Source: Syntrophorhabdaceae bacterium (GTDB lineage Bacteria; Desulfobacterota; Syntrophorhabdia; Syntrophorhabdales; Syntrophorhabdaceae). From it: a stretch of 52,338 nt of DNA. Shown here one piece after another: positions 1-52,338 of this stretch. Each line of letters begins with the position of its first letter. Within the stretch, counting starts at the first letter, position 1. The stretch spans positions 1 to 52,338 of the forward strand of contig DASXUJ010000006.1 in the NCBI GenBank assembly GCA_036504895.1, given 5' to 3'. The translations under genes and the position numbers were made by a program. Under the pieces are notes generated by a model. It worked only from the letters and a program-made list of their open reading frames with translations, was not told the DNA's origin and made no database searches.

Positions 1-1
1 C

Positions 2-271
2 ATCATTCTTAATGAATTGCTCACCAATGCCATGAAACACGCCTTTGACGGGATGGAAGAAGGGATCATCAGGGTGGCCCTGTCAATGATCGACAGCCAT
101 GTGGTTTTTATCGTTGAAGACAGCGGGAAAGGCATTTCCGAAGACGTCGATGGGTTGAATTCGGAAGGTTTCGGGCTCCAGCTCGTGAGCATGCTCACGG
201 AGCAGCTCGAGGGCGTCCTTCGCATCGAGCGAACCAACGGATCGCGGTTTACCCTGGAGTTCGACCTCTAA
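2..271 (+). CDS. Histidine kinase, C-terminal ATPase domain (partial, cut by window edge)
   Basis: Reading frame 2 is open from the window edge and ends at TAA 269-271, so only the last 89 or so residues of a kinase are present. They hold an HATPase_c fold. The N box reads NELLTNAMKHAF, the G1 box reads VEDSGKGI and the G2-like stretch reads GFGLQLVSML. This spacing, with a short ATP lid and 'GLQLV', is typical of the HisKA_2/HWE-type kinases that often follow PAS domains. The sensor part lies outside the window. A weak T-rich terminator follows, so it probably ends its own transcript. The kinase-domain assignment is firm; the subfamily is inferred. Confidence 0.85.
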   Translation: MILNELLTNAMKHAFDGMEEGIIRVALSMIDSHVVFIVEDSGKGISEDVDGLNSEGFGLQLVSMLTEQLEGVLRIERTNGSRFTLEFDL

Positions 272-293
272 AAAATATTGCTCCCGATTTTAT

Positions 294-331
294 CCAGGGT
301 GAACAGGGATACCTGGGTTTTTTCTTTTTTT
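294..331 (+). terminator. Weak rho-independent terminator
   Basis: CCAGG (294-298) pairs with CCTGG (312-316), and a run of T interrupted by one C (318-331) follows at once. The stem is only about 5 bp, so efficiency is uncertain. It sits 23 bases after the stop codon of the partial kinase. CCAGGGT (294-300) can also pair with ACCCTGG (251-257), inside the end of the gene, which would compete with this hairpin. Confidence 0.45.
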
Positions 332-468
332 TCGGGTATAGTATTTAAATAAATTGAATTTAAGACCGCGAGAAATAAGGAGCCATAGCCGGGGGGAGGT
401 AGACAGCGAAAGCACGTATTCTTGTTGTCGAAGATGAGAGAATCGTCGGCAAAGACATAGAGAAAAGA

Positions 469-2259
469 TTGAAAGACCTGGGTTACGAGGTAATGGGAGT
501 GGTTTCCACCGGCATCAAGACCCTTGAAAAAATCGAAGGGTCCCTTCCGGACCTTGTCCTCATGGATATAAAGCTGAAAGGAGATATGGACGGCATAGAG
601 GCTGCCGAGGCAATCAAAAGCCGTTTTGACATACCCGTAGTCTATCTCACCGCCTATGCCGATGAAGCCACCCTGGACCGTGCCAAGGTGACGGAGCCCT
701 TCGGGTACATTCTGAAACCTTTCAATGAAAGGGAGCTTTGCGCCACCGTGGAGATGGCGCTTTATAAGCATAAAATGGAAAAGAGACTCGCCCAGAACGA
801 GCAGTGGCTCTCGACTACGCTGAGGAGCATCGGCGACGGGGTCATCGCCACCGATGTAGCGGGCACGGTGACTTTTATGAACCCGATGGCCGAAGCTTTC
901 ACCGGAATTGGACAGGATGACGTCCTCGGCAGGCAATTCTCCGAATTTTTTGTGATCACTGAAGAGGGGCTTCATAACCTTCCGGAAAATTTTCTCATAA
1001 AGGCGATTACGGAAGGGGTGGGTACGGCGTCCCTGGTCCATTCCACCCTCATGGTACGTAATGGGCGCAGGATACCGGTAGATTCGAGTGTTGCGCCTAT
1101 CAGGAACACGAAGGGGGCCGTGAGCGGTGCGGTGCTGGTATTCAGGGACGTGACGGAGCGGAAGACTGCGGAGGAGGTGCTTCGGGAGAGCGAGGAGCGG
1201 TTCAGGCTCAGCTTCGACCAATCGCCTGTGGGCGAGGCGATCGTTTCCCTCAATCTCCGGTTCCTCCGTGTAAACCGGGAGCTTTGCCGCATTACAGGGT
1301 ATTCCAGGGAAGAGCTTGCCGATCTCGGACTGCGGGATGTGATTCACGAGGATGACCTTGGGATAAGCCTCGAGCAAGCAAAGGGCTTGAAGTCGGGCAA
1401 GGTCAACCAGTATCAGATGGACGCGAGGTGCGTCCGGAAAGAGGGGCCTGCCATCTGGGTCCATCTCACTTCGGGTCTCATGAAGGACAGCCAGGGTAAA
1501 CCGCTCTATTTTCTCGTCAACGTGGAGGATATTCATGAGCGCAGACAGCTTGAATCCCAGCTCGCCCATTCCCAGGAGATGAAGGTCCTGGGGCAGCTCG
1601 CCGCGGGGGTTGCCCACGAGGTGCGTAATCCTCTGAATGCCATATTGGCGATTACGGAGGCGCTTTTTCAGGATATAGGAAGCAACGAAGAGTACGAGCC
1701 CTACCTGGAGCACATAAGGACCCAGGTCAATAGGCTCTCCGCGTTGATGAAAGATCTGCTCGAGCTCGGCAAGCCGATACAATCCTCTCTTCTTAGACGC
1801 GAATCGCTCCAGGCCATATGCGCGACAAGCCTCGACCTCTGGAAACAGACGAAGATTTCGGAGACCCATCCTGTCCGCTTCATCTCGGAGCTTGAAGGAG
1901 ATGACGTGCAGGTGACCGTGGATAGCTCACGACTCCAGCAGATATTCCTCAACCTCCTCGATAACAGCGCCCAGCATAGTCCCGAGGGTGGCGAAATCGA
2001 TCTTGCCCTCCTCCTGCCTTCTTCCGGAACCGCGCGGGTCAGGATTGCCGACAGGGGCGCCGGTATTCCGGCGGATAAGGTGGAGAAGGTCTTCGAGCCC
2101 TTTTTTACCACCCGCAGGGGAGGGGTCGGCCTCGGCCTCAGCATCGTCAAGCATTTCATCGAGTCCATGGCAGGCTCGGCACGGGTATGGAATAACGATC
2201 CTCCTCCGGGATGCACCGTGGAGGTGGCGCTGCCGGTTGCCCGCGGAGACGATTCATGA
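469..2259 (+). CDS. Receiver-PAS-PAS histidine kinase (start codon uncertain)
   Basis: A cytoplasmic hybrid-type kinase with no membrane segment. It has an N-terminal CheY-like receiver (phospho-Asp in LMDIKLKG, Lys in ILKPFN), two PAS domains, a HisKA box (AAGVAHEVRNPLNA) and an HATPase_c domain (N box NLLDNSAQHS, GRGAG-like ADRGAGIP, G2 GVGLGLSIVKHF). Receiver-like coding, including the acidic VVEDE pocket, extends upstream to about 403. However, no ATG, GTG or TTG lies in frame there; the first is TTG at 469, which would remove strand beta-1 and the acidic pair. Codon 400-402, right after a GGGGGGAGG Shine-Dalgarno, is TAG. The stop codon overlaps the ATG of the next gene (ATGA), so kinase and activator are translationally coupled. 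The receiver is closely similar to that of the kinase at 5194. Confidence 0.85.
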   Translation: MKDLGYEVMGVVSTGIKTLEKIEGSLPDLVLMDIKLKGDMDGIEAAEAIKSRFDIPVVYLTAYADEATLDRAKVTEPFGYILKPFNERELCATVEMALYKHKMEKRLAQNEQWLSTTLRSIGDGVIATDVAGTVTFMNPMAEAFTGIGQDDVLGRQFSEFFVITEEGLHNLPENFLIKAITEGVGTASLVHSTLMVRNGRRIPVDSSVAPIRNTKGAVSGAVLVFRDVTERKTAEEVLRESEERFRLSFDQSPVGEAIVSLNLRFLRVNRELCRITGYSREELADLGLRDVIHEDDLGISLEQAKGLKSGKVNQYQMDARCVRKEGPAIWVHLTSGLMKDSQGKPLYFLVNVEDIHERRQLESQLAHSQEMKVLGQLAAGVAHEVRNPLNAILAITEALFQDIGSNEEYEPYLEHIRTQVNRLSALMKDLLELGKPIQSSLLRRESLQAICATSLDLWKQTKISETHPVRFISELEGDDVQVTVDSSRLQQIFLNLLDNSAQHSPEGGEIDLALLLPSSGTARVRIADRGAGIPADKVEKVFEPFFTTRRGGVGLGLSIVKHFIESMAGSARVWNNDPPPGCTVEVALPVARGDDS

Positions 2260-3566
2260 AGCCCCGTATCCTCCTAATCGATGATGACCCGGGCATAAGG
2301 TTCGGTTTTTCGAAATACCTCTCGAAAACAGGATACCATATAATCGCGGTATCCTGCCTGGCGGAAGGCAAAGAAGCCCTCATCTCGGAGCGGTATGATG
2401 CGGTGCTCCTCGATCTCAACCTCCCCGACGGGAGCGGTCTCCCATGGATCGATGATTTGAGGGCGGCCCAGCCCGAGATCGCCATAGTGGTTATTACCGG
2501 TCTGAGCGACGTGCCTACCGCGGTGGAGGCCATGCACAGGGGGGCGGATAATTTCCTCACCAAGCCCGTCAACCTGTCCGAGCTCGATATCTTCCTCCAG
2601 AAAAGCATCGAAGTGGGGAGCCTTCGACGAAGGAACATCGTAAATCAGCGCCTCTCAAGGCGCGATACGCCTTTTTTCGGGAAAAGCGCTCCCTCGGCAC
2701 AGGCCATGGAGATGGCCTCTCTTGCCGCGGAAAATGAATCGGTGGTCCTCCTTCAGGGCGAGACCGGAACGGGAAAAGGGGTTCTTGCGCGCTGGATACA
2801 CGAACACAGCAGCCGCAGGGACGCCCCTTTTGTGGAGATAAACTGTTCCAGCCTCAAAGGAGACTTGCTCGCAAGCGAGCTCTTCGGCCATGCGCGGGGG
2901 GCATTTACCGGCGCGGTGCAGGACCGCCAGGGGCTCATAGAAGTGGCCGACGAAGGAACCCTCTTTCTCGACGAGATCGGTGATATGGACATCTCCGTTC
3001 AGGCCCACCTCCTCAAGGTGATCGAAGAAAAGCGGTATAGGAGACTTGGAGAGGTGAAGGTCAGGAAGAGCAATTTCCGCCTTATCTGCGCCACCAATAA
3101 AGACCTCGAGACCGAGTCGCGGGACGGCAGGTTCCGTCAGGACCTTTTCTTCCGCATCTATATCTTTCCCATCACCGCTCCTCCCTTGAGGGAGCTGGGA
3201 AGCGACATACAGGGATTCGTCCGCTATTTCCTCGACCTGTTGCATGCGGCCAGAGCGGAGATTTCCCCGGATGCCATGGAAGCCCTCGTCTCCTATCCAT
3301 GGCCGGGCAATGTGCGGGAATTGAGAAATGTCCTCGAAAGGGCCCTGCTCCTGTCGCGGGGAGGCCCGCTCGCCCTCGACCATTTTCCCGGAATCAGACG
3401 CTCTGCTGAAAAAGAAAGGAATGAGCCGTCCAACAGGAAGCTTAAGGTGCTTGAATCGGATCACATTCAAAACATCCTGAAGTCAGTGGGGGGCGATACG
3501 GTAAAAGCCGCGGCCATGCTCGGCATCTCCCGGGCAACACTCTATAGAAAGCTTAAGAAGGTGTAA
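2256..3566 (+). CDS. NtrC-family sigma-54-dependent response regulator
   Basis: A 436-residue activator. It has a receiver (IDDDPG, phospho-Asp in LLDLNLPDGS, Lys in LTKPVN), a sigma-54 AAA+ domain (Walker A GETGTGKG, sigma-54 contact loop GAFTGA, Walker B-like LFLDEIGDM, WPGNVREL near its end) and a Fis-type helix-turn-helix at the C-terminus (AAAMLGISRATLYRKLKK). The start is the ATG at 2256, inside the stop of the kinase gene; an upstream ATG at 2211 in the same frame adds only residues shadowing the kinase. The family converts phosphorylation into ATP-driven opening of sigma-54 promoters. The kinase at 469-2259 is the obvious partner, and the sigma-54-like site at 3798 is a candidate target. 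Confidence 0.93.
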   Translation: MKPRILLIDDDPGIRFGFSKYLSKTGYHIIAVSCLAEGKEALISERYDAVLLDLNLPDGSGLPWIDDLRAAQPEIAIVVITGLSDVPTAVEAMHRGADNFLTKPVNLSELDIFLQKSIEVGSLRRRNIVNQRLSRRDTPFFGKSAPSAQAMEMASLAAENESVVLLQGETGTGKGVLARWIHEHSSRRDAPFVEINCSSLKGDLLASELFGHARGAFTGAVQDRQGLIEVADEGTLFLDEIGDMDISVQAHLLKVIEEKRYRRLGEVKVRKSNFRLICATNKDLETESRDGRFRQDLFFRIYIFPITAPPLRELGSDIQGFVRYFLDLLHAARAEISPDAMEALVSYPWPGNVRELRNVLERALLLSRGGPLALDHFPGIRRSAEKERNEPSNRKLKVLESDHIQNILKSVGGDTVKAAAMLGISRATLYRKLKKV

Positions 3567-3628
3567 GTCCTCCCCCTTGAAGCGCTGCTTAAGGCACCAG
3601 GTGTACTACTTTCGGCTTTTTGCTTCAA

Positions 3629-3734
3629 CGCATAAACGCCTCACACGCTTTATACTCATCAACGCTTTACACGCTTCACACGCATCATTCTCATTCATTC
3701 TCATCAATGAGACGGCAATTGCATGAATGAGAAT
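3629..3734. promoter_or_regulatory. Candidate activator-binding region: 9-bp repeats and a 12-bp inverted repeat
   Basis: Five or six copies of a degenerate ACGCTTYAC-like unit occur with the CGC core at 3629, 3637, 3646, 3663, 3672 and 3681, mostly 8 to 9 bases apart. They are followed by a perfect inverted repeat, ATTCTCATTCAT (3687-3698) and ATGAATGAGAAT (3723-3734). The region lies between a sigma-54 activator gene and a sigma-54-like promoter at 3798, about 65-170 bases upstream of it. That is the usual place for enhancer sites. The role is inferred. Confidence 0.45.
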
Positions 3735-3797
3735 CTCCTGACGACGCTATTTCCATAAAACCCTTTCAGCACGGGGCGTTTCGCAATTCCATAGTTT

Positions 3798-3813
3798 TGG
3801 CATCCATCTTGCT
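3798..3813 (+). promoter_or_regulatory. Sigma-54 (-24/-12) promoter, probable
   Basis: TGGCATCCATCTTGCT matches the consensus TGGCACRNNNNTTGCW at all key positions except T for C at the sixth base. The GG and GC pairs are correctly spaced. Transcription would start near 3824 and run into the stand-alone receiver gene. An NtrC-type activator gene ends 230 bases upstream. Confidence 0.6.
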
Positions 3814-3860
3814 CTTTCTGTGGAAGCCATGAAGTACGAACAACCAGTTGTTCTCAAAAA

Positions 3861-3897
3861 CTCCCCGGGTTTGTCCACTCTCCCTCAACCCGGGGAG
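3861..3897 (+). other. Strong hairpin in the presumed 5' leader
   Basis: CTCCCCGGGTT (3861-3871) and AACCCGGGGAG (3887-3897) form a perfect 11-bp stem with a 15-base loop. It lies about 40 bases downstream of the predicted sigma-54 start site and about 100 bases before the likely start codon at 3994. No T run follows, so it is not a standard terminator. A leader structure or a small RNA are possibilities. Confidence 0.5.
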
Positions 3898-3993
3898 CCC
3901 CCCTTATTTCAGGGACCTTCCGTGGCCAGGGAAAGGGAAGGGGAGGCAGATGCCGGCCGATGCTTCGATCACGATGAAAAGAGCGCGACGGAA

Positions 3994-4362
3994 ATGGAAA
4001 AGAGGGTGCTCATTGTCGATGACGAAACGGCCATACTTTTCGGGTTCAAGAGGCTTATACAGCGCGATGGAGTGGTCGTAGACACGGCGGAGACCGTGGA
4101 AGAGGCCGTGAGTCTCATGGGAAAAAGGGAATATCATTTCATTATTACGGACCTCAAACTCTCCGGCTCATCCAGTGAGGGGGGATTTGAAGTCTTGAGG
4201 CACTCAAAAACTTACAAACCCGGGGCAAAAATAATCCTCGTCACCGGGTACGGCACCCCCGAAGTAATGGAAAAAGCCTTGGCCGAAGGCGCTTCGTGCT
4301 ATTACGAAAAACCTGTTTCAGCCGCCACACTCCGTGAAGCTCTAAAGAAGCTCGGTCTTTAA
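3994..4362 (+). CDS. Single-domain response regulator (CheY-like receiver)
   Basis: About 122 residues that are receiver domain and nothing else. The acidic pair is in LIVDDETA, the phospho-acceptor Asp in IITDLKLSG, a Thr in LVTGYG and the conserved Lys in YEKPVS. There is no output domain, so it would act by protein contact in a phosphorelay or on a motor or enzyme. The frame is open further upstream with ATGs at 3820 and 3829, but those residues do not look like a receiver and the stretch holds a strong hairpin. I therefore prefer ATG 3994, which gives a normal receiver N-terminus. The likely transcription start near 3824 would exclude the ATG at 3820. The Shine-Dalgarno is weak. Confidence 0.8.
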   Translation: MEKRVLIVDDETAILFGFKRLIQRDGVVVDTAETVEEAVSLMGKREYHFIITDLKLSGSSSEGGFEVLRHSKTYKPGAKIILVTGYGTPEVMEKALAEGASCYYEKPVSAATLREALKKLGL

Positions 4363-4426
4363 ACGAAGGCAGAGGGTGTTTGATTTTACAATATGATTCG
4401 TGATCGATGAAGGGGAGTTTTTCAGT

Positions 4427-4648
4427 ATGGAGACAAAAAGTGAGCCCCAGGGCAAATTAAAAAAATTGTGCCCCCCAGGAATTTCACCATTCAAGTCACA
4501 GAAGCAAAAGACGGGGCCTCCAGGCGCTCATCATGCCCACTACCGAATCCCAGGACAAAAAAAGCATGAAGGCAGGGCGCGGGCCGGATCATTAAGCCCT
4601 TCAAGCCTGAGCAGCTCCCCTGCCGTGGTGAAGAAGGTGCGGGGATGA
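4427..4648 (+). pseudogene. Decayed receiver-domain remnant
   Basis: The open frame starts at ATG 4427 behind GGGGAG, but its translation (Gly, Pro and Ser-rich in the middle) does not look like an intact protein. Read across frames, the stretch contains pieces of a receiver domain. FTIQVTEAKDGAS appears in one frame. IKPFKPEQL (a typical receiver Lys-Pro-Phe end) appears in a second. AVVKKVRG, a typical last receiver helix, appears in the reading frame of the ORF itself. The central phospho-acceptor region is missing. I read it as a receiver gene collapsed by deletions and frameshifts. Intact function is unlikely. Confidence 0.4.
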
Positions 4649-4672
4649 GGACAAGGGCAAAGACGGTATAAA

Positions 4673-5104
4673 ATGGCGTTTACCTTCTTCTTCAGGGACC
4701 TTCAGATACTCGACCTTATAATGGAGCATGCAGTGCCCCAATTAATGGGCAGGAGCAACGTGAAAGTCTGGGATGCAGGATGCGCCATGGGACAGGAAGT
4801 TTACTCTCTCGCGATCCTTTGTGCCGAGCATATGGGCCACTTTGCCTATAAGAACCTCAAGATTTTTGCAACGGACATAGAAGAGAGCAACGATTTCGGG
4901 GACATTGTGCGATCGGGGATATACCCGATAGAGGATCTGCAAAGGGTGCCCCCTTTATTTTTTGAGAAATATTTCGCCCCCCTGGAGGGAGGGAAAGAAC
5001 GACGCCAGGTCATAGACGCGGTGCGGGGCAGGATTACTTATCAGCGCCATAGGACAAACTATCTTTCAAGAAGTGCTCATGCTCCGGTTATTCCGTTCAG
5101 ATGA
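4673..5104 (+). pseudogene. Truncated CheR-type methyltransferase
   Basis: The 143-residue frame begins near the CheR signature TxFFRD (here FTFFFRDLQIL) and contains the SAM-binding region (VWDAGCAMGQEVYSLAI, and FATDIEESN as the acidic end of beta-2). It then runs out just after ITYQRH, where a full CheR continues to the FCRNVxIYF motif. The N-terminal alpha domain (about 70 residues) and the C-terminal 70 or so residues are both missing compared with the full-length CheR at 33312 in this window. Neither flank shows the missing parts in another frame. Most likely a non-functional relic, although a minimal SAM-binding protein cannot be excluded. Confidence 0.6.
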
Positions 5105-5193
5105 CCACCCATCCCGAGCATCCGACCCTTCCTCCCCGGGAGACGGGTTGTCTCCCACAGCCGGGGCATACGACGAGAAAGAGCGTTGAAGCC

Positions 5194-7086
5194 ATGAGCA
5201 AGGCAAATATTTTAATTGTGGAAGACGAGCTGATTGTGGCCCACGACATCCAGTACAGCCTCAATGTGCTGGGATATATGACGATGGGAATCGTCTCGTC
5301 CGGTGAAGGCGCCATAGCGGAGGCACGGAAAAGCCGTCCCGATCTCGCCCTGATGGATATAAGGCTTAAAGGCGCTATGGACGGCATAGAAACCGCACAG
5401 ATATTGCGGGAAGAGCTCGACATACCGGTAATATACCTCACCGCCTATGCCGATGAGGGTACCCTCGACCGGGCGAAAGTTACGGGACCCTTTGGTTATA
5501 TTCTCAAGCCCTTTAATGAGAAAGACCTATCCTCCACGATCGAGATGGCCCTGTATAAACATCGGATGGACCGGCAGTTGAAAGAGAGTGAAGAGCGATA
5601 CAGACAGCTCGTGGAGCTCTCTCCCGATATTATCGTGGTCCATAAAGAAGGCCGGATCGAATTCATCAATGCCGCGGGAGCGAGGCTTCTCGGGGCTGAC
5701 GACCCAGGGACTTTTATAGGAAATCCTTTTTTCGGCATCGTGGACAAAAGTTTTCACGGTCCCCTACGAGACGCCATCGACCGGATTGCCCGTCAACGCG
5801 AAAGTCATCCCGTACTTGAGGGGAAATATGTCCGGTCCGACGGACAGAGGATCGACGTGGAAGTGGTGAGCGTACCCATCACCTATAAGGGCGCCCCCGC
5901 GATTCAGTCGGTTGCCAGGGATATTACGGGCCGGAAACGTCTTGAAACACAGTTTCTCCACGCCCAAAAGATGGAGGCCGTGGGAACCCTTGCAGGGGCC
6001 ATCGCCCATGACTTCAACAATATCCTCACCGCGATCATAGGGTGCGGCAATCTGCTCCTCATGGGTATGAAGGAGAGTCCCCTCGAGCGTTACGTGGCCC
6101 AGATCCTCTCCTCAGGAGAGAAAGCGGCCAACCTGACCCGAAGCCTCCTCTCTTTCAGCAGAAAAATGGAGAGCCACCCCGAGCCGGTCGAGCTTAACGG
6201 CATCATAAAGAGGATCGGAAAGCTCCTCGCGAGGCTCATCGGGGAAGAGGTAAATCTTTCCACCTCCCTCTCGGACCGGGACCTCATGGTGAGGGCAGAT
6301 GCCGGGCAGATAGAGCAGATATTGATGAACCTTGCAACCAATGCGAAGGATGCCATGCCCGAGGGCGGCATCCTTGCCATAAACACGGGACGTATCACCA
6401 TGGACGACCAATTCATAAGCGTCCATGGCTACGGTGCTCCTGGAGAATATGCGGTGATTACCGTGGCGGACACGGGACAGGGGATAGAAAGGGAGACGGC
6501 GCCGAAGATTTTCGAACCCTTCTTCACCACAAAAGAGCTGGGAAAAGGAACGGGTCTCGGACTCTCCACGGTGTACGGCATAGTGAAACAGCACAAAGGG
6601 TATATAAACGTATACAGCGAGTTGGGCAAAGGCACTCTTTTCACCATATACCTTCCTCTCATCGCATCCAAAACAGAGGAAAAGGGGGCCGAGGAGCACC
6701 ACTTCCCGCCCACAGGCAACGAAGTGATCCTTTTGGCGGAAGACGACGACCAGGCAAGGGACCTCATAAAGAAGATCCTCGAATCCCACGGATATAAGGT
6801 AATCGCGACCGTGGACGGAGAGGACGCCCTCGATGCGTTTAAAAGCCATTCCGATCGGATCACCCTGGCCATCTTCGATGTTATTATGCCGAAAAAAGGG
6901 GGAAAGGCCGTCTACGAAGAGATGGCAAAAACGAACCCCGGGCTCAGGGTGCTTTTCATGAGCGGCTATACCGCCGAAGTAATCGAAAAAAAGGGAGTAT
7001 TGGAACAAAAAGTCAATTTTATTCAAAAACCGATCATGCCCGACAAACTCTTAAGAAAGGTGAGGGACGTGATCGACCGGGAATAG
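5194..7086 (+). CDS. Hybrid sensor kinase: receiver-PAS-HisKA-HATPase-receiver
   Basis: About 630 residues, soluble. Domains in order: CheY-like receiver (residues 1-120; [19 protein letters not shown]), PAS (about 130-245), HisKA with the phospho-His in [12 protein letters not shown], HATPase_c ([34 protein letters not shown]), and a second receiver at the C-terminus ([24 protein letters not shown]). The IAHDFNN type is common in free-standing hybrid kinases of Desulfobacterota. ATG 5194 gives the normal receiver start; the upstream in-frame ATG at 5101 overlaps the cheR relic and is unlikely. The kinase core and second receiver are paralogous to those of the kinase at 47991-50330. No partner gene follows, so the output partner is unknown. 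Confidence 0.92.
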
Positions 7087-7283
7087 GACCGGCGCCCCGT
7101 CCCTGATTTTGTCTTGAATCCGGCTTTCGACTTTCTTGATTAATCATACCGCCTCTGATAGACTCACCTAGTGCTTCGACCCTTCTCTTCATTGAGGAAA
7201 GGAAAGCGCCTTTCTTCGCGTTTTTTCACGAAGCAAAGGGATTGGGGTACTATCGAATAAGTGGGAACATGAGGGGAGGAATC

Positions 7284-8555
7284 ATGCGGGTAGTCATCGT
7301 CGGCGGCGGGTGGGCCGGTTGCGCCGCGGCTGTTTCTGCAAAAAAACAGGGCGCAGAGGTTATTCTCGTCGAGCGCACCGACATGCTTCTCGGCACGGGC
7401 CTCGTGGGCGGCATCATGCGGAACAACGGGCGATTCACTGCAACCGAGGAGGCTTTCGCAATGGGGGGAGGAGACCTCTTCTCCCTTATCGACCATAACC
7501 TGCTCCACAAGGATATCGATTTTCCGGGACACAGGCACGCGTCCCTCTACAATGTGGCCACCATGGAGCCTATTGTCAGGGCTCATCTCGATGCACAGGG
7601 CATCGAGATTCGCTTTTCGACCCGCATCGACAACGTAAAGACCGCAAACGGGCGCATTGAAAAGGTTTCGGGAAAGACCGGGGACTTCGAGGCGTTTTTT
7701 GAGGGGGATGTGTTCGTGGAGACCACGGGCACCGCGGGAGGACCCGCCGTCTGCGGAAAGTATGGCAACGGGTGCGCCATGTGCATCCTGCGCTGCCCGT
7801 CCTTCGGGGGCAGGGTCAGTATCGCGGCGAAATGCGGCGTAATTGAGATGCTGGGAAAAAGGGGTGAATCCACGGGAGCCATGAGCGGCTCGTGTAAGCT
7901 CCTCAAGGAGTCCCTTTCCAAAGCCGTGGTCGAAGCCCTCGAAAAAGACGGGAAGGTGGTCATTCCCCTGCCTGAATCGATGAAGAGCGCGGAGAAGCTT
8001 GCCGCCAAGGCGTGCCAGCAGTATGCCCTTCCCGAATTTCTCGACAATATCATCCTTCTCGATACGGGCCATGCAAAACTCATGACGAGCTACATGCCCC
8101 TTCATCTCCTGAGGCAGGTACCGGGCATGGAGCAGGCCCGGTATGAAGACCCCTACGCCGGTGGCCTCGGCAACTCCATTCGATATATCGGCATGTCGCC
8201 CCGGGATGACACACTCAAGGTTATGGGGGTGGAAAACCTCTTCTGCGGGGGTGAAAAGGCGGGACTTCTGGTAGGCCATACGGAAGCCATCGTGACCGGC
8301 ACACTCGCGGGTTATAACGCAGTGAAGCACGCCAAAGGGGAGCAGCCTTTGACCCTTCCCCCGAGTCTCGCCTCCGGCGATGCGATAGCTCATGTACGCG
8401 ACCGGATGGCTACGGCCGAAGGTCTCGGATATAAATATACCTTTTCGGGCTCGGTCTATTTCGACCGCATGAAAGCAAAAGGGCTTTATACCACGGACGT
8501 GGAGGAGATTCGAAAGCGGGTCGAAGAGGCGGGCATGGGGGATGTCTTTTCGTGA
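7284..8555 (+). CDS. FAD-dependent oxidoreductase with a four-cysteine cluster
   Basis: A 423-residue flavoprotein. It opens with a Rossmann dinucleotide-binding motif (VVIVGGGWAGCAAA, then an acidic end at LVER), as in the FAD-dependent oxidoreductase family that resembles GidA and fumarate reductase flavoproteins. A second FAD-contact region near the C-terminus reads VENLFCGGEKAG. Residues C157, C164, C167 and C171 form C-x6-C-x2-C-x3-C followed by Pro, which resembles an iron-sulfur ligand set. The ATG at 7284 has GAGGGGAGGA 4 to 13 bases upstream, much better than the in-frame start at 7242. It is the first gene of an apparent operon with a permease, a stress protein and an exported NIF3-like protein. 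The substrate is unknown. Confidence 0.8.
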   Translation: MRVVIVGGGWAGCAAAVSAKKQGAEVILVERTDMLLGTGLVGGIMRNNGRFTATEEAFAMGGGDLFSLIDHNLLHKDIDFPGHRHASLYNVATMEPIVRAHLDAQGIEIRFSTRIDNVKTANGRIEKVSGKTGDFEAFFEGDVFVETTGTAGGPAVCGKYGNGCAMCILRCPSFGGRVSIAAKCGVIEMLGKRGESTGAMSGSCKLLKESLSKAVVEALEKDGKVVIPLPESMKSAEKLAAKACQQYALPEFLDNIILLDTGHAKLMTSYMPLHLLRQVPGMEQARYEDPYAGGLGNSIRYIGMSPRDDTLKVMGVENLFCGGEKAGLLVGHTEAIVTGTLAGYNAVKHAKGEQPLTLPPSLASGDAIAHVRDRMATAEGLGYKYTFSGSVYFDRMKAKGLYTTDVEEIRKRVEEAGMGDVFS

Positions 8556-8603
8556 AGCCCCGGCCGGTCTCCAGGGACATTATGGGCACATGCAGAGGTC
8601 TCT

Positions 8604-9998
8604 ATGGTTGAATTGACGGCGGCCCATTGGATCTACGCCCTTTTCGTTATCCTCGTCCTGATCGCCATGTCTTTCAGGCTCGATACTCCGCTCGTCTGTA
8701 TCGTGGGCTCCTTCACCCTCTCATGGGTAATCACGGGAAATCTCATCAAGGCGGTGCAGGCGATCTTCAATTCCATCAGTGTGGCCGTGGGCGAGCTTCT
8801 CGGGCCGGTGGTCATCATCTCCATGATCGTCTCCATGGCAAAGATGCTCGAGGAATGCGGGATTGCGGACATGATGTTCCGGCCCGTCCGGAGGCTTCTC
8901 AAATCTCCTTCCATTGCATTCTGGACCATCGGCCTCGTAATCCTCCTTGTGGCCTGGATCATCTGGCCCTCCCCGGCCATTGCCCTTGTGGGGGCGCTCC
9001 TGCTGCCCGCTGCGGTCGAGGCGGGCCTGCCCCCGATATGCGCGGCCATGGCGATCAGCATGTTCGGGTACGGGTGTGCCCTCACCACGGATTTTATTAT
9101 CCAGGGTGCCCCCGGCATTACGGCCAAGGCATCGGGAGTCCCCGCTGCGGATATCATGGCCAGGAGCCTCCCCATGCTCCTTACCTGGGCCGCGATCGCC
9201 CTGCCTCTTTCGTTCCTGTCGGTCAGGAAGGACCTGAAAGCGAATGGCGGCAAGCCTATAAAATGGGCCCCTTTCGAGGTCTCGCCGGAGGCCGCGGCAG
9301 AGCAGGAGAAATGGGGCAAGGCGGCCCCCGGTTTCAAGGGATGGGCTCTCTGGATTATCGGCCTCCTCTTCTGCCTCGATATCGGGGCCATGCTCTTCTT
9401 CAAAATCCGGGGAGGCGACGCCACGGCTTTGCTGGGTGGCACGGTAGGGCTCATTATGGTGATCGTGAGCTTCGGGGTCTACCGCTTCGAGGGGTTCGGC
9501 AAACTGGCTGACCATTCACGGGGGGGCTTCATGTTCGGGGTGCGTATTTTCGCACCCGTCTTCCTCATCGCGAGCTTTTTCTTTATGGGCGCGCCGGGAA
9601 CGGCCAAGGCGGTCTTCGGAGAGGGGGCCAGGGGCCTTCTTTTCGATCTCGGTCAGGCCCTGGCCCAGGCGGTGCCCCTGAGCCGTGTGCCCGTCGCGAT
9701 TGTTCAGGGAGTGGTAGGAGGGATCACGGGACTCGACGGCTCGGGCTTTGCAGGATTGCCCTTAATGGGCACTCTCGCCCAGGCCTTAGGTGGGCCCACC
9801 CATCTCGATGTGGCGACCCTGGGCGCCCTGGGGCAGTTCTTTGCGGTCTGCGTCGGCGGCGGGACCATCATCCCCTGGGCGGTCATCCCGGCCGCGGCCA
9901 TCACCGGGACCGATCCCATCGAGATCGCAAGACGCAATTTATGGCCTACCCTGGCCGGTTTTGTGGGGGTGACGGTGGTAGCCATCTTCTTGCTGTGA
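8604..9998 (+). CDS. Multi-pass permease, ion-transporter-superfamily type
   Basis: 464 residues with about 11 to 12 hydrophobic segments. Glycine-rich membrane stretches (SMFGYGCALTTDF in the first half; GLDGSGFAGLPLMG and GGGTIIPWAVIP in the second) suggest the two inverted-repeat halves with re-entrant loops seen in ion-transporter/GntP-like carriers. It lies 48 bases after the flavoprotein and 19 bases before the universal stress protein, all on one strand. The operon context suggests it moves the small molecule, perhaps an organic acid, handled by these enzymes. The exact family is not certain from sequence alone, and the substrate cannot be read. Confidence 0.7.
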   Translation: MVELTAAHWIYALFVILVLIAMSFRLDTPLVCIVGSFTLSWVITGNLIKAVQAIFNSISVAVGELLGPVVIISMIVSMAKMLEECGIADMMFRPVRRLLKSPSIAFWTIGLVILLVAWIIWPSPAIALVGALLLPAAVEAGLPPICAAMAISMFGYGCALTTDFIIQGAPGITAKASGVPAADIMARSLPMLLTWAAIALPLSFLSVRKDLKANGGKPIKWAPFEVSPEAAAEQEKWGKAAPGFKGWALWIIGLLFCLDIGAMLFFKIRGGDATALLGGTVGLIMVIVSFGVYRFEGFGKLADHSRGGFMFGVRIFAPVFLIASFFFMGAPGTAKAVFGEGARGLLFDLGQALAQAVPLSRVPVAIVQGVVGGITGLDGSGFAGLPLMGTLAQALGGPTHLDVATLGALGQFFAVCVGGGTIIPWAVIPAAAITGTDPIEIARRNLWPTLAGFVGVTVVAIFLL

Positions 9999-10017
9999 CA
10001 TTGAAAGAGGAGGTCTT

Positions 10018-10533
10018 ATGGTAGCCTGTAAGAACATACTCTTCTCCACCGATTTTTCAGGACATGCCGGGGCGGCGGTCCCCTTTGCCGTTGACCTGGC
10101 GATGAAATACGGGGCCCTGCTCCACGTGGTTCACGTCTATCTGGAGGCAGGCCATATTGCGGAATTCGAGTCCCGCCCCCGGGGCGACGGCGATACGAGG
10201 CTCATTCAGCCAACGGGTAAGGAGGCGGAAAAAAAACTCGATCGGCTTTGTGAGGAGATATCGAAGGAACTGGGCTCGTGCCGCAAAAAACTCCTTCGGG
10301 GGAAGCCCGCCGCGGAGATCGTCCGGTACGCGAAAGAGGAGGGGATCGACCTTATCGTCATGTCGAGTCACGGCCTCACCGGCCTTAGCCATGCCCTATT
10401 CGGAAGCACGGCGGAAAAGGTGGTCCGTGAAAGCCCGTGCAGCGTCTGTGTCATAAAGAGTAAAAATGATTCTTTGAATAAATCAAATATGCATGAGGAG
10501 GAGGAACAGAATAATGAGGGTATTGAAGAGTGA
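10018..10533 (+). CDS. Universal stress protein (UspA family)
   Basis: 171 residues with the UspA alpha/beta fold. It starts ILFSTDFS and ends with the ATP-binding signature (SSHGLTGLSHALFGST, then VVRESPCSVCVIK). The family binds ATP and adjusts stress or energy physiology; in operons with transporters it is often a regulatory partner. AGAGGAGG lies just before the ATG. The last 20 or so residues are Glu and Asn-rich and unlike the family. They overlap the start of the next gene by 20 bases, so the tail also carries that gene's ribosome-binding site. Confidence 0.88.
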   Translation: MVACKNILFSTDFSGHAGAAVPFAVDLAMKYGALLHVVHVYLEAGHIAEFESRPRGDGDTRLIQPTGKEAEKKLDRLCEEISKELGSCRKKLLRGKPAAEIVRYAKEEGIDLIVMSSHGLTGLSHALFGSTAEKVVRESPCSVCVIKSKNDSLNKSNMHEEEEQNNEGIEE

Positions 10534-11608
10534 AGTTTCTGTGCTGCTTGGGGCAATCATGCTCGTCTGCCTCGCAGGGGCGGCATTCGGCGCGGACAAG
10601 GCAATCACGGTGGACGACGTCAAGGAAGCCCTTAATGTTATCACCAACGGCCGGGTGATCATGAAGCCCGAGACGGCCTTCGGCACGGGCAATCCTTTCG
10701 TGGTGACGAAAAGCTCCAATATACCGGGAAAGGCGATCACCGAGACCCCGGGGCTGGTCGTGGGCAATCCGAAGGCAACGGTGAAGAAGATCGGCGTGGG
10801 GATGACCCTCACGGAAAGCGCCATCGAGCTGGCGGGCGCAACAGGCGTCGACGCCATGGTGCTCCACCATCCCGTGGCGGACGCGGCGAGTAGCGGCGGC
10901 GTGCCCCTCCGAAACTACTCCACCCTCTATGGCCTTGCCATATTCGAGGTCCATGAGGCCTTCCACGGCCGTCACCCCGGTATCGCGTGGATGCACGGCC
11001 ACGTGCCCTTCAAGGCAGATATCCATTATGGCGGCATCTCGGGAAACGTGGTCTTCGTGGGTAAACCACTTCCCGAGGTAAAGACCATAGGGGATATCAT
11101 AGACCGCCTTACCACGCTCTCAGACCTCGCCCGGGAGAGAACGATTCTGGCCGACGAGAAAAAACAGCGCGCCATTCCGGGTCTGGAAGAAGCGAATATC
11201 GCGGCGGGCCCCGAGATTCTGCTGGGCTCGAGGGAGAACAAGGTCGGAACCGTGCTCCATATTTTCCCCCACACAGGGTTTACCCCGGACCATATGCGCC
11301 GCCTCAAGAAAGAGTACCCTCAGATCGATACGGTGATCGTCTCGATCAGCCGGGTAAAAAAAGATAATCCCCTGATCGGAACCGCGAAAGAGCTGGGACT
11401 GACCATGGTGGCAGGGAACTCCCACGCCCTCGAGATCGTGGAGAATGGCGTGCCCCTCGCCTATGCGCTGAAGAGCCTGCTCCCGGGGGTTGAGGTAGTG
11501 CTGTTCCGCGAGAGGATGACGTCTGCGCCCCTCGATGATTTCGGATCCAAAACAATGAGGGATTACGGCCGGGAAATGGCTTCCAAATATCTCGTACCGA
11601 AAAAGTAA
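10514..11608 (+). CDS. Exported NIF3-like protein
   Basis: 364 residues with a clear signal peptide (VLLGAIMLVCLAGAAFGA, cleavage after the Ala). The mature part shows NIF3/DUF34 family hallmarks: IGVGMTLTESAIELA, then VDAMVLHHPV (the metal-binding HHP), and near the end VAGNSHALEIVENGVP. NIF3 proteins are dinuclear-metal cytoplasmic proteins of debated function (GTP cyclohydrolase I type 2-like), so export is unusual. ATG 10514 is preceded by GAGGAGGAGG; the earlier in-frame ATG at 10493 would sit on that ribosome site. Last gene of the operon. It could be a periplasmic hydrolase working on the permease substrate, but this is inference. Confidence 0.65.
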   Translation: MRVLKSEVSVLLGAIMLVCLAGAAFGADKAITVDDVKEALNVITNGRVIMKPETAFGTGNPFVVTKSSNIPGKAITETPGLVVGNPKATVKKIGVGMTLTESAIELAGATGVDAMVLHHPVADAASSGGVPLRNYSTLYGLAIFEVHEAFHGRHPGIAWMHGHVPFKADIHYGGISGNVVFVGKPLPEVKTIGDIIDRLTTLSDLARERTILADEKKQRAIPGLEEANIAAGPEILLGSRENKVGTVLHIFPHTGFTPDHMRRLKKEYPQIDTVIVSISRVKKDNPLIGTAKELGLTMVAGNSHALEIVENGVPLAYALKSLLPGVEVVLFRERMTSAPLDDFGSKTMRDYGREMASKYLVPKK

Positions 11609-11620
11609 GGCCCTGATAAT

Positions 11621-11657
11621 AAAAAGGCCGCTCCCATCAGAGGTGAGCGGCCTTTTT
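11621..11657. terminator. Bidirectional rho-independent terminator
   Basis: AAAAAGGCCGCTC (11621-11633) and GAGCGGCCTTTTT (11645-11657) are a perfect 13-base inverted repeat with an 11-base loop. The GC-rich core is flanked by A5 and T5, so it can stop transcripts from both sides. It separates the plus-strand flavoprotein operon from the minus-strand CPBP gene that ends at 11750. Confidence 0.92.
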
Positions 11658-11749
11658 GCGTCCAGAGGTTCTTAAGGGGATCAAACCCGGGCAAGGTGCT
11701 CATCGGAATGAATCATGGAAGAGCCGCGGAAGACCGAGCCGCCGGAACA

Positions 11750-14700
11750 TCATACAATCTCGTCCGGAATATATCCGTCAGACGGCTCTTTAACCTCTCT
11801 GCCCTTCCCGCGACCAATGAAGCTCAGAATGAAGAGGACGGCGAGGGGCAGCACGAGGACTGCCATCTGCTCAAGGGAAGGCCGGGAGAATTCCGGGCTA
11901 TGGGAGAAGGCGAAGCGCCTGAAATTGGTGATAGCCTCACTGTTTACCTCGATCCACATCCACACCAGGAAGGCCGTAACATTCCATCGGATGACTCTTG
12001 TAATGGTGAAATAGAGGACAAAGACCGCTACCGTGTCGAGGAGCCAGGCAACCAAAAGGTTTCGCCATGAAATCCCTGTGTTGTCGGCATAGAGGAAGGC
12101 GGCAAAGACGGCCAAACCGAGGATGAGCGTCTCCCGGCGCAGAAACCGGCGGACAAAGGCAGCCATGACAAGGAAGAGGAGGGAGGCGACGATGAGGGAC
12201 GGCGCCTTGTCCGCGAGATTCAGAAGCTCCGAAAATTGGTTTATTGTAATATTTGTGGTTGCGGCCTGAGGAGTAAAAAGGTCCGGGGCGAGCCACGCCT
12301 TTGCCGCGGAGCCCAGGCGATCGAAGCCGGCGCCTATTGCCGCGGCAGCGAATCCGAGGAAGAGACCCTGGCGGTTCTCGATCGATCGGAAACGGGAGGG
12401 ACGAAGAGGCTCGAGAAGGGTCGCGAATTCGCCATATTCCGGAATCCATGCCCGAAGTACCATGCGCGACAGGAGGACGAGAAAAAAGACGCCCACGGGC
12501 ATCCAGATTACCTGCACGATGATGCCGAGCACGCCGGTCAGGGTGTAGACCGCAAGGGACTGGGCGGTTTCGTAGAAATAGGCGTGAAAGAAACGGGGAT
12601 AGCCGTTCAGAGCTTCAAGGAGCGCAGGGATCGCACCGAGGGCGACGCCCCAGAAGACCGCCTGTCTCACATCATTGCGGCGCGCGAGTCGGCGCCGGAA
12701 AAGGAGCACGACCTGTACCACAAAGAAAATGAGGAGCCCCACCCCCAGAAATATGGCGAGAATCTGCCTCACGCTGTTCCTCAACCCTTTCTGCAGCACC
12801 TCCCTCTTTCTCTCCCACTCCTCCGGGACCTCATATTGAGGGACTGAGAGGGCAGTCACCCGGTCTCCCGATACGACCATGGAAAGTTTTCTCTGGAGGT
12901 CTCCCACCGCGAATCTCCGGTCCCGGTAAGTAAGCTCGTAATCGAGGCGGTTCGGCCGGTCTACCTTGTCGGCTTCCATGCATTCCCATGATTCCAATGG
13001 AGACGGCCTCGCCCTGGAGAGAAATGCCCCTGCCACTCCCTTGGCAGTCTCCTCCGAGAGCCGTGCCCCCGGGTCTGTCTCTGGGAGCCTTTCTTTGATG
13101 GCCAGGAGCCGGCCCCTTTCGTCAATCGAGACGACCATGGTTCGAACGGTTTTTTCCTTATACCAACGGGTCGTCCATAGCGGGTCGTATCCGTAATATC
13201 CCCTGAACCGCTCCCATGTGCCGGCAACGCCGTATTGGCTGATTACGTACCGGGGGAGACCCTCGGTCCGGTCCCGAAAAATTGTGTAGGATCTGAAGCC
13301 GGCAGGATCGATACCGGATGCCTTCAAGGCCTTTTCACCCAGGGCCGCCCCTTGCTCCCGTGTAAATTTGACGGGAGGCGCTTTTCCGTAAAAGTTCCAG
13401 GACGGGGCAAGAAAAGAAAGACCGAATATGAGTGCCGCCGCGAGCAAAAATGCGGCGAATCTCTTCCACGGAACTTTCTCCACACATATCCCTATGGATT
13501 CGCCGATTACTTCAGGGGCCGCCGTTGCGGGACCCATCCTCTTTTTATGGCGAAACAAAAGGGACATCAATTGCCTCCATGGGGCGAGGGAGAATACTTT
13601 GCGGGCAAAGAAAAGCGCAAGGAGCGGCAAGGTCAGGGCGAGAAGGCCGTTCAGCACGAGACCGGGCTGCCCGGATTGGAGCTGGGGGACGATTCCCACG
13701 AATACATTATAAATGAAATGGGATACAAGGGTGGTAACCAGGCCGTAGCGGAGAAATACCCATCCGTAGACGAGGCCCGCAAGGGTAAGCTCCGCCCCGC
13801 GGATCCAGACGGGCTCCTGGGGATAGGTCGTGTGGGCGAACCCCCAGATAAAAGCGGGAATAACCACGGCAGGCCAGACACGGCCGAAGAGCCGGTAGAG
13901 GATGGCGATCGCAAAGAGGCGAAAGGTGAGCTCCTCCGTAAAGGCAGCACTGAAGCCCGTGTAGATGGCGGTCAGGGAGGGGAAGTAGGTGGCGAAGCTG
14001 TTGCTGAATTTAACCTGCACCGGAGACCAGACGCCGATGAACCTTTGTCCGGCCACATAAAAGAGAGTGACATAGCCGATGGCGGCGAAGGCCATGGCAT
14101 ATCCGAGAAGGACCTGCTTTCCCGCGTCTCCCGATGCGAGAAAAGTCCGGGAGAAGACGTTCGAGACCCATGACCTTTCAGGCAGATAGAGGCGTCCTAT
14201 CGAATCGGTCGCCGCAAAGAGGGGGATAAAGAGAAGGAAACCCGCGATGGACGCGAGAATGGGCATGGCAAGGTATTTAAGCCAGAATACGTTCAATGAC
14301 TGGGTCGTGTCGTAAAAAAGAAAAGAAAAGGGAAGCTTGTTTATCTGCTCGAGGAAGACCACCGCCCCGCAGAAACCGGCGATTACGAAAGAGCGTCGCC
14401 ATTTCACATCCGCCGCGTGAGCGCGCCAGAAAAAGACGACGGCCATCCCAAGGTAGAGAAGAAGGATGGGAAGGTAGGCCAGGTTTGCAAGGAGCTCCCG
14501 CCTGGCGGTTAAATCCTCCTGCGCAAGGGTCCAGGTCTGGGGAATTTTAAGCCACTCCGAATACGCGCCTATCCTGTCGCCCTGAACCGTCACTCCCACG
14601 CGGTACTCCGATCCGCCCGTGCCGCGCCAGTCGAGGGACCTCCAGACGAGAGTCTGATCGAGTCGCCGGGGACAGTCCTCCATGGTCCGCTCGATGTACT

Positions 14701-15196
14701 CATATCGGGTAAGATCGAAGGCGAGCTCCTTTGCGAGGAAGGCCTCTGCAATGCCACGGGCGTCGTGTTCGTCGAGACGTGCCCCGGGGGCGGACTTGGG
14801 GATCTTCCTGCTGAACCCCGCGAGCCGCCCGTCGGGGGTGTATTCGACACTGTACTCCACTTCCTCGAGTTCCCGGAACCACCTGACCGACCACCGCCAT
14901 ACGGCGACCGTTTTGCGAAAGAGGTCGTTGGCCTTCTTCAGCCCGAGAAGGCGCTCCAGAAAATCGATTTGATTCCTCTGCTCCGTGAAAACCGCCACGC
15001 TCCTGTATCCGGAAAGATCGAACCCGCGGGCCTTGAGGAATTCGCCACTCTTCGCCGTGATCTCGCCGCGGGAAAGCTTCATATCGAGTGAGGCCTCGGG
15101 AAAGGCTTCATTGTAAAAGAACGCAAAGGCGATGAGCCCCAGGATACCGGCGACGATAAACCAGGTTATTGCCCATTTCGGGGCACGCGCGTTCAT
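11750..15196 (-). CDS. Very large CPBP-family membrane protease with a duplicated, degenerate second half
   Basis: 1148 residues, about four times a normal CPBP (Abi/Rce1-like) protein. The first half has an N-terminal anchor, a periplasmic-looking region of about 220 residues, then membrane helices with intact CPBP motifs: EELTFR (E421, E422), the FAH motif (H455) and SHFIYN (H493, N497). The second half repeats the architecture with an offset near 577 residues. APGARLDEHDARGIAEAFL (about 136-154) matches DPGARLSEETAKGVAGAFL (about 708-726), and FYDTTQSLNVF matches FYETAQSLAVY. However, the catalytic EExxxR and both His motifs are absent from the second half. Family members cleave membrane or prenylated substrates. 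Transcription may continue from the NosL operon 140 bases upstream; the stop lies near a shared terminator. Confidence 0.85.
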   Translation of the reverse strand: MNARAPKWAITWFIVAGILGLIAFAFFYNEAFPEASLDMKLSRGEITAKSGEFLKARGFDLSGYRSVAVFTEQRNQIDFLERLLGLKKANDLFRKTVAVWRWSVRWFRELEEVEYSVEYTPDGRLAGFSRKIPKSAPGARLDEHDARGIAEAFLAKELAFDLTRYEYIERTMEDCPRRLDQTLVWRSLDWRGTGGSEYRVGVTVQGDRIGAYSEWLKIPQTWTLAQEDLTARRELLANLAYLPILLLYLGMAVVFFWRAHAADVKWRRSFVIAGFCGAVVFLEQINKLPFSFLFYDTTQSLNVFWLKYLAMPILASIAGFLLFIPLFAATDSIGRLYLPERSWVSNVFSRTFLASGDAGKQVLLGYAMAFAAIGYVTLFYVAGQRFIGVWSPVQVKFSNSFATYFPSLTAIYTGFSAAFTEELTFRLFAIAILYRLFGRVWPAVVIPAFIWGFAHTTYPQEPVWIRGAELTLAGLVYGWVFLRYGLVTTLVSHFIYNVFVGIVPQLQSGQPGLVLNGLLALTLPLLALFFARKVFSLAPWRQLMSLLFRHKKRMGPATAAPEVIGESIGICVEKVPWKRFAAFLLAAALIFGLSFLAPSWNFYGKAPPVKFTREQGAALGEKALKASGIDPAGFRSYTIFRDRTEGLPRYVISQYGVAGTWERFRGYYGYDPLWTTRWYKEKTVRTMVVSIDERGRLLAIKERLPETDPGARLSEETAKGVAGAFLSRARPSPLESWECMEADKVDRPNRLDYELTYRDRRFAVGDLQRKLSMVVSGDRVTALSVPQYEVPEEWERKREVLQKGLRNSVRQILAIFLGVGLLIFFVVQVVLLFRRRLARRNDVRQAVFWGVALGAIPALLEALNGYPRFFHAYFYETAQSLAVYTLTGVLGIIVQVIWMPVGVFFLVLLSRMVLRAWIPEYGEFATLLEPLRPSRFRSIENRQGLFLGFAAAAIGAGFDRLGSAAKAWLAPDLFTPQAATTNITINQFSELLNLADKAPSLIVASLLFLVMAAFVRRFLRRETLILGLAVFAAFLYADNTGISWRNLLVAWLLDTVAVFVLYFTITRVIRWNVTAFLVWMWIEVNSEAITNFRRFAFSHSPEFSRPSLEQMAVLVLPLAVLFILSFIGRGKGREVKEPSDGYIPDEIV

Positions 15197-15338
15197 CGGC
15201 TCAGAGACCTTTCAGCCATTCGGGCCGCGGTACGCGCGAAGCCGGCGATTTCCATTGCGCTCTCCTGTTTGTGAGTATGATGGGGTAATGAACTCTTTCC
15301 ATTCTCCGGTAAATCCCGCTCATTTTCAAGGTGAGTAA

Positions 15339-16337
15339 TTATAACCTAAAATCGGTAAATGTCATTGCCCACAGGGAAATAAGGGTGAATATCAGATAGA
15401 GGGAGATTGCCGTGAGAGTGAGACTTCTTAATATCGGGGGAAGAATGTTTTTGAGGCTCGGTGTCGAGCGCGCCGGCATGAGAAGACCTGTGGAGATCCC
15501 TGCTACCGCAGCTCCAAGGAGGGAAAGATAAAGGGGGTAGCCCACATAGGAATATTCACCCTGGAGGATGCAAAAGGGGCAGTGATGGGTGGGGAGCTCG
15601 TAGAAGTAGAGGGAGATGAAGGAGATGAGCGCGATTATGCAGACGACGAAGGTGACGGCGGACAGGAAGGAAAAGAGGTATCCCGTCGCCGCAGTCTGTT
15701 TCCGGATGAAAAATATGCCTGATGCTGAGGTGCACAGGATAGACGCAAAAAAGACCGCCCTTACCGGCGCGACCGGAAGGGCCGGGAGGATCGCACCTAC
15801 CCCCTTGCCTTCGGGACTGAAGAGGCTTCCGCAGCAGGACGTGATCACGTGGGCGTCGAGCTTGAGAAAGTAGGCCCCCTGAAATATCGTTTCCGCCACG
15901 ATCAGGGGCGCAAGGGCAAGGAGGAAGAGGTATTTTTTCTTTATGAGAGGGTAATCGATTGCCCTGTTGTCCGTGAAGTTGAGTATGAGCCATATACCCC
16001 CGAAAATAAAATTGATGATCTTGAGCGACAGGGCGGGATAGCCGTAGCCGTTCACGTGAAGGGTGCCCGCGGCGCACATGGCGCCCACGAAAAGGCAGCT
16101 CACCTTGTCGGCGGTAAAGATGAAGAGAAAAAGGGAGAAGAGCTGAAAGGAGAAAGCATAACTCATGACGGTCGAGATGAGGTAGGTCTGCCTTTCGAGC
16201 CCGAGCTGCAGCTCGCTGCCGCTTCGTAAGTCCCAGTGCCTCACGATTCTGATTCCGTGGGCTGACCCGTAGAGGACCAGGAAGGCAACCACGAGGGAGC
16301 CCAGGGAGAGGGCTATGATCCCGGGATGCATGATCAC
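15339..16337 (-). CDS. Cys-rich multi-pass membrane protein, NosL/ABC-cluster associated
   Basis: 332 residues with about 8 to 9 hydrophobic segments. Conspicuous cysteines are C81 and C88, the C168-C169 pair, and the CxxC in HHCPFC (C253, C256). A membrane CxxC plus further paired cysteines recalls VKOR or DsbB-type disulfide carriers, but I cannot confirm that family. The GTG at 16337 overlaps the stop codon of the ABC ATPase (GTGA), and an ATG two codons later is an alternative. Tight coupling to the ATPase and permease suggests membership of the same complex or pathway. A role in thiol or copper handling is inferred from the cysteines and the neighbours. Confidence 0.6.
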   Translation of the reverse strand: MIMHPGIIALSLGSLVVAFLVLYGSAHGIRIVRHWDLRSGSELQLGLERQTYLISTVMSYAFSFQLFSLFLFIFTADKVSCLFVGAMCAAGTLHVNGYGYPALSLKIINFIFGGIWLILNFTDNRAIDYPLIKKKYLFLLALAPLIVAETIFQGAYFLKLDAHVITSCCGSLFSPEGKGVGAILPALPVAPVRAVFFASILCTSASGIFFIRKQTAATGYLFSFLSAVTFVVCIIALISFISLYFYELPTHHCPFCILQGEYSYVGYPLYLSLLGAAVAGISTGLLMPARSTPSLKNILPPILRSLTLTAISLYLIFTLISLWAMTFTDFRL

Positions 16338-17020
16338 GGCTGGACCCCGGAACCCGCGACCCTCCCGTCTCTGAAGTCGATCACTCTTTCCACTACCAGG
16401 GACTCATACATGAGGGGGTCATGACTCGCGATGAGTATGGTCTTGCCCTTCCGGTTGAGGTCTACCATGATCTCCATAAATTCTTTTGAAAGTTTCGAAT
16501 CGAGATGGGCAGTGGGCTCATCGGCGATGATGATATCCGGGTTATTGATGAGGGCCCGGGCGATGGTGACCCGTTGGGCCTCCCCGCCGGAGAGCCATTC
16601 CACCTTTGACGACGCTTTTCTCGCCATGCCGAAGAGGTCGAGGAGGTCGAGCGCTCTCTTTCTCAGGATCGCGCGGTTCTCGCCGCCGGGATAGGCGGGA
16701 ATCATCACGTTTTCGAGGGCCGTGATCCCCCTCAAGAGATTGAAATGCTGAAAGATGAAGCCGAAGCTCGTGCGCCGTATCTGGGCGAGAAACCTTTCGG
16801 GCAGGCTTGTGATCTCCCTGCCCGCGACCTCGACCCTGCCCGAGGTAGGTTTGGTCATGGCGCCGATAATGGAGAGGGCGGTCGTTTTCCCGGACCCGCT
16901 GGGCCCTCTCAGGACCGTGATTTTCCCCCGGTCTATGGTGAGGCTGACACCGTGGAGGGCGGTAAACTCATTGGAGCCCCCCTTGTTGAATATCTTGGTT
17001 ACATCCCTGAGATCGATCAT
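16334..17020 (-). CDS. ABC transporter ATP-binding protein (LolD/MacB type)
   Basis: 228 residues, a complete ABC ATPase: Walker A GPSGSGKTT, Q-loop region FIFQHFNLL, signature LSGGEAQRVTIARAL, Walker B IIIADEPTAHLD and the H-loop ILIASHD. The pattern ADEPTAHLD with FQHFNLL is typical of the LolD/MacB/FtsE branch that pairs with FtsX-like permeases. Its permease is encoded just upstream with a 4-base gap. This branch usually performs mechanotransmission, for example lipoprotein release or efflux, rather than solute import. Confidence 0.93.
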   Translation of the reverse strand: MIDLRDVTKIFNKGGSNEFTALHGVSLTIDRGKITVLRGPSGSGKTTALSIIGAMTKPTSGRVEVAGREITSLPERFLAQIRRTSFGFIFQHFNLLRGITALENVMIPAYPGGENRAILRKRALDLLDLFGMARKASSKVEWLSGGEAQRVTIARALINNPDIIIADEPTAHLDSKLSKEFMEIMVDLNRKGKTILIASHDPLMYESLVVERVIDFRDGRVAGSGVQP

Positions 17021-17024
17021 GGTT

Positions 17025-18161
17025 CTAAAGCCTCATCACTTCGTCGGGATCGATTATCGCCGCTTTCCATGAAGGGATGATGGTCGCCGTGGTGTAGGGG
17101 ACCACGGTAAGGAAGAAGAGGGCGGCGATCTGGTAGGCATCAATGGAGGGAACGAGCCGGAAATGGGGATAGAGGACGGACCATCCTTTGAGCACGGGCT
17201 CGAAGAATATGTATGAAGCGAAGAACACGTGGCAGTACCCGGCGATCACGCCAACCAGGAACGAGGTGAGGGACACGGCGATGCCTTCCCATGATTTCAT
17301 GACTATCACCTCCGAAGTTTCCCATCCCACCGCCTTCAGGATGCCTATCTCCCGTCTTTCCTCGAAGCTCAAGGATGTCGCCTTATCCCACGCGAGTATG
17401 GCGAAGGCGAGTACGGCGCCGCCCAGGATGAAGATGAGAAGACCGCCTCTCCAGTCAAAGATCGCGTCATAGGTGCGCAATATCTCGTCTCTCAGGATCG
17501 GCCTCGTATCGGGGAGGAGCCTCTTTATCTTGTTCGCCACCGTGACCGTCTCGTTCTTGTTCCTCACGACCAGGGTGATATCGGTCCAGTATCCGTTGTT
17601 CATGGAAAAGAGGCCTCGGAAATCTTCCTGATTGATCTCGATAAGGTCGGAAGAGACTATCTCGGACTCGGAGGAAAAGACCCTGTTCACTTCGAAGCTC
17701 ATGTAACTGCCGTCGGAAGCCTTAAGGGGCGCCACATCCCCTTTGCCCACGTTCAGGGTCCTTGCCACGCCCCATCCCACGTTCATGGCCCCTTCCCGGG
17801 GTCCCATGCCGTGCTCCCGGGCTATGACGGTATAATTAGCGCCCGTGGAAGGCTCGAAATAGTATCCCCAGAGGCGGCCCCTGACTTCGCGGACCCCTGG
17901 TATGCCACTGATGACGGGTATGTAATTTGCCGGCATGAGATCATGGCGCCCCGCTACAATCCGTTGCACCGTGACCTCGGGAGAAAGGGCGAGCACCCGG
18001 GAGGCTTCTTTTTTTATCGATGCCGTGAAAAAGAAGATGGAGGAGAGGATAAAGACGATGATCGTATAGATGAGGAACAGGGCGAGGTTCTTCCCTCTCT
18101 TCCTGAGAAGTGACGAAAGGGCGAAATCGATGATGTTTCGCTCTTTTTCAATCCAGGCCAT
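17025..18161 (-). CDS. FtsX/MacB-like ABC transporter permease
   Basis: About 378 residues. One N-terminal helix (LALFLIYTIIVFILSSIFFF) is followed by a large extracytoplasmic domain of about 200 residues and three C-terminal helices with the FtsX signature (SFEERREIGILKAVGWETSEV). It partners the ATPase that follows. I choose ATG 18161, which gives MAWIEKERN; it overlaps the end of the preceding small gene by 14 bases. The frame is open to 18281, but those residues only shadow the small gene. The single copy with four helices suggests a homodimeric permease. Cargo unknown; the NosL genes upstream suggest copper-related or lipoprotein cargo. Confidence 0.87.
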   Translation of the reverse strand: MAWIEKERNIIDFALSSLLRKRGKNLALFLIYTIIVFILSSIFFFTASIKKEASRVLALSPEVTVQRIVAGRHDLMPANYIPVISGIPGVREVRGRLWGYYFEPSTGANYTVIAREHGMGPREGAMNVGWGVARTLNVGKGDVAPLKASDGSYMSFEVNRVFSSESEIVSSDLIEINQEDFRGLFSMNNGYWTDITLVVRNKNETVTVANKIKRLLPDTRPILRDEILRTYDAIFDWRGGLLIFILGGAVLAFAILAWDKATSLSFEERREIGILKAVGWETSEVIVMKSWEGIAVSLTSFLVGVIAGYCHVFFASYIFFEPVLKGWSVLYPHFRLVPSIDAYQIAALFFLTVVPYTTATIIPSWKAAIIDPDEVMRL

Positions 18162-18456
18162 ACGCGATACCAGGGGGAGGCGCGATAATCGAGCCCGAAG
18201 GGAAATGTTCCAGCGAGAGAGGGTGGTCCTGAAACGGGGTAGCCCTGTCGGCCACGGAAGGATTTCTCGTATATCTCGCATCGGTAAAGAGACAGAGGTC
18301 TGTGAGGCCGTAGTCCTTCACGAGGACTTCGCGCTCTTTGATAAAGGCGGCATCGGAGCGGGCCCTGTATGCCCCGTGGACAAAGAGGAGGGCGACCAGG
18401 AGAAAGCCTGCGGCGAGGGTGCCCAGAAAGGGGGTGGATCGCCTCATTGCCCTCAA
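18148..18456 (-). CDS. Small membrane-anchored protein of the NosL operon
   Basis: About 100 residues. A positively charged N-terminus (MRRSTPF) and one hydrophobic segment (LGTLAAGFLLVALLFVHGAY) form a signal anchor, followed by a periplasmic tail of about 70 residues. I recognise no family. It overlaps the NosL gene upstream and the permease gene downstream by a few bases each, so it is almost surely translated with them. Two starts are possible, TTG 18456 in the stop of the NosL gene or ATG 18447. The overlaps on both sides argue for a real gene and a role in the same complex. Confidence 0.6.
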   Translation of the reverse strand: MRAMRRSTPFLGTLAAGFLLVALLFVHGAYRARSDAAFIKEREVLVKDYGLTDLCLFTDARYTRNPSVADRATPFQDHPLSLEHFPSGSIIAPPPGIAYGLD

Positions 18457-18929
18457 TCGAGGGACCCCAGGAGAGTGTTGCTGACTTCCTGGAACCTTAG
18501 CACCCTCTTTCCCTGGTGGTCTTTCATGAATGCCCGTGCCTCCGCCTCCTTTTCAAAGGGGATAAGCTCCTTTCCCATGGGGCCGTAGACGTCGCTGCCG
18601 AATACATAGAACGCTTTCAATCCGTCGATGAGGGTGAGGCTGTAATAGTCGGTCACCTGTAGGTTGCCGATATCGGCCTGTTCTTTCCTGGGACTATACT
18701 TTTTCAGATTGAGGAGGTATCGGAACATGTCCTTCGAACCGTCAAAATAGTCGGACGAACTGTCTTTGAATGTAACCTTGGCCAGGAAATCGGTATATTT
18801 CGCCACGAACATGCCGCAGACGGGGCACTTGGTTTTCGGTCCCGGCCCGGCAGGGCCTTTTTCAAGGCCCCATCCTGATGTCGCTGCCAGAAAGACGAAT
18901 GAAAGAAGAAAGAGAGAAACCTTTTTCAA
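18453..18929 (-). CDS. NosL family protein (second copy)
   Basis: 158 residues with a cleavable signal peptide (SLFLLSFVFLAATSGWG) and the NosL metal site KCPVCGM (C35, C38, M40). The repeated 'Phe/Tyr-Asp-Gly' region (DYFDGSKDMFRYL) and the C-terminal helix with FEKEAEARAFMK are as in NosL. NosL proteins bind Cu(I) and serve metal loading of nitrous-oxide reductase, but homologues without a nosZ partner are widespread. There is no lipobox, so it looks soluble in the periplasm. It overlaps the first NosL gene by 4 bases and the small anchored protein by 4. Confidence 0.85.
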   Translation of the reverse strand: MKKVSLFLLSFVFLAATSGWGLEKGPAGPGPKTKCPVCGMFVAKYTDFLAKVTFKDSSSDYFDGSKDMFRYLLNLKKYSPRKEQADIGNLQVTDYYSLTLIDGLKAFYVFGSDVYGPMGKELIPFEKEAEARAFMKDHQGKRVLRFQEVSNTLLGSLD

Positions 18930-19459
18930 TGACCGTGTCCTTTTTCCATGGAGAGTTTCATTTTCGCCATCCGCCGCTTTTCCCGTATCATCTTGGTATC
19001 GGCGTACATATCCTCGTATGCCGCTTTTATGGCATCGTCAAAGGTCGTGATCTGCCCCCCCGTCTCCTTTGCGAATGCCTCCGCCTTCGGCTTGTCGGAG
19101 AATGCCCACTTCGCCCTTTTGGTCATTACCCCCTGGGTGCTGCCGCCCACGACCCAGAAGGCCTGTTCGGAATTGATCAGCTCCTTTGTCCCGAAATCTG
19201 CGACCTGAATCGCTTTCGGGGTTTTGTCGAGACTTACCGCAAGGTCTACGGCAGCGCAATGGAGGCTGCACAGGGGCATCTCGGCCCCGTCGCTGTAGAC
19301 TACGAGCATTCTGCTCTGGGCGAATTTCTCCCGGTCCATGCCGCAATAGCCGCACGATTTATGTTTCTCCACGTCGGTCCATGCGAAAAGAATACCGGCC
19401 AGGCAAAAAACCATGGCCCCCGCCACACCCATCCACAGTATACTCTTCCTCTTTCCCAT
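18926..19459 (-). CDS. NosL family protein (first copy, operon head)
   Basis: 177 residues. An N-terminal anchor (ILWMGVAGAMVFCLAGILFAW) is followed by CGYCGM (C36, C39, M41), a Cu(I)-type site, and by PLCSLHC (C64, C68), a second Cys pair absent from the downstream copy. The C-terminal tail is Met, Lys and His-rich (MAKMKLSMEKGHGH), a possible extra metal site. AGGAGG lies just before the ATG. A good sigma-70 promoter lies about 70 bases upstream. First gene of a six-gene operon, or seven genes if the CPBP gene is included. Confidence 0.87.
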   Translation of the reverse strand: MGKRKSILWMGVAGAMVFCLAGILFAWTDVEKHKSCGYCGMDREKFAQSRMLVVYSDGAEMPLCSLHCAAVDLAVSLDKTPKAIQVADFGTKELINSEQAFWVVGGSTQGVMTKRAKWAFSDKPKAEAFAKETGGQITTFDDAIKAAYEDMYADTKMIREKRRMAKMKLSMEKGHGH

Positions 19460-19477
19460 TTTCTCCTCCTTTTATGG

Positions 19478-19491
19478 ATGATTGTAATCAT
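19478..19491. promoter_or_regulatory. Palindromic operator candidate between promoter and NosL gene
   Basis: ATGATTGTAATCAT is a 6-bp inverted repeat with a 2-base centre. It lies between the minus-strand promoter and the NosL start codon, about 40 bases after the predicted transcription start. A repressor bound here would block elongation. No regulator gene is adjacent, so the binding protein is unknown. Confidence 0.4.
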
Positions 19492-19535
19492 TATTGCAAA
19501 TTAATTGAGGTCGCAAATACCACATTCCAGAGAAA

Positions 19536-19564
19536 ACTATATGGACGAAAGGGGATCGTGTCAA
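19536..19564 (-). promoter_or_regulatory. Sigma-70 promoter of the NosL operon
   Basis: On the minus strand TTGACA (19564-19559) is followed after exactly 17 bases by TATAGT (19541-19536). This is a full-consensus -35 with a 5/6 -10. Transcription would start near 19529, leaving a 70-base leader before the ATG at 19459. Confidence 0.75.
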
Positions 19565-19622
19565 TTGCCGTGAAGCGCAAAATAGAATAAATGAAGGGAT
19601 CGAATAAAAAGCTCCTCCTTTC

Positions 19623-19652
19623 TTGACGTGCCGGGAAGGGCTGTTTTACACT
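19623..19652 (+). promoter_or_regulatory. Sigma-70 promoter of the FixH-like/cusBA operon
   Basis: TTGACG (19623-19628), an 18-base spacer and TACACT (19647-19652). The start site would be near 19659, 55 bases before the ATG at 19715. It diverges from the NosL promoter about 60 bases away. Confidence 0.55.
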
Positions 19653-19714
19653 ATGGGGGCAGTTTATTTTATTCTCGAACAGGGGGAGTCAGGGATCTGC
19701 GTCGCGTCCGGGGT

Positions 19715-20113
19715 ATGAAATTCATAGGAAAGCTGATGATGCTCCTTCTGGGGGTGTGGATTTGTATACCCTCGGCCTTCGCGCGGGATTTTGTAGTCCG
19801 TCGGAATGTGGGCGGCTACACTCTCGACATCGCCATTGACCGGAATCCTCCTATTCTCGGTCTCAACAAGGTGAAAATAGGGGTGAAAGACACGCAGGGA
19901 AAGGCCCTCACCGACATTCCCGTGACGGTGAACTACTACATGCCCCCCATGCCGGGCATGCCTCCCATGAACTATACGGTAAAGGCCCTTCCCCGGGGTG
20001 CGGAATATACGATGACAATGGATCTCATCATGACGGGTCCGTGGAATATAGTGATAAAGGCGACCGTGCAGGGGAAACTTCTCAGGGTGACGGTCCCGAT
20101 TGACGTGAGGTGA
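19715..20113 (+). CDS. FixH/YtkA-like periplasmic protein with a Met-x2-Met repeat
   Basis: 132 residues. A signal peptide (KLMMLLLGVWICIPSAFA) precedes a single beta-sandwich domain of the FixH/YtkA-like type (VKIGVKDTQGKALTDIPVTV and a PWNIVIKATVQGK end). The loop M76-P-P-M79-P-G-M82-P-P-M85 spaces four methionines three apart, a common periplasmic Cu(I)/Ag(I) ligand pattern. The ATG at 19715 gives the signal peptide; the frame is open further upstream without a credible start. The cusB-like gene follows after 3 bases. I infer a copper chaperone or sensor feeding the efflux pump. Confidence 0.7.
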   Translation: MKFIGKLMMLLLGVWICIPSAFARDFVVRRNVGGYTLDIAIDRNPPILGLNKVKIGVKDTQGKALTDIPVTVNYYMPPMPGMPPMNYTVKALPRGAEYTMTMDLIMTGPWNIVIKATVQGKLLRVTVPIDVR

Positions 20114-20116
20114 CTA

Positions 20117-21349
20117 TTGGGCTCGGACCGGAACATAGGTGTGTCTTCCCGGACCATCAAAATCTCGATTGGGGGGGCAATAGTTATACTGCTCATCGCG
20201 GCAGGCCTCTTGTGTCCCTTTCATAAGGAAGAAAAGACGGCTCCCCCATCCGGAGCGGTGTTGGGGAATCAGTCTGCTTCTCCGGCCGGAGCCGCCCCCG
20301 GAGAGAGTGAAGCAACGAAAGTGGAAGTGCCTTCCGATGCGCAGCGCCTCATGGGCATCAAAATTGCGACGGTAATGACGGCGCCCCTCAGGAAGACCCT
20401 GAGGACCACGGGAAGGGTCGAGATTGACGAACGGAAGATCACTACCGTAAATATGAAAGTCGACGGTTGGGTAGAGACCCTCTACGTCAATTATGCAGGA
20501 CAGCGTGTGAAGAAAGGCATGGCCCTCGCCGAGATTTATAGTCCTGAGCTCATGTCGCTCCAGCTGGAGATGATCAACCTTTCGAAGCTCGCGGAGCAGG
20601 GTTCCCGTTTTCAGAGAAATATCGAATTTGCATGGGGAGACCGGTATGGGACCACGGGCAGGCTGACCACCTTCGACACGGAGTCCCTTTTCCGCGTGGC
20701 CCGGCAGAAGCTTTCCCTCTGGGAGATCCCGGAGGAGCAGATAAGGAAGATCGAGGAGACAAAAACCCCGATCAGGACCGTCACGGTCCGGAGCCCCGCA
20801 CACGGATATATCTTTCAGAAGCCCGTGGTGAAAGGCTCCCGGGTGGCCCCGGGGGAGAAGCTTTTTGATGTGGTCGATCTCTCCACGGTCTGGATCCTCG
20901 CGGATATCTATGAATATGAGGTGCCTTTCGTGAAGGCCGGACAAAAGGCCAGGATCACTCTCAGCTATTATCCGGAGAAGGAGATAGAGTCAAAGGTCGA
21001 TTTCGTATACCCCTCCCTCTCCGGTCAGACGAGAACCGTGAAAGCTCGTTTTATTGTACCCAACCAGGACGGCCTCCTTAAGCCGCAAATGTTCGCCAAT
21101 GTGGAGATGGAGATCGATTTAGGGGAGAGGCTCGCCATCCCCGAAACGGCGGTACTCGACACGGGGACGCGGCAGGTAGTCTACGTGGACGTGGGGGACG
21201 AACATTTCAGTCCGAGAGAGGTGAAGCTCGGTGCCAGGGGCAACGGCATGGTGGAGGTCCTGAAGGGCCTCAAGGCCGGCGAAAAAGTGGCTTCTTCAGG
21301 GGTTTTTCTCATAGATTCGGATGCAAAGCTTAAGGGCGTGAGCCGGTGA
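20117..21349 (+). CDS. cusB: CusB-like periplasmic adaptor of a heavy-metal RND pump
   Basis: 410 residues with an N-terminal signal anchor (ISIGGAIVILLIAAGLLC). Then come the HlyD/CusB adaptor elements: a barrel-sandwich half (DGWVETLYVNYAGQRVKKG), an alpha hairpin, VRSPAHGYIFQKPVVKGSRV as the second half-motif, a beta-barrel, and a membrane-proximal domain ending LKAGEKVASSGVFLIDSD. This set is that of the CusB/CzcB group, which links an RND pump to an outer-membrane channel. The start is TTG 20117 with GAGGTG just ahead, overlapping the end of the previous gene's coding context. The stop overlaps the GTG of cusA. No separate C-terminal metal domain is present. Confidence 0.87.
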   Translation: MGSDRNIGVSSRTIKISIGGAIVILLIAAGLLCPFHKEEKTAPPSGAVLGNQSASPAGAAPGESEATKVEVPSDAQRLMGIKIATVMTAPLRKTLRTTGRVEIDERKITTVNMKVDGWVETLYVNYAGQRVKKGMALAEIYSPELMSLQLEMINLSKLAEQGSRFQRNIEFAWGDRYGTTGRLTTFDTESLFRVARQKLSLWEIPEEQIRKIEETKTPIRTVTVRSPAHGYIFQKPVVKGSRVAPGEKLFDVVDLSTVWILADIYEYEVPFVKAGQKARITLSYYPEKEIESKVDFVYPSLSGQTRTVKARFIVPNQDGLLKPQMFANVEMEIDLGERLAIPETAVLDTGTRQVVYVDVGDEHFSPREVKLGARGNGMVEVLKGLKAGEKVASSGVFLIDSDAKLKGVSR

Positions 21350-24300
21350 TCGCACGCATCATCGAGCTTAGCGCGAAGAACCGGGTCGTCACCATATTAG
21401 TGGTCCTCATACTGGCGGGGTGGGGGTATTGGGCCCTTACCCAGTCTCCCCTCGACGCGCTCCCCGACCAAAGCGACACCCAGGTGATCGTCTATGCGGA
21501 CTGGCCCGGCAGAAGTCCGGACCTGGTGGAAAACCAGATTACCTACCCCATCACTTCAACGCTCCTTGCCACCCCAAGGGTCAAGGCCGTGCGGGGGTTC
21601 TCCTTTCTCGGCAGCTCATTTATCTATGTCATATTCAAGGACAACACCGATATTTACTGGGCAAGAACGAGGGTCCTCGAATCCCTTCAGGCCGTGCGGG
21701 GGAAGATACCCCGGGAAGTGAACCCCGTCCTCGGTCCCGATGCCTCAGGGGTAGGCTGGGGGTTTTCTTATGCGCTGGTACCCGGCAGCGGTAAATTCGA
21801 GCCCTCGGAGCTCCGCTCCCTTCAGGACTATTACGTGAAGCTCGCGGTGGAGAGCGTGCCCGGTGTTGCCCAGGTGGCGAGCATCGGCGGGTTCGTCAAG
21901 CAGTACCAGGTGACCGTGGACCCGAACCGGCTCCTCTCTTACGGCATACCAATCAATAAAGTCTTCGAAGCCGTGAGGAAAAGCAACAGCGACGTGGAGG
22001 GGAGGGTAATCGAATTCTCCGGCGCCGAATATGTCGTACGGGGAAGGGGATATATCCGGAATCTCAAGGACCTCGAATCGGTGCCTGTGGGCGTGGACGG
22101 AGGCGGAACCCCGGTCCCTCTCAGGAATATCGCTTCTGTCGTCCTCGGCCCGGAATTGAGGCGAGGAGTCGCCGACCTCGACGGACGGGGAGAGGTGGCA
22201 GGGGGCATCGTGGTGGTCCGCTACGGTGAGAACGTGCTCGACGTGCTGGACCGCGTGAAGGAGAAGATTAAAAACGATATCGAGCCCGGCCTCCCGAAGG
22301 GGGTGAAGATAGTGCCTACCTATGACCGGTCGGACCTTATCCGGCAGGCGGTCGGCACCCTTCGGAACGAGATCGTCCTGCTTTTCCTCGTGGTCAGCCT
22401 CGTGAGCCTCGTCTTTCTGCTCCACCTGCCGAGCGCCCTGGTCGTGGCCCTCACGCTGCCGGGCGCGGTCCTCATCTCCTTCATTTTTCTCTATTACCTC
22501 AGGGTCACCTCCAACATCATGAGCTTAAGCGGCATCGCCATCTCCATCGGCGTGCTCGTGGACGCATCCATCATTATGGTGGAGAACGCCCACAAGAGGC
22601 TGGAAGAGCTGAGGCAAGGCGGGGAGGGTACGCCCGGGAGGAAAGAGGTGATTATCGAGGCCGCAAAAGAGGTGGGGCCTTCACTTTTCTTCGCCCTCAT
22701 GGTCATTACCGTGGCCTTTCTTCCCGTTTTTACCCTTCAGGACCAGGAAGGCAGGCTTTTCAGGCCCCTTGCCTTTGCGAAAACCTTCGCCATGCTCGCC
22801 GCATCGGGCCTTGCCGTCACCTTGACGCCGGCGCTGATGACGATTTTTATCAGGGGCACTATCCGTCCCGAACATGAAAACCCGGTGAACAGGGCGCTCC
22901 AGAGGGTCTACGGGCCCGTGGTCCGCTTCAGCCTCGGAAACCGCGGCAAGGTGATCGCCGTGGCCCTGCTCCTCATGGCTGTTACCGCCTATCCTTGTAT
23001 TAAACTCGGCAGTGAATCGATGCCGGCCTTTTTTGAGGGCGCCTTGTTCTATATGCCCGTCACGGCTCCGGGCATCGCCATTTCAGAGGCGGCTTCCCTT
23101 CTTCAGGCCCAGGACAGGATCATCAAGAGTTTTCCTGAAGTGAGCAGTGTGTTCGGAAAGGCAGGCCGCGCCGAGACGGCGACCGACCCCGCGCCCCTCG
23201 AGATGTTCGAGACCACGATTAACCTGAAGCCGAGGGCCCAGTGGCGCAAGGGTATGAGCGTCGAAAAGCTGACCATGGAGATGAACGATGCCCTGACCAT
23301 GCCCGGTGTATCGAATGCCTTTACGGCACCCATAAAGGCGAGGATCGATATGCTCTCCACCGGCGTCCGCACTCCTCTCGGAATGAAGATCTTCGGTCCC
23401 GATATCGGTGAGATAGAAAAGATAGGGATCACGGTGGAGCAGTTCCTCAAAGATGTCCCCGGCACGAGGAGCGTCTATGCCGAGCGGGTCAATACGGGCT
23501 ACTATCTCGATATCACGGTGAACAGGGAAGAAGCCTCCCGCTACAACCTCTCGGTCGATGAGGTGAACGAGATCATCCAATCCTCGATCGGCGGCGTCAA
23601 CGTGACCACCACCATCGAAGGCAGGGGGCGCTATCCCGTCAATGTCCGTTACGCGAGGGAGCTTCGGGGTGATGTGGATGCTTTGAAACGGGTCCTCGTG
23701 CCTGTTGCCATGTCTTCGGCACAGCCCGATCTGCCGCAGATAGCCTCCCCGGGCTCCGCGCACGTGCCCCTGTCACAGCTCGCGGACATAAGAATTGAAA
23801 AGGGCCCTACCCAGATCAAGAGTGAAGCGGGCATGGCTACCGGATACATCTATATCGATCATGCCTCGGGAGATACGGGGACCTATATCGGAGAGGCGAA
23901 AAAGCGGCTCGCCTCCTTCAAGCTTCCCGACGGGTACCGCATCGAATGGAGCGGCGACTATCTGAGGCTCGAGAACATGCGGCGCCACCTGATCACGGTC
24001 GTGCCCGTTACCATCCTGCTCATCCTGACCCTTATCTATCTGAGCACAGGCTCCTTCGTGAAGACCGGGATCGTGCTCCTCTCCGTCCCCTTTTCACTCG
24101 TAGGCTCCTTCTGGTTCCTTTATATTTTCGGATTCCACATGAGCGCCGCAGTATGGGTGGGCATTATCGCCCTTGCGGGACTTGACGCGGAGACAGGGGT
24201 GGTCATGCTCCTCTATCTCGAACTTTCGTATTGGAAGAGAAAGAAGGAGGGAAGGTTGAGCAATTACTCGGATCTCACCGGGGCGGTGATGGAAGGCGCG

Positions 24301-24522
24301 GTAAAGAGGCTGAGACCTAAGATAATGACCGTCGCGACCATGCTCGCGGGCCTTATTCCCATTATGGCGAGCACCGGCATCGGCTCCGAGATCATGAAAT
24401 CGATCGCCGCGCCGATGATCGGTGGGCTCCTAACCTCCACGGTGCTCGAGCTCGCCATCTATCCCGCCGTCTATCTCTCCTGGAAGAGACGGGAGCTGGC
24501 AAAGGTATTGACTGTTCCTTAA
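21346..24522 (+). CDS. cusA: CusA-type Cu(I)/Ag(I) efflux pump (HME-RND)
   Basis: 1058 residues, full length, with 12 membrane helices and two large periplasmic loops. RND proton-relay and motif regions are present (DALPDQSDTQVIV, GVLVDASIIMVENAHKR, TPALMTI). The three methionines that bind Cu(I)/Ag(I) in E. coli CusA (M573, M623, M672) have counterparts at M570 (LFYMPVTAPG), M620 (APLEMFETT) and M669 (RIDMLSTG), all shifted by the same 3 residues. Mono-valent copper or silver export is therefore more likely than zinc or cobalt. GTG 21346 overlaps the cusB stop. No outer-membrane channel gene (cusC) is in the window. Confidence 0.93.
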   Translation: MIARIIELSAKNRVVTILVVLILAGWGYWALTQSPLDALPDQSDTQVIVYADWPGRSPDLVENQITYPITSTLLATPRVKAVRGFSFLGSSFIYVIFKDNTDIYWARTRVLESLQAVRGKIPREVNPVLGPDASGVGWGFSYALVPGSGKFEPSELRSLQDYYVKLAVESVPGVAQVASIGGFVKQYQVTVDPNRLLSYGIPINKVFEAVRKSNSDVEGRVIEFSGAEYVVRGRGYIRNLKDLESVPVGVDGGGTPVPLRNIASVVLGPELRRGVADLDGRGEVAGGIVVVRYGENVLDVLDRVKEKIKNDIEPGLPKGVKIVPTYDRSDLIRQAVGTLRNEIVLLFLVVSLVSLVFLLHLPSALVVALTLPGAVLISFIFLYYLRVTSNIMSLSGIAISIGVLVDASIIMVENAHKRLEELRQGGEGTPGRKEVIIEAAKEVGPSLFFALMVITVAFLPVFTLQDQEGRLFRPLAFAKTFAMLAASGLAVTLTPALMTIFIRGTIRPEHENPVNRALQRVYGPVVRFSLGNRGKVIAVALLLMAVTAYPCIKLGSESMPAFFEGALFYMPVTAPGIAISEAASLLQAQDRIIKSFPEVSSVFGKAGRAETATDPAPLEMFETTINLKPRAQWRKGMSVEKLTMEMNDALTMPGVSNAFTAPIKARIDMLSTGVRTPLGMKIFGPDIGEIEKIGITVEQFLKDVPGTRSVYAERVNTGYYLDITVNREEASRYNLSVDEVNEIIQSSIGGVNVTTTIEGRGRYPVNVRYARELRGDVDALKRVLVPVAMSSAQPDLPQIASPGSAHVPLSQLADIRIEKGPTQIKSEAGMATGYIYIDHASGDTGTYIGEAKKRLASFKLPDGYRIEWSGDYLRLENMRRHLITVVPVTILLILTLIYLSTGSFVKTGIVLLSVPFSLVGSFWFLYIFGFHMSAAVWVGIIALAGLDAETGVVMLLYLELSYWKRKKEGRLSNYSDLTGAVMEGAVKRLRPKIMTVATMLAGLIPIMASTGIGSEIMKSIAAPMIGGLLTSTVLELAIYPAVYLSWKRRELAKVLTVP

Positions 24523-24529
24523 GCCCCCT

Positions 24530-25555
24530 TTACTTCCTCATGTACATGAAATCGACTTTTCCCGTCGCCATGAGGCAGAAGTGGGTGAAGCCGTATTTCT
24601 TTATGATCGACAGGGCGCGGTCGGCTTCCGATTTACGCTCCCCGAAGGCGATGAGCGTCCGCTCTCCTTCGCTCAATACCCAGCCCGTTTTTATCTGCCG
24701 GACCGTGATCGCGGCCGGAGCGAATGCCTTGCACGCCTCGCCCTTGAATTCTCCTGCAGGCGCCGAATCTCCCGAAAGCATATAATGAAAAGAGGGTTTC
24801 GGTCTCCCTATAAAACATGATTTGGTGATACGGTACCGGCTCATGACGGCAAGGCTGTTTTCCGCCTCCCTCTTGTCAACACCGAAGCCGAAAAGCACTT
24901 TTTTCCCGTCGCCGATCTTCCATATGTTCTTCTCCTGGTAAGCCCTCACCGCAGCCGCGTCGAAAAGCTCGCAGTCCTCTTGAATCTCGTTCGTTACTGC
25001 GGCTCCTTCCGCTCCCGGAGTAGTGCACCTCCCGCTGAAAAAGACGGAGTCGGACCTCACTTTGTTATTGACCGGAAATACGGCCTCGAGGTGGACCCAG
25101 CCCTCGAATGGGCTGGTACCGCCTTCGGCGCCGACGGAGAAAGTATGGCTCACCTCTTTGGTTCCGGCCTTTTCGAATGTGAGGATCTCGGGATTAGACG
25201 GGGGAGCATCCTTGCGGACGAACTTGTAGGCTACCTTTGTGGGATTATTCGCTGAAATATAGCCTTTGAGGGTAAAGGAGGCAGGGCAGGGTCCTTTGTG
25301 CAGGACGGGATTTATTTCAAGAGTTGCCGTTACGGAAACCCCGGTGCGCAGGCGGCGGGGATTGAAGGGGATGCCTTTTATTATTTCCTGCGGCTCGTCG
25401 ACCGGCTCCGGCCCCGCCGCGGTACTTTCCTGCTCCCCGGCGGCGCTCTCTTCGGGAACGGCTTCCGCCCCGGCAAATCCGGAAACGAAAAGTAAGGTAA
25501 TGCTGAATAGTGCCAGGGTCGCCAAAGCTGTCGCCCCTTTCTTCCGGATCGCCAT
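24530..25555 (-). CDS. Exported protein with a tandem ~65-residue Cys-containing repeat
   Basis: 341 residues with a signal peptide (LATLALFSITLLFVSGFAGA), a Glu/Ala/Pro-rich linker, a beta-rich domain with a Cys pair (PCPASFTLKGYI ... FFSGRCT), then two tandem repeats. Repeat 1 runs from DCELFD to SFHYML and repeat 2 from ACKAFA to KVDFMYM. Each has Cys, Trp (IWKIGDG / GWVLSEG), Phe-Gly (LFGFGVDKREA / LIAFGERKSEA), then tyrosine and a second Cys (KSCFIG / HFCLMA). I do not recognise a named family. The ATG has AGGAGGA 5 to 11 bases upstream. It ends 8 bases from the cusA stop, convergent, with no terminator visible between them. Confidence 0.65.
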   Translation of the reverse strand: MAIRKKGATALATLALFSITLLFVSGFAGAEAVPEESAAGEQESTAAGPEPVDEPQEIIKGIPFNPRRLRTGVSVTATLEINPVLHKGPCPASFTLKGYISANNPTKVAYKFVRKDAPPSNPEILTFEKAGTKEVSHTFSVGAEGGTSPFEGWVHLEAVFPVNNKVRSDSVFFSGRCTTPGAEGAAVTNEIQEDCELFDAAAVRAYQEKNIWKIGDGKKVLFGFGVDKREAENSLAVMSRYRITKSCFIGRPKPSFHYMLSGDSAPAGEFKGEACKAFAPAAITVRQIKTGWVLSEGERTLIAFGERKSEADRALSIIKKYGFTHFCLMATGKVDFMYMRK

Positions 25556-25882
25556 AGGTCTCCTCCTGTTTCAGGTAATCGTCGAGTGATTGTACAAAGG
25601 GAGGCCCTTCTTGTCAATATCTAAAGCCGGCCGGAGGAGGAGACGCGGGCAGGATGAAAGCATCACGGGCTCTTTTTGCGGAACCACCGATTGAGGAAGA
25701 ATATCATTTTAATGCGAGACGCCCCGGACCGAAGGGCCGTTCCGTCCCGGTGACTGGGAAGCTCCTGTTGACGGGCTCCCGGGCCATGTGGTAAGAGAAC
25801 GGACGGCCCGATATCCATAGTAGACCTACTAAGAGAGGGAAAATGAAGGGGCTTCACCACAGGCAATGAAAGGTAAGGAATA
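25556..25882. other. Intergenic region, divergent; no confident feature
   Basis: 327 bases between the divergent exported protein and MFS genes, so it should hold promoters for both. A weak TTGACG occurs near 25768, but no good -10 follows. I see no hairpin, repeat or credible short gene. Confidence 0.4.
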
Positions 25883-27091
25883 ATGCGCCACTCAGAATTA
25901 CGCGGTAAGGCCCTCGCCTTTCTTCTCCTTCTCTGGCTCCTCTGGTTTCTCAATTTCTGCCTGAGGTCCGTCTTCTCCCCCCTGCTGCCTCTCATGGAAG
26001 ACGAATTTCTCATCTCCCATGCCCGTGCGAGCAGCATATTCCTTTTTGTCTCCGCGGGGTACGCCCTTTCCATGTTCCTCTCGGGCATCTATGCGGGCAG
26101 GGTGGGTCTCAAGAAGACGATCCTCTGTTCCCTTTATATTTCTTCCATGGTCTGCCTTGCCATTCCTTTTGTGAAGCTTTTTCCCGCGCTCTATGGCCTT
26201 GGGTTCGTCCTCGGATTCTCGATCGGACTCTATCTTCCCGCGGCCATACCCATGATCACGGAATTTTTCATAGAACGAAAATGGGCGAGAGCGATCGCCA
26301 TTCACGATTCCGGGGCCTCGATTGCAATTCTTGCGACCCCGCTTATCGCTCTCGCGCTCCTTCGCTACCTGTCATGGAGAGGCATCTTCGGCATCTTCGG
26401 CGTCGCCTGCCTCGGGTGTGCCGCTTTCTTTCATTTCTCGGTCTCCGAGCTCAGGATCGCCCGCTCAGAGGGCAATCTCTTCAGCGGGATCTTGAAAACA
26501 AGGTTTTTTTGGATAATGACGCTTTTGTGGATTTTTGCCGCGGGGGCGAACATAGGTATTTACCTGATAGTGCCGCTCTATCTCACCAAGGAGCTGTCTC
26601 TCTCTATGCATTACGCGGATGTCATCCTGAGTATTTCCCGTTTAGGGGGCGCGGCAATAGCCCTCCTGTGCGGATTTCTTGCCGACAGGTTCGATCTGAA
26701 GAAGATGATGTTCGTCATGCTCCTCATGGCCGGTATTTTTACCGTACTTATGGGTGTGGCGCCCGCCTCCGCCATAGGGGCCATGCTTCTTATGCAGGCG
26801 ATCTTCATCACGGGTTTTTTCCCCCTTTCGATGGTATTCGTCACCCAGGCCTTCGGGAGGGAGGAAAGAGGTATGGCCACGGGTCTGATGCTGACCCTCA
26901 GCATCATATTCGGAGGAGGGCTTATCCCCTATTTTCTTGGCCTTTCCGGAGACCTCATCAGTTTCAGGTTCGGCATATCGCTCCTCGGGGTCATGGTCAT
27001 TCTGTCGGCCTGGCTCCTCTTTCTCCTTCGAAAGACCGCCAACCCCATCCTTCTGCCTGGAACGGACACGTTGAAGGGGCAGGAAGACTGA
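25883..27091 (+). CDS. Major facilitator superfamily transporter
   Basis: 402 residues with about 12 hydrophobic helices in two six-helix halves. The MFS signature region between helices 2 and 3 reads SGIYAGRVGLKKTILC, and its counterpart in the second half reads CGFLADRFDLKKMMFV. This matches the GxLaDRxGrkxxl pattern. Helix 5 contains the motif-C-like HDSGASIAILATPLI. The closest groups are organic-anion or nitrate/oxalate-like porters, but the substrate cannot be read. AAGGTAAGGA precedes the ATG. The small Cse60-like gene follows after 45 bases on the same strand. Confidence 0.87.
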   Translation: MRHSELRGKALAFLLLLWLLWFLNFCLRSVFSPLLPLMEDEFLISHARASSIFLFVSAGYALSMFLSGIYAGRVGLKKTILCSLYISSMVCLAIPFVKLFPALYGLGFVLGFSIGLYLPAAIPMITEFFIERKWARAIAIHDSGASIAILATPLIALALLRYLSWRGIFGIFGVACLGCAAFFHFSVSELRIARSEGNLFSGILKTRFFWIMTLLWIFAAGANIGIYLIVPLYLTKELSLSMHYADVILSISRLGGAAIALLCGFLADRFDLKKMMFVMLLMAGIFTVLMGVAPASAIGAMLLMQAIFITGFFPLSMVFVTQAFGREERGMATGLMLTLSIIFGGGLIPYFLGLSGDLISFRFGISLLGVMVILSAWLLFLLRKTANPILLPGTDTLKGQED

Positions 27092-27136
27092 TTATATTAA
27101 TACATGCGTTAAAAACTGCTTCACAGGGAGGGGCCT

Positions 27137-27322
27137 ATGGAAGTGAGGATGTTCGCGAACAACGGCAATGCGGACGAGCTGGAGAAGGATATCAACACGT
27201 GGCTGTCCCGGGGTAAAGTCAAGGTAGTCGACATCAAACAGAGTTATACGTGCGACTCCAAGACCTGTTATGCCCTCGTATCCGTCTGGTATGAAAATGT
27301 AGACGATATGAACCGCATATAA
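27137..27322 (+). CDS. Cse60-like small protein
   Basis: 61 residues. The pattern VRMF(x)n ELEKDIN W(x)n KVKVVDIKQS (x)n TC ... YALVSVWYE resembles the small Cse60 family (sporulation-associated in Bacillus): an N-terminal beta strand, a helix beginning ELEKDIN, then a 'VDIK' strand and a final strand. The Cys pair in YTCDSKTC is an extra feature. GGGAGGGGCC precedes the ATG. In Gram-negative bacteria the role is unknown. A 61-residue alpha/beta fold is plausible, and the ribosome site makes it a real gene. Confidence 0.6.
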   Translation: MEVRMFANNGNADELEKDINTWLSRGKVKVVDIKQSYTCDSKTCYALVSVWYENVDDMNRI

Positions 27323-27625
27323 ATAAGAAGGTTTAGCCGCCCCATCAGCTCTCCCCAACAGTGAGGGGGAAAGTGAGGGATGTGCGATCCCGTAAGGAAA
27401 GGACCCATCCAGGGCCTCTTCCCGGGCCCGGTGTGCCGCCGGATTTACTCTGCCCGCCTTTTTATGATATATTTCCAGTATCTTTTCAATAATCTATACC
27501 GGAATAATGCCGTTTTTTCCTTTCCCCGCCCGGTGCGAGGTCCTCTTCGGAATCGGGGAAGAACGCGTGCCTTCTGCGGGGCAGATGACCTATTACCGGC
27601 TTCTCGCCGGGAGGAATAGAAAAGG
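27323..27625. other. Intergenic region before the PAS regulator
   Basis: 303 bases. It is GC-rich at first, then AT-rich around 27470-27520. A short stem (CCGGC and GCCGG near 27596-27610) precedes the GGGAGG of the following gene. I see no clear promoter consensus, RNA gene or further ORF. Confidence 0.4.
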
Positions 27626-27841
27626 ATGACAGAAAGAAGAAACAGAAAGGTAGTCTTCCTTCCCGGAAAGAATTCGGCAGAATCCGTAGTGACTATACCT
27701 CGCGGCGCCGAGGCCCATGATGAATGCCCTCCCTTGCCGCTTTATGAGATGGAAGAGCCTTTCCGCGCGCTCATAGAAAACTGTGAAGAAGGGGTGGTGA
27801 AGAGAACTGCCTTTACTGTAACAGGATATTTTCCGAAATGA
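27626..27841 (+). pseudogene. N-terminal fragment of the PAS regulator, separated by a -1 frameshift
   Basis: 71 residues with an ATG and an AAAAGG/GGGAGG ribosome site. The fragment ends inside a PAS domain. It reads FRALIENCEEGVV and then diverges to KRTAFTVTGYFPK and stops. The normal continuation, NCLYCNRIFSEMIGCDD, is encoded in the next frame from 27805 on. Joining GTG (27797-27799) to GAA (27799-27801) needs one extra base, so a base appears to have been lost within GGGGTGGTGA (27791-27800). The ATG of the downstream frame overlaps the TGA of this one (27838-27841), so coupled translation of the rest is still possible. Confidence 0.65.
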
Positions 27842-30441
27842 TCGGGTGTGACGATCCCGAAGGCAGAGCAGGGGAAGCTCTTTCGGCCACCTTCTGTCCC
27901 GAGCGTCCGAAGGCTGACTTCCCTGTCGCCGAGCAGCAGGAAGAGCCTGCGAAGCCCCGGCGGATGCGGTGCAGGCTTCTCAAAAAGGATGGAACGACAA
28001 TCCCGGTGGAGCTTTCTTCGTTCCCGATCGTCCTTCGCGATCTCCCCTTGTCCCTCGGGCTCGTGAAAAGCCTGGAAAAAGAAAATGGGCTCGAAGGTGC
28101 ATTAAGGGAGAGCGAGTCGAGATACAGGGCCCTTTTTGAGGGGGCAAATGATGCCATACTCATCACCCGGGGCGAAGTTTTCGTTGCGTGCAATCCGAAG
28201 GCCCTTAAAATGTTCGGATGCGAGAAGGAGCAGATAATCGGGCGTACTCTTTACCGGTTCTCAGCTCCCCTGCAGCCGGACGGCATTGATTCCCGGACCG
28301 GCATAAAGGCGAGGGTAGGTGCGGTCCTCTCGGGCGAGCCCCAGTTCTTCGAGTGGCGCCATTGCCGCCTGGACGGGTCCCTTTTTGACGCCGAGGTAAG
28401 TCTGAGCGAGATGCGGACGGACAAGGAGACGCTCCTTCAGGCAATTATACGGGACATCACCGACCGCAGGCGGGCGGAGGAGGCGGCAAGAGAGAGCGAG
28501 CGGACCTACAGGGAGCTCGCCGATCTCCTGCCCCAGACAGTCGTGGAATTCAATGAAAAGGGATACCTTACTTTCGTGAACCGTAGCGGGTTCGAAGCCT
28601 TCGGCTACAGCATGGATGATCTGGTGCAAGGCCTCAGTGTATTTCACGCGATCGCCCAAGGAGAGCATGCCAGGTTGAAGCGGAATATGGAGCGCCTCCT
28701 GGAAGGCGAAGCGGTAGGGGGAAACGAATACACCATGCTGAGAAAAGGAGGGTCCGCCTTTCCCGGACTCGTCCATGCGAGTCCCGTGACGCGGGAGGGG
28801 AAACCGTCGGGCTTCAGGGCCATTGTAGTTGATATTACCCTTCGGAAACAGGTCGAAGAGGCGCTTGCCAAGAGCGAAGAGGCGCTGCTCGCCATGATCA
28901 ACGCCACCCGGGAAGGCCTCTTCATGATTGACGGAGAGGGCCGGATACTCGTGGGCAACGGGGTATTCGCCGCGAGAATGGACAGGGGCCTCGATGAGCT
29001 TCGCGGGGCGTCCCTTTACGACCTCCTCCCTTTCGGGAGTAAAGACTTGTTCAGGGAAAATATCCGGAAGGTATTTGCCTCAGGAGAAACGGTCATGTTC
29101 GAAGACGTCCGGGAAGAGAGAGTATATCAGGCTTACGCCTATCCCGTTTTCCCTCTCTCCGGCCCAATCGAGAGGGTTTCCGTATTCGAGCGGGACATCA
29201 CGCACCTCAAGGAGGCGGAGAGGGCACTCACCGAATCGGAAGAGCGTTACCGGCAAACCGTGGAGAATTTTCCCGAGGCAGTAGTGCTTGCCGAGGCCGA
29301 AAGCTTCTTCACTCTCAATCCCGCGGCCCTGGAGCTTTACGGAGTTAATCGCCCGGAAGGTCTTAAAGGCAAAAAGATTCTTGATTATATTGAGTTAAGG
29401 AACCGGGAGGTAGTGGCCGACCGGATCGCGCGGGTCACGCACACGGCCATACCCCTTTCTCTTCGGGAGATACATCTCCTTCGTGTCGACGGTGAGGTCA
29501 TTCCCACAGATCTGACCCTGGGGACGGTGAACCATCACGGAAAGCGGATGCTTCAGGTGATCTTCAGAGACATCAGCCAAAGGAAGAAGGCGGAAGAGGC
29601 GCTCCGCGAGAGCGAAGAGAGATACAGGAACATATTTGAGAATGCCATGGTCGGAATATTCAGGACCTACCGGGAAGGCGGGCATATTGATATGAACCCT
29701 GCCCTCGCAAGGATTCACGGCTTCGAAAGCGCGGCGGAGATGACAGCTGAAATCAAGGATATGAGCTCCGTGCTCTATACGAACCCGGAAGACCGGGCCA
29801 GGTATGCGGCGGGCATGAGGTCAGCAGGTTTTCTCCAGGATTTCGAGGTCGAGCTCTACCGTAGGGACCGCAGCACCGTGTGGGTTTCAATGAACGTGCG
29901 GAGAGTGCGCGGTGCGGAAGGCAGGATGATCTATGATGAAGGAATAGTGGATGATGTGACCGAACGGAAGCGGGCGGAAGAAGCACTGAGGAAGAGAGAA
30001 AGAGACCTTGAAATAGAATCGATTCGCCTCGAAGAGGCGAATGCCGCTCTGAGGGTCCTCTTGAGGCATAGGGACGAAGATAAAACGGCGCTCGAAAATG
30101 CCGTCATGGATAATGTAAGGGAGCTGGTCCTCCCTTACATTGAAAAATTGAAAAGCCTTCATCCCGGGGGTACCCAGGCTGCGTACCTCACTATCCTCGA
30201 GGAGAACCTCAACAGCGTGTTTTCCCCTTTCCTCCAGAAAATGAATGCCCTCTATGCCCGCTTCACCCCCACGGAGGTTCAGGTAGCCAATCTCATCAAG
30301 AGCGGGAAGACGACCAAAGAGGTCGCGGAGCTCATGAACGTATCGGCGGGCACGGTCAATTCCCATAGAAACAGCGTGAGAAACAAATTGGGCTTGAGAA
30401 ATAAGCAAATCAATTTAAGGACTTACCTGATGTCGCTCTAA
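27838..30441 (+). CDS. Multi-PAS sensor with LuxR-type DNA-binding domain
   Basis: 867 residues. It begins with the second half of a PAS domain (see the fragment upstream), then has five more PAS or PAC units, each closing with DIT/DIS-type ends (DITDRRRAEE, DITLRKQVEE, DITHLKEAER, DISQRKKAEE, DVTERKRAEE). A coiled stretch of about 100 residues follows, and then a LuxR/GerE helix-turn-helix (FTPTEVQVANLIKSGKTTKEVAELMNVSAG in pieces, then RNKLGL). There is no kinase or receiver part. It is a one-component sensor-regulator, a type frequent in Desulfobacterota. Natural start probably at 27626 before the frameshift; the sequence shows only the ATG at 27838 in this frame. Confidence 0.8.
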   Translation: MIGCDDPEGRAGEALSATFCPERPKADFPVAEQQEEPAKPRRMRCRLLKKDGTTIPVELSSFPIVLRDLPLSLGLVKSLEKENGLEGALRESESRYRALFEGANDAILITRGEVFVACNPKALKMFGCEKEQIIGRTLYRFSAPLQPDGIDSRTGIKARVGAVLSGEPQFFEWRHCRLDGSLFDAEVSLSEMRTDKETLLQAIIRDITDRRRAEEAARESERTYRELADLLPQTVVEFNEKGYLTFVNRSGFEAFGYSMDDLVQGLSVFHAIAQGEHARLKRNMERLLEGEAVGGNEYTMLRKGGSAFPGLVHASPVTREGKPSGFRAIVVDITLRKQVEEALAKSEEALLAMINATREGLFMIDGEGRILVGNGVFAARMDRGLDELRGASLYDLLPFGSKDLFRENIRKVFASGETVMFEDVREERVYQAYAYPVFPLSGPIERVSVFERDITHLKEAERALTESEERYRQTVENFPEAVVLAEAESFFTLNPAALELYGVNRPEGLKGKKILDYIELRNREVVADRIARVTHTAIPLSLREIHLLRVDGEVIPTDLTLGTVNHHGKRMLQVIFRDISQRKKAEEALRESEERYRNIFENAMVGIFRTYREGGHIDMNPALARIHGFESAAEMTAEIKDMSSVLYTNPEDRARYAAGMRSAGFLQDFEVELYRRDRSTVWVSMNVRRVRGAEGRMIYDEGIVDDVTERKRAEEALRKRERDLEIESIRLEEANAALRVLLRHRDEDKTALENAVMDNVRELVLPYIEKLKSLHPGGTQAAYLTILEENLNSVFSPFLQKMNALYARFTPTEVQVANLIKSGKTTKEVAELMNVSAGTVNSHRNSVRNKLGLRNKQINLRTYLMSL

Positions 30442-30444
30442 AAA

Positions 30445-30483
30445 TATAGAGATATCGTCTATATTACCTATATAGTTATATAG
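30445..30483. promoter_or_regulatory. AT-rich palindromes downstream of the LuxR regulator
   Basis: Two inverted repeats lie side by side: TATAGA (30445-30450) with TCTATA (30458-30463), and CTATATA (30468-30474) with TATATAG (30477-30483). They stand out in otherwise GC-rich DNA just after the stop codon of a LuxR-type regulator. They may be a binding site or part of a transcription stop; the T run needed for a terminator is absent. Confidence 0.35.
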
Positions 30484-30913
30484 TATCACTCAGACTTAAT
30501 CCCTTTAATTAATTACCCGATTATCCTTGTAGACAAGAAAGACAATCGCCGGAGCCGGACTCGTTGCCCCTGGACAGGGGCCGGCGGGCGCCCGGCAAAT
30601 GTATGCAGATGAAGAATGAGAATTATTTTCTTGGGCGAATCCTGCAGGAAGGGAGAAGAGGGAAGGCGAAAGCCGGGAAATAGCTGCTTCCTCCGGCAAC
30701 ATCCGGGTGGCGGCCCATGGGGGAAAGCCTGCATCCCTTCCTGGAAAGAATAAGAGCCACAGGGGATATGCCCTGGATTTGGGCACGGATGAAAAGGGCG
30801 ATGAAGAGTTTGAAAGATATTAGGCGCGGGGTGGAGGACGGGAAGGGAGGCCCGTCGTCCGCTTCCGGTGATTTTAACATTTGAGGGAGTATGGAGGCAC
30901 AAGGGAGGATGTT
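30484..30913. other. Intergenic region upstream of the chemoreceptor; nothing firm
   Basis: 430 bases. Minus-strand frames are open here (for example 30505-30786), but their translations are low-complexity and lack ribosome sites. I see no RNA gene, terminator or consensus promoter. The stretch is GC-rich with several short stems. Confidence 0.4.
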
Positions 30914-33292
30914 ATGAAGAGATTTCTGGAGAACATGAAGATTCAGAACAAGCTCAGGATCATCGTGCTCGCGGGTTTGGCGAGCCTCCTGATCATGGAG
31001 GCATACTCTGTCCTGTCGCTGAGGACCAGCATGCTTGAAGAGAAGAAGCTCAAGACAAAACATGTGGTCGAGTCAGCCGCAGGTATAGCCGACCATTACT
31101 ACCGGCTTGTCAAAGAAGGCAGTATGAAGGAGGATGCGGCGAAACGCATGGCCATCAGTACGCTGAGAAGTCTCAGGTATGACGGGAAAGAGTATTTCTG
31201 GATCAACGATATGCGTCCCGCGATGGTGATGCACCCCTTTAAGCCGGAGCTTGAAGGAAAGGACCTTTCGGATAACAGGGATCCCAAGGGCAGGAGGATA
31301 TTCGTCGAATTCACCGATATCGTGAAGAGCTCAAAGGCCGGATTCCTCGAGTATCTCTGGCCCAAGCCGGAAGTAAAGGACCCCGTGCCCAAAGTTTCAT
31401 ACGTGAAAGGTTTTGAGCCCTGGGGATGGGTGATCGGGTCAGGTATCTATGTGGACGACGTGAATGCCCTTTTCTGGAAGAAGGTGACTACCACGGGCAT
31501 CATTTTTCTCGTAGTGGCAGGGGTGCTCGTACTACTTTCTTTGAAGATTACCCAGTGTATCAGGAAACCCCTCCAGGACCTGGTGACTGCAACCGACAAG
31601 CTGGCCATGGGACAGACGGATGTGGTGGTAGAGGGGGAGAGAAAGGACGAGATGGGAATGCTCTCCCGCTCTTTCGGGACTATGGCCGCGAACATAAAAC
31701 TGCTCATATCGGACGCGGACGAGCTGGTAGGCCAGGCGGTTCAGGGCAGGCTCGATGCAAGGGCCGATGTGGCGCGCCACCAGGGAGATTTCAGGAAGAT
31801 AATGGAGGGCGTGAACAGGACCCTCGATGCAGTGATAGGCCCCCTCAACGTGGCCGCAGAGTATGTGGACCGCATCTCGAAGGGAGACATACCTTTGAGG
31901 ATCGAAGAGGATTATAAGGGAGACTTCAAAGAGATCAAGAACAATCTGAATAATTGCATAGATCATATAGGTGCGCTTGTGACAGACGCCGGGATGCTGG
32001 TGGGGGCGGCCCTCGAAGGAAAGCTCGATGTCAGGGGAGACGCGTCAAGGCACCAGGGGGACTACCGGAGGATCATCGAAGGCGTGAACGGGACTCTCGA
32101 CGCGGTGATAGGACCCCTCAACGTGGCAGCCGAATATGTGGACCGCATATCCAAGGGCGATGTCCCCCCGAAGATTACCGAAGATTACAAAGGTGATTTT
32201 AAAGAGATTATCGGGAACGTGAACCTCCTTATAGATGCCATGAAGGAGGTGACCGCCGCCACCGAAGAGATCGCCGCAGGGAACCTTACCGTAACCGTAA
32301 AGGCCCGCTCTGACCGGGACGACCTGATGAAGGCCCTGGCCAAAATGGTAGAGCGGATCAGCGAAATCGTGGGCAGCGTTCAGGAGGCGACTACCCAGGT
32401 AGCGGGGGGCAGCAGCCAGATGAGCGCGGTGGCCGAACAGATCTCCCAGGGTGCATCGGAACAGGCTGCATCGGCGGAAGAAGCATCCGCCTCCATGGAG
32501 CAGATGGCATCGAACATAAAACAGAATACCGACAGTGCCCAGCAGACCGAAAGGATCGCCCTGAAATCGGCGGAGGATGCGAGGGAGAGCGGGAAATCGG
32601 TGGAGGAGACGGTCCGGGCCATGAAGGAGATCGCGGGGAAGATCACGATTATCGAGGAGATCGCCCGGCAGACGAACCTCCTCGCCCTCAACGCCGCCAT
32701 AGAAGCGGCGAGAGCAGGGGAACACGGCAAAGGGTTCGCGGTGGTGGCGTCCGAGGTCCGTAAGCTTGCTGAGAGGAGCCAAGGGGCCGCGGGAGAGATC
32801 AGCGAGCTTTCCCGCTCCAGTGTGGAGAAAGCGGAAAGGGCCGGGGGCCTGCTCGATAAACTGGTGCCCGACATAAGGAAGACTGCGGAGCTTGTCCAGG
32901 AGATCGCCGCGGCGAGTGTGGAGCAGAACGCGGGCGCTTCTCAGGTGAATACCGCAATCCAGCAGCTGAATCAGGTGATACAGCAGAACGCCGGCGCCGC
33001 CGAGGAGATGTCTTCCATGTCGGAGGAGCTGTCGTCCCAATCGGCCCAGCTGCAGGGCACCATGGGCTTTTTCAGAACCCATTCGGACTATCGCACGGAG
33101 GCCTCTTCCCGGGGAGCGGCTTTTGTGCAGGCGGAGCAGGCAGGACTGAGGGCGGGAGAGGCAAGGAGAAAGGTTATCCCCGTACCGGAGCTTGTGAGGG
33201 ATAAAGGGAACGGTCACGGTAAGGCGCGGGGTTTTTCCCTGAACCTATCTGACCAGAGCGGCTTTGGTGACGAAGATTTCGAAAGGATATAA
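30914..33292 (+). CDS. Methyl-accepting chemotaxis protein with Cache sensor and tandem HAMP-like repeats
   Basis: 792 residues: helix 1 (about 14-35), a periplasmic single Cache domain ([32 protein letters not shown]), helix 2 (about 193-210), a HAMP domain, then two near-identical HAMP-like units 91 residues apart (about 266-346 and 357-437, sharing [13 protein letters not shown] / [13 protein letters not shown]). The signalling domain has the MCP hairpin ([20 protein letters not shown]). ATG 30914 has AGGGAGG ahead; an upstream in-frame start at 30881 adds no sensible residues. Genes for CheR and CheD follow, and a cheB relic comes next. No cheA or cheW is in the window. Confidence 0.92.
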
Positions 33293-33311
33293 GTGAGGAG
33301 GATCCTTAAAA

Positions 33312-34196
33312 GTGACGGTTCGATCAGCAGCTGACAGGGTTACGGGTGCGCCTGCACAGGGCGCACCCCTCAGTTCCGGGGATTTTGTGAGACTGAGCAG
33401 CCTCATCTACCGAAAATGCGGCATCAAAATGGCGGAGGCCAAAAAGACAATGCTGAAGGCCCGCCTCCACAAGAGGCTGAAGGCCCTTAATTTCGTGACC
33501 TTTGAAGAGTATTGCGCCTATCTTTTCAGTGCCGCCGGCATGGAGCGGGAGCTTGTTCCCATGATCGACCTGGTGACCACGAATAAGACGGATTTCTTCA
33601 GAGAGTCCGACCATTTCGATTACCTGATCAATACTGTTCTTCCGGAATTACTCGACCACAGCGGCGCCGGGATCGAGGAACGGCTTCTCGTGTGGAGCTC
33701 CGCATGCTCCTCCGGTGAGGAGCCTTATACCCTCGCCATGGTGCTCAATGAATTCGGCTGGACTCGTCGGGGTTATGACTACTCCGTGCTTGCCACGGAT
33801 ATCTCGACCCGCATGATCGAGGCGGGAAAAAAAGCGGTTTACGAGGAGGAGCAGGCCGCGCCCATCCCGGCGGAGCTGAAGAAAAAATACCTCCTGAGAA
33901 GTAAGGACAGGGCGCGACAACTTGTGAAGATAGCGCCCCTCATACGGTCCAGGGTGGAGTTTCGCAGAGTCAACCTTATGGATGACCATTATGACATCAA
34001 AGAGGCGGTCCACATAATTTTTTGCAGAAACGTGATCATCTACTTCGACAGGCAGACCCAGGAGCGGCTCATCACGAGATTGTGCCGCTACCTTAGAAGC
34101 GGCGGTTACCTCTTCATGGGCCATTCCGAAAACCTTCACGGCATGAACCTCCCCCTCATTCAGGCAGGTCCGACGGTTTACAGGAAAATTGCGTGA
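33312..34196 (+). CDS. cheR: Chemotaxis methyltransferase CheR
   Basis: 294 residues with the complete CheR layout: the N-terminal alpha domain (KMAEAKKTMLKARLHKRL), the TNKTDFFRES link motif, the SAM site (VWSSACSSGEEPYTLAM and LATDIS) and FCRNVIIYFD near the C-terminus. It methylates glutamate residues of the chemoreceptor encoded 20 bases upstream, using SAM. The start is GTG 33312 with GAGGAGGATCC ahead. The stop overlaps the GTG of cheD (GTGA), so the two are coupled. It is complete, unlike the cheR relic at 4673. Confidence 0.93.
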   Translation: MTVRSAADRVTGAPAQGAPLSSGDFVRLSSLIYRKCGIKMAEAKKTMLKARLHKRLKALNFVTFEEYCAYLFSAAGMERELVPMIDLVTTNKTDFFRESDHFDYLINTVLPELLDHSGAGIEERLLVWSSACSSGEEPYTLAMVLNEFGWTRRGYDYSVLATDISTRMIEAGKKAVYEEEQAAPIPAELKKKYLLRSKDRARQLVKIAPLIRSRVEFRRVNLMDDHYDIKEAVHIIFCRNVIIYFDRQTQERLITRLCRYLRSGGYLFMGHSENLHGMNLPLIQAGPTVYRKIA

Positions 34197-34741
34197 AGGC
34201 GCCCCGGACGGAGCTGCCCCTCTTATACCTTCAGCCGGGGGAGCTCTATTTCTCCGAAACACCGGTACGGGTAGCCACCGTCCTCGGCTCCTGCGTTTCG
34301 GTAACCATGTACTGCGCCCGTCTTGTGATCGGAAGCATTTGCCATATCCTTCTGCCCCGGTGCCGCCGCAAAGCATGCATTCCAAATTGTGAGGATGCCT
34401 TCCGCTATGCGGACTGCTCCATTAAAGCGATGATCGCATGGTTCATCGATAAAGGGGCGTACCCGGCAGAGCTGGAGGTAAAAGTGTTCGGCGGGTCCGA
34501 CATTCTCGTGACGGGTCCCGACAGGCGCAATGTATCCGTGGGAAAGCAGAATATAGAAGCCGCGAGGCAAGCCCTCCTTCGGGAAGGGCTCAAGCTCCAC
34601 GCGAGCCATATCGGGGGAACCTCCGGGAGAAAAATCATATTTTCCACGCAGACAGGTGAAGTACTGATGAAGCGGATCAGAAAGACCGTGCATATAGAGG
34701 AGGACTTATGCCGGCGGCAGGCCTTAAAACAAGAATACTGA
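34193..34741 (+). CDS. cheD: Chemoreceptor glutamine deamidase CheD
   Basis: 182 residues with the CheD core: LGSCVSV, with the catalytic Cys (C34) next to Ser33, and the catalytic His (H51) in ICHILLPR. FGG (VKVFGGSD) and GRKIIFSTQTGEV complete the family pattern. It deamidates Gln to Glu in receptors and complements CheR methylation. The start is GTG 34193 overlapping the cheR stop. The strong ribosome site of the next gene (AGAGGAGGACTT) lies within its end, followed by the cheB relic. Confidence 0.9.
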   Translation: MKAPRTELPLLYLQPGELYFSETPVRVATVLGSCVSVTMYCARLVIGSICHILLPRCRRKACIPNCEDAFRYADCSIKAMIAWFIDKGAYPAELEVKVFGGSDILVTGPDRRNVSVGKQNIEAARQALLREGLKLHASHIGGTSGRKIIFSTQTGEVLMKRIRKTVHIEEDLCRRQALKQEY

Positions 34742-34975
34742 TCGTCGACCCTTGTGTCCGGAGGGCCTTAAAGGATGTCCGACGGCGGCCTGGGAAATGA
34801 AAGAGATGAGGGAAACAGGGGCTTTTACCATCGCCCGGGACGAGGTTCCTGCGTGGTCTTCGGGAGGCCGGAGAGGCGATTCTGCCTGGGAGGAGTGGTC
34901 CCGGTCCGGACACTGGATACAATCGGAAGAGCCGCAACCGCGGAGTGCGAACGAGAAGTTGCCATAATCACTTGA
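34708..34975 (+). pseudogene. Collapsed cheB (receiver-methylesterase) gene
   Basis: ATG 34708, with AGAGGAGG 11 bases before it, opens a 30-codon frame with TRILIVDPCVRRALKD. This is the start of a CheB receiver (expected ILIVDDSAxVRRALKD) with the DSA part lost; it ends at TGA 34800. Other frames over the same 270 bases carry the end of a CheB esterase: EMRETGAFTIARDE (frame of 34752) and then SCVVFGRPERRF and LDTIGRA (frame of 34775). A CheB gene is normally about 1 kb, so most of both domains is gone. The position right after cheR-cheD is the standard place for cheB. Confidence 0.75.
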
Positions 34976-34999
34976 CATTTTCTTTTCATGGGCTATTAT
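34972..34999 (+). promoter_or_regulatory. Sigma-70 promoter giving a probable leaderless mRNA
   Basis: TTGACA (34972-34977), a 16-base spacer and TATTAT (34994-34999). A start 7 bases after the -10 box falls on or next to the A of the ATG at 35007. The kinase gene lacks a Shine-Dalgarno, which fits leaderless translation. Confidence 0.75.
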
Positions 35000-35006
35000 C
35001 ACTACT

Positions 35007-36524
35007 ATGGATCTTTCGGAGATCCTCACTGATTTTCGCAGGCAGATCATTGAAACGTGGGTGGACCGCCTCCATGGCGCGGTGAGTGAGAAGTATAGCC
35101 GAAGGCCTGTCGCGGAGCTATTCAGCACCGTGGCCGCGGCGAATGACGCGATCCACACCGCTCTGGTCCATGGCGACAGGTCGAGGGTTGATGCCCATAT
35201 CGAGTGGATTACCAACATCAGGCTCGAAGGGGGTTTTTCCCTCTCCGAGGTGCAGCATGCCTACGACCTTTACCGGACCGTTCTGGTGCCTATCCTTCTC
35301 CACCAGCTTGAGGGGGAGGACCTGCGGGATGCCCTGGAGCGGACGAACGACTGCCTTCTCTACACGATAAAGAAATTCAGCAACTATTATCAATCCCTCC
35401 ATGAGAAAGAGATCAGAGAGCATGCCCAGGGCCTCGAGCGGGAGGTGGAGAAGAGGACCAGGGAGCTCGGGGAATCGGAGTCGAAATACAGGGTCCTCGT
35501 GGAAGAGATCAATGACGGCTACTTCGTGAATCAGGCAGGCCATATCGTCTTCGCCAACCAGGCGTTCTGCGACCTCCACGGCTATGAGCCCAATGAGATC
35601 GTCGGGAAGGCCTATACGGAGATCGTGGCCGCCAAATCCCTTCCCACGGTGCAGAGGCTTTACGAGAAAAGGATGACTGGCGAGGATACGGACGACCTTT
35701 ACGTCTATCTGCGCCGTCACAAGAACGGCGATGTCCTGCCTACGGAGAACAAGGTGAAGAGGATTCTCTACCGGGGCGAATTTGCCGTGGCAGGCATCTG
35801 CAGGGACATTACGGAGCGCATGGAGACGGAGAAGAGGATCAGGGAATCGGAGCGTCTCGCCCATATCGGAAAGCTGACCACATCCCTTGCCCATGAGATC
35901 AGAAACCCCCTTTCATCGGTCAAGATGAACAGCCAGATTATCCTCAAGAACGCGGCCCTCGACGGGAACAACAAGAGACGAATGGAGATTATCGTCCATG
36001 AAATCTCACGCCTCGAGCGGATTCTCGATGAGATGCTCGATTTTGCCAGGCCTTTAAGGCTAAACCTGCGTTCCCTTTCAATAAACACGGTGATGGATGC
36101 CTGTCTCGACGTCATGGATGAGAGGATCAGGGAAAAGGGGATCACCGTGAAGAAGCGGTACACAGGGACTGTTCCCGAGACGGGCCTCGATCAGGAAAAG
36201 ATCGAGCAGGGATTCATCAACGTCCTTCTCAATGCGATCGATGCCCTTACAGAAGGGGGAAATATAGAGGTCGCCACGGGCAGGACCAGGGGCAGACCCG
36301 CGGCGCTCAGGATCGACATCACCGACGACGGACCCGGCATCAGCAAGGAGGACCTCCCTTATGTGTTCGACCCCTTTTTCAGCAACAAGAAAAAGGGCAC
36401 GGGGCTCGGGCTTTCAAATGTCAAAAGGATAATCGAGGCCCACGGAGGGACAGGGACCATAACCAACGTAAAACCCCATGGAACCCGGGTGAGCCTTACC
36501 ATACCTCTCAAGGAGGCAACGTGA
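35007..36524 (+). CDS. Sensor histidine kinase with RsbRD-like N-terminal domain and PAS
   Basis: 505 residues, soluble. An all-helical N-terminal domain of about 130 residues (FRRQIIETWVDRL ... VQHAYDLYRTVLVPIL) resembles the RsbRD N-terminal sensor domain. A coiled coil and a PAS domain follow (about 160-280), then HisKA (TTSLAHEIRNPLSSVK) and HATPase_c ([40 protein letters not shown]). No input ligand can be read. The start is the ATG with the promoter immediately upstream. It ends in the GTG of the activator gene (GTGA), so the pair is a two-component system: kinase and sigma-54 activator. The nearby -24/-12 promoter at 38021 is the likely target. Confidence 0.9.
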   Translation: MDLSEILTDFRRQIIETWVDRLHGAVSEKYSRRPVAELFSTVAAANDAIHTALVHGDRSRVDAHIEWITNIRLEGGFSLSEVQHAYDLYRTVLVPILLHQLEGEDLRDALERTNDCLLYTIKKFSNYYQSLHEKEIREHAQGLEREVEKRTRELGESESKYRVLVEEINDGYFVNQAGHIVFANQAFCDLHGYEPNEIVGKAYTEIVAAKSLPTVQRLYEKRMTGEDTDDLYVYLRRHKNGDVLPTENKVKRILYRGEFAVAGICRDITERMETEKRIRESERLAHIGKLTTSLAHEIRNPLSSVKMNSQIILKNAALDGNNKRRMEIIVHEISRLERILDEMLDFARPLRLNLRSLSINTVMDACLDVMDERIREKGITVKKRYTGTVPETGLDQEKIEQGFINVLLNAIDALTEGGNIEVATGRTRGRPAALRIDITDDGPGISKEDLPYVFDPFFSNKKKGTGLGLSNVKRIIEAHGGTGTITNVKPHGTRVSLTIPLKEAT

Positions 36525-37912
36525 AGGAGAAGCGGATCCTCATTATCGATGACGAGCGGGCGCTCCTCGAGTCCCTGGAGATGTTTCTCTCCGAAAAAGG
36601 GTATGCCACGGCCTCAGCCATGTCCGCGGCCGAGGGGTTGCGCCAATGCACCCTTTTCGATCCCCATGTCATTATCCTCGACATAAGGCTTCCCGATATG
36701 AACGGTCTCGACGTGCTCCAGACGCTGGTCGGCCAGGGCAGGAAGAATATTATCATCATTACGGCCTTCCACGATATGGATATCACGATCAAAGCGGTCA
36801 AGCGGGGGGCTTTCGATTATATCGCCAAGCCGCTCGATGCCGACGAGCTCGAGCGGGCGATCGACAAGGCCCTGAAATCACTCGATACGCCGTGCCGCTG
36901 CGACGACCTCGCCGTCGATTGCTCCCTTCCCTACGCGGAGGGCAAGCTGGTGGGGAGAGACAGGTCGATGAAAGAGATTTTCAAGACCATCGGGGTCCTT
37001 TCGGATAACAGGGTCACCGTCCTTATCGAGGGCGAGACGGGAACGGGCAAGGAGCTGATCGCCCGGGCGATCCACTGCAACAGCCCGTACAAGCACCACC
37101 CTTTCCGGGCGATAAGCTGCTCCACCATCGTGGGGCCCCTCCTGGAGAGCGAGCTTTTCGGCCACGAGAAGGGGGCGTTTACGGGCGCCGTCACGGCCCG
37201 GAAGGGGAAATTCGAGCTGGCCGGAGCAGGGACTATTTTTCTCGACGAGATCGGGGAGATCCCCTTCGAGCTTCAGTCGAAGCTCCTCCGGTTCCTCCAG
37301 GAGAAAGAGATCGAGCGCCTGGGGGGAGAGAGGAAGATCAAGTCTGACGCGCGAGTGATCGCCGCTACGAATAAAGACCTGTGGAATATGGCGGAATCGG
37401 GGCTGTTCAGGAAGGACCTCTATTACAGGCTGAGCGTTGCTACCATCAAAGTGCCCTCTCTCAGGGAAAGGAAGGCGGATATTCCGCTCCTGGTAGCCCA
37501 CATTCTCCGGCGCATCAACCGGGACCTCAGAAAAGATATCACCAAGGTAGAGGAGAAGGCCATAAGCAGAATGAGGACATATGACTGGCCGGGAAACGTG
37601 CGGGAGCTGGAGAACGTCCTCACCCATGCGGCCATCAAGACACAGGGCGATTGCATTATGGAAGAGTCGGTGGGTCCCATGCTCGGCAAGAAATCAACAC
37701 CTCATCCGGGTCGGGAGACGGCACAGGGTATTGAGCAGAGTCTCGGCGACGTGGAGAGGGAGCATATTATCTCGATCCTGAACCGCACCCACTGGCATTT
37801 CGGCAAGTCCTGCGCCCTTCTGGGCATCACCAGGCCCACGCTACGCCAGAAACTCAAGACCTACGGTATCACCGGGTCTGCCCCCGGACCTGTCCAAAGA
37901 AAGGAGATGTGA
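36521..37912 (+). CDS. Sigma-54-dependent response regulator of the Liv region
   Basis: 463 residues. A receiver (LIIDDERA, phospho-Asp in IILDIRLPDM, Lys in IAKPLD) is followed by a sigma-54 AAA+ domain (Walker A GETGTGKE, GAFTGA loop, IFLDEIGEI, RVIAATNKDL, WPGNVREL) and a Fis-type HTH (FGKSCALLGITRPTLRQKLK). The partner kinase is encoded by the overlapping gene upstream. The start is GTG 36521. Its own stop is 108 bases before a near-perfect sigma-54 promoter, so it probably activates the Liv operon from upstream sites. A sequence related to an inverted repeat (37909-37917 with 37937-37948) lies between. Confidence 0.94.
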   Translation: MKEKRILIIDDERALLESLEMFLSEKGYATASAMSAAEGLRQCTLFDPHVIILDIRLPDMNGLDVLQTLVGQGRKNIIIITAFHDMDITIKAVKRGAFDYIAKPLDADELERAIDKALKSLDTPCRCDDLAVDCSLPYAEGKLVGRDRSMKEIFKTIGVLSDNRVTVLIEGETGTGKELIARAIHCNSPYKHHPFRAISCSTIVGPLLESELFGHEKGAFTGAVTARKGKFELAGAGTIFLDEIGEIPFELQSKLLRFLQEKEIERLGGERKIKSDARVIAATNKDLWNMAESGLFRKDLYYRLSVATIKVPSLRERKADIPLLVAHILRRINRDLRKDITKVEEKAISRMRTYDWPGNVRELENVLTHAAIKTQGDCIMEESVGPMLGKKSTPHPGRETAQGIEQSLGDVEREHIISILNRTHWHFGKSCALLGITRPTLRQKLKTYGITGSAPGPVQRKEM

Positions 37913-38020
37913 AAAATTCTTTCAATTTTAGATAATATTTTTCATCACACCCACGCATTTCCTCACATATTACTACCTTAACCCCTCGTAATCAGAAGAA
38001 TATCCCTTATGAACCGATAG

Positions 38021-38036
38021 TGGCACAACTATTGCT
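38021..38036 (+). promoter_or_regulatory. Sigma-54 (-24/-12) promoter of the Liv operon
   Basis: TGGCACAACTATTGCT fits the consensus TGGCACRNNNNTTGCW at every defined position. The GG is at -24 and the GC at -12, with the proper 10-base spacing. Transcription would start near 38046, about 74 bases before livK. The gene for a sigma-54 activator ends 108 bases upstream. Confidence 0.88.
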
Positions 38037-38119
38037 CCCGTGGTCATGATGCGGCTCACGGCATAGGGGAAGTGTGGAAAAAAGAGATTTAAAGAAGGTC
38101 AGACAAAAAAGGGGGCATT

Positions 38120-39379
38120 ATGAAGCGAGCAGGTTTCTGTGCGATTGCATTGGTCCTGGTTTTTTGCGCGGTCCCGTGCTTTACCGGCGCGGCCGAGAAA
38201 CCGATCATCATCGGAGCGCCCTTATCCACCGCCTTTCTCTACGGTTGGGATGCGGAGCGGGGGGTGAAGCTCGCGGTGGAGGAGATTAACAGCGCGGGAG
38301 GGGTCAACGTGGCAGGGAAAAAGCGGCCCTTCCAAGTGGAGGTCATCGATACGCGCGATCTGGAACCAGGCGTCCCTGTGAGTGAAGCGCTCCTTGCCCT
38401 GGAAAAACTGGTTCTCGATAAGAAAGCGGATTTTATCATAGGAGGACCCATCCGTTCGGAGGCGGCCCTTGCCGCCATGGACCTCCTGTCGAAGTACAAA
38501 AAAGTGAGCATCCTGACTACCGGCGCGCTCACTCCCCTCTATCACAAAAAAGTGGAAGACAACTACAAAAAATACAAATATTGCTTCCGGAACTCGAGCC
38601 ACTCGGGAGTCATGATGACCGAGTTCGTCACCCTTCTCGAAGGTATGAGGAAAACGAACGGCTTCAATAAGGCCTACATCATGGTCCAGGATGTGGAGCA
38701 TGCCCGCAAAGGCGGCGAATTTATGAAAAAGGCCTTGAGCGAGAAGGGGTGGAGCGTAATCGACCTGAAGATTTATCCCACAGGGACGGTCGATTATTCC
38801 ATGGGTCTCCATGACGCGGGGAAAAAGGGCGCCCAGATACTCTTCCTCTGGATGGACATGCCCGAGAGCGCCGTGCTCCTCAAGCAGTGGAGTGACCTGA
38901 AAATGAAGTCGATCCCCGTAGGGTTCGTGAACGCGGCGGAGCAGCCGGGGTTCTGGAAGGCCACATCCGGCAAAGGGGAGTACCTCATCGTGAACCTTGT
39001 CAACGGAGGCAACGCGCCGGCAAAGATCACGCCGTGGACCATGAAATTCGTGAATGCCTACAATAAAAAATATGGTCTCGAGCCCGAAGGGTACGGCACT
39101 TCATCGAGCTATATGGCGGTCTATCAACTGAAAGAAGCGATCGAGAAGGCGGGAAGCATCGATGCGGAAAAGGTGATCCCGGCCCTCGAGAATCTCGATA
39201 TGGTAGGCGTCTACGGCAGGATGCGCTTCGACAAGAAATCGCACCAGATAATCTCATCCATGGACCCCAAAGAGGGCGCGGTGACCTGTATCCTCCAGTG
39301 GCAGAACGGGAAGCGGGTCCAAGTCTTCCCCGCCTCCGTCGCGGAAGGCAAGATCCTCCTGCCCCCGTGGATGAAGTAG
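38120..39379 (+). CDS. livK: Branched-chain-type ABC transporter, substrate-binding protein
   Basis: 419 residues. A signal peptide (FCAIALVLVFCAVPCFTGA) precedes a periplasmic type-I binding protein fold (PIIIGAPLSTAFLYGWDAERGVKLAVEEINSAGGV, in pieces). The LivK family serves amino acids but also urea, amides and aromatic acids. First gene of the operon livK-H-M-G-F-ligase behind a sigma-54 promoter. GGGGG precedes the ATG at a suitable distance. Because the operon ends in a CoA ligase, an organic acid ligand is more likely here than leucine. Confidence 0.85.
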   Translation: MKRAGFCAIALVLVFCAVPCFTGAAEKPIIIGAPLSTAFLYGWDAERGVKLAVEEINSAGGVNVAGKKRPFQVEVIDTRDLEPGVPVSEALLALEKLVLDKKADFIIGGPIRSEAALAAMDLLSKYKKVSILTTGALTPLYHKKVEDNYKKYKYCFRNSSHSGVMMTEFVTLLEGMRKTNGFNKAYIMVQDVEHARKGGEFMKKALSEKGWSVIDLKIYPTGTVDYSMGLHDAGKKGAQILFLWMDMPESAVLLKQWSDLKMKSIPVGFVNAAEQPGFWKATSGKGEYLIVNLVNGGNAPAKITPWTMKFVNAYNKKYGLEPEGYGTSSSYMAVYQLKEAIEKAGSIDAEKVIPALENLDMVGVYGRMRFDKKSHQIISSMDPKEGAVTCILQWQNGKRVQVFPASVAEGKILLPPWMK

Positions 39380-39401
39380 GCATATTGAAAGGGGGTTACC
39401 C

Positions 39402-40268
39402 ATGGAAATCCTCATATACGGCATCATCAACAGCATTGTACTCTCCCTGCTCTCCCTCGGCTTCGCGCTCGTCTACAGTATCTCGCGACTGCCGAATTTT
39501 GCCCATGGAGCGCTCTACATCACCGCGGGCTATCTCGTCTGGATCTTCCTCAATAAGGCGGGTCTTCCCTATGTGGTCTCCATACTGCTCGGCATCGCGG
39601 CGACAAGCTTTATCGGGGCCATGATCTACCGGTTCATCATCATGAGGATAAGGGGTATGGAGATCTCCGAGATCATCGGCACCTATGCCATCGGCCTCGC
39701 AATCATCGAAGGTTTGCGGTGGGGAGGGCTCCGGGGCATGACCTATACCCTTCCCGTCTTTATCAACGGCTCCACGACCATCGCGGGGGTGGCGGTCGAT
39801 TACCAAAGACTTTTGATCGTGGCGGCGGGGATTCTGACCTTTGTCCTCCTCTTTCTCTTTACCCGCTTTAACAAGATCGGCCTTGCCCTGCGCGGCATCG
39901 CCCAGGACGAAAGGGCGGCCATGATGCTGGGGATCGATTCGGACATGACCGCCATTATCTCACTCGCCATAGGCTCCGGACTCGCCGCCTTCGCCGCGGT
40001 CCTGCTCCTGCCTCTCGGCAACATCGTGGTGGAGCAGGGGTATAACGTGCTCATCTTCGCGGTGGCGGTCTGCATCATAGGGGGCCTGGGGAGTTGGAGC
40101 GGGACTATCGTTGCCTCCTTCATCATCGGCTTCGCCCAGATCCTCACCGAGACCCTCGTCTCGACCCATTTCCTCATGGTCGTGGCCCTTCTCGCCATCA
40201 TCGTAACGCTCCTCGTCAAGCCTTCCGGCATATTCGGGAAGCAGAAGCAGCTCGAAGAGAGGGTGTAA
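39402..40268 (+). CDS. livH: Branched-chain-type ABC permease (LivH)
   Basis: 288 residues with eight or so membrane helices. The LivH-type motif region FNKIGLALRGIAQDERAAMMLGID is clear and the final helices end in KPSGIFGKQKQ. This type forms the inner-membrane channel together with LivM. It follows livK after 22 bases and precedes livM by 3. Its ATG has GGGGGT ahead. Substrate range is set by the binding protein. Confidence 0.92.
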   Translation: MEILIYGIINSIVLSLLSLGFALVYSISRLPNFAHGALYITAGYLVWIFLNKAGLPYVVSILLGIAATSFIGAMIYRFIIMRIRGMEISEIIGTYAIGLAIIEGLRWGGLRGMTYTLPVFINGSTTIAGVAVDYQRLLIVAAGILTFVLLFLFTRFNKIGLALRGIAQDERAAMMLGIDSDMTAIISLAIGSGLAAFAAVLLLPLGNIVVEQGYNVLIFAVAVCIIGGLGSWSGTIVASFIIGFAQILTETLVSTHFLMVVALLAIIVTLLVKPSGIFGKQKQLEERV

Positions 40269-40271
40269 GCC

Positions 40272-41282
40272 ATGGAAATGACACGAAACGAAAGGATCGA
40301 CCGGGGACTCAAGGTGAGAACCGAGGGTATATACGCCATTTCGTCATTCGAAGAGATCGGATACCTTGTGGGACCGAGGCTGCTGCTTATTGTAGGGGTG
40401 CTGGCTTTGCCCCTGGTCCTCGAGCTCGCACCCTACTGGAAACGGGTGGTCAATATCATGTGCGTCTACGCCATACTTGCCCTGGCCTTTGATTTTCTGG
40501 CGAATTATGTGGGTCTCGTCTGCCTGGGCGGCGCCCTGTTTATCGGCGTGGGGGGCTATCTCACCGCTATATTCAACGTCTATCTCTCCTTGCCCATCTT
40601 TCTCTCCATTCCGCTGGCCACCGTGTGCGGCGCCGGCGTCTGTACCTTACTCATCTTGCCGTGCCTTCCTTTGAGGGGCGTCTATTTTGCCATCGTCACC
40701 CTTCTTTATCCCATCCTCCTGTCGAGAATCATCGAGGCTTTCGACATCCTCGGGGGGACGAACGGCATATCGGGGGTCGACAGCTTTCCGGGAGACTACA
40801 CGGAGCAGTATATGATCATCATCGTCATGCTCCTCGCCCTCTTCGGCATGAGGCGGCTCGTAAACGAGGACCTCGGCCTCGTGCTCCGGGGCGTCAAGGA
40901 CAACGACCAGTCGGTGAGGGCCTCGGGCATCAACGTGACTTCCATGAAATCACTCGCCGTATTCATCGCCGCTTTTATGGGGTGCTTCAGCGGGGCCTAC
41001 ATCGCCCATCTCTACATGTGGGCGGGCCTCTCGCTCTTCGCCCTCGACTTCTCCATTATCCCTATCGCCGCGGTGGTGATGGGCGGGGGAGGAACCCTGG
41101 TGGGGGCCGTGATAGGCTGTTTCATCCTCGTCCCCCTCTCTGAATTCCTGAGGTTCTTCGGCACCTTCAGGATCGTGATCTATTGCGCGGCGCTCACGGG
41201 CTTTATCGTATTCAAGAGCGAGGGGCTCATGGTCTATCTCCAGAGGAAGTACCACCAGTTCGAAAGGTTGGTGAAGGTATGA
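40272..41282 (+). CDS. livM: Branched-chain-type ABC permease (LivM)
   Basis: 336 residues with about ten hydrophobic segments. The LivM-type regions are DFLANYVGLVCLGGALFIGVGGYL (in pieces) and VLRGVKDNDQSVRASGI, the loop that contacts the ATPase. An N-terminal extension of about 40 residues is hydrophilic and unlike usual LivM. The gene starts at the ATG at 40272, 3 bases after the livH stop, and its TGA overlaps the ATG of livG. Confidence 0.9.
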   Translation: MEMTRNERIDRGLKVRTEGIYAISSFEEIGYLVGPRLLLIVGVLALPLVLELAPYWKRVVNIMCVYAILALAFDFLANYVGLVCLGGALFIGVGGYLTAIFNVYLSLPIFLSIPLATVCGAGVCTLLILPCLPLRGVYFAIVTLLYPILLSRIIEAFDILGGTNGISGVDSFPGDYTEQYMIIIVMLLALFGMRRLVNEDLGLVLRGVKDNDQSVRASGINVTSMKSLAVFIAAFMGCFSGAYIAHLYMWAGLSLFALDFSIIPIAAVVMGGGGTLVGAVIGCFILVPLSEFLRFFGTFRIVIYCAALTGFIVFKSEGLMVYLQRKYHQFERLVKV

Positions 41283-42046
41283 GCCAAACCGTCATTCTCT
41301 CCACCCACGGTATCTCCAAGTCCTTCGGGGGCTTAAAGGCCCTCATGGACGTCAGCTTCGACGTGTACCAGGGCGAGATTTACGGCATCATAGGGCCGAA
41401 CGGCTCGGGCAAGACGACGCTGATCAACTGCATTACGGGGTTCATCAAACCGGACGCGGGACGGGTCGCGCTCAGGGACGAGGATATCACCCGATGGCCC
41501 GCCCATAAGATAGCCCGCATCGGCGTGGCGAGGACCTTTCAGATTATGAGGCCCTATTATTCGCTGCCCGCCTACAAGAACCTCATCATCCCCCTGTGGT
41601 CTCCCCGGGCGAAGAAACTCGGAGGATGGCGCGGGGGAGGCAGGCACGGCGACAGGGACACGGTGGCAGTCGACATACTGGAAGAGATCGGCTTCGAGCG
41701 AGATTCGAGGGTCCCCTATAAGCTGGCCTCCACGCTGCCCACGGGATATCAGAAGAGGCTCGAGCTGGCGAGGTGCATGGCGCTCAGACCCGATGTGATT
41801 TTCTGCGATGAGGTGTTCTCGGGCTTGAGCATGAGCGAGATCGCCGGAATGCTGCCGCTCATAGAGAAGCTCAAGATGGACGGCATCACCCTTATCATGG
41901 TGGAGCACAGACTGAGAGAGCTTTTCAGGGTGGCCGACCGGGTAATGGCCCTCAATTTCGGGGAAAAGATCGCGGAGGGAGATTACACGGAGGTCATCCA
42001 GGATAAACGGGTTAGGGAAGCCTATCTCGGAAGCGAGGAGGTGTAG
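41279..42046 (+). CDS. livG: Branched-chain-type ABC ATPase (LivG)
   Basis: 255 residues. Walker A GPNGSGKTT, the LivG-type region CITGFIKPDAGRV, ATPase contact VARTFQIMRPY, a variant signature region (LASTLPTGYQKRLELARCMA in pieces), Walker B IFCDEVFSGLS and H-loop MVEHRL. The canonical LSGGQ is replaced by LPTGYQ and the usual DEP by DEV. Both are unusual but leave the catalytic Glu in place. The true start is ATG 41279, overlapping the livM stop; the frame is open upstream but only shadows livM. It pairs with LivF. Confidence 0.9.
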   Translation: MSQTVILSTHGISKSFGGLKALMDVSFDVYQGEIYGIIGPNGSGKTTLINCITGFIKPDAGRVALRDEDITRWPAHKIARIGVARTFQIMRPYYSLPAYKNLIIPLWSPRAKKLGGWRGGGRHGDRDTVAVDILEEIGFERDSRVPYKLASTLPTGYQKRLELARCMALRPDVIFCDEVFSGLSMSEIAGMLPLIEKLKMDGITLIMVEHRLRELFRVADRVMALNFGEKIAEGDYTEVIQDKRVREAYLGSEEV

Positions 42047-42048
42047 CC

Positions 42049-42795
42049 ATGTTTGAAGGCCGCGAACTGATGGTATTCTACGAAAACATGCTCGCCCTCA
42101 ATAACGTGAGCCTCGCCTGCGAAGAGGGATCCATCATCGGCATCTTCGGGTCGAACAGCGCGGGGAAAAGCACCCTCATGTACGCCCTCTCCGGGATTAT
42201 CATCGATATCAGAAAAAAGGAAGAGATGCGCGGCGGAGAGAGGATATCCCTTTACGGGGGCGTCTTCCTCGACGGGGTGGATATCACAAAAGTCAAACCC
42301 CACGAGAGGGCGAGGCTCGGCATCGTCCTCTGTCCCGAGAGGAGACGCATCTTTCCCGAAAGCTCGGTCCTCGAGAACCTGAAGATCGGGGCCTACCTCT
42401 CCACCCGGAAAGAGACGAAGGAGAACCTGGAATATGTCCTCGACCTTTTTCCCAGGCTGAAAGACCACCTCTCCCGACAGGGAGGGTTCTTGAGTGGAGG
42501 GGAGCAGCAGATGCTCGCCATCGGGAGGGCCCTCATGGCCCATCCCAAGATACTCCTTCTCGACGAGCCGCTCCTCGGCCTCTCGCCGGCCTACCAGGAT
42601 ATCGTGGTGAATGGGACAAGGGCCATAAGGGACACCAAGGGGATTACCATCATCGTGACGGAGCAGTACGCCCGGCCGGTGATCCCCATCATCGACAGGG
42701 GCTATATTCTGGAGAACGGCTCGAGTGTGCTCTCAGGGACGAAGGAGGAGCTGCTCGACAACCCGGATGTAAAATCCGCATATTTTGGGGTATAA
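42049..42795 (+). CDS. livF: Branched-chain-type ABC ATPase (LivF)
   Basis: 248 residues. Walker A GSNSAGKST, the Q-loop region GIVLCPERRRIFPESSV, signature LSGGEQQMLAIGRALM, Walker B LLLDEPLLGLSPAY and the switch region IIVTEQYA. Walker A has Ser-Asn-Ser-Ala in place of the usual Asn-Gly-Ala/Ser-Gly, but the GKST core is intact. In the LivF family the second ATPase is normally the catalytically standard one, as here. The acyl-CoA ligase begins 10 bases later, with an AAAGGAG site in the gap. Confidence 0.92.
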   Translation: MFEGRELMVFYENMLALNNVSLACEEGSIIGIFGSNSAGKSTLMYALSGIIIDIRKKEEMRGGERISLYGGVFLDGVDITKVKPHERARLGIVLCPERRRIFPESSVLENLKIGAYLSTRKETKENLEYVLDLFPRLKDHLSRQGGFLSGGEQQMLAIGRALMAHPKILLLDEPLLGLSPAYQDIVVNGTRAIRDTKGITIIVTEQYARPVIPIIDRGYILENGSSVLSGTKEELLDNPDVKSAYFGV

Positions 42796-42804
42796 AGGAG
42801 CCTG

Positions 42805-44466
42805 ATGATGGAACTCTACAAGGAAGAATATACCTTTTCCCGTTTTGACGAGATGTGCGAGAAGGAGCCGGGAAACACGGCACTCTATTACCTGGGGGAG
42901 CGCTTCAGCTACGGAAGGCTGACCATGCTCATCGACCGGTTTGCCGCGGGCCTCGCGAAGATCGGGGTCAGGCCCCAGGACCGGGTCATGCTCTACATCC
43001 CCAACTGCCCGCAGTGGATCATCGCAAATTTCGCCATCAACAAGATCGGTGCGGTCATGGTTCCCGTGTCGCCCATCTATACGGCTTATGAGATCGAGTA
43101 CATGATCGAAGATGCGGACATAAAGACCGTGATCTGCCTCGACACGAACTTCGTCTACATCAGGGAGGTCATGAGAAAGACCCACCTCGAGCGCGTCATC
43201 ATCACCAACCTCGTGGAGCTGATCCCCATGTGGAAACAGGTGGTGGGACGGCTCTTCGACAAGATTCCCCATGGAAAGATAGAAAAAGGCAACGAGGTCT
43301 ACTCTTTCTGGCAGCTTATCAAAGAGAATTGGCCGAAGCCGCCCAAGATCGAGATCAATCCGTGGACGGACCTTGCCTATATCATGTACACAGGAGGCAC
43401 CACGGGTTTTCCCAAGGGGGTGCCGGGAAGTCACATGGGCGAGGTCTCCTATATCAGGGATATCATGGGGGACCTGCTTCCGGGCCACATGACCGAGTCG
43501 AAGGAGACGGTGCTCATGGTGAATCCCCTTTTCCATATCATGGCAAAAGGCTTCACCATCGCCTTCGGGTTCAATTTCGGGAACAAGGTGATCCTCATGC
43601 CGACCCCCGAGGTCGACCCTACCCTGAAGGCAATAGAACGGTACAAGGTGGGGTGGATGCTGGGCGTCCCTGCCCTCTACCGCATGATCCTCGAAAACGA
43701 CAGGGTCGACCAGTACGACCTCTCGTCCCTCAAATTCTGCTACTGCGGGGGAGACGTATTGCCTGCCGAGGTCTACAAAACCTGGAAGGCGAAATATGGG
43801 GTGCCCATCTATCAGGTCTATGGGTCGACCGAGGTGGGCCACGTGACCTACAGCCTTCTCGATAAGGAGCCGAAGCCGACCGTGGTGGGCTCACCGCTTC
43901 GGTCGAGGAAATGCATCCTGGGCGATCAGGTCACGATGGAGCCGGTGGCGCAGGGCGAAGTAGGCGAGCTTATGGTCACCTCGCCCTATACGATCAAGAG
44001 CTACTGGAAAAAACCGGAGGAGACGGAGCGCTCCTTCGTGGCCTTAAACGGGGACATCTATTACCGTATGGGCGATTTCATGAAGATGAACGAGGACGGG
44101 GAGCTCGAGTTTGTGGAGAGGACGGCAGATACGATCAAGTATAAGGCATACCGTATATCGGCCTCCGAGATCGAGGCGGTCCTCCAGGACCACCCGACGG
44201 TGATAGGCGCGTGCGCGGTAGGCATTCCCGACCCGCGGGTGGGCGAGCGAATCAAGGCGATCGTGGTATTGAAAGAAGATGCCAAAGGCGTGGGCAGCAG
44301 CGAGCTCACGAAATGGTGCAGGGACCGCCTCGCGCCCTATAAGATCCCCCATTACATTGAGTTCAGGGATATGCTGCCCAAGTCGAAAGTGGGGAAGCTC
44401 TTAAGGAGGGAGATCAGGGATGAGGAGAAGAGGCGGCTCCAGAAGGAGAAGAAAGTCCATGCCTGA
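42805..44466 (+). CDS. AMP-forming acyl-CoA ligase of the Liv operon
   Basis: 553 residues of the ANL superfamily. The ATP loop is YTGGTTGFPKG (A3), then YGSTEVG (A5), GDFMKMNEDGELEFVERTADTIK in pieces (A7-A8) and the catalytic Lys of A10 in KVGKLLR. It activates a carboxylic acid with ATP and CoA. Position at the end of a Liv-type uptake operon under a sigma-54 promoter suggests the imported acid is its substrate; aromatic or fatty acid cannot be told apart by eye. ATG 42805 and the next codon ATG 42808 are both possible. A strong hairpin follows the stop. Confidence 0.9.
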   Translation: MMELYKEEYTFSRFDEMCEKEPGNTALYYLGERFSYGRLTMLIDRFAAGLAKIGVRPQDRVMLYIPNCPQWIIANFAINKIGAVMVPVSPIYTAYEIEYMIEDADIKTVICLDTNFVYIREVMRKTHLERVIITNLVELIPMWKQVVGRLFDKIPHGKIEKGNEVYSFWQLIKENWPKPPKIEINPWTDLAYIMYTGGTTGFPKGVPGSHMGEVSYIRDIMGDLLPGHMTESKETVLMVNPLFHIMAKGFTIAFGFNFGNKVILMPTPEVDPTLKAIERYKVGWMLGVPALYRMILENDRVDQYDLSSLKFCYCGGDVLPAEVYKTWKAKYGVPIYQVYGSTEVGHVTYSLLDKEPKPTVVGSPLRSRKCILGDQVTMEPVAQGEVGELMVTSPYTIKSYWKKPEETERSFVALNGDIYYRMGDFMKMNEDGELEFVERTADTIKYKAYRISASEIEAVLQDHPTVIGACAVGIPDPRVGERIKAIVVLKEDAKGVGSSELTKWCRDRLAPYKIPHYIEFRDMLPKSKVGKLLRREIRDEEKRRLQKEKKVHA

Positions 44467-44484
44467 AATGGCTTAAGTTAAAAT

Positions 44485-44528
44485 GTGACGGGGCGCGGCA
44501 GAATTTTTTTCCTGCCGCGCCCCGTCAC
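44485..44528 (+). terminator. 17-bp hairpin after the CoA-ligase gene
   Basis: GTGACGGGGCGCGGCAG (44485-44501) and CTGCCGCGCCCCGTCAC (44512-44528) are perfectly complementary. The 10-base loop contains T7, but no T run follows the stem, so it is not a standard terminator. It stops or protects the end of the Liv transcript and lies between convergent genes. Confidence 0.7.
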
Positions 44529-44553
44529 GTATGGGAAGTTTTGACCGGTTTAC

Positions 44554-46569
44554 TTATTGGATTCCCTTCCCCGTGAGCGTCACCGTCGGAGAAGCGGCGG
44601 GGTCGTTGGAGGTGAAGGTAATCTGGGCGGTCTTGGGAGCATCAGACGCAGTTGGCGGTTGAAAGACCACCTTAAACGTGCATGTCTTGTTGGCCTGAAG
44701 GGTAGCGCCGTCGCACGTGTTCGCCGTAAGGGTGTAATCCGGGGTGGCTCCCGTAAGATTCACGGAAGCGATTGCCAGATTGGCGAACCCTTTCGTCGTC
44801 TTGTTCCGTACGGTAAAGAGGGCGGTGACCGATTTTACGGTGCCTGCCTTTACACTTCCGAAGTTCCTCGTCACCGGGGCGACCGAAAGGGTGGGGTTGG
44901 AAGAGAAAACAGCTGTCACTGACTTTGAATTATCCATGGTCACCGCGCAGGTCGGTCTCGTACCGGAACAGGCCCCTCCCCATGTCTCGAACACGTATCC
45001 CGTGCCCGCCCTTGCGGTGAGGTTCACAATTTTGCCGGTCTGGAACGCCTGGGCACATTGAGCGCCCGAAGCGGTGCAGTTTATGCCCGGGGGGCTGCCC
45101 TTTACGGTACCGCTTCCTGTTACCCCCACATCGAGAAAGCGCGGGACGGTCCCTGTCCCAATGCTCACATTGGTGAAATAGCCCATTGCCGTCCCGTCCA
45201 CCTCAGGCCGGGTGATGGCGCTGTAGAGGGCCTTCATGGGCCCTTTGGCAGGGACGGCGCTCACTAGTAATTCAGAGGGCACCACGAAGGAGCCGGTCTT
45301 GCCGCCTCCCGCAAACACGAATTTTGTTCCGTCCCAGGTTACGGAGAGTCTGTAGGAGCCGGTAATCGAGACGGCGCCCAGCTCGCCCTTCGAGATCTCC
45401 TCCTGGTCATAATCGGTCGAACCTACGAAACGGGTTACCTTCCAGCGGCATATTTTGCTCCCGTCCGCCATGGATTGGAGCCGTACGAATGCGCCGATAT
45501 CGCCGATATAACCGTCGCCCAGGGTGCCGTCGTTAAAAAACCGGCCCCCTACGCCGACTATGGCATGACCCAGAGTATTTGTGGTGTAGTCGAGTATGGG
45601 GGCCCGTACAGTCGCCTGAATGGCCCATACGGAGTCAGGGTCTTTTATCGGGAGGAGGTTCGCGGTATAGGTGGCGGAGTCCGTGGTGCCCCGGGCCAGC
45701 AGGATGAGGTGCCTGTCGTCGGCCTTGAGCTTCCTGACAAACTCGTAGGTAGTCCATTTGGACTGGTCGATCGGATCGGACCCAAAGTCGTCGTAGAGAA
45801 CGTAGCCGCCGGGGCCGTTTGCATAGACGTTGTCAAAATAGGCGGCGATATAGGCCTCCTTGCCCGCATTATTAGACACACGCGTAAGGAGCCCTTTAAA
45901 CGAGGAGTTGGGAGGGTTTCTCGTCCCGCCGGGCGTGAAGGTGTGAGTCTCGCTGTTATAGGTGAAGGTCATCGTGGTGCCGTCCCACTCGATGGTCACG
46001 GGGTAGGGAGTCCCCACCGTCACGGCGCCGTCAAAGGCGCCCCCTTGCAACACTTGGGTTTCCGTGCAATCCGAGTTGGTGAATCTCACCACGTTCCAAT
46101 AGAGAATCTGCCCGCTCTCGGTGTAGGAGGGATTCCCTATCCCCACCTGGCCGAGTACATCGTTCGTGCAGTCGGTGGAGTCGGAGCTGTTGTAGAAGAT
46201 TCCCCCCACGGCGGCCATGGTATGAGGACCATCCCCGGTGGTCGGATTGAAATGGTCCTTGGGAGTAATGGTCGCCCCGAATTTCGTCTTTTCCGAAGGA
46301 TTTACGAAGGTGAGGGCGCTCAACACCGGCTGGGTCGAGAGGGCGGCGCTTCTGACGCCGAGGTGCATCCTCCCATCGCCGGTTTTCATGTCAATGACAC
46401 GCACATTCTCGTAGGAGAGCCACTTATCGGATTTGATAAGCTCGCCTGTCATTGTATCATAGGGCGTCAGGGCGAACGCTTCCAGGGCCCCCAGGGTGAA
46501 GCCGGCGGTCAGAATAAGAACAAAGCAAAAACACACGAATCCATTGATCCTACTGCCTCTCATCATCAT
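44554..46569 (-). CDS. Secreted protein: two beta-sandwich repeats, a bacterial repeat and an ASH-type domain
   Basis: About 671 residues with a signal peptide (FVCFCFVLILTAGFTLGALEAFA). Two related domains of about 200 residues follow. Both run from a 'W..YE.VR' start through a central 'W.V.RF' strand pair to a C-terminal 'YF.NV' strand, with 'TIEWDGT' and 'TVTWDGT' at matching places, which suggests an internal duplication of a concanavalin-like fold. Then comes a Gly/Cys repeat of the InlB/Bacterial_repeat type (GYVFETWGGACSG, SVTAVF) and a C-terminal ASH/HYDIN-like Ig domain (LSVAPVTRNFGSV ... ITFTSNDPAASPTVTLTGKG). ATG 46569 has AAAGGA 5 bases ahead; earlier codons reach 46638. Cell-surface or extracellular; ligand unknown. 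Confidence 0.75.
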   Translation of the reverse strand: MMMRGSRINGFVCFCFVLILTAGFTLGALEAFALTPYDTMTGELIKSDKWLSYENVRVIDMKTGDGRMHLGVRSAALSTQPVLSALTFVNPSEKTKFGATITPKDHFNPTTGDGPHTMAAVGGIFYNSSDSTDCTNDVLGQVGIGNPSYTESGQILYWNVVRFTNSDCTETQVLQGGAFDGAVTVGTPYPVTIEWDGTTMTFTYNSETHTFTPGGTRNPPNSSFKGLLTRVSNNAGKEAYIAAYFDNVYANGPGGYVLYDDFGSDPIDQSKWTTYEFVRKLKADDRHLILLARGTTDSATYTANLLPIKDPDSVWAIQATVRAPILDYTTNTLGHAIVGVGGRFFNDGTLGDGYIGDIGAFVRLQSMADGSKICRWKVTRFVGSTDYDQEEISKGELGAVSITGSYRLSVTWDGTKFVFAGGGKTGSFVVPSELLVSAVPAKGPMKALYSAITRPEVDGTAMGYFTNVSIGTGTVPRFLDVGVTGSGTVKGSPPGINCTASGAQCAQAFQTGKIVNLTARAGTGYVFETWGGACSGTRPTCAVTMDNSKSVTAVFSSNPTLSVAPVTRNFGSVKAGTVKSVTALFTVRNKTTKGFANLAIASVNLTGATPDYTLTANTCDGATLQANKTCTFKVVFQPPTASDAPKTAQITFTSNDPAASPTVTLTGKGIQ

Positions 46570-46957
46570 ATTTTCCTTTTGCAACAAGATAGGGCTTTTC
46601 TCCACAGATGAGGCTGTTTTTCCAGTTAATGCAGGCATGGTAAAGCGTCTCGGGTAGTTCGTCCATCTTCCGGATCATTTATTGCCCTCAAGGGGGACAC
46701 CTAATACTACACCTAAATATCTCAAAAGGAAACTTATAAAACAATTCGCGGAATGTAACTAATCCGTCTCCGGCAAGAAAGAAGGCATTGGTTAAAAGGA
46801 GCAGAGATGACAGGGCTTGGAGCGGGAACTTTGCGAGAATTGTGATGTATGTGAAAGTGTCTGGTTCGTAATTGCTCCGATGAATTTTCCTCCGAAGAAA
46901 GAGGTTCAGGGAGAGGAGGCCTTGACCCTTAAGGCCGCTCAGGCTCCGGGGTCGTGC
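46570..46957. other. Intergenic region; nothing firm
   Basis: About 390 bases. A plus-strand ATG at 46807 with AAAAGGAG ahead gives only 12 codons. GGCCTT and AAGGCC (near 46917-46937) form a short stem after the minus-strand gene at 46958, without a T run. No promoter or RNA gene could be recognised. Confidence 0.35.
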
Positions 46958-47404
46958 CTATCCGTTGCTTCCGAGCCTGAATTCGTAGGCTTTCAGCTCT
47001 TCGGCTACTCCCGCACGGACGAGGAAAGTGTCCACCAGATCGCGGAACTCCAGGGCTGTCTCTTTTGCGGCCTCATAATCCTTTGCGTTCCGGGTGGTCT
47101 TTGTATAATTTACTTCCGCATAAATAAAGATTATATAATCTATCTTGTCATAACCGGCATCGCTGTAGGCGAGGTGGTCTCTCGCCACCACGAGTCGGTA
47201 GGGAACACCGGTGCGGCGCCACACAAAGGTCTGCCCCAGGAATATGGCCTTTCTCACCGAATCCAGGGAGGGCATGGTCACGCCGTTCGGGCCGGTGTCG
47301 ACATTGGCCCATTCCCTAAAGAGGCGCAGTATCTCGAGGTAAAGTTTCCCCTTTATGTCGTCACGGGGGGCCGCCAAATTGGAAAGCTTCACCCCGAAGG
47401 GCAC
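46958..47404 (-). CDS. Uncharacterised protein, C-terminal part after an in-frame amber codon
   Basis: 148 residues from GTG 47404. The product is mostly alpha/beta and soluble (VWRRTGVPYRLVVARDHLAY, DKIDYIIFIYAEVNYTKTTR). I recognise no family, though the last helix (AAKETALEFRDLVDTFLVRAG) looks well folded. The same frame continues upstream without interruption to 47458, then TAG (47461-47459), then another 51 codons to an ATG at 47614. A single 219-codon gene with one nonsense codon is therefore more likely than two genes. No ribosome site stands before GTG 47404. Confidence 0.5.
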   Translation of the reverse strand: MPFGVKLSNLAAPRDDIKGKLYLEILRLFREWANVDTGPNGVTMPSLDSVRKAIFLGQTFVWRRTGVPYRLVVARDHLAYSDAGYDKIDYIIFIYAEVNYTKTTRNAKDYEAAKETALEFRDLVDTFLVRAGVAEELKAYEFRLGSNG

Positions 47405-47458
47405 ACTTCTCTTCCCTTGCGGCTGACTCCGGTCTTCCTTCGCCTCGAGCTCCTGTGC

Positions 47459-47614
47459 CTATTGAAATGATTCATCAGCGGCGGCTGCTGCAACGACAAC
47501 TTCCGCAGGTGATATCTCACCCGTGTCCGAAGACGATATCTTTTCAGAAGAAGGCGCTTGAAATTCTATTTCTTCAGGAGTAATTGCCATTACACTCTCT
47601 GCGATTTTTTTCAT
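47459..47614 (-). pseudogene. N-terminal part of the same gene, ending at the amber codon
   Basis: 51 codons from ATG 47614, ending at TAG 47461-47459. AAAGGTG lies about 10 bases upstream of the ATG, which is better than any site near the downstream GTG. The text begins MKKIAESVMAITPEEIEF and turns Ala and Ser-rich near the stop, like a linker. After the TAG the frame continues AQELEAKEDRSQPQ and then the conserved-looking C-terminal part. It is the start of an interrupted gene rather than a separate peptide, unless the amber codon is read through. Confidence 0.5.
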
Positions 47615-47990
47615 ATCAAAAATTCACCTTTGCCTGCAGTGGGGCCTGATATTCCGGTCATAAGCCCTTTCTTAAACTACGCGTCGATTCTGAGTGGGGC
47701 GGCAAATTCTGAGATCATCTTCTTTGTGCCTCATGTATTCGAACCGGATGTGACCCCTAACGCGCGTATTAAGGGCCGGCTACACCGCGTAAACCGCGAT
47801 GGGACGAAAGGCATGGGACGATGTAATGCTCGCTCCCGGATTCTATTATATCATATTGACCGAGCTGAAGAAATATCGGGCCCTTCCGGAATGAAGATGT
47901 CTTTGATAATAGACCGATATTATTATAATTTATTCGATAAGCCCCTTCCTTTCCTGCGGATCCCCTATAGAAAACCAGTACTGGCGGGGT

Positions 47991-50330
47991 TTACCTGTCG
48001 AGAATCTCTCTCACCTTAGCAAGCATCTCGTCGGGGGCGATAGGCTTGGAAATGAAATCAACCTCTTTCGTCTCGATCCCCTTATCGAGCACCACGTCCC
48101 GCGTATAGCCACTCGTAAAAATTACCCTGATGCCGGGATTCACGGTCCGCGCCTCATCCCATACTTCCCGTCCGTTCTTCTTGGGCATGACCGAATCGAG
48201 GATCACGAGGTCTATGCGCTTTGTGGTCCTGATCCGGTCTACCGCGTCCTGACCGTCTACTGCCTCCAAGACCGTATATCCATATTTTGTGAGTATGCTA
48301 CGGATAAGCCGCCGTACATCCCCGTTATCTTCAGCGACCAGAATGGTCTCATTTCCCCGCCGTAATTCGGGCGGCGCAGGCTTCTTTTCAAAAGTCATCG
48401 ACTGCAACGCAGGAAAATAGAGACGGAAGGTCGTCCCCGCGCCCGGCTCGCTGTAGACGGTGATGAATCCGTTATGCTGTTTCATTACCCCGTAAACTGT
48501 GGAAAGACCGAGCCCCGTGCCCTTGCCAAGCTCTTTCGTGGTGAAAAAAGGGTCGAAGATTTTTTCCTGCGTTGCGGCGTCCATTCCGAGGCCCGTATCG
48601 GAGACGGAAAGGCGGGCATACATACCGGGGGCGCCGTAGCCGTAGGCCTTGATGAAATCTTCATCCAGCTCCACGAGCCCCGTCTCGATCGTGAGGGCGC
48701 CACCCCGCTGCATGGCATCCCGCGCATTCGTGCCGAGGTTGAAGAGGATCTGCTCCAACTGGGTAGGATCAGCCATGATCACTACATCTTCTGCGGCAAG
48801 AATGGTTTTGAGCTCGACGTCCTCGGGAAGAAGCCTCTTCAGGAGCTTTTCGGTTGCCTTGATCTCCCGGTTCAAGTTGAGAGAGGTGAGGCTTACGGGC
48901 TGTTGCCTGCTGAAGGCGAGAAGACTTTTGGTAAGGTTGGCGGCCTTTTCCGTGGATGCAAGGATAGGATCTATGTAGGATCTCAAAGGGCTCGTATTTT
49001 CAACCGCCATTTTGAGCAGAGAGCCGTATCCTGAGATTACGGTCAAAATATTGTTAAAGTCGTGGGCGATCCCTCCGGCAAGGGTACCTACGGCCTCCAT
49101 CTTCTGAGCTTGGCGAAGCTGGGATTCCAGTCGTTTCTGGCTTGTGATGTCATTGAAAATCGTGGCGAACCGACCTTTTTTGGGGGAGAAGGCGGAGACA
49201 TGGAAATCCCTCTTCATGCTCTCGTGGCGCGCCTCGAAGCTGTAAGACTTTCCCGTGGCTGCTACCGTTGAATAGATCGAAAGGTAAGGAGGTCTACCGC
49301 CCCCATAGAGATCGCTTGCGAGACTGCCCACTGCGGTCCTGCGTGTAATGCCCGTATGCCTTTCATATGCGGGGTTCACGTCGATGATGCGGTAATCGAC
49401 GGCCCTTCCCGTCTCCCCATAGACCATTTCATGGAGCGCGACTCCTTCGGCCATATAACGGAAGAGGGAGTGGAAACGCTCCTCGCTCTCCTTCAGCGCT
49501 TCTTCCGATAGTCTTCGCTCGGTAATGTCGTGACTGAAGGCAACGCTCAGCTCCTTCCCCTCACGGACGAGGTAATTCGCCCTTACCTCGATGGGATATT
49601 CGGTCCCGTTTTTCCTTTTATGAAAAGTCTCGAAGGAGAGGGCTCCTTTCCGCCTCAGTCTTTCCCAGAATTTGCGATGTACCTCGGGAGTATATGCGCG
49701 GTCGAGATCGGAGATGGTGAGCCCGAGCAGCTCATCCCGCGAATATCCGAGCATCTCGCATTGGGCGTCATTTACGTAGGTGAGCCTGCCGTCGGGGGAG
49801 ATCACGTGGACCGCCTCGGAAGCCTTGTCCATGATAAATTGTGCAAAGCGAAGGGTATCTTCCGCCTCCTTGCGTCCCGCGATATCGCGAACCGTGCCCA
49901 GGACGAAATCCCTGCCCCCGATGGTTGTCCGTCTGAGGCTCACTTCCACCCAAAAGAGGCGCCCTGATTTATGCTTCGAAAGCCATTCGAAGAGTTGGGG
50001 CTCCCCTGCTGCGGCCAGGCGGACCCTCTTATGGGCCTCTTCATCCGTATAAGGCGGCTCTCCTGCGCTCGAGTCTCCCGCCTTGAGCAAAAGCACCTCA
50101 TCGTGGGGGTAGCCGTACATTTCACAGGCGCGGAGGTTAACGTCCACAAGGGCCCCGGTATCGCATTCGTGAATGAATACCCCATCATTGATCGAATCGA
50201 ATATGATTCGCAGGCGCTCGTTATCCTCCCTCAAATCCTGCCCGGTATCGCGATTCTCGAGATCGGCAATGTGCCTGCGGGCTACGGCCAGCTCTCTTTC
50301 AAGCCTCTCTATTTCTTCTTTTTCAGTCAT
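47991..50330 (-). CDS. Hybrid sensor kinase: three PAS domains, HisKA, HATPase and receiver
   Basis: 779 residues, soluble. A short coiled coil (EIERLERELAVARRHIADLE) is followed by three PAS domains, HisKA with [17 protein letters not shown], HATPase_c ([33 protein letters not shown]) and a C-terminal receiver (VAEDNGD, VILDSVMPKKNG, SKPIAP). The kinase core and receiver closely match the kinase at 5194-7086. ATG 50330 has AAAGGGA ahead; the frame is open to 50372. No regulator gene is adjacent. It diverges from an acyl-CoA ligase gene, so it may sense the same class of compound, but this is only a guess. Confidence 0.92.
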   Translation of the reverse strand: MTEKEEIERLERELAVARRHIADLENRDTGQDLREDNERLRIIFDSINDGVFIHECDTGALVDVNLRACEMYGYPHDEVLLLKAGDSSAGEPPYTDEEAHKRVRLAAAGEPQLFEWLSKHKSGRLFWVEVSLRRTTIGGRDFVLGTVRDIAGRKEAEDTLRFAQFIMDKASEAVHVISPDGRLTYVNDAQCEMLGYSRDELLGLTISDLDRAYTPEVHRKFWERLRRKGALSFETFHKRKNGTEYPIEVRANYLVREGKELSVAFSHDITERRLSEEALKESEERFHSLFRYMAEGVALHEMVYGETGRAVDYRIIDVNPAYERHTGITRRTAVGSLASDLYGGGRPPYLSIYSTVAATGKSYSFEARHESMKRDFHVSAFSPKKGRFATIFNDITSQKRLESQLRQAQKMEAVGTLAGGIAHDFNNILTVISGYGSLLKMAVENTSPLRSYIDPILASTEKAANLTKSLLAFSRQQPVSLTSLNLNREIKATEKLLKRLLPEDVELKTILAAEDVVIMADPTQLEQILFNLGTNARDAMQRGGALTIETGLVELDEDFIKAYGYGAPGMYARLSVSDTGLGMDAATQEKIFDPFFTTKELGKGTGLGLSTVYGVMKQHNGFITVYSEPGAGTTFRLYFPALQSMTFEKKPAPPELRRGNETILVAEDNGDVRRLIRSILTKYGYTVLEAVDGQDAVDRIRTTKRIDLVILDSVMPKKNGREVWDEARTVNPGIRVIFTSGYTRDVVLDKGIETKEVDFISKPIAPDEMLAKVREILDR

Positions 50331-50400
50331 GCCGTCCCTTTGGGATTGATAGTTTAGAATAATATAACGCATATTTCATGTTTTTGCCTTCCCCTATTTA

Positions 50401-50429
50401 TTGACATGATTCATGGGCCATGATAGACA
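50401..50429 (+). promoter_or_regulatory. Promoter candidate with palindrome in the spacer
   Basis: TTGACA (50401-50406) and a weak TAGACA (50424-50429) with a 17-base spacer. The spacer contains TCATGGGCCATGA (50411-50423), a 6-bp inverted repeat around one base. A repressor placed there would block polymerase. The start codon of the CoA ligase is 95 bases downstream. Confidence 0.4.
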
Positions 50430-50524
50430 TTTTAGCATACAGATTATTTCTGGAGGCCGAAAGTTGGATCAGGGGGAAGCCCTGCCAATACCGGTCTCGT
50501 AAAAACCATTCAAGGAGACTCGCC

Positions 50525-52033
50525 ATGAACGTCGCTACGAATCTTGAGGCATCTGCGTATTTTTTCCCGGATCGGCCGGCTATACGTGAGGGCAAGCTGG
50601 AACTCACCTACGCCTCACTTAATCAGCAGGCGAACAAGGCCGCAACGGGCCTCATCAACCTTGGCGTTGCACCCGGTGAGCTCGTGGCCATCTGCGCCGC
50701 AAACTCGGCCCAATGGGTCACCTTCTATTATGGTGTCCTCAAAGCAGGGGCGGTAGCCGTGACCCTTTCGAGCGGCCTCACGCCCGACGAGCTGACACTC
50801 CTTCTCAATCATGCGAAACCGCGCATCATCTTTGCCGATCCATTCAGGCTGGGAGATCTGAAGGGATCGAAGGCCCCCGCAACGATCGAAAAAGTGATCT
50901 GCCAGGGCGGCGATATAGATTTCGAGGGGCTTCTGGCGACGGGCTCGGCGGATTTCAAGGCCATCGACAGGGACCGGGCGGATACGGCGGCGGTCCTTTA
51001 TACCGGAGGGACCACGGGCATGCCGAAAGGCGTCATGCTCACCCATGAAGGCATCAATTTTTCCTACCGCGCGGTAGCGGCAAGCGAGCGTACTACCCAG
51101 GACGACTGTGCCCTCTGTTTCCTTCCCTTCAACCACGTTTTTGGTCAGAACCATATCATGGGATCGACGATCCACAGCGCAGGGTGCGTTGAGCTCATGC
51201 CCGCCTTCGATGTGGAGCCCGTCCTGGAGGCGACCTCGTCAGGCAGGGTCACGAAGTTTTTTGCCGTGCCCACCATCTATGTCCGTCTCCTGACCGTCGA
51301 GAACCTGAAGGCGAGGCTCGGCAAACTCCGCTACTGTTTCTCCGCAGGGTCGAGCATGCCCCTCGAAGTAGTGAGGCAGTGGAAGGAGAAGACAGGGATC
51401 ACCATCTCGGAGTCCTACGGCATGACGGAAGGGATTCCCGTAACCTTTAACCATCTATACCCGGAAAAGCACGTAGTGGGCTCTGTGGGCACCCCGGTCC
51501 ATGGTATGGAGCTGCAGATCAGGGATGCAACGGGTAAGGTGCTCGGAGAGGGCCAGGAAGGGGAGATCTGCTTCAGGGGCAGAAATGTAATGAAAGGCTA
51601 CCTCTATAACGAGGAAGCAACGGCGGATACCTTCTGGGAAGGCGGGTGGCTGAGATCAGGCGATATCGGCCTGTTCAAGGAAGGGAATTATTTCTATATA
51701 GTCGATCGTCTAAAAGACCTGATCATCACCGGCGGAGAGAACGTCTACCCGAGGGAAGTGGAGGAGATCCTTTACACGAGACCGGAGGTGCAGGAATGCG
51801 CGGTAATCGGGCTGCCCGACCCCCAGTGGGGAGAGAAGGTAGCAGCCGTAATGGTGGCAAAGGAAGGCAAAACAATAGTGAAGGATGAGCTGAAGGCATA
51901 CCTGAAAAGCCGTCTCTCCCCATTCAAGGTCCCCAAGGAGTACATAATAGTGGAAGAGCTCCCGAAGAGCCCCGCAGGCAAGATCCTGAAGAGGGAGATC
52001 AGAAAGCGCCTTGCGGAAGAGGCGAAAAAGTAG
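50525..52033 (+). CDS. AMP-forming acyl-CoA ligase (second, stand-alone)
   Basis: 502 residues, complete ANL enzyme. A3 loop LYTGGTTGMPKGVM, A5 SYGMTEG, then RSGDIGLFKEGNYFYIVDRLK in pieces (A7-A8), the hinge Lys after it (KDLIITGGENVYPREVEEI in pieces), and A10 PAGKILKREIR. The size and C-terminal part match long-chain or aromatic acyl-CoA ligases. ATG 50525 has AAGGAGA ahead; an upstream in-frame ATG at 50420 has no site. It is only about 30% like the Liv-operon ligase by eye, so it is not a recent duplicate. A good terminator follows. Confidence 0.92.
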   Translation: MNVATNLEASAYFFPDRPAIREGKLELTYASLNQQANKAATGLINLGVAPGELVAICAANSAQWVTFYYGVLKAGAVAVTLSSGLTPDELTLLLNHAKPRIIFADPFRLGDLKGSKAPATIEKVICQGGDIDFEGLLATGSADFKAIDRDRADTAAVLYTGGTTGMPKGVMLTHEGINFSYRAVAASERTTQDDCALCFLPFNHVFGQNHIMGSTIHSAGCVELMPAFDVEPVLEATSSGRVTKFFAVPTIYVRLLTVENLKARLGKLRYCFSAGSSMPLEVVRQWKEKTGITISESYGMTEGIPVTFNHLYPEKHVVGSVGTPVHGMELQIRDATGKVLGEGQEGEICFRGRNVMKGYLYNEEATADTFWEGGWLRSGDIGLFKEGNYFYIVDRLKDLIITGGENVYPREVEEILYTRPEVQECAVIGLPDPQWGEKVAAVMVAKEGKTIVKDELKAYLKSRLSPFKVPKEYIIVEELPKSPAGKILKREIRKRLAEEAKK

Positions 52034-52073
52034 GGAAATATCTGAGGCAGCGGGAGTTGGAAAGAGCAAGATC

Positions 52074-52108
52074 AAGGGTCAGGCATAATGCCTGACCCTT
52101 TGTTTTCT
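52074..52108 (+). terminator. Rho-independent terminator after the second CoA ligase
   Basis: AAGGGTCAGGCA (52074-52085) and TGCCTGACCCTT (52089-52100) form a 12-bp stem with a 3-base loop, followed by TGTTTTCTT. It lies 40 bases after the stop codon at 52033. Confidence 0.85.
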
Positions 52109-52338
52109 TGGTGTCGACTTCGTCGACCGGCTCCTGGCACGAGACGAAAGTCCCATCTGCACCACTATGGTCCGCTCGGGTGCTCTGCCGTACATTCAGT
52201 ACGGAACCCGTGAAGCAATCACTTTCCCCGTGGCTCTGTTTCCTGATTTTAGGGGATTTTTATAGGGTAATCAGTGAAGAAGTCGCTCTGCCTATGGTGA
52301 CATATCCCTCCTTCTCGTGGTCTGTGAGGAGTTCTACT
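52109..52338. other. Terminal stretch without a recognised gene
   Basis: 230 bases to the window edge. CCGTAC (52188-52193) and GTACGG (52199-52204) form a short inverted repeat, and GTCGAC occurs twice near 52112-52127. No frame is coherent and no RNA gene or mobile-element end could be recognised. A gene may begin beyond the edge. Confidence 0.4.

Follow-up and report, generated by a model that had tools for sequence, protein, structure and literature searches.

An in-frame amber codon in an apparent orphan gene of a Syntrophorhabdaceae bacterium and the question of its decoding

The interrupted frame and its surroundings

The window studied in this work is the whole stretch of 52,338 nucleotides that forms bases 1-52338 of contig C6 (DASXUJ010000006.1) of a Syntrophorhabdaceae bacterium (GCA_036504895.1). 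The source genome is a 4.35 Mb draft of 138 contigs, with a listed completeness of 100 and a listed contamination of 1.61. On the minus strand of the window, a frame extends from ATG 47614-47612 to the final stop codon TAG at 46960-46958, for a total of 219 codons with this stop counted. Its sole interruption is a TAG (amber) codon at 47461-47459, which is codon 52, and every other codon is open. An earlier note had placed the start, the amber codon and the end of the frame at 46958 at the same positions and had described the frame as otherwise open, and all of this was borne out. A Shine-Dalgarno-like AGGTGA (47624-47629, minus strand), recognized from the sequence and the duplex energy, lies 9 nt before ATG 47614. 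The upstream ORF (47462-47614, minus strand) comprises 51 codons, is rich in Ala, Glu and Ser, and, judged by its open frame, its phase information and a third-position GC content (GC3) of 0.29, corresponds probably to a largely disordered N-terminal segment or to a separate small ORF. The amber codon (47459-47461, minus strand) is followed by 18 open codons (47405-47458, minus strand) that precede the first later start codon and whose coding status is left undecided by a codon score of 0.11 bits per codon. The remaining part, on the same strand, is an ORF of 148 codons that starts with GTG (46958-47404); its codon score identifies it as coding, it is an orphan, and a low-confidence model predicts that it forms an alpha/beta domain.

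The neighbouring gene at 47991-50372 encodes a hybrid histidine kinase that contains several PAS domains and, at the C terminus, a receiver domain. The product of the segment 44554-46638 has 694 residues and contains a divergent InlB B-repeat domain as well as weak matches to Ig-like domains near its end, and positions 38120-44466 harbour the genes of a branched-chain amino-acid type ABC transporter (a binding protein, two permeases and one ATPase), followed by an AMP-binding ligase. A candidate antisense gene, a 217-codon ORF with a TTG start (46817-47470, plus strand) that lies over most of the gene, was rejected: judged by its codon score (0.07 versus 0.38 bits per codon), this ORF only shadows the sense frame. 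The search for repeat, promoter and terminator patterns around the gene returned one short palindrome inside the downstream ORF and one promoter-like site (47590-47563) inside the upstream ORF, where 1.7 such sites are expected by chance in the region. The RNA from just before the amber codon to 104 bases past it was predicted to fold no better than its shuffles (z +1.02).

Genes were called with a simple codon model over 452 kb of the source genome (400 kb plus the window), resulting in 360 called genes. The layout of the frame is not rare in this set, since 37 of the 357 called genes with an upstream in-frame stop are preceded by an ORF that starts with ATG in the same frame, has 51 codons or more and ends at this stop. 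Such upstream ORFs were found for 11 of 75 TAG, 13 of 123 TAA and 13 of 159 TGA stops (TAG versus the rest, p 0.20), and 20 of the 37 have at least 100 codons, as expected of neighbouring genes. The layout alone is thus ordinary, and the interrupted frame stands above chance because its upstream 50 codons look coding.

Coding signal on the two sides of the amber codon

The 50 codons after ATG 47614 have a phase information of 0.203 bits, as compared to a mean of 0.032 bits (SD 0.018) in stop-free dinucleotide shuffles, and none of 3000 such shuffles reached this value. It was reached by 3 of the 357 intergenic 150-base pieces of the source genome, of which two are neighbours on one contig and which may include missed genes. 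Following the removal of a run of five alanines, the phase information was 0.162 bits, which is above that of all 5000 mononucleotide shuffles generated. In a running profile, the high phase information starts at about 47630, as expected for a start at this ATG. The upstream ORF exceeds 98% of 2377 coding pieces in this respect, and its phase information therefore partly reflects a skewed amino-acid make-up: Ala, Glu, Lys, Ser, Pro, Gln, Asp, Thr and Gly account for 76% of the peptide, and Cys, Trp, His, Tyr, Arg, Leu, Phe and Asn for 4%, as compared to 50% and 36%, respectively, in shuffles. With such a make-up, the peptide reads as a tail and not as a stand-alone fold.

The codon usage of the upstream ORF is atypical. 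For GC3, the first 51 codons of 337 called genes were measured, and none has a value as low as its 0.29; in synonymous codon choice, it ranks at the 2nd percentile among 337 gene starts. The codon score was -0.07 bits per codon with a model trained on the window, which is below the 1st percentile of 249 gene pieces, and 0.03 bits per codon with a larger model, corresponding to the 12th percentile of the 337 gene starts. Of the dinucleotide shuffles of this stretch, 7.4% remain open. In summary, the upstream ORF is very probably coding, with a codon choice that is unusual for the source genome.

The ribosome sites at the two start codons were also compared. The 16S rRNA was sought in the source genome for its anti-Shine-Dalgarno tail and was not matched, which is an unreliable absence since the same search matched just 9 of 14 control genomes, and a generic tail was used for the energy calculations. 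Both this unmatched 16S rRNA and the lack of a Tyr or Ile label among the 39 tRNAs are observed despite the listed completeness of 100. The AGGTGA site at ATG 47614 has an energy of -7.5 kcal/mol, and sites as strong are present at 30% of the 360 called gene starts and at 8% of 6795 internal start codons. At GTG 47404, an AAGGGAA is located 7 nt ahead (-4.6 kcal/mol), a strength that is matched or beaten by 56% of the called gene starts and 35% of the internal start codons. The claim of the earlier note that the downstream part lacks a ribosome site needs to be modified, since AAGGGAA exists at this position; what stands of it is that the site is weak, uninformative and not above the internal background.

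The 148 codons from GTG 47404 score 0.37-0.38 bits per codon, which is mid-range for genes of the source genome. As to the 18 codons after the TAG, 14% of 5909 internal 18-codon pieces have a score as low as theirs, and 19% of 70 open stretches ahead of called starts have one as high. Tail-type residues account for 83% of them, as in the upstream peptide, yet this is no more than in their own shuffles; these codons, too few and indistinguishable from their shuffles, carry no significant coding signal of their own. The GC3 changes from 0.29 before the TAG to 0.67 after it. Among the 218 codons, the change point is best placed between codon 51 and the TAG, and placements at codons 50 to 54 are within one log unit of this optimum. 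A step this strong at any position was found in 2 of 284 genes, and first 51 codons that are as low relative to the rest in 1 of 284. Given the lowest GC3 and a step that ends exactly at the TAG, the upstream ORF may be of foreign origin.

Homologues and predicted structure

Within the collections searched, the gene is apparently a lineage-restricted orphan. The 148-residue part was matched in its own genome alone among 99 genomes, namely, its own and those of 98 relatives, two of which belong to the same genus and a further 36 to the family; the same result was obtained for 395 genomes of the phylum, a set that includes its own genome and partly overlaps the 99. Two scans each of genome contigs and viral contigs, which detect close relatives only, confirmed no homologue, and tblastn against phages and plasmids returned none at E 0.1. 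The downstream part had no Pfam match at E 0.001 or E 10 and no match among PDB sequences at E 1. Its single PHROGs match was far from significance (E 0.11), and its single NCBIfam match had 15.1 bits (E 0.012), as compared to a cut-off of 81.4. A search of its own genome with the upstream peptide alone returned no match at E 10 other than the peptide itself, and there was no Pfam match at E 10 and no NCBIfam match at E 1. At the DNA level, the region was compared with 39 family genomes, its own included. Among the matches listed, the strong non-self ones cover just the end of the neighbouring kinase gene (positions 1-215 of the query), and those to the gene itself do not exceed about 40 bases.

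With the read-through form as query, only weak matches (E 0.005 to 0.09) were obtained, in 10 of the other 394 genomes. The loci were examined for 7 of these 10; six were matched again, at 13-17 bits, and one was not. All seven were judged unrelated and rejected. They include what we take to be an HD-type, a universal-stress-type and a branched-chain permease-like protein, as well as a serine-rich low-complexity frame, a frame that looks non-coding and a match located in a 657-residue frame.

Structure models were of low confidence, with a pLDDT of 57.5 and a pTM of 0.54 for the downstream domain and a pLDDT of 55.3 for the 218-residue form, in which the TAG was read as a residue. In the latter model, any helix or strand within the first 45 residues is at most three residues long, and the first strand of the predicted domain starts at residue 69, ahead of GTG 47404, which is codon 71. 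The same low-confidence model places a helix at residues 46-60, across the TAG, and the tail is therefore perhaps not wholly disordered. Foldseek searches with the models returned no match at E <= 0.001 in the PDB or among viral models, and given this result and the low confidence of the models, no fold is drawn.

Reading of the amber codon and origin of the interrupted frame

Genes with pyrrolysine-decoded amber codons, of the MtmB, MtbB and MttB type, are found in methanogens and in some Deltaproteobacteria. The frame analyzed here resembles them in its in-frame TAG and in being open on both sides, but its TAG lies in what appears to be a tail and not an active site. In addition, the corresponding machinery was not found. 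The PylS model (TIGR02367) had three matches in the source genome, of which the best had 24 bits, as compared to a cut-off of 178.15, and the PylD model (TIGR03911) had no match at E <= 0.001; in 14 control genomes, the cut-off of either model was passed in one. The single match to PF01409, at 344 bits, is taken as PheS, and no match to MttB was detected in the source genome. None of the 39 tRNAs identified by the RF00005 search and read individually by ARAGORN has a CUA anticodon, in a set that is incomplete (no Tyr or Ile label) and with a method in which an atypical pylT can score low. No Rfam family matched within the window.

TAG is in normal use as a stop codon. Release factor RF1 (prfA) is present in the source genome, above the cut-off, and TAG terminates 76 of the 360 called genes. 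Open 3' extensions of at least 60 codons follow 17 of 76 TAG, 22 of 109 TAA and 24 of 175 TGA stops, a slightly but not significantly higher frequency for TAG (p 0.23); the same applies to coding-like extensions, 7 past TAG, 7 past TAA and 11 past TGA (p 0.44). The release-factor model had a third, short match on contig C23 of the source genome (5935-6210; 64 bits, in a 145-codon frame), which we assume is perhaps a ribosome-rescue hydrolase. Pyrrolysine use has been reported for some marine Deltaproteobacteria (PMC8318568); apart from this and from the in-frame TAG itself, nothing speaks for its insertion at 47461-47459. Specific decoding of this TAG is very unlikely, and pyrrolysine, which the earlier note had offered as one option, is close to refuted.

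Among the remaining explanations, a single orphan gene split by one amber codon is the likeliest, and we hold it with about even confidence. The gene would comprise 218 codons, with a tail of about 68 residues at the N terminus of the product ahead of a folded alpha/beta domain. The interruption in the tail would probably be due to a nonsense substitution of one base that occurred recently, to a strain variant or to a consensus error in the draft assembly. Coding signal is present in one and the same frame upstream, as periodicity, and downstream, as codon score; there is a single lesion, and the remainder is open. A good ribosome site precedes ATG 47614, and the one ahead of GTG 47404 does not exceed the background; the upstream peptide is tail-like in make-up and, in the low-confidence model, in its first 45 residues, and the use of TAG and RF1 in this genome is that of an ordinary stop. 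What speaks against this reading is the GC3 step at the TAG, together with the lack of an uninterrupted homologue in the searches and of a significant coding signal in the 18 codons after the TAG; the predicted helix over the TAG weighs against a wholly disordered tail. The GC3 step, which is the main counterevidence, fits two units of different history; however, steps near a gene start have other causes, and its exact position at the TAG could be luck. Two adjacent ORFs that happen to share a frame are next in likelihood, a tentative alternative in which a 51-residue protein is made from ATG 47614 and a 148-residue protein from GTG 47404 after a gap of 54 bases, so that the TAG terminates the first protein in the ordinary way and no gene is damaged. 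Apart from the step, with its best change point at the TAG itself, this alternative draws on the unusual synonymous codon choice upstream, on a downstream ORF that is complete, well scored and equipped with an ordinary if weak ribosome site, on a GTG start at the edge of the predicted domain, and on the promoter-like site in the upstream ORF, although that single site is below chance expectation. It has to accept the shared frame as a coincidence (1 in 3), a ribosome site at GTG 47404 that is no better than those of random internal start codons, and an upstream peptide that resembles a tail and not a protein of its own. It appears improbable that the upstream part is non-coding, with 51 codons open by chance and a gene that begins at GTG 47404. 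The frequency of long open upstream ORFs and of shuffles that stay open, the low codon score and the extreme GC3 would agree with this, but the phase information, which surpasses every dinucleotide shuffle and 354 of the 357 intergenic pieces and persists without the alanine run, and the good ribosome site at ATG 47614 do not. The earlier note had considered such a non-coding upstream part as what would overturn its view, and the strong codon periodicity in that frame makes it unlikely.

Stops inside prokaryotic genes are attributed in the PMC7918605 survey to annotation artefacts, sequencing errors, pseudogenes and functional genes with a premature stop. The bacterial genes with a single in-frame stop covered there resemble the present case in having one stop, no frameshift or second stop, and coding signal on both sides; in that survey, however, relatives allowed selection to be measured, whereas here no relative was found and neither decay nor selection can be shown. 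A leaky stop, at which near-cognate tRNAs let a small share of ribosomes read the TAG so that a minor 218-residue form arises beside the 51-residue peptide, is very unlikely. The frame is undamaged on both sides, and readthrough of in-frame stops is argued in PMC7918605 to be frequent in prokaryotes, but the vast majority of such events are assumed there not to be functional recoding; furthermore, the downstream RNA structure is not beyond chance, and no relatives with a conserved stop were found. Even less probable is a role of the amber codon as a functional switch in a new orphan gene, by which most ribosomes would yield the 51-residue peptide and a regulated fraction would either read through the TAG or re-initiate at GTG 47404 to make the domain with or without its tail. 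In that case, two coding pieces that differ in origin would have been fused recently, with the GC3 step as the mark of this event.

The pseudogene by one nonsense change that the earlier note had favoured is thus still the most likely explanation, given the coding signal on both sides in the same frame, but it is not proven, and its rival of two ORFs, which was not among the options of that note, is backed by the GC3 step. If the gene is split, ribosomes that start at ATG 47614 would stop at the TAG and release a 51-residue peptide, since TAG normally stops translation in this organism, and the intact domain would be made only by re-initiation or weak initiation at GTG 47404. Neither a split gene nor two adjacent ORFs would be surprising, and the locus is ordinary either way. 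The chief value of this analysis is its negative result: when the pyl machinery is missing from a bacterial draft genome, an in-frame TAG does not indicate the use of pyrrolysine. Furthermore, this small orphan gene is an example of a locus at which gene callers would struggle to determine the true limits of the coding sequence.
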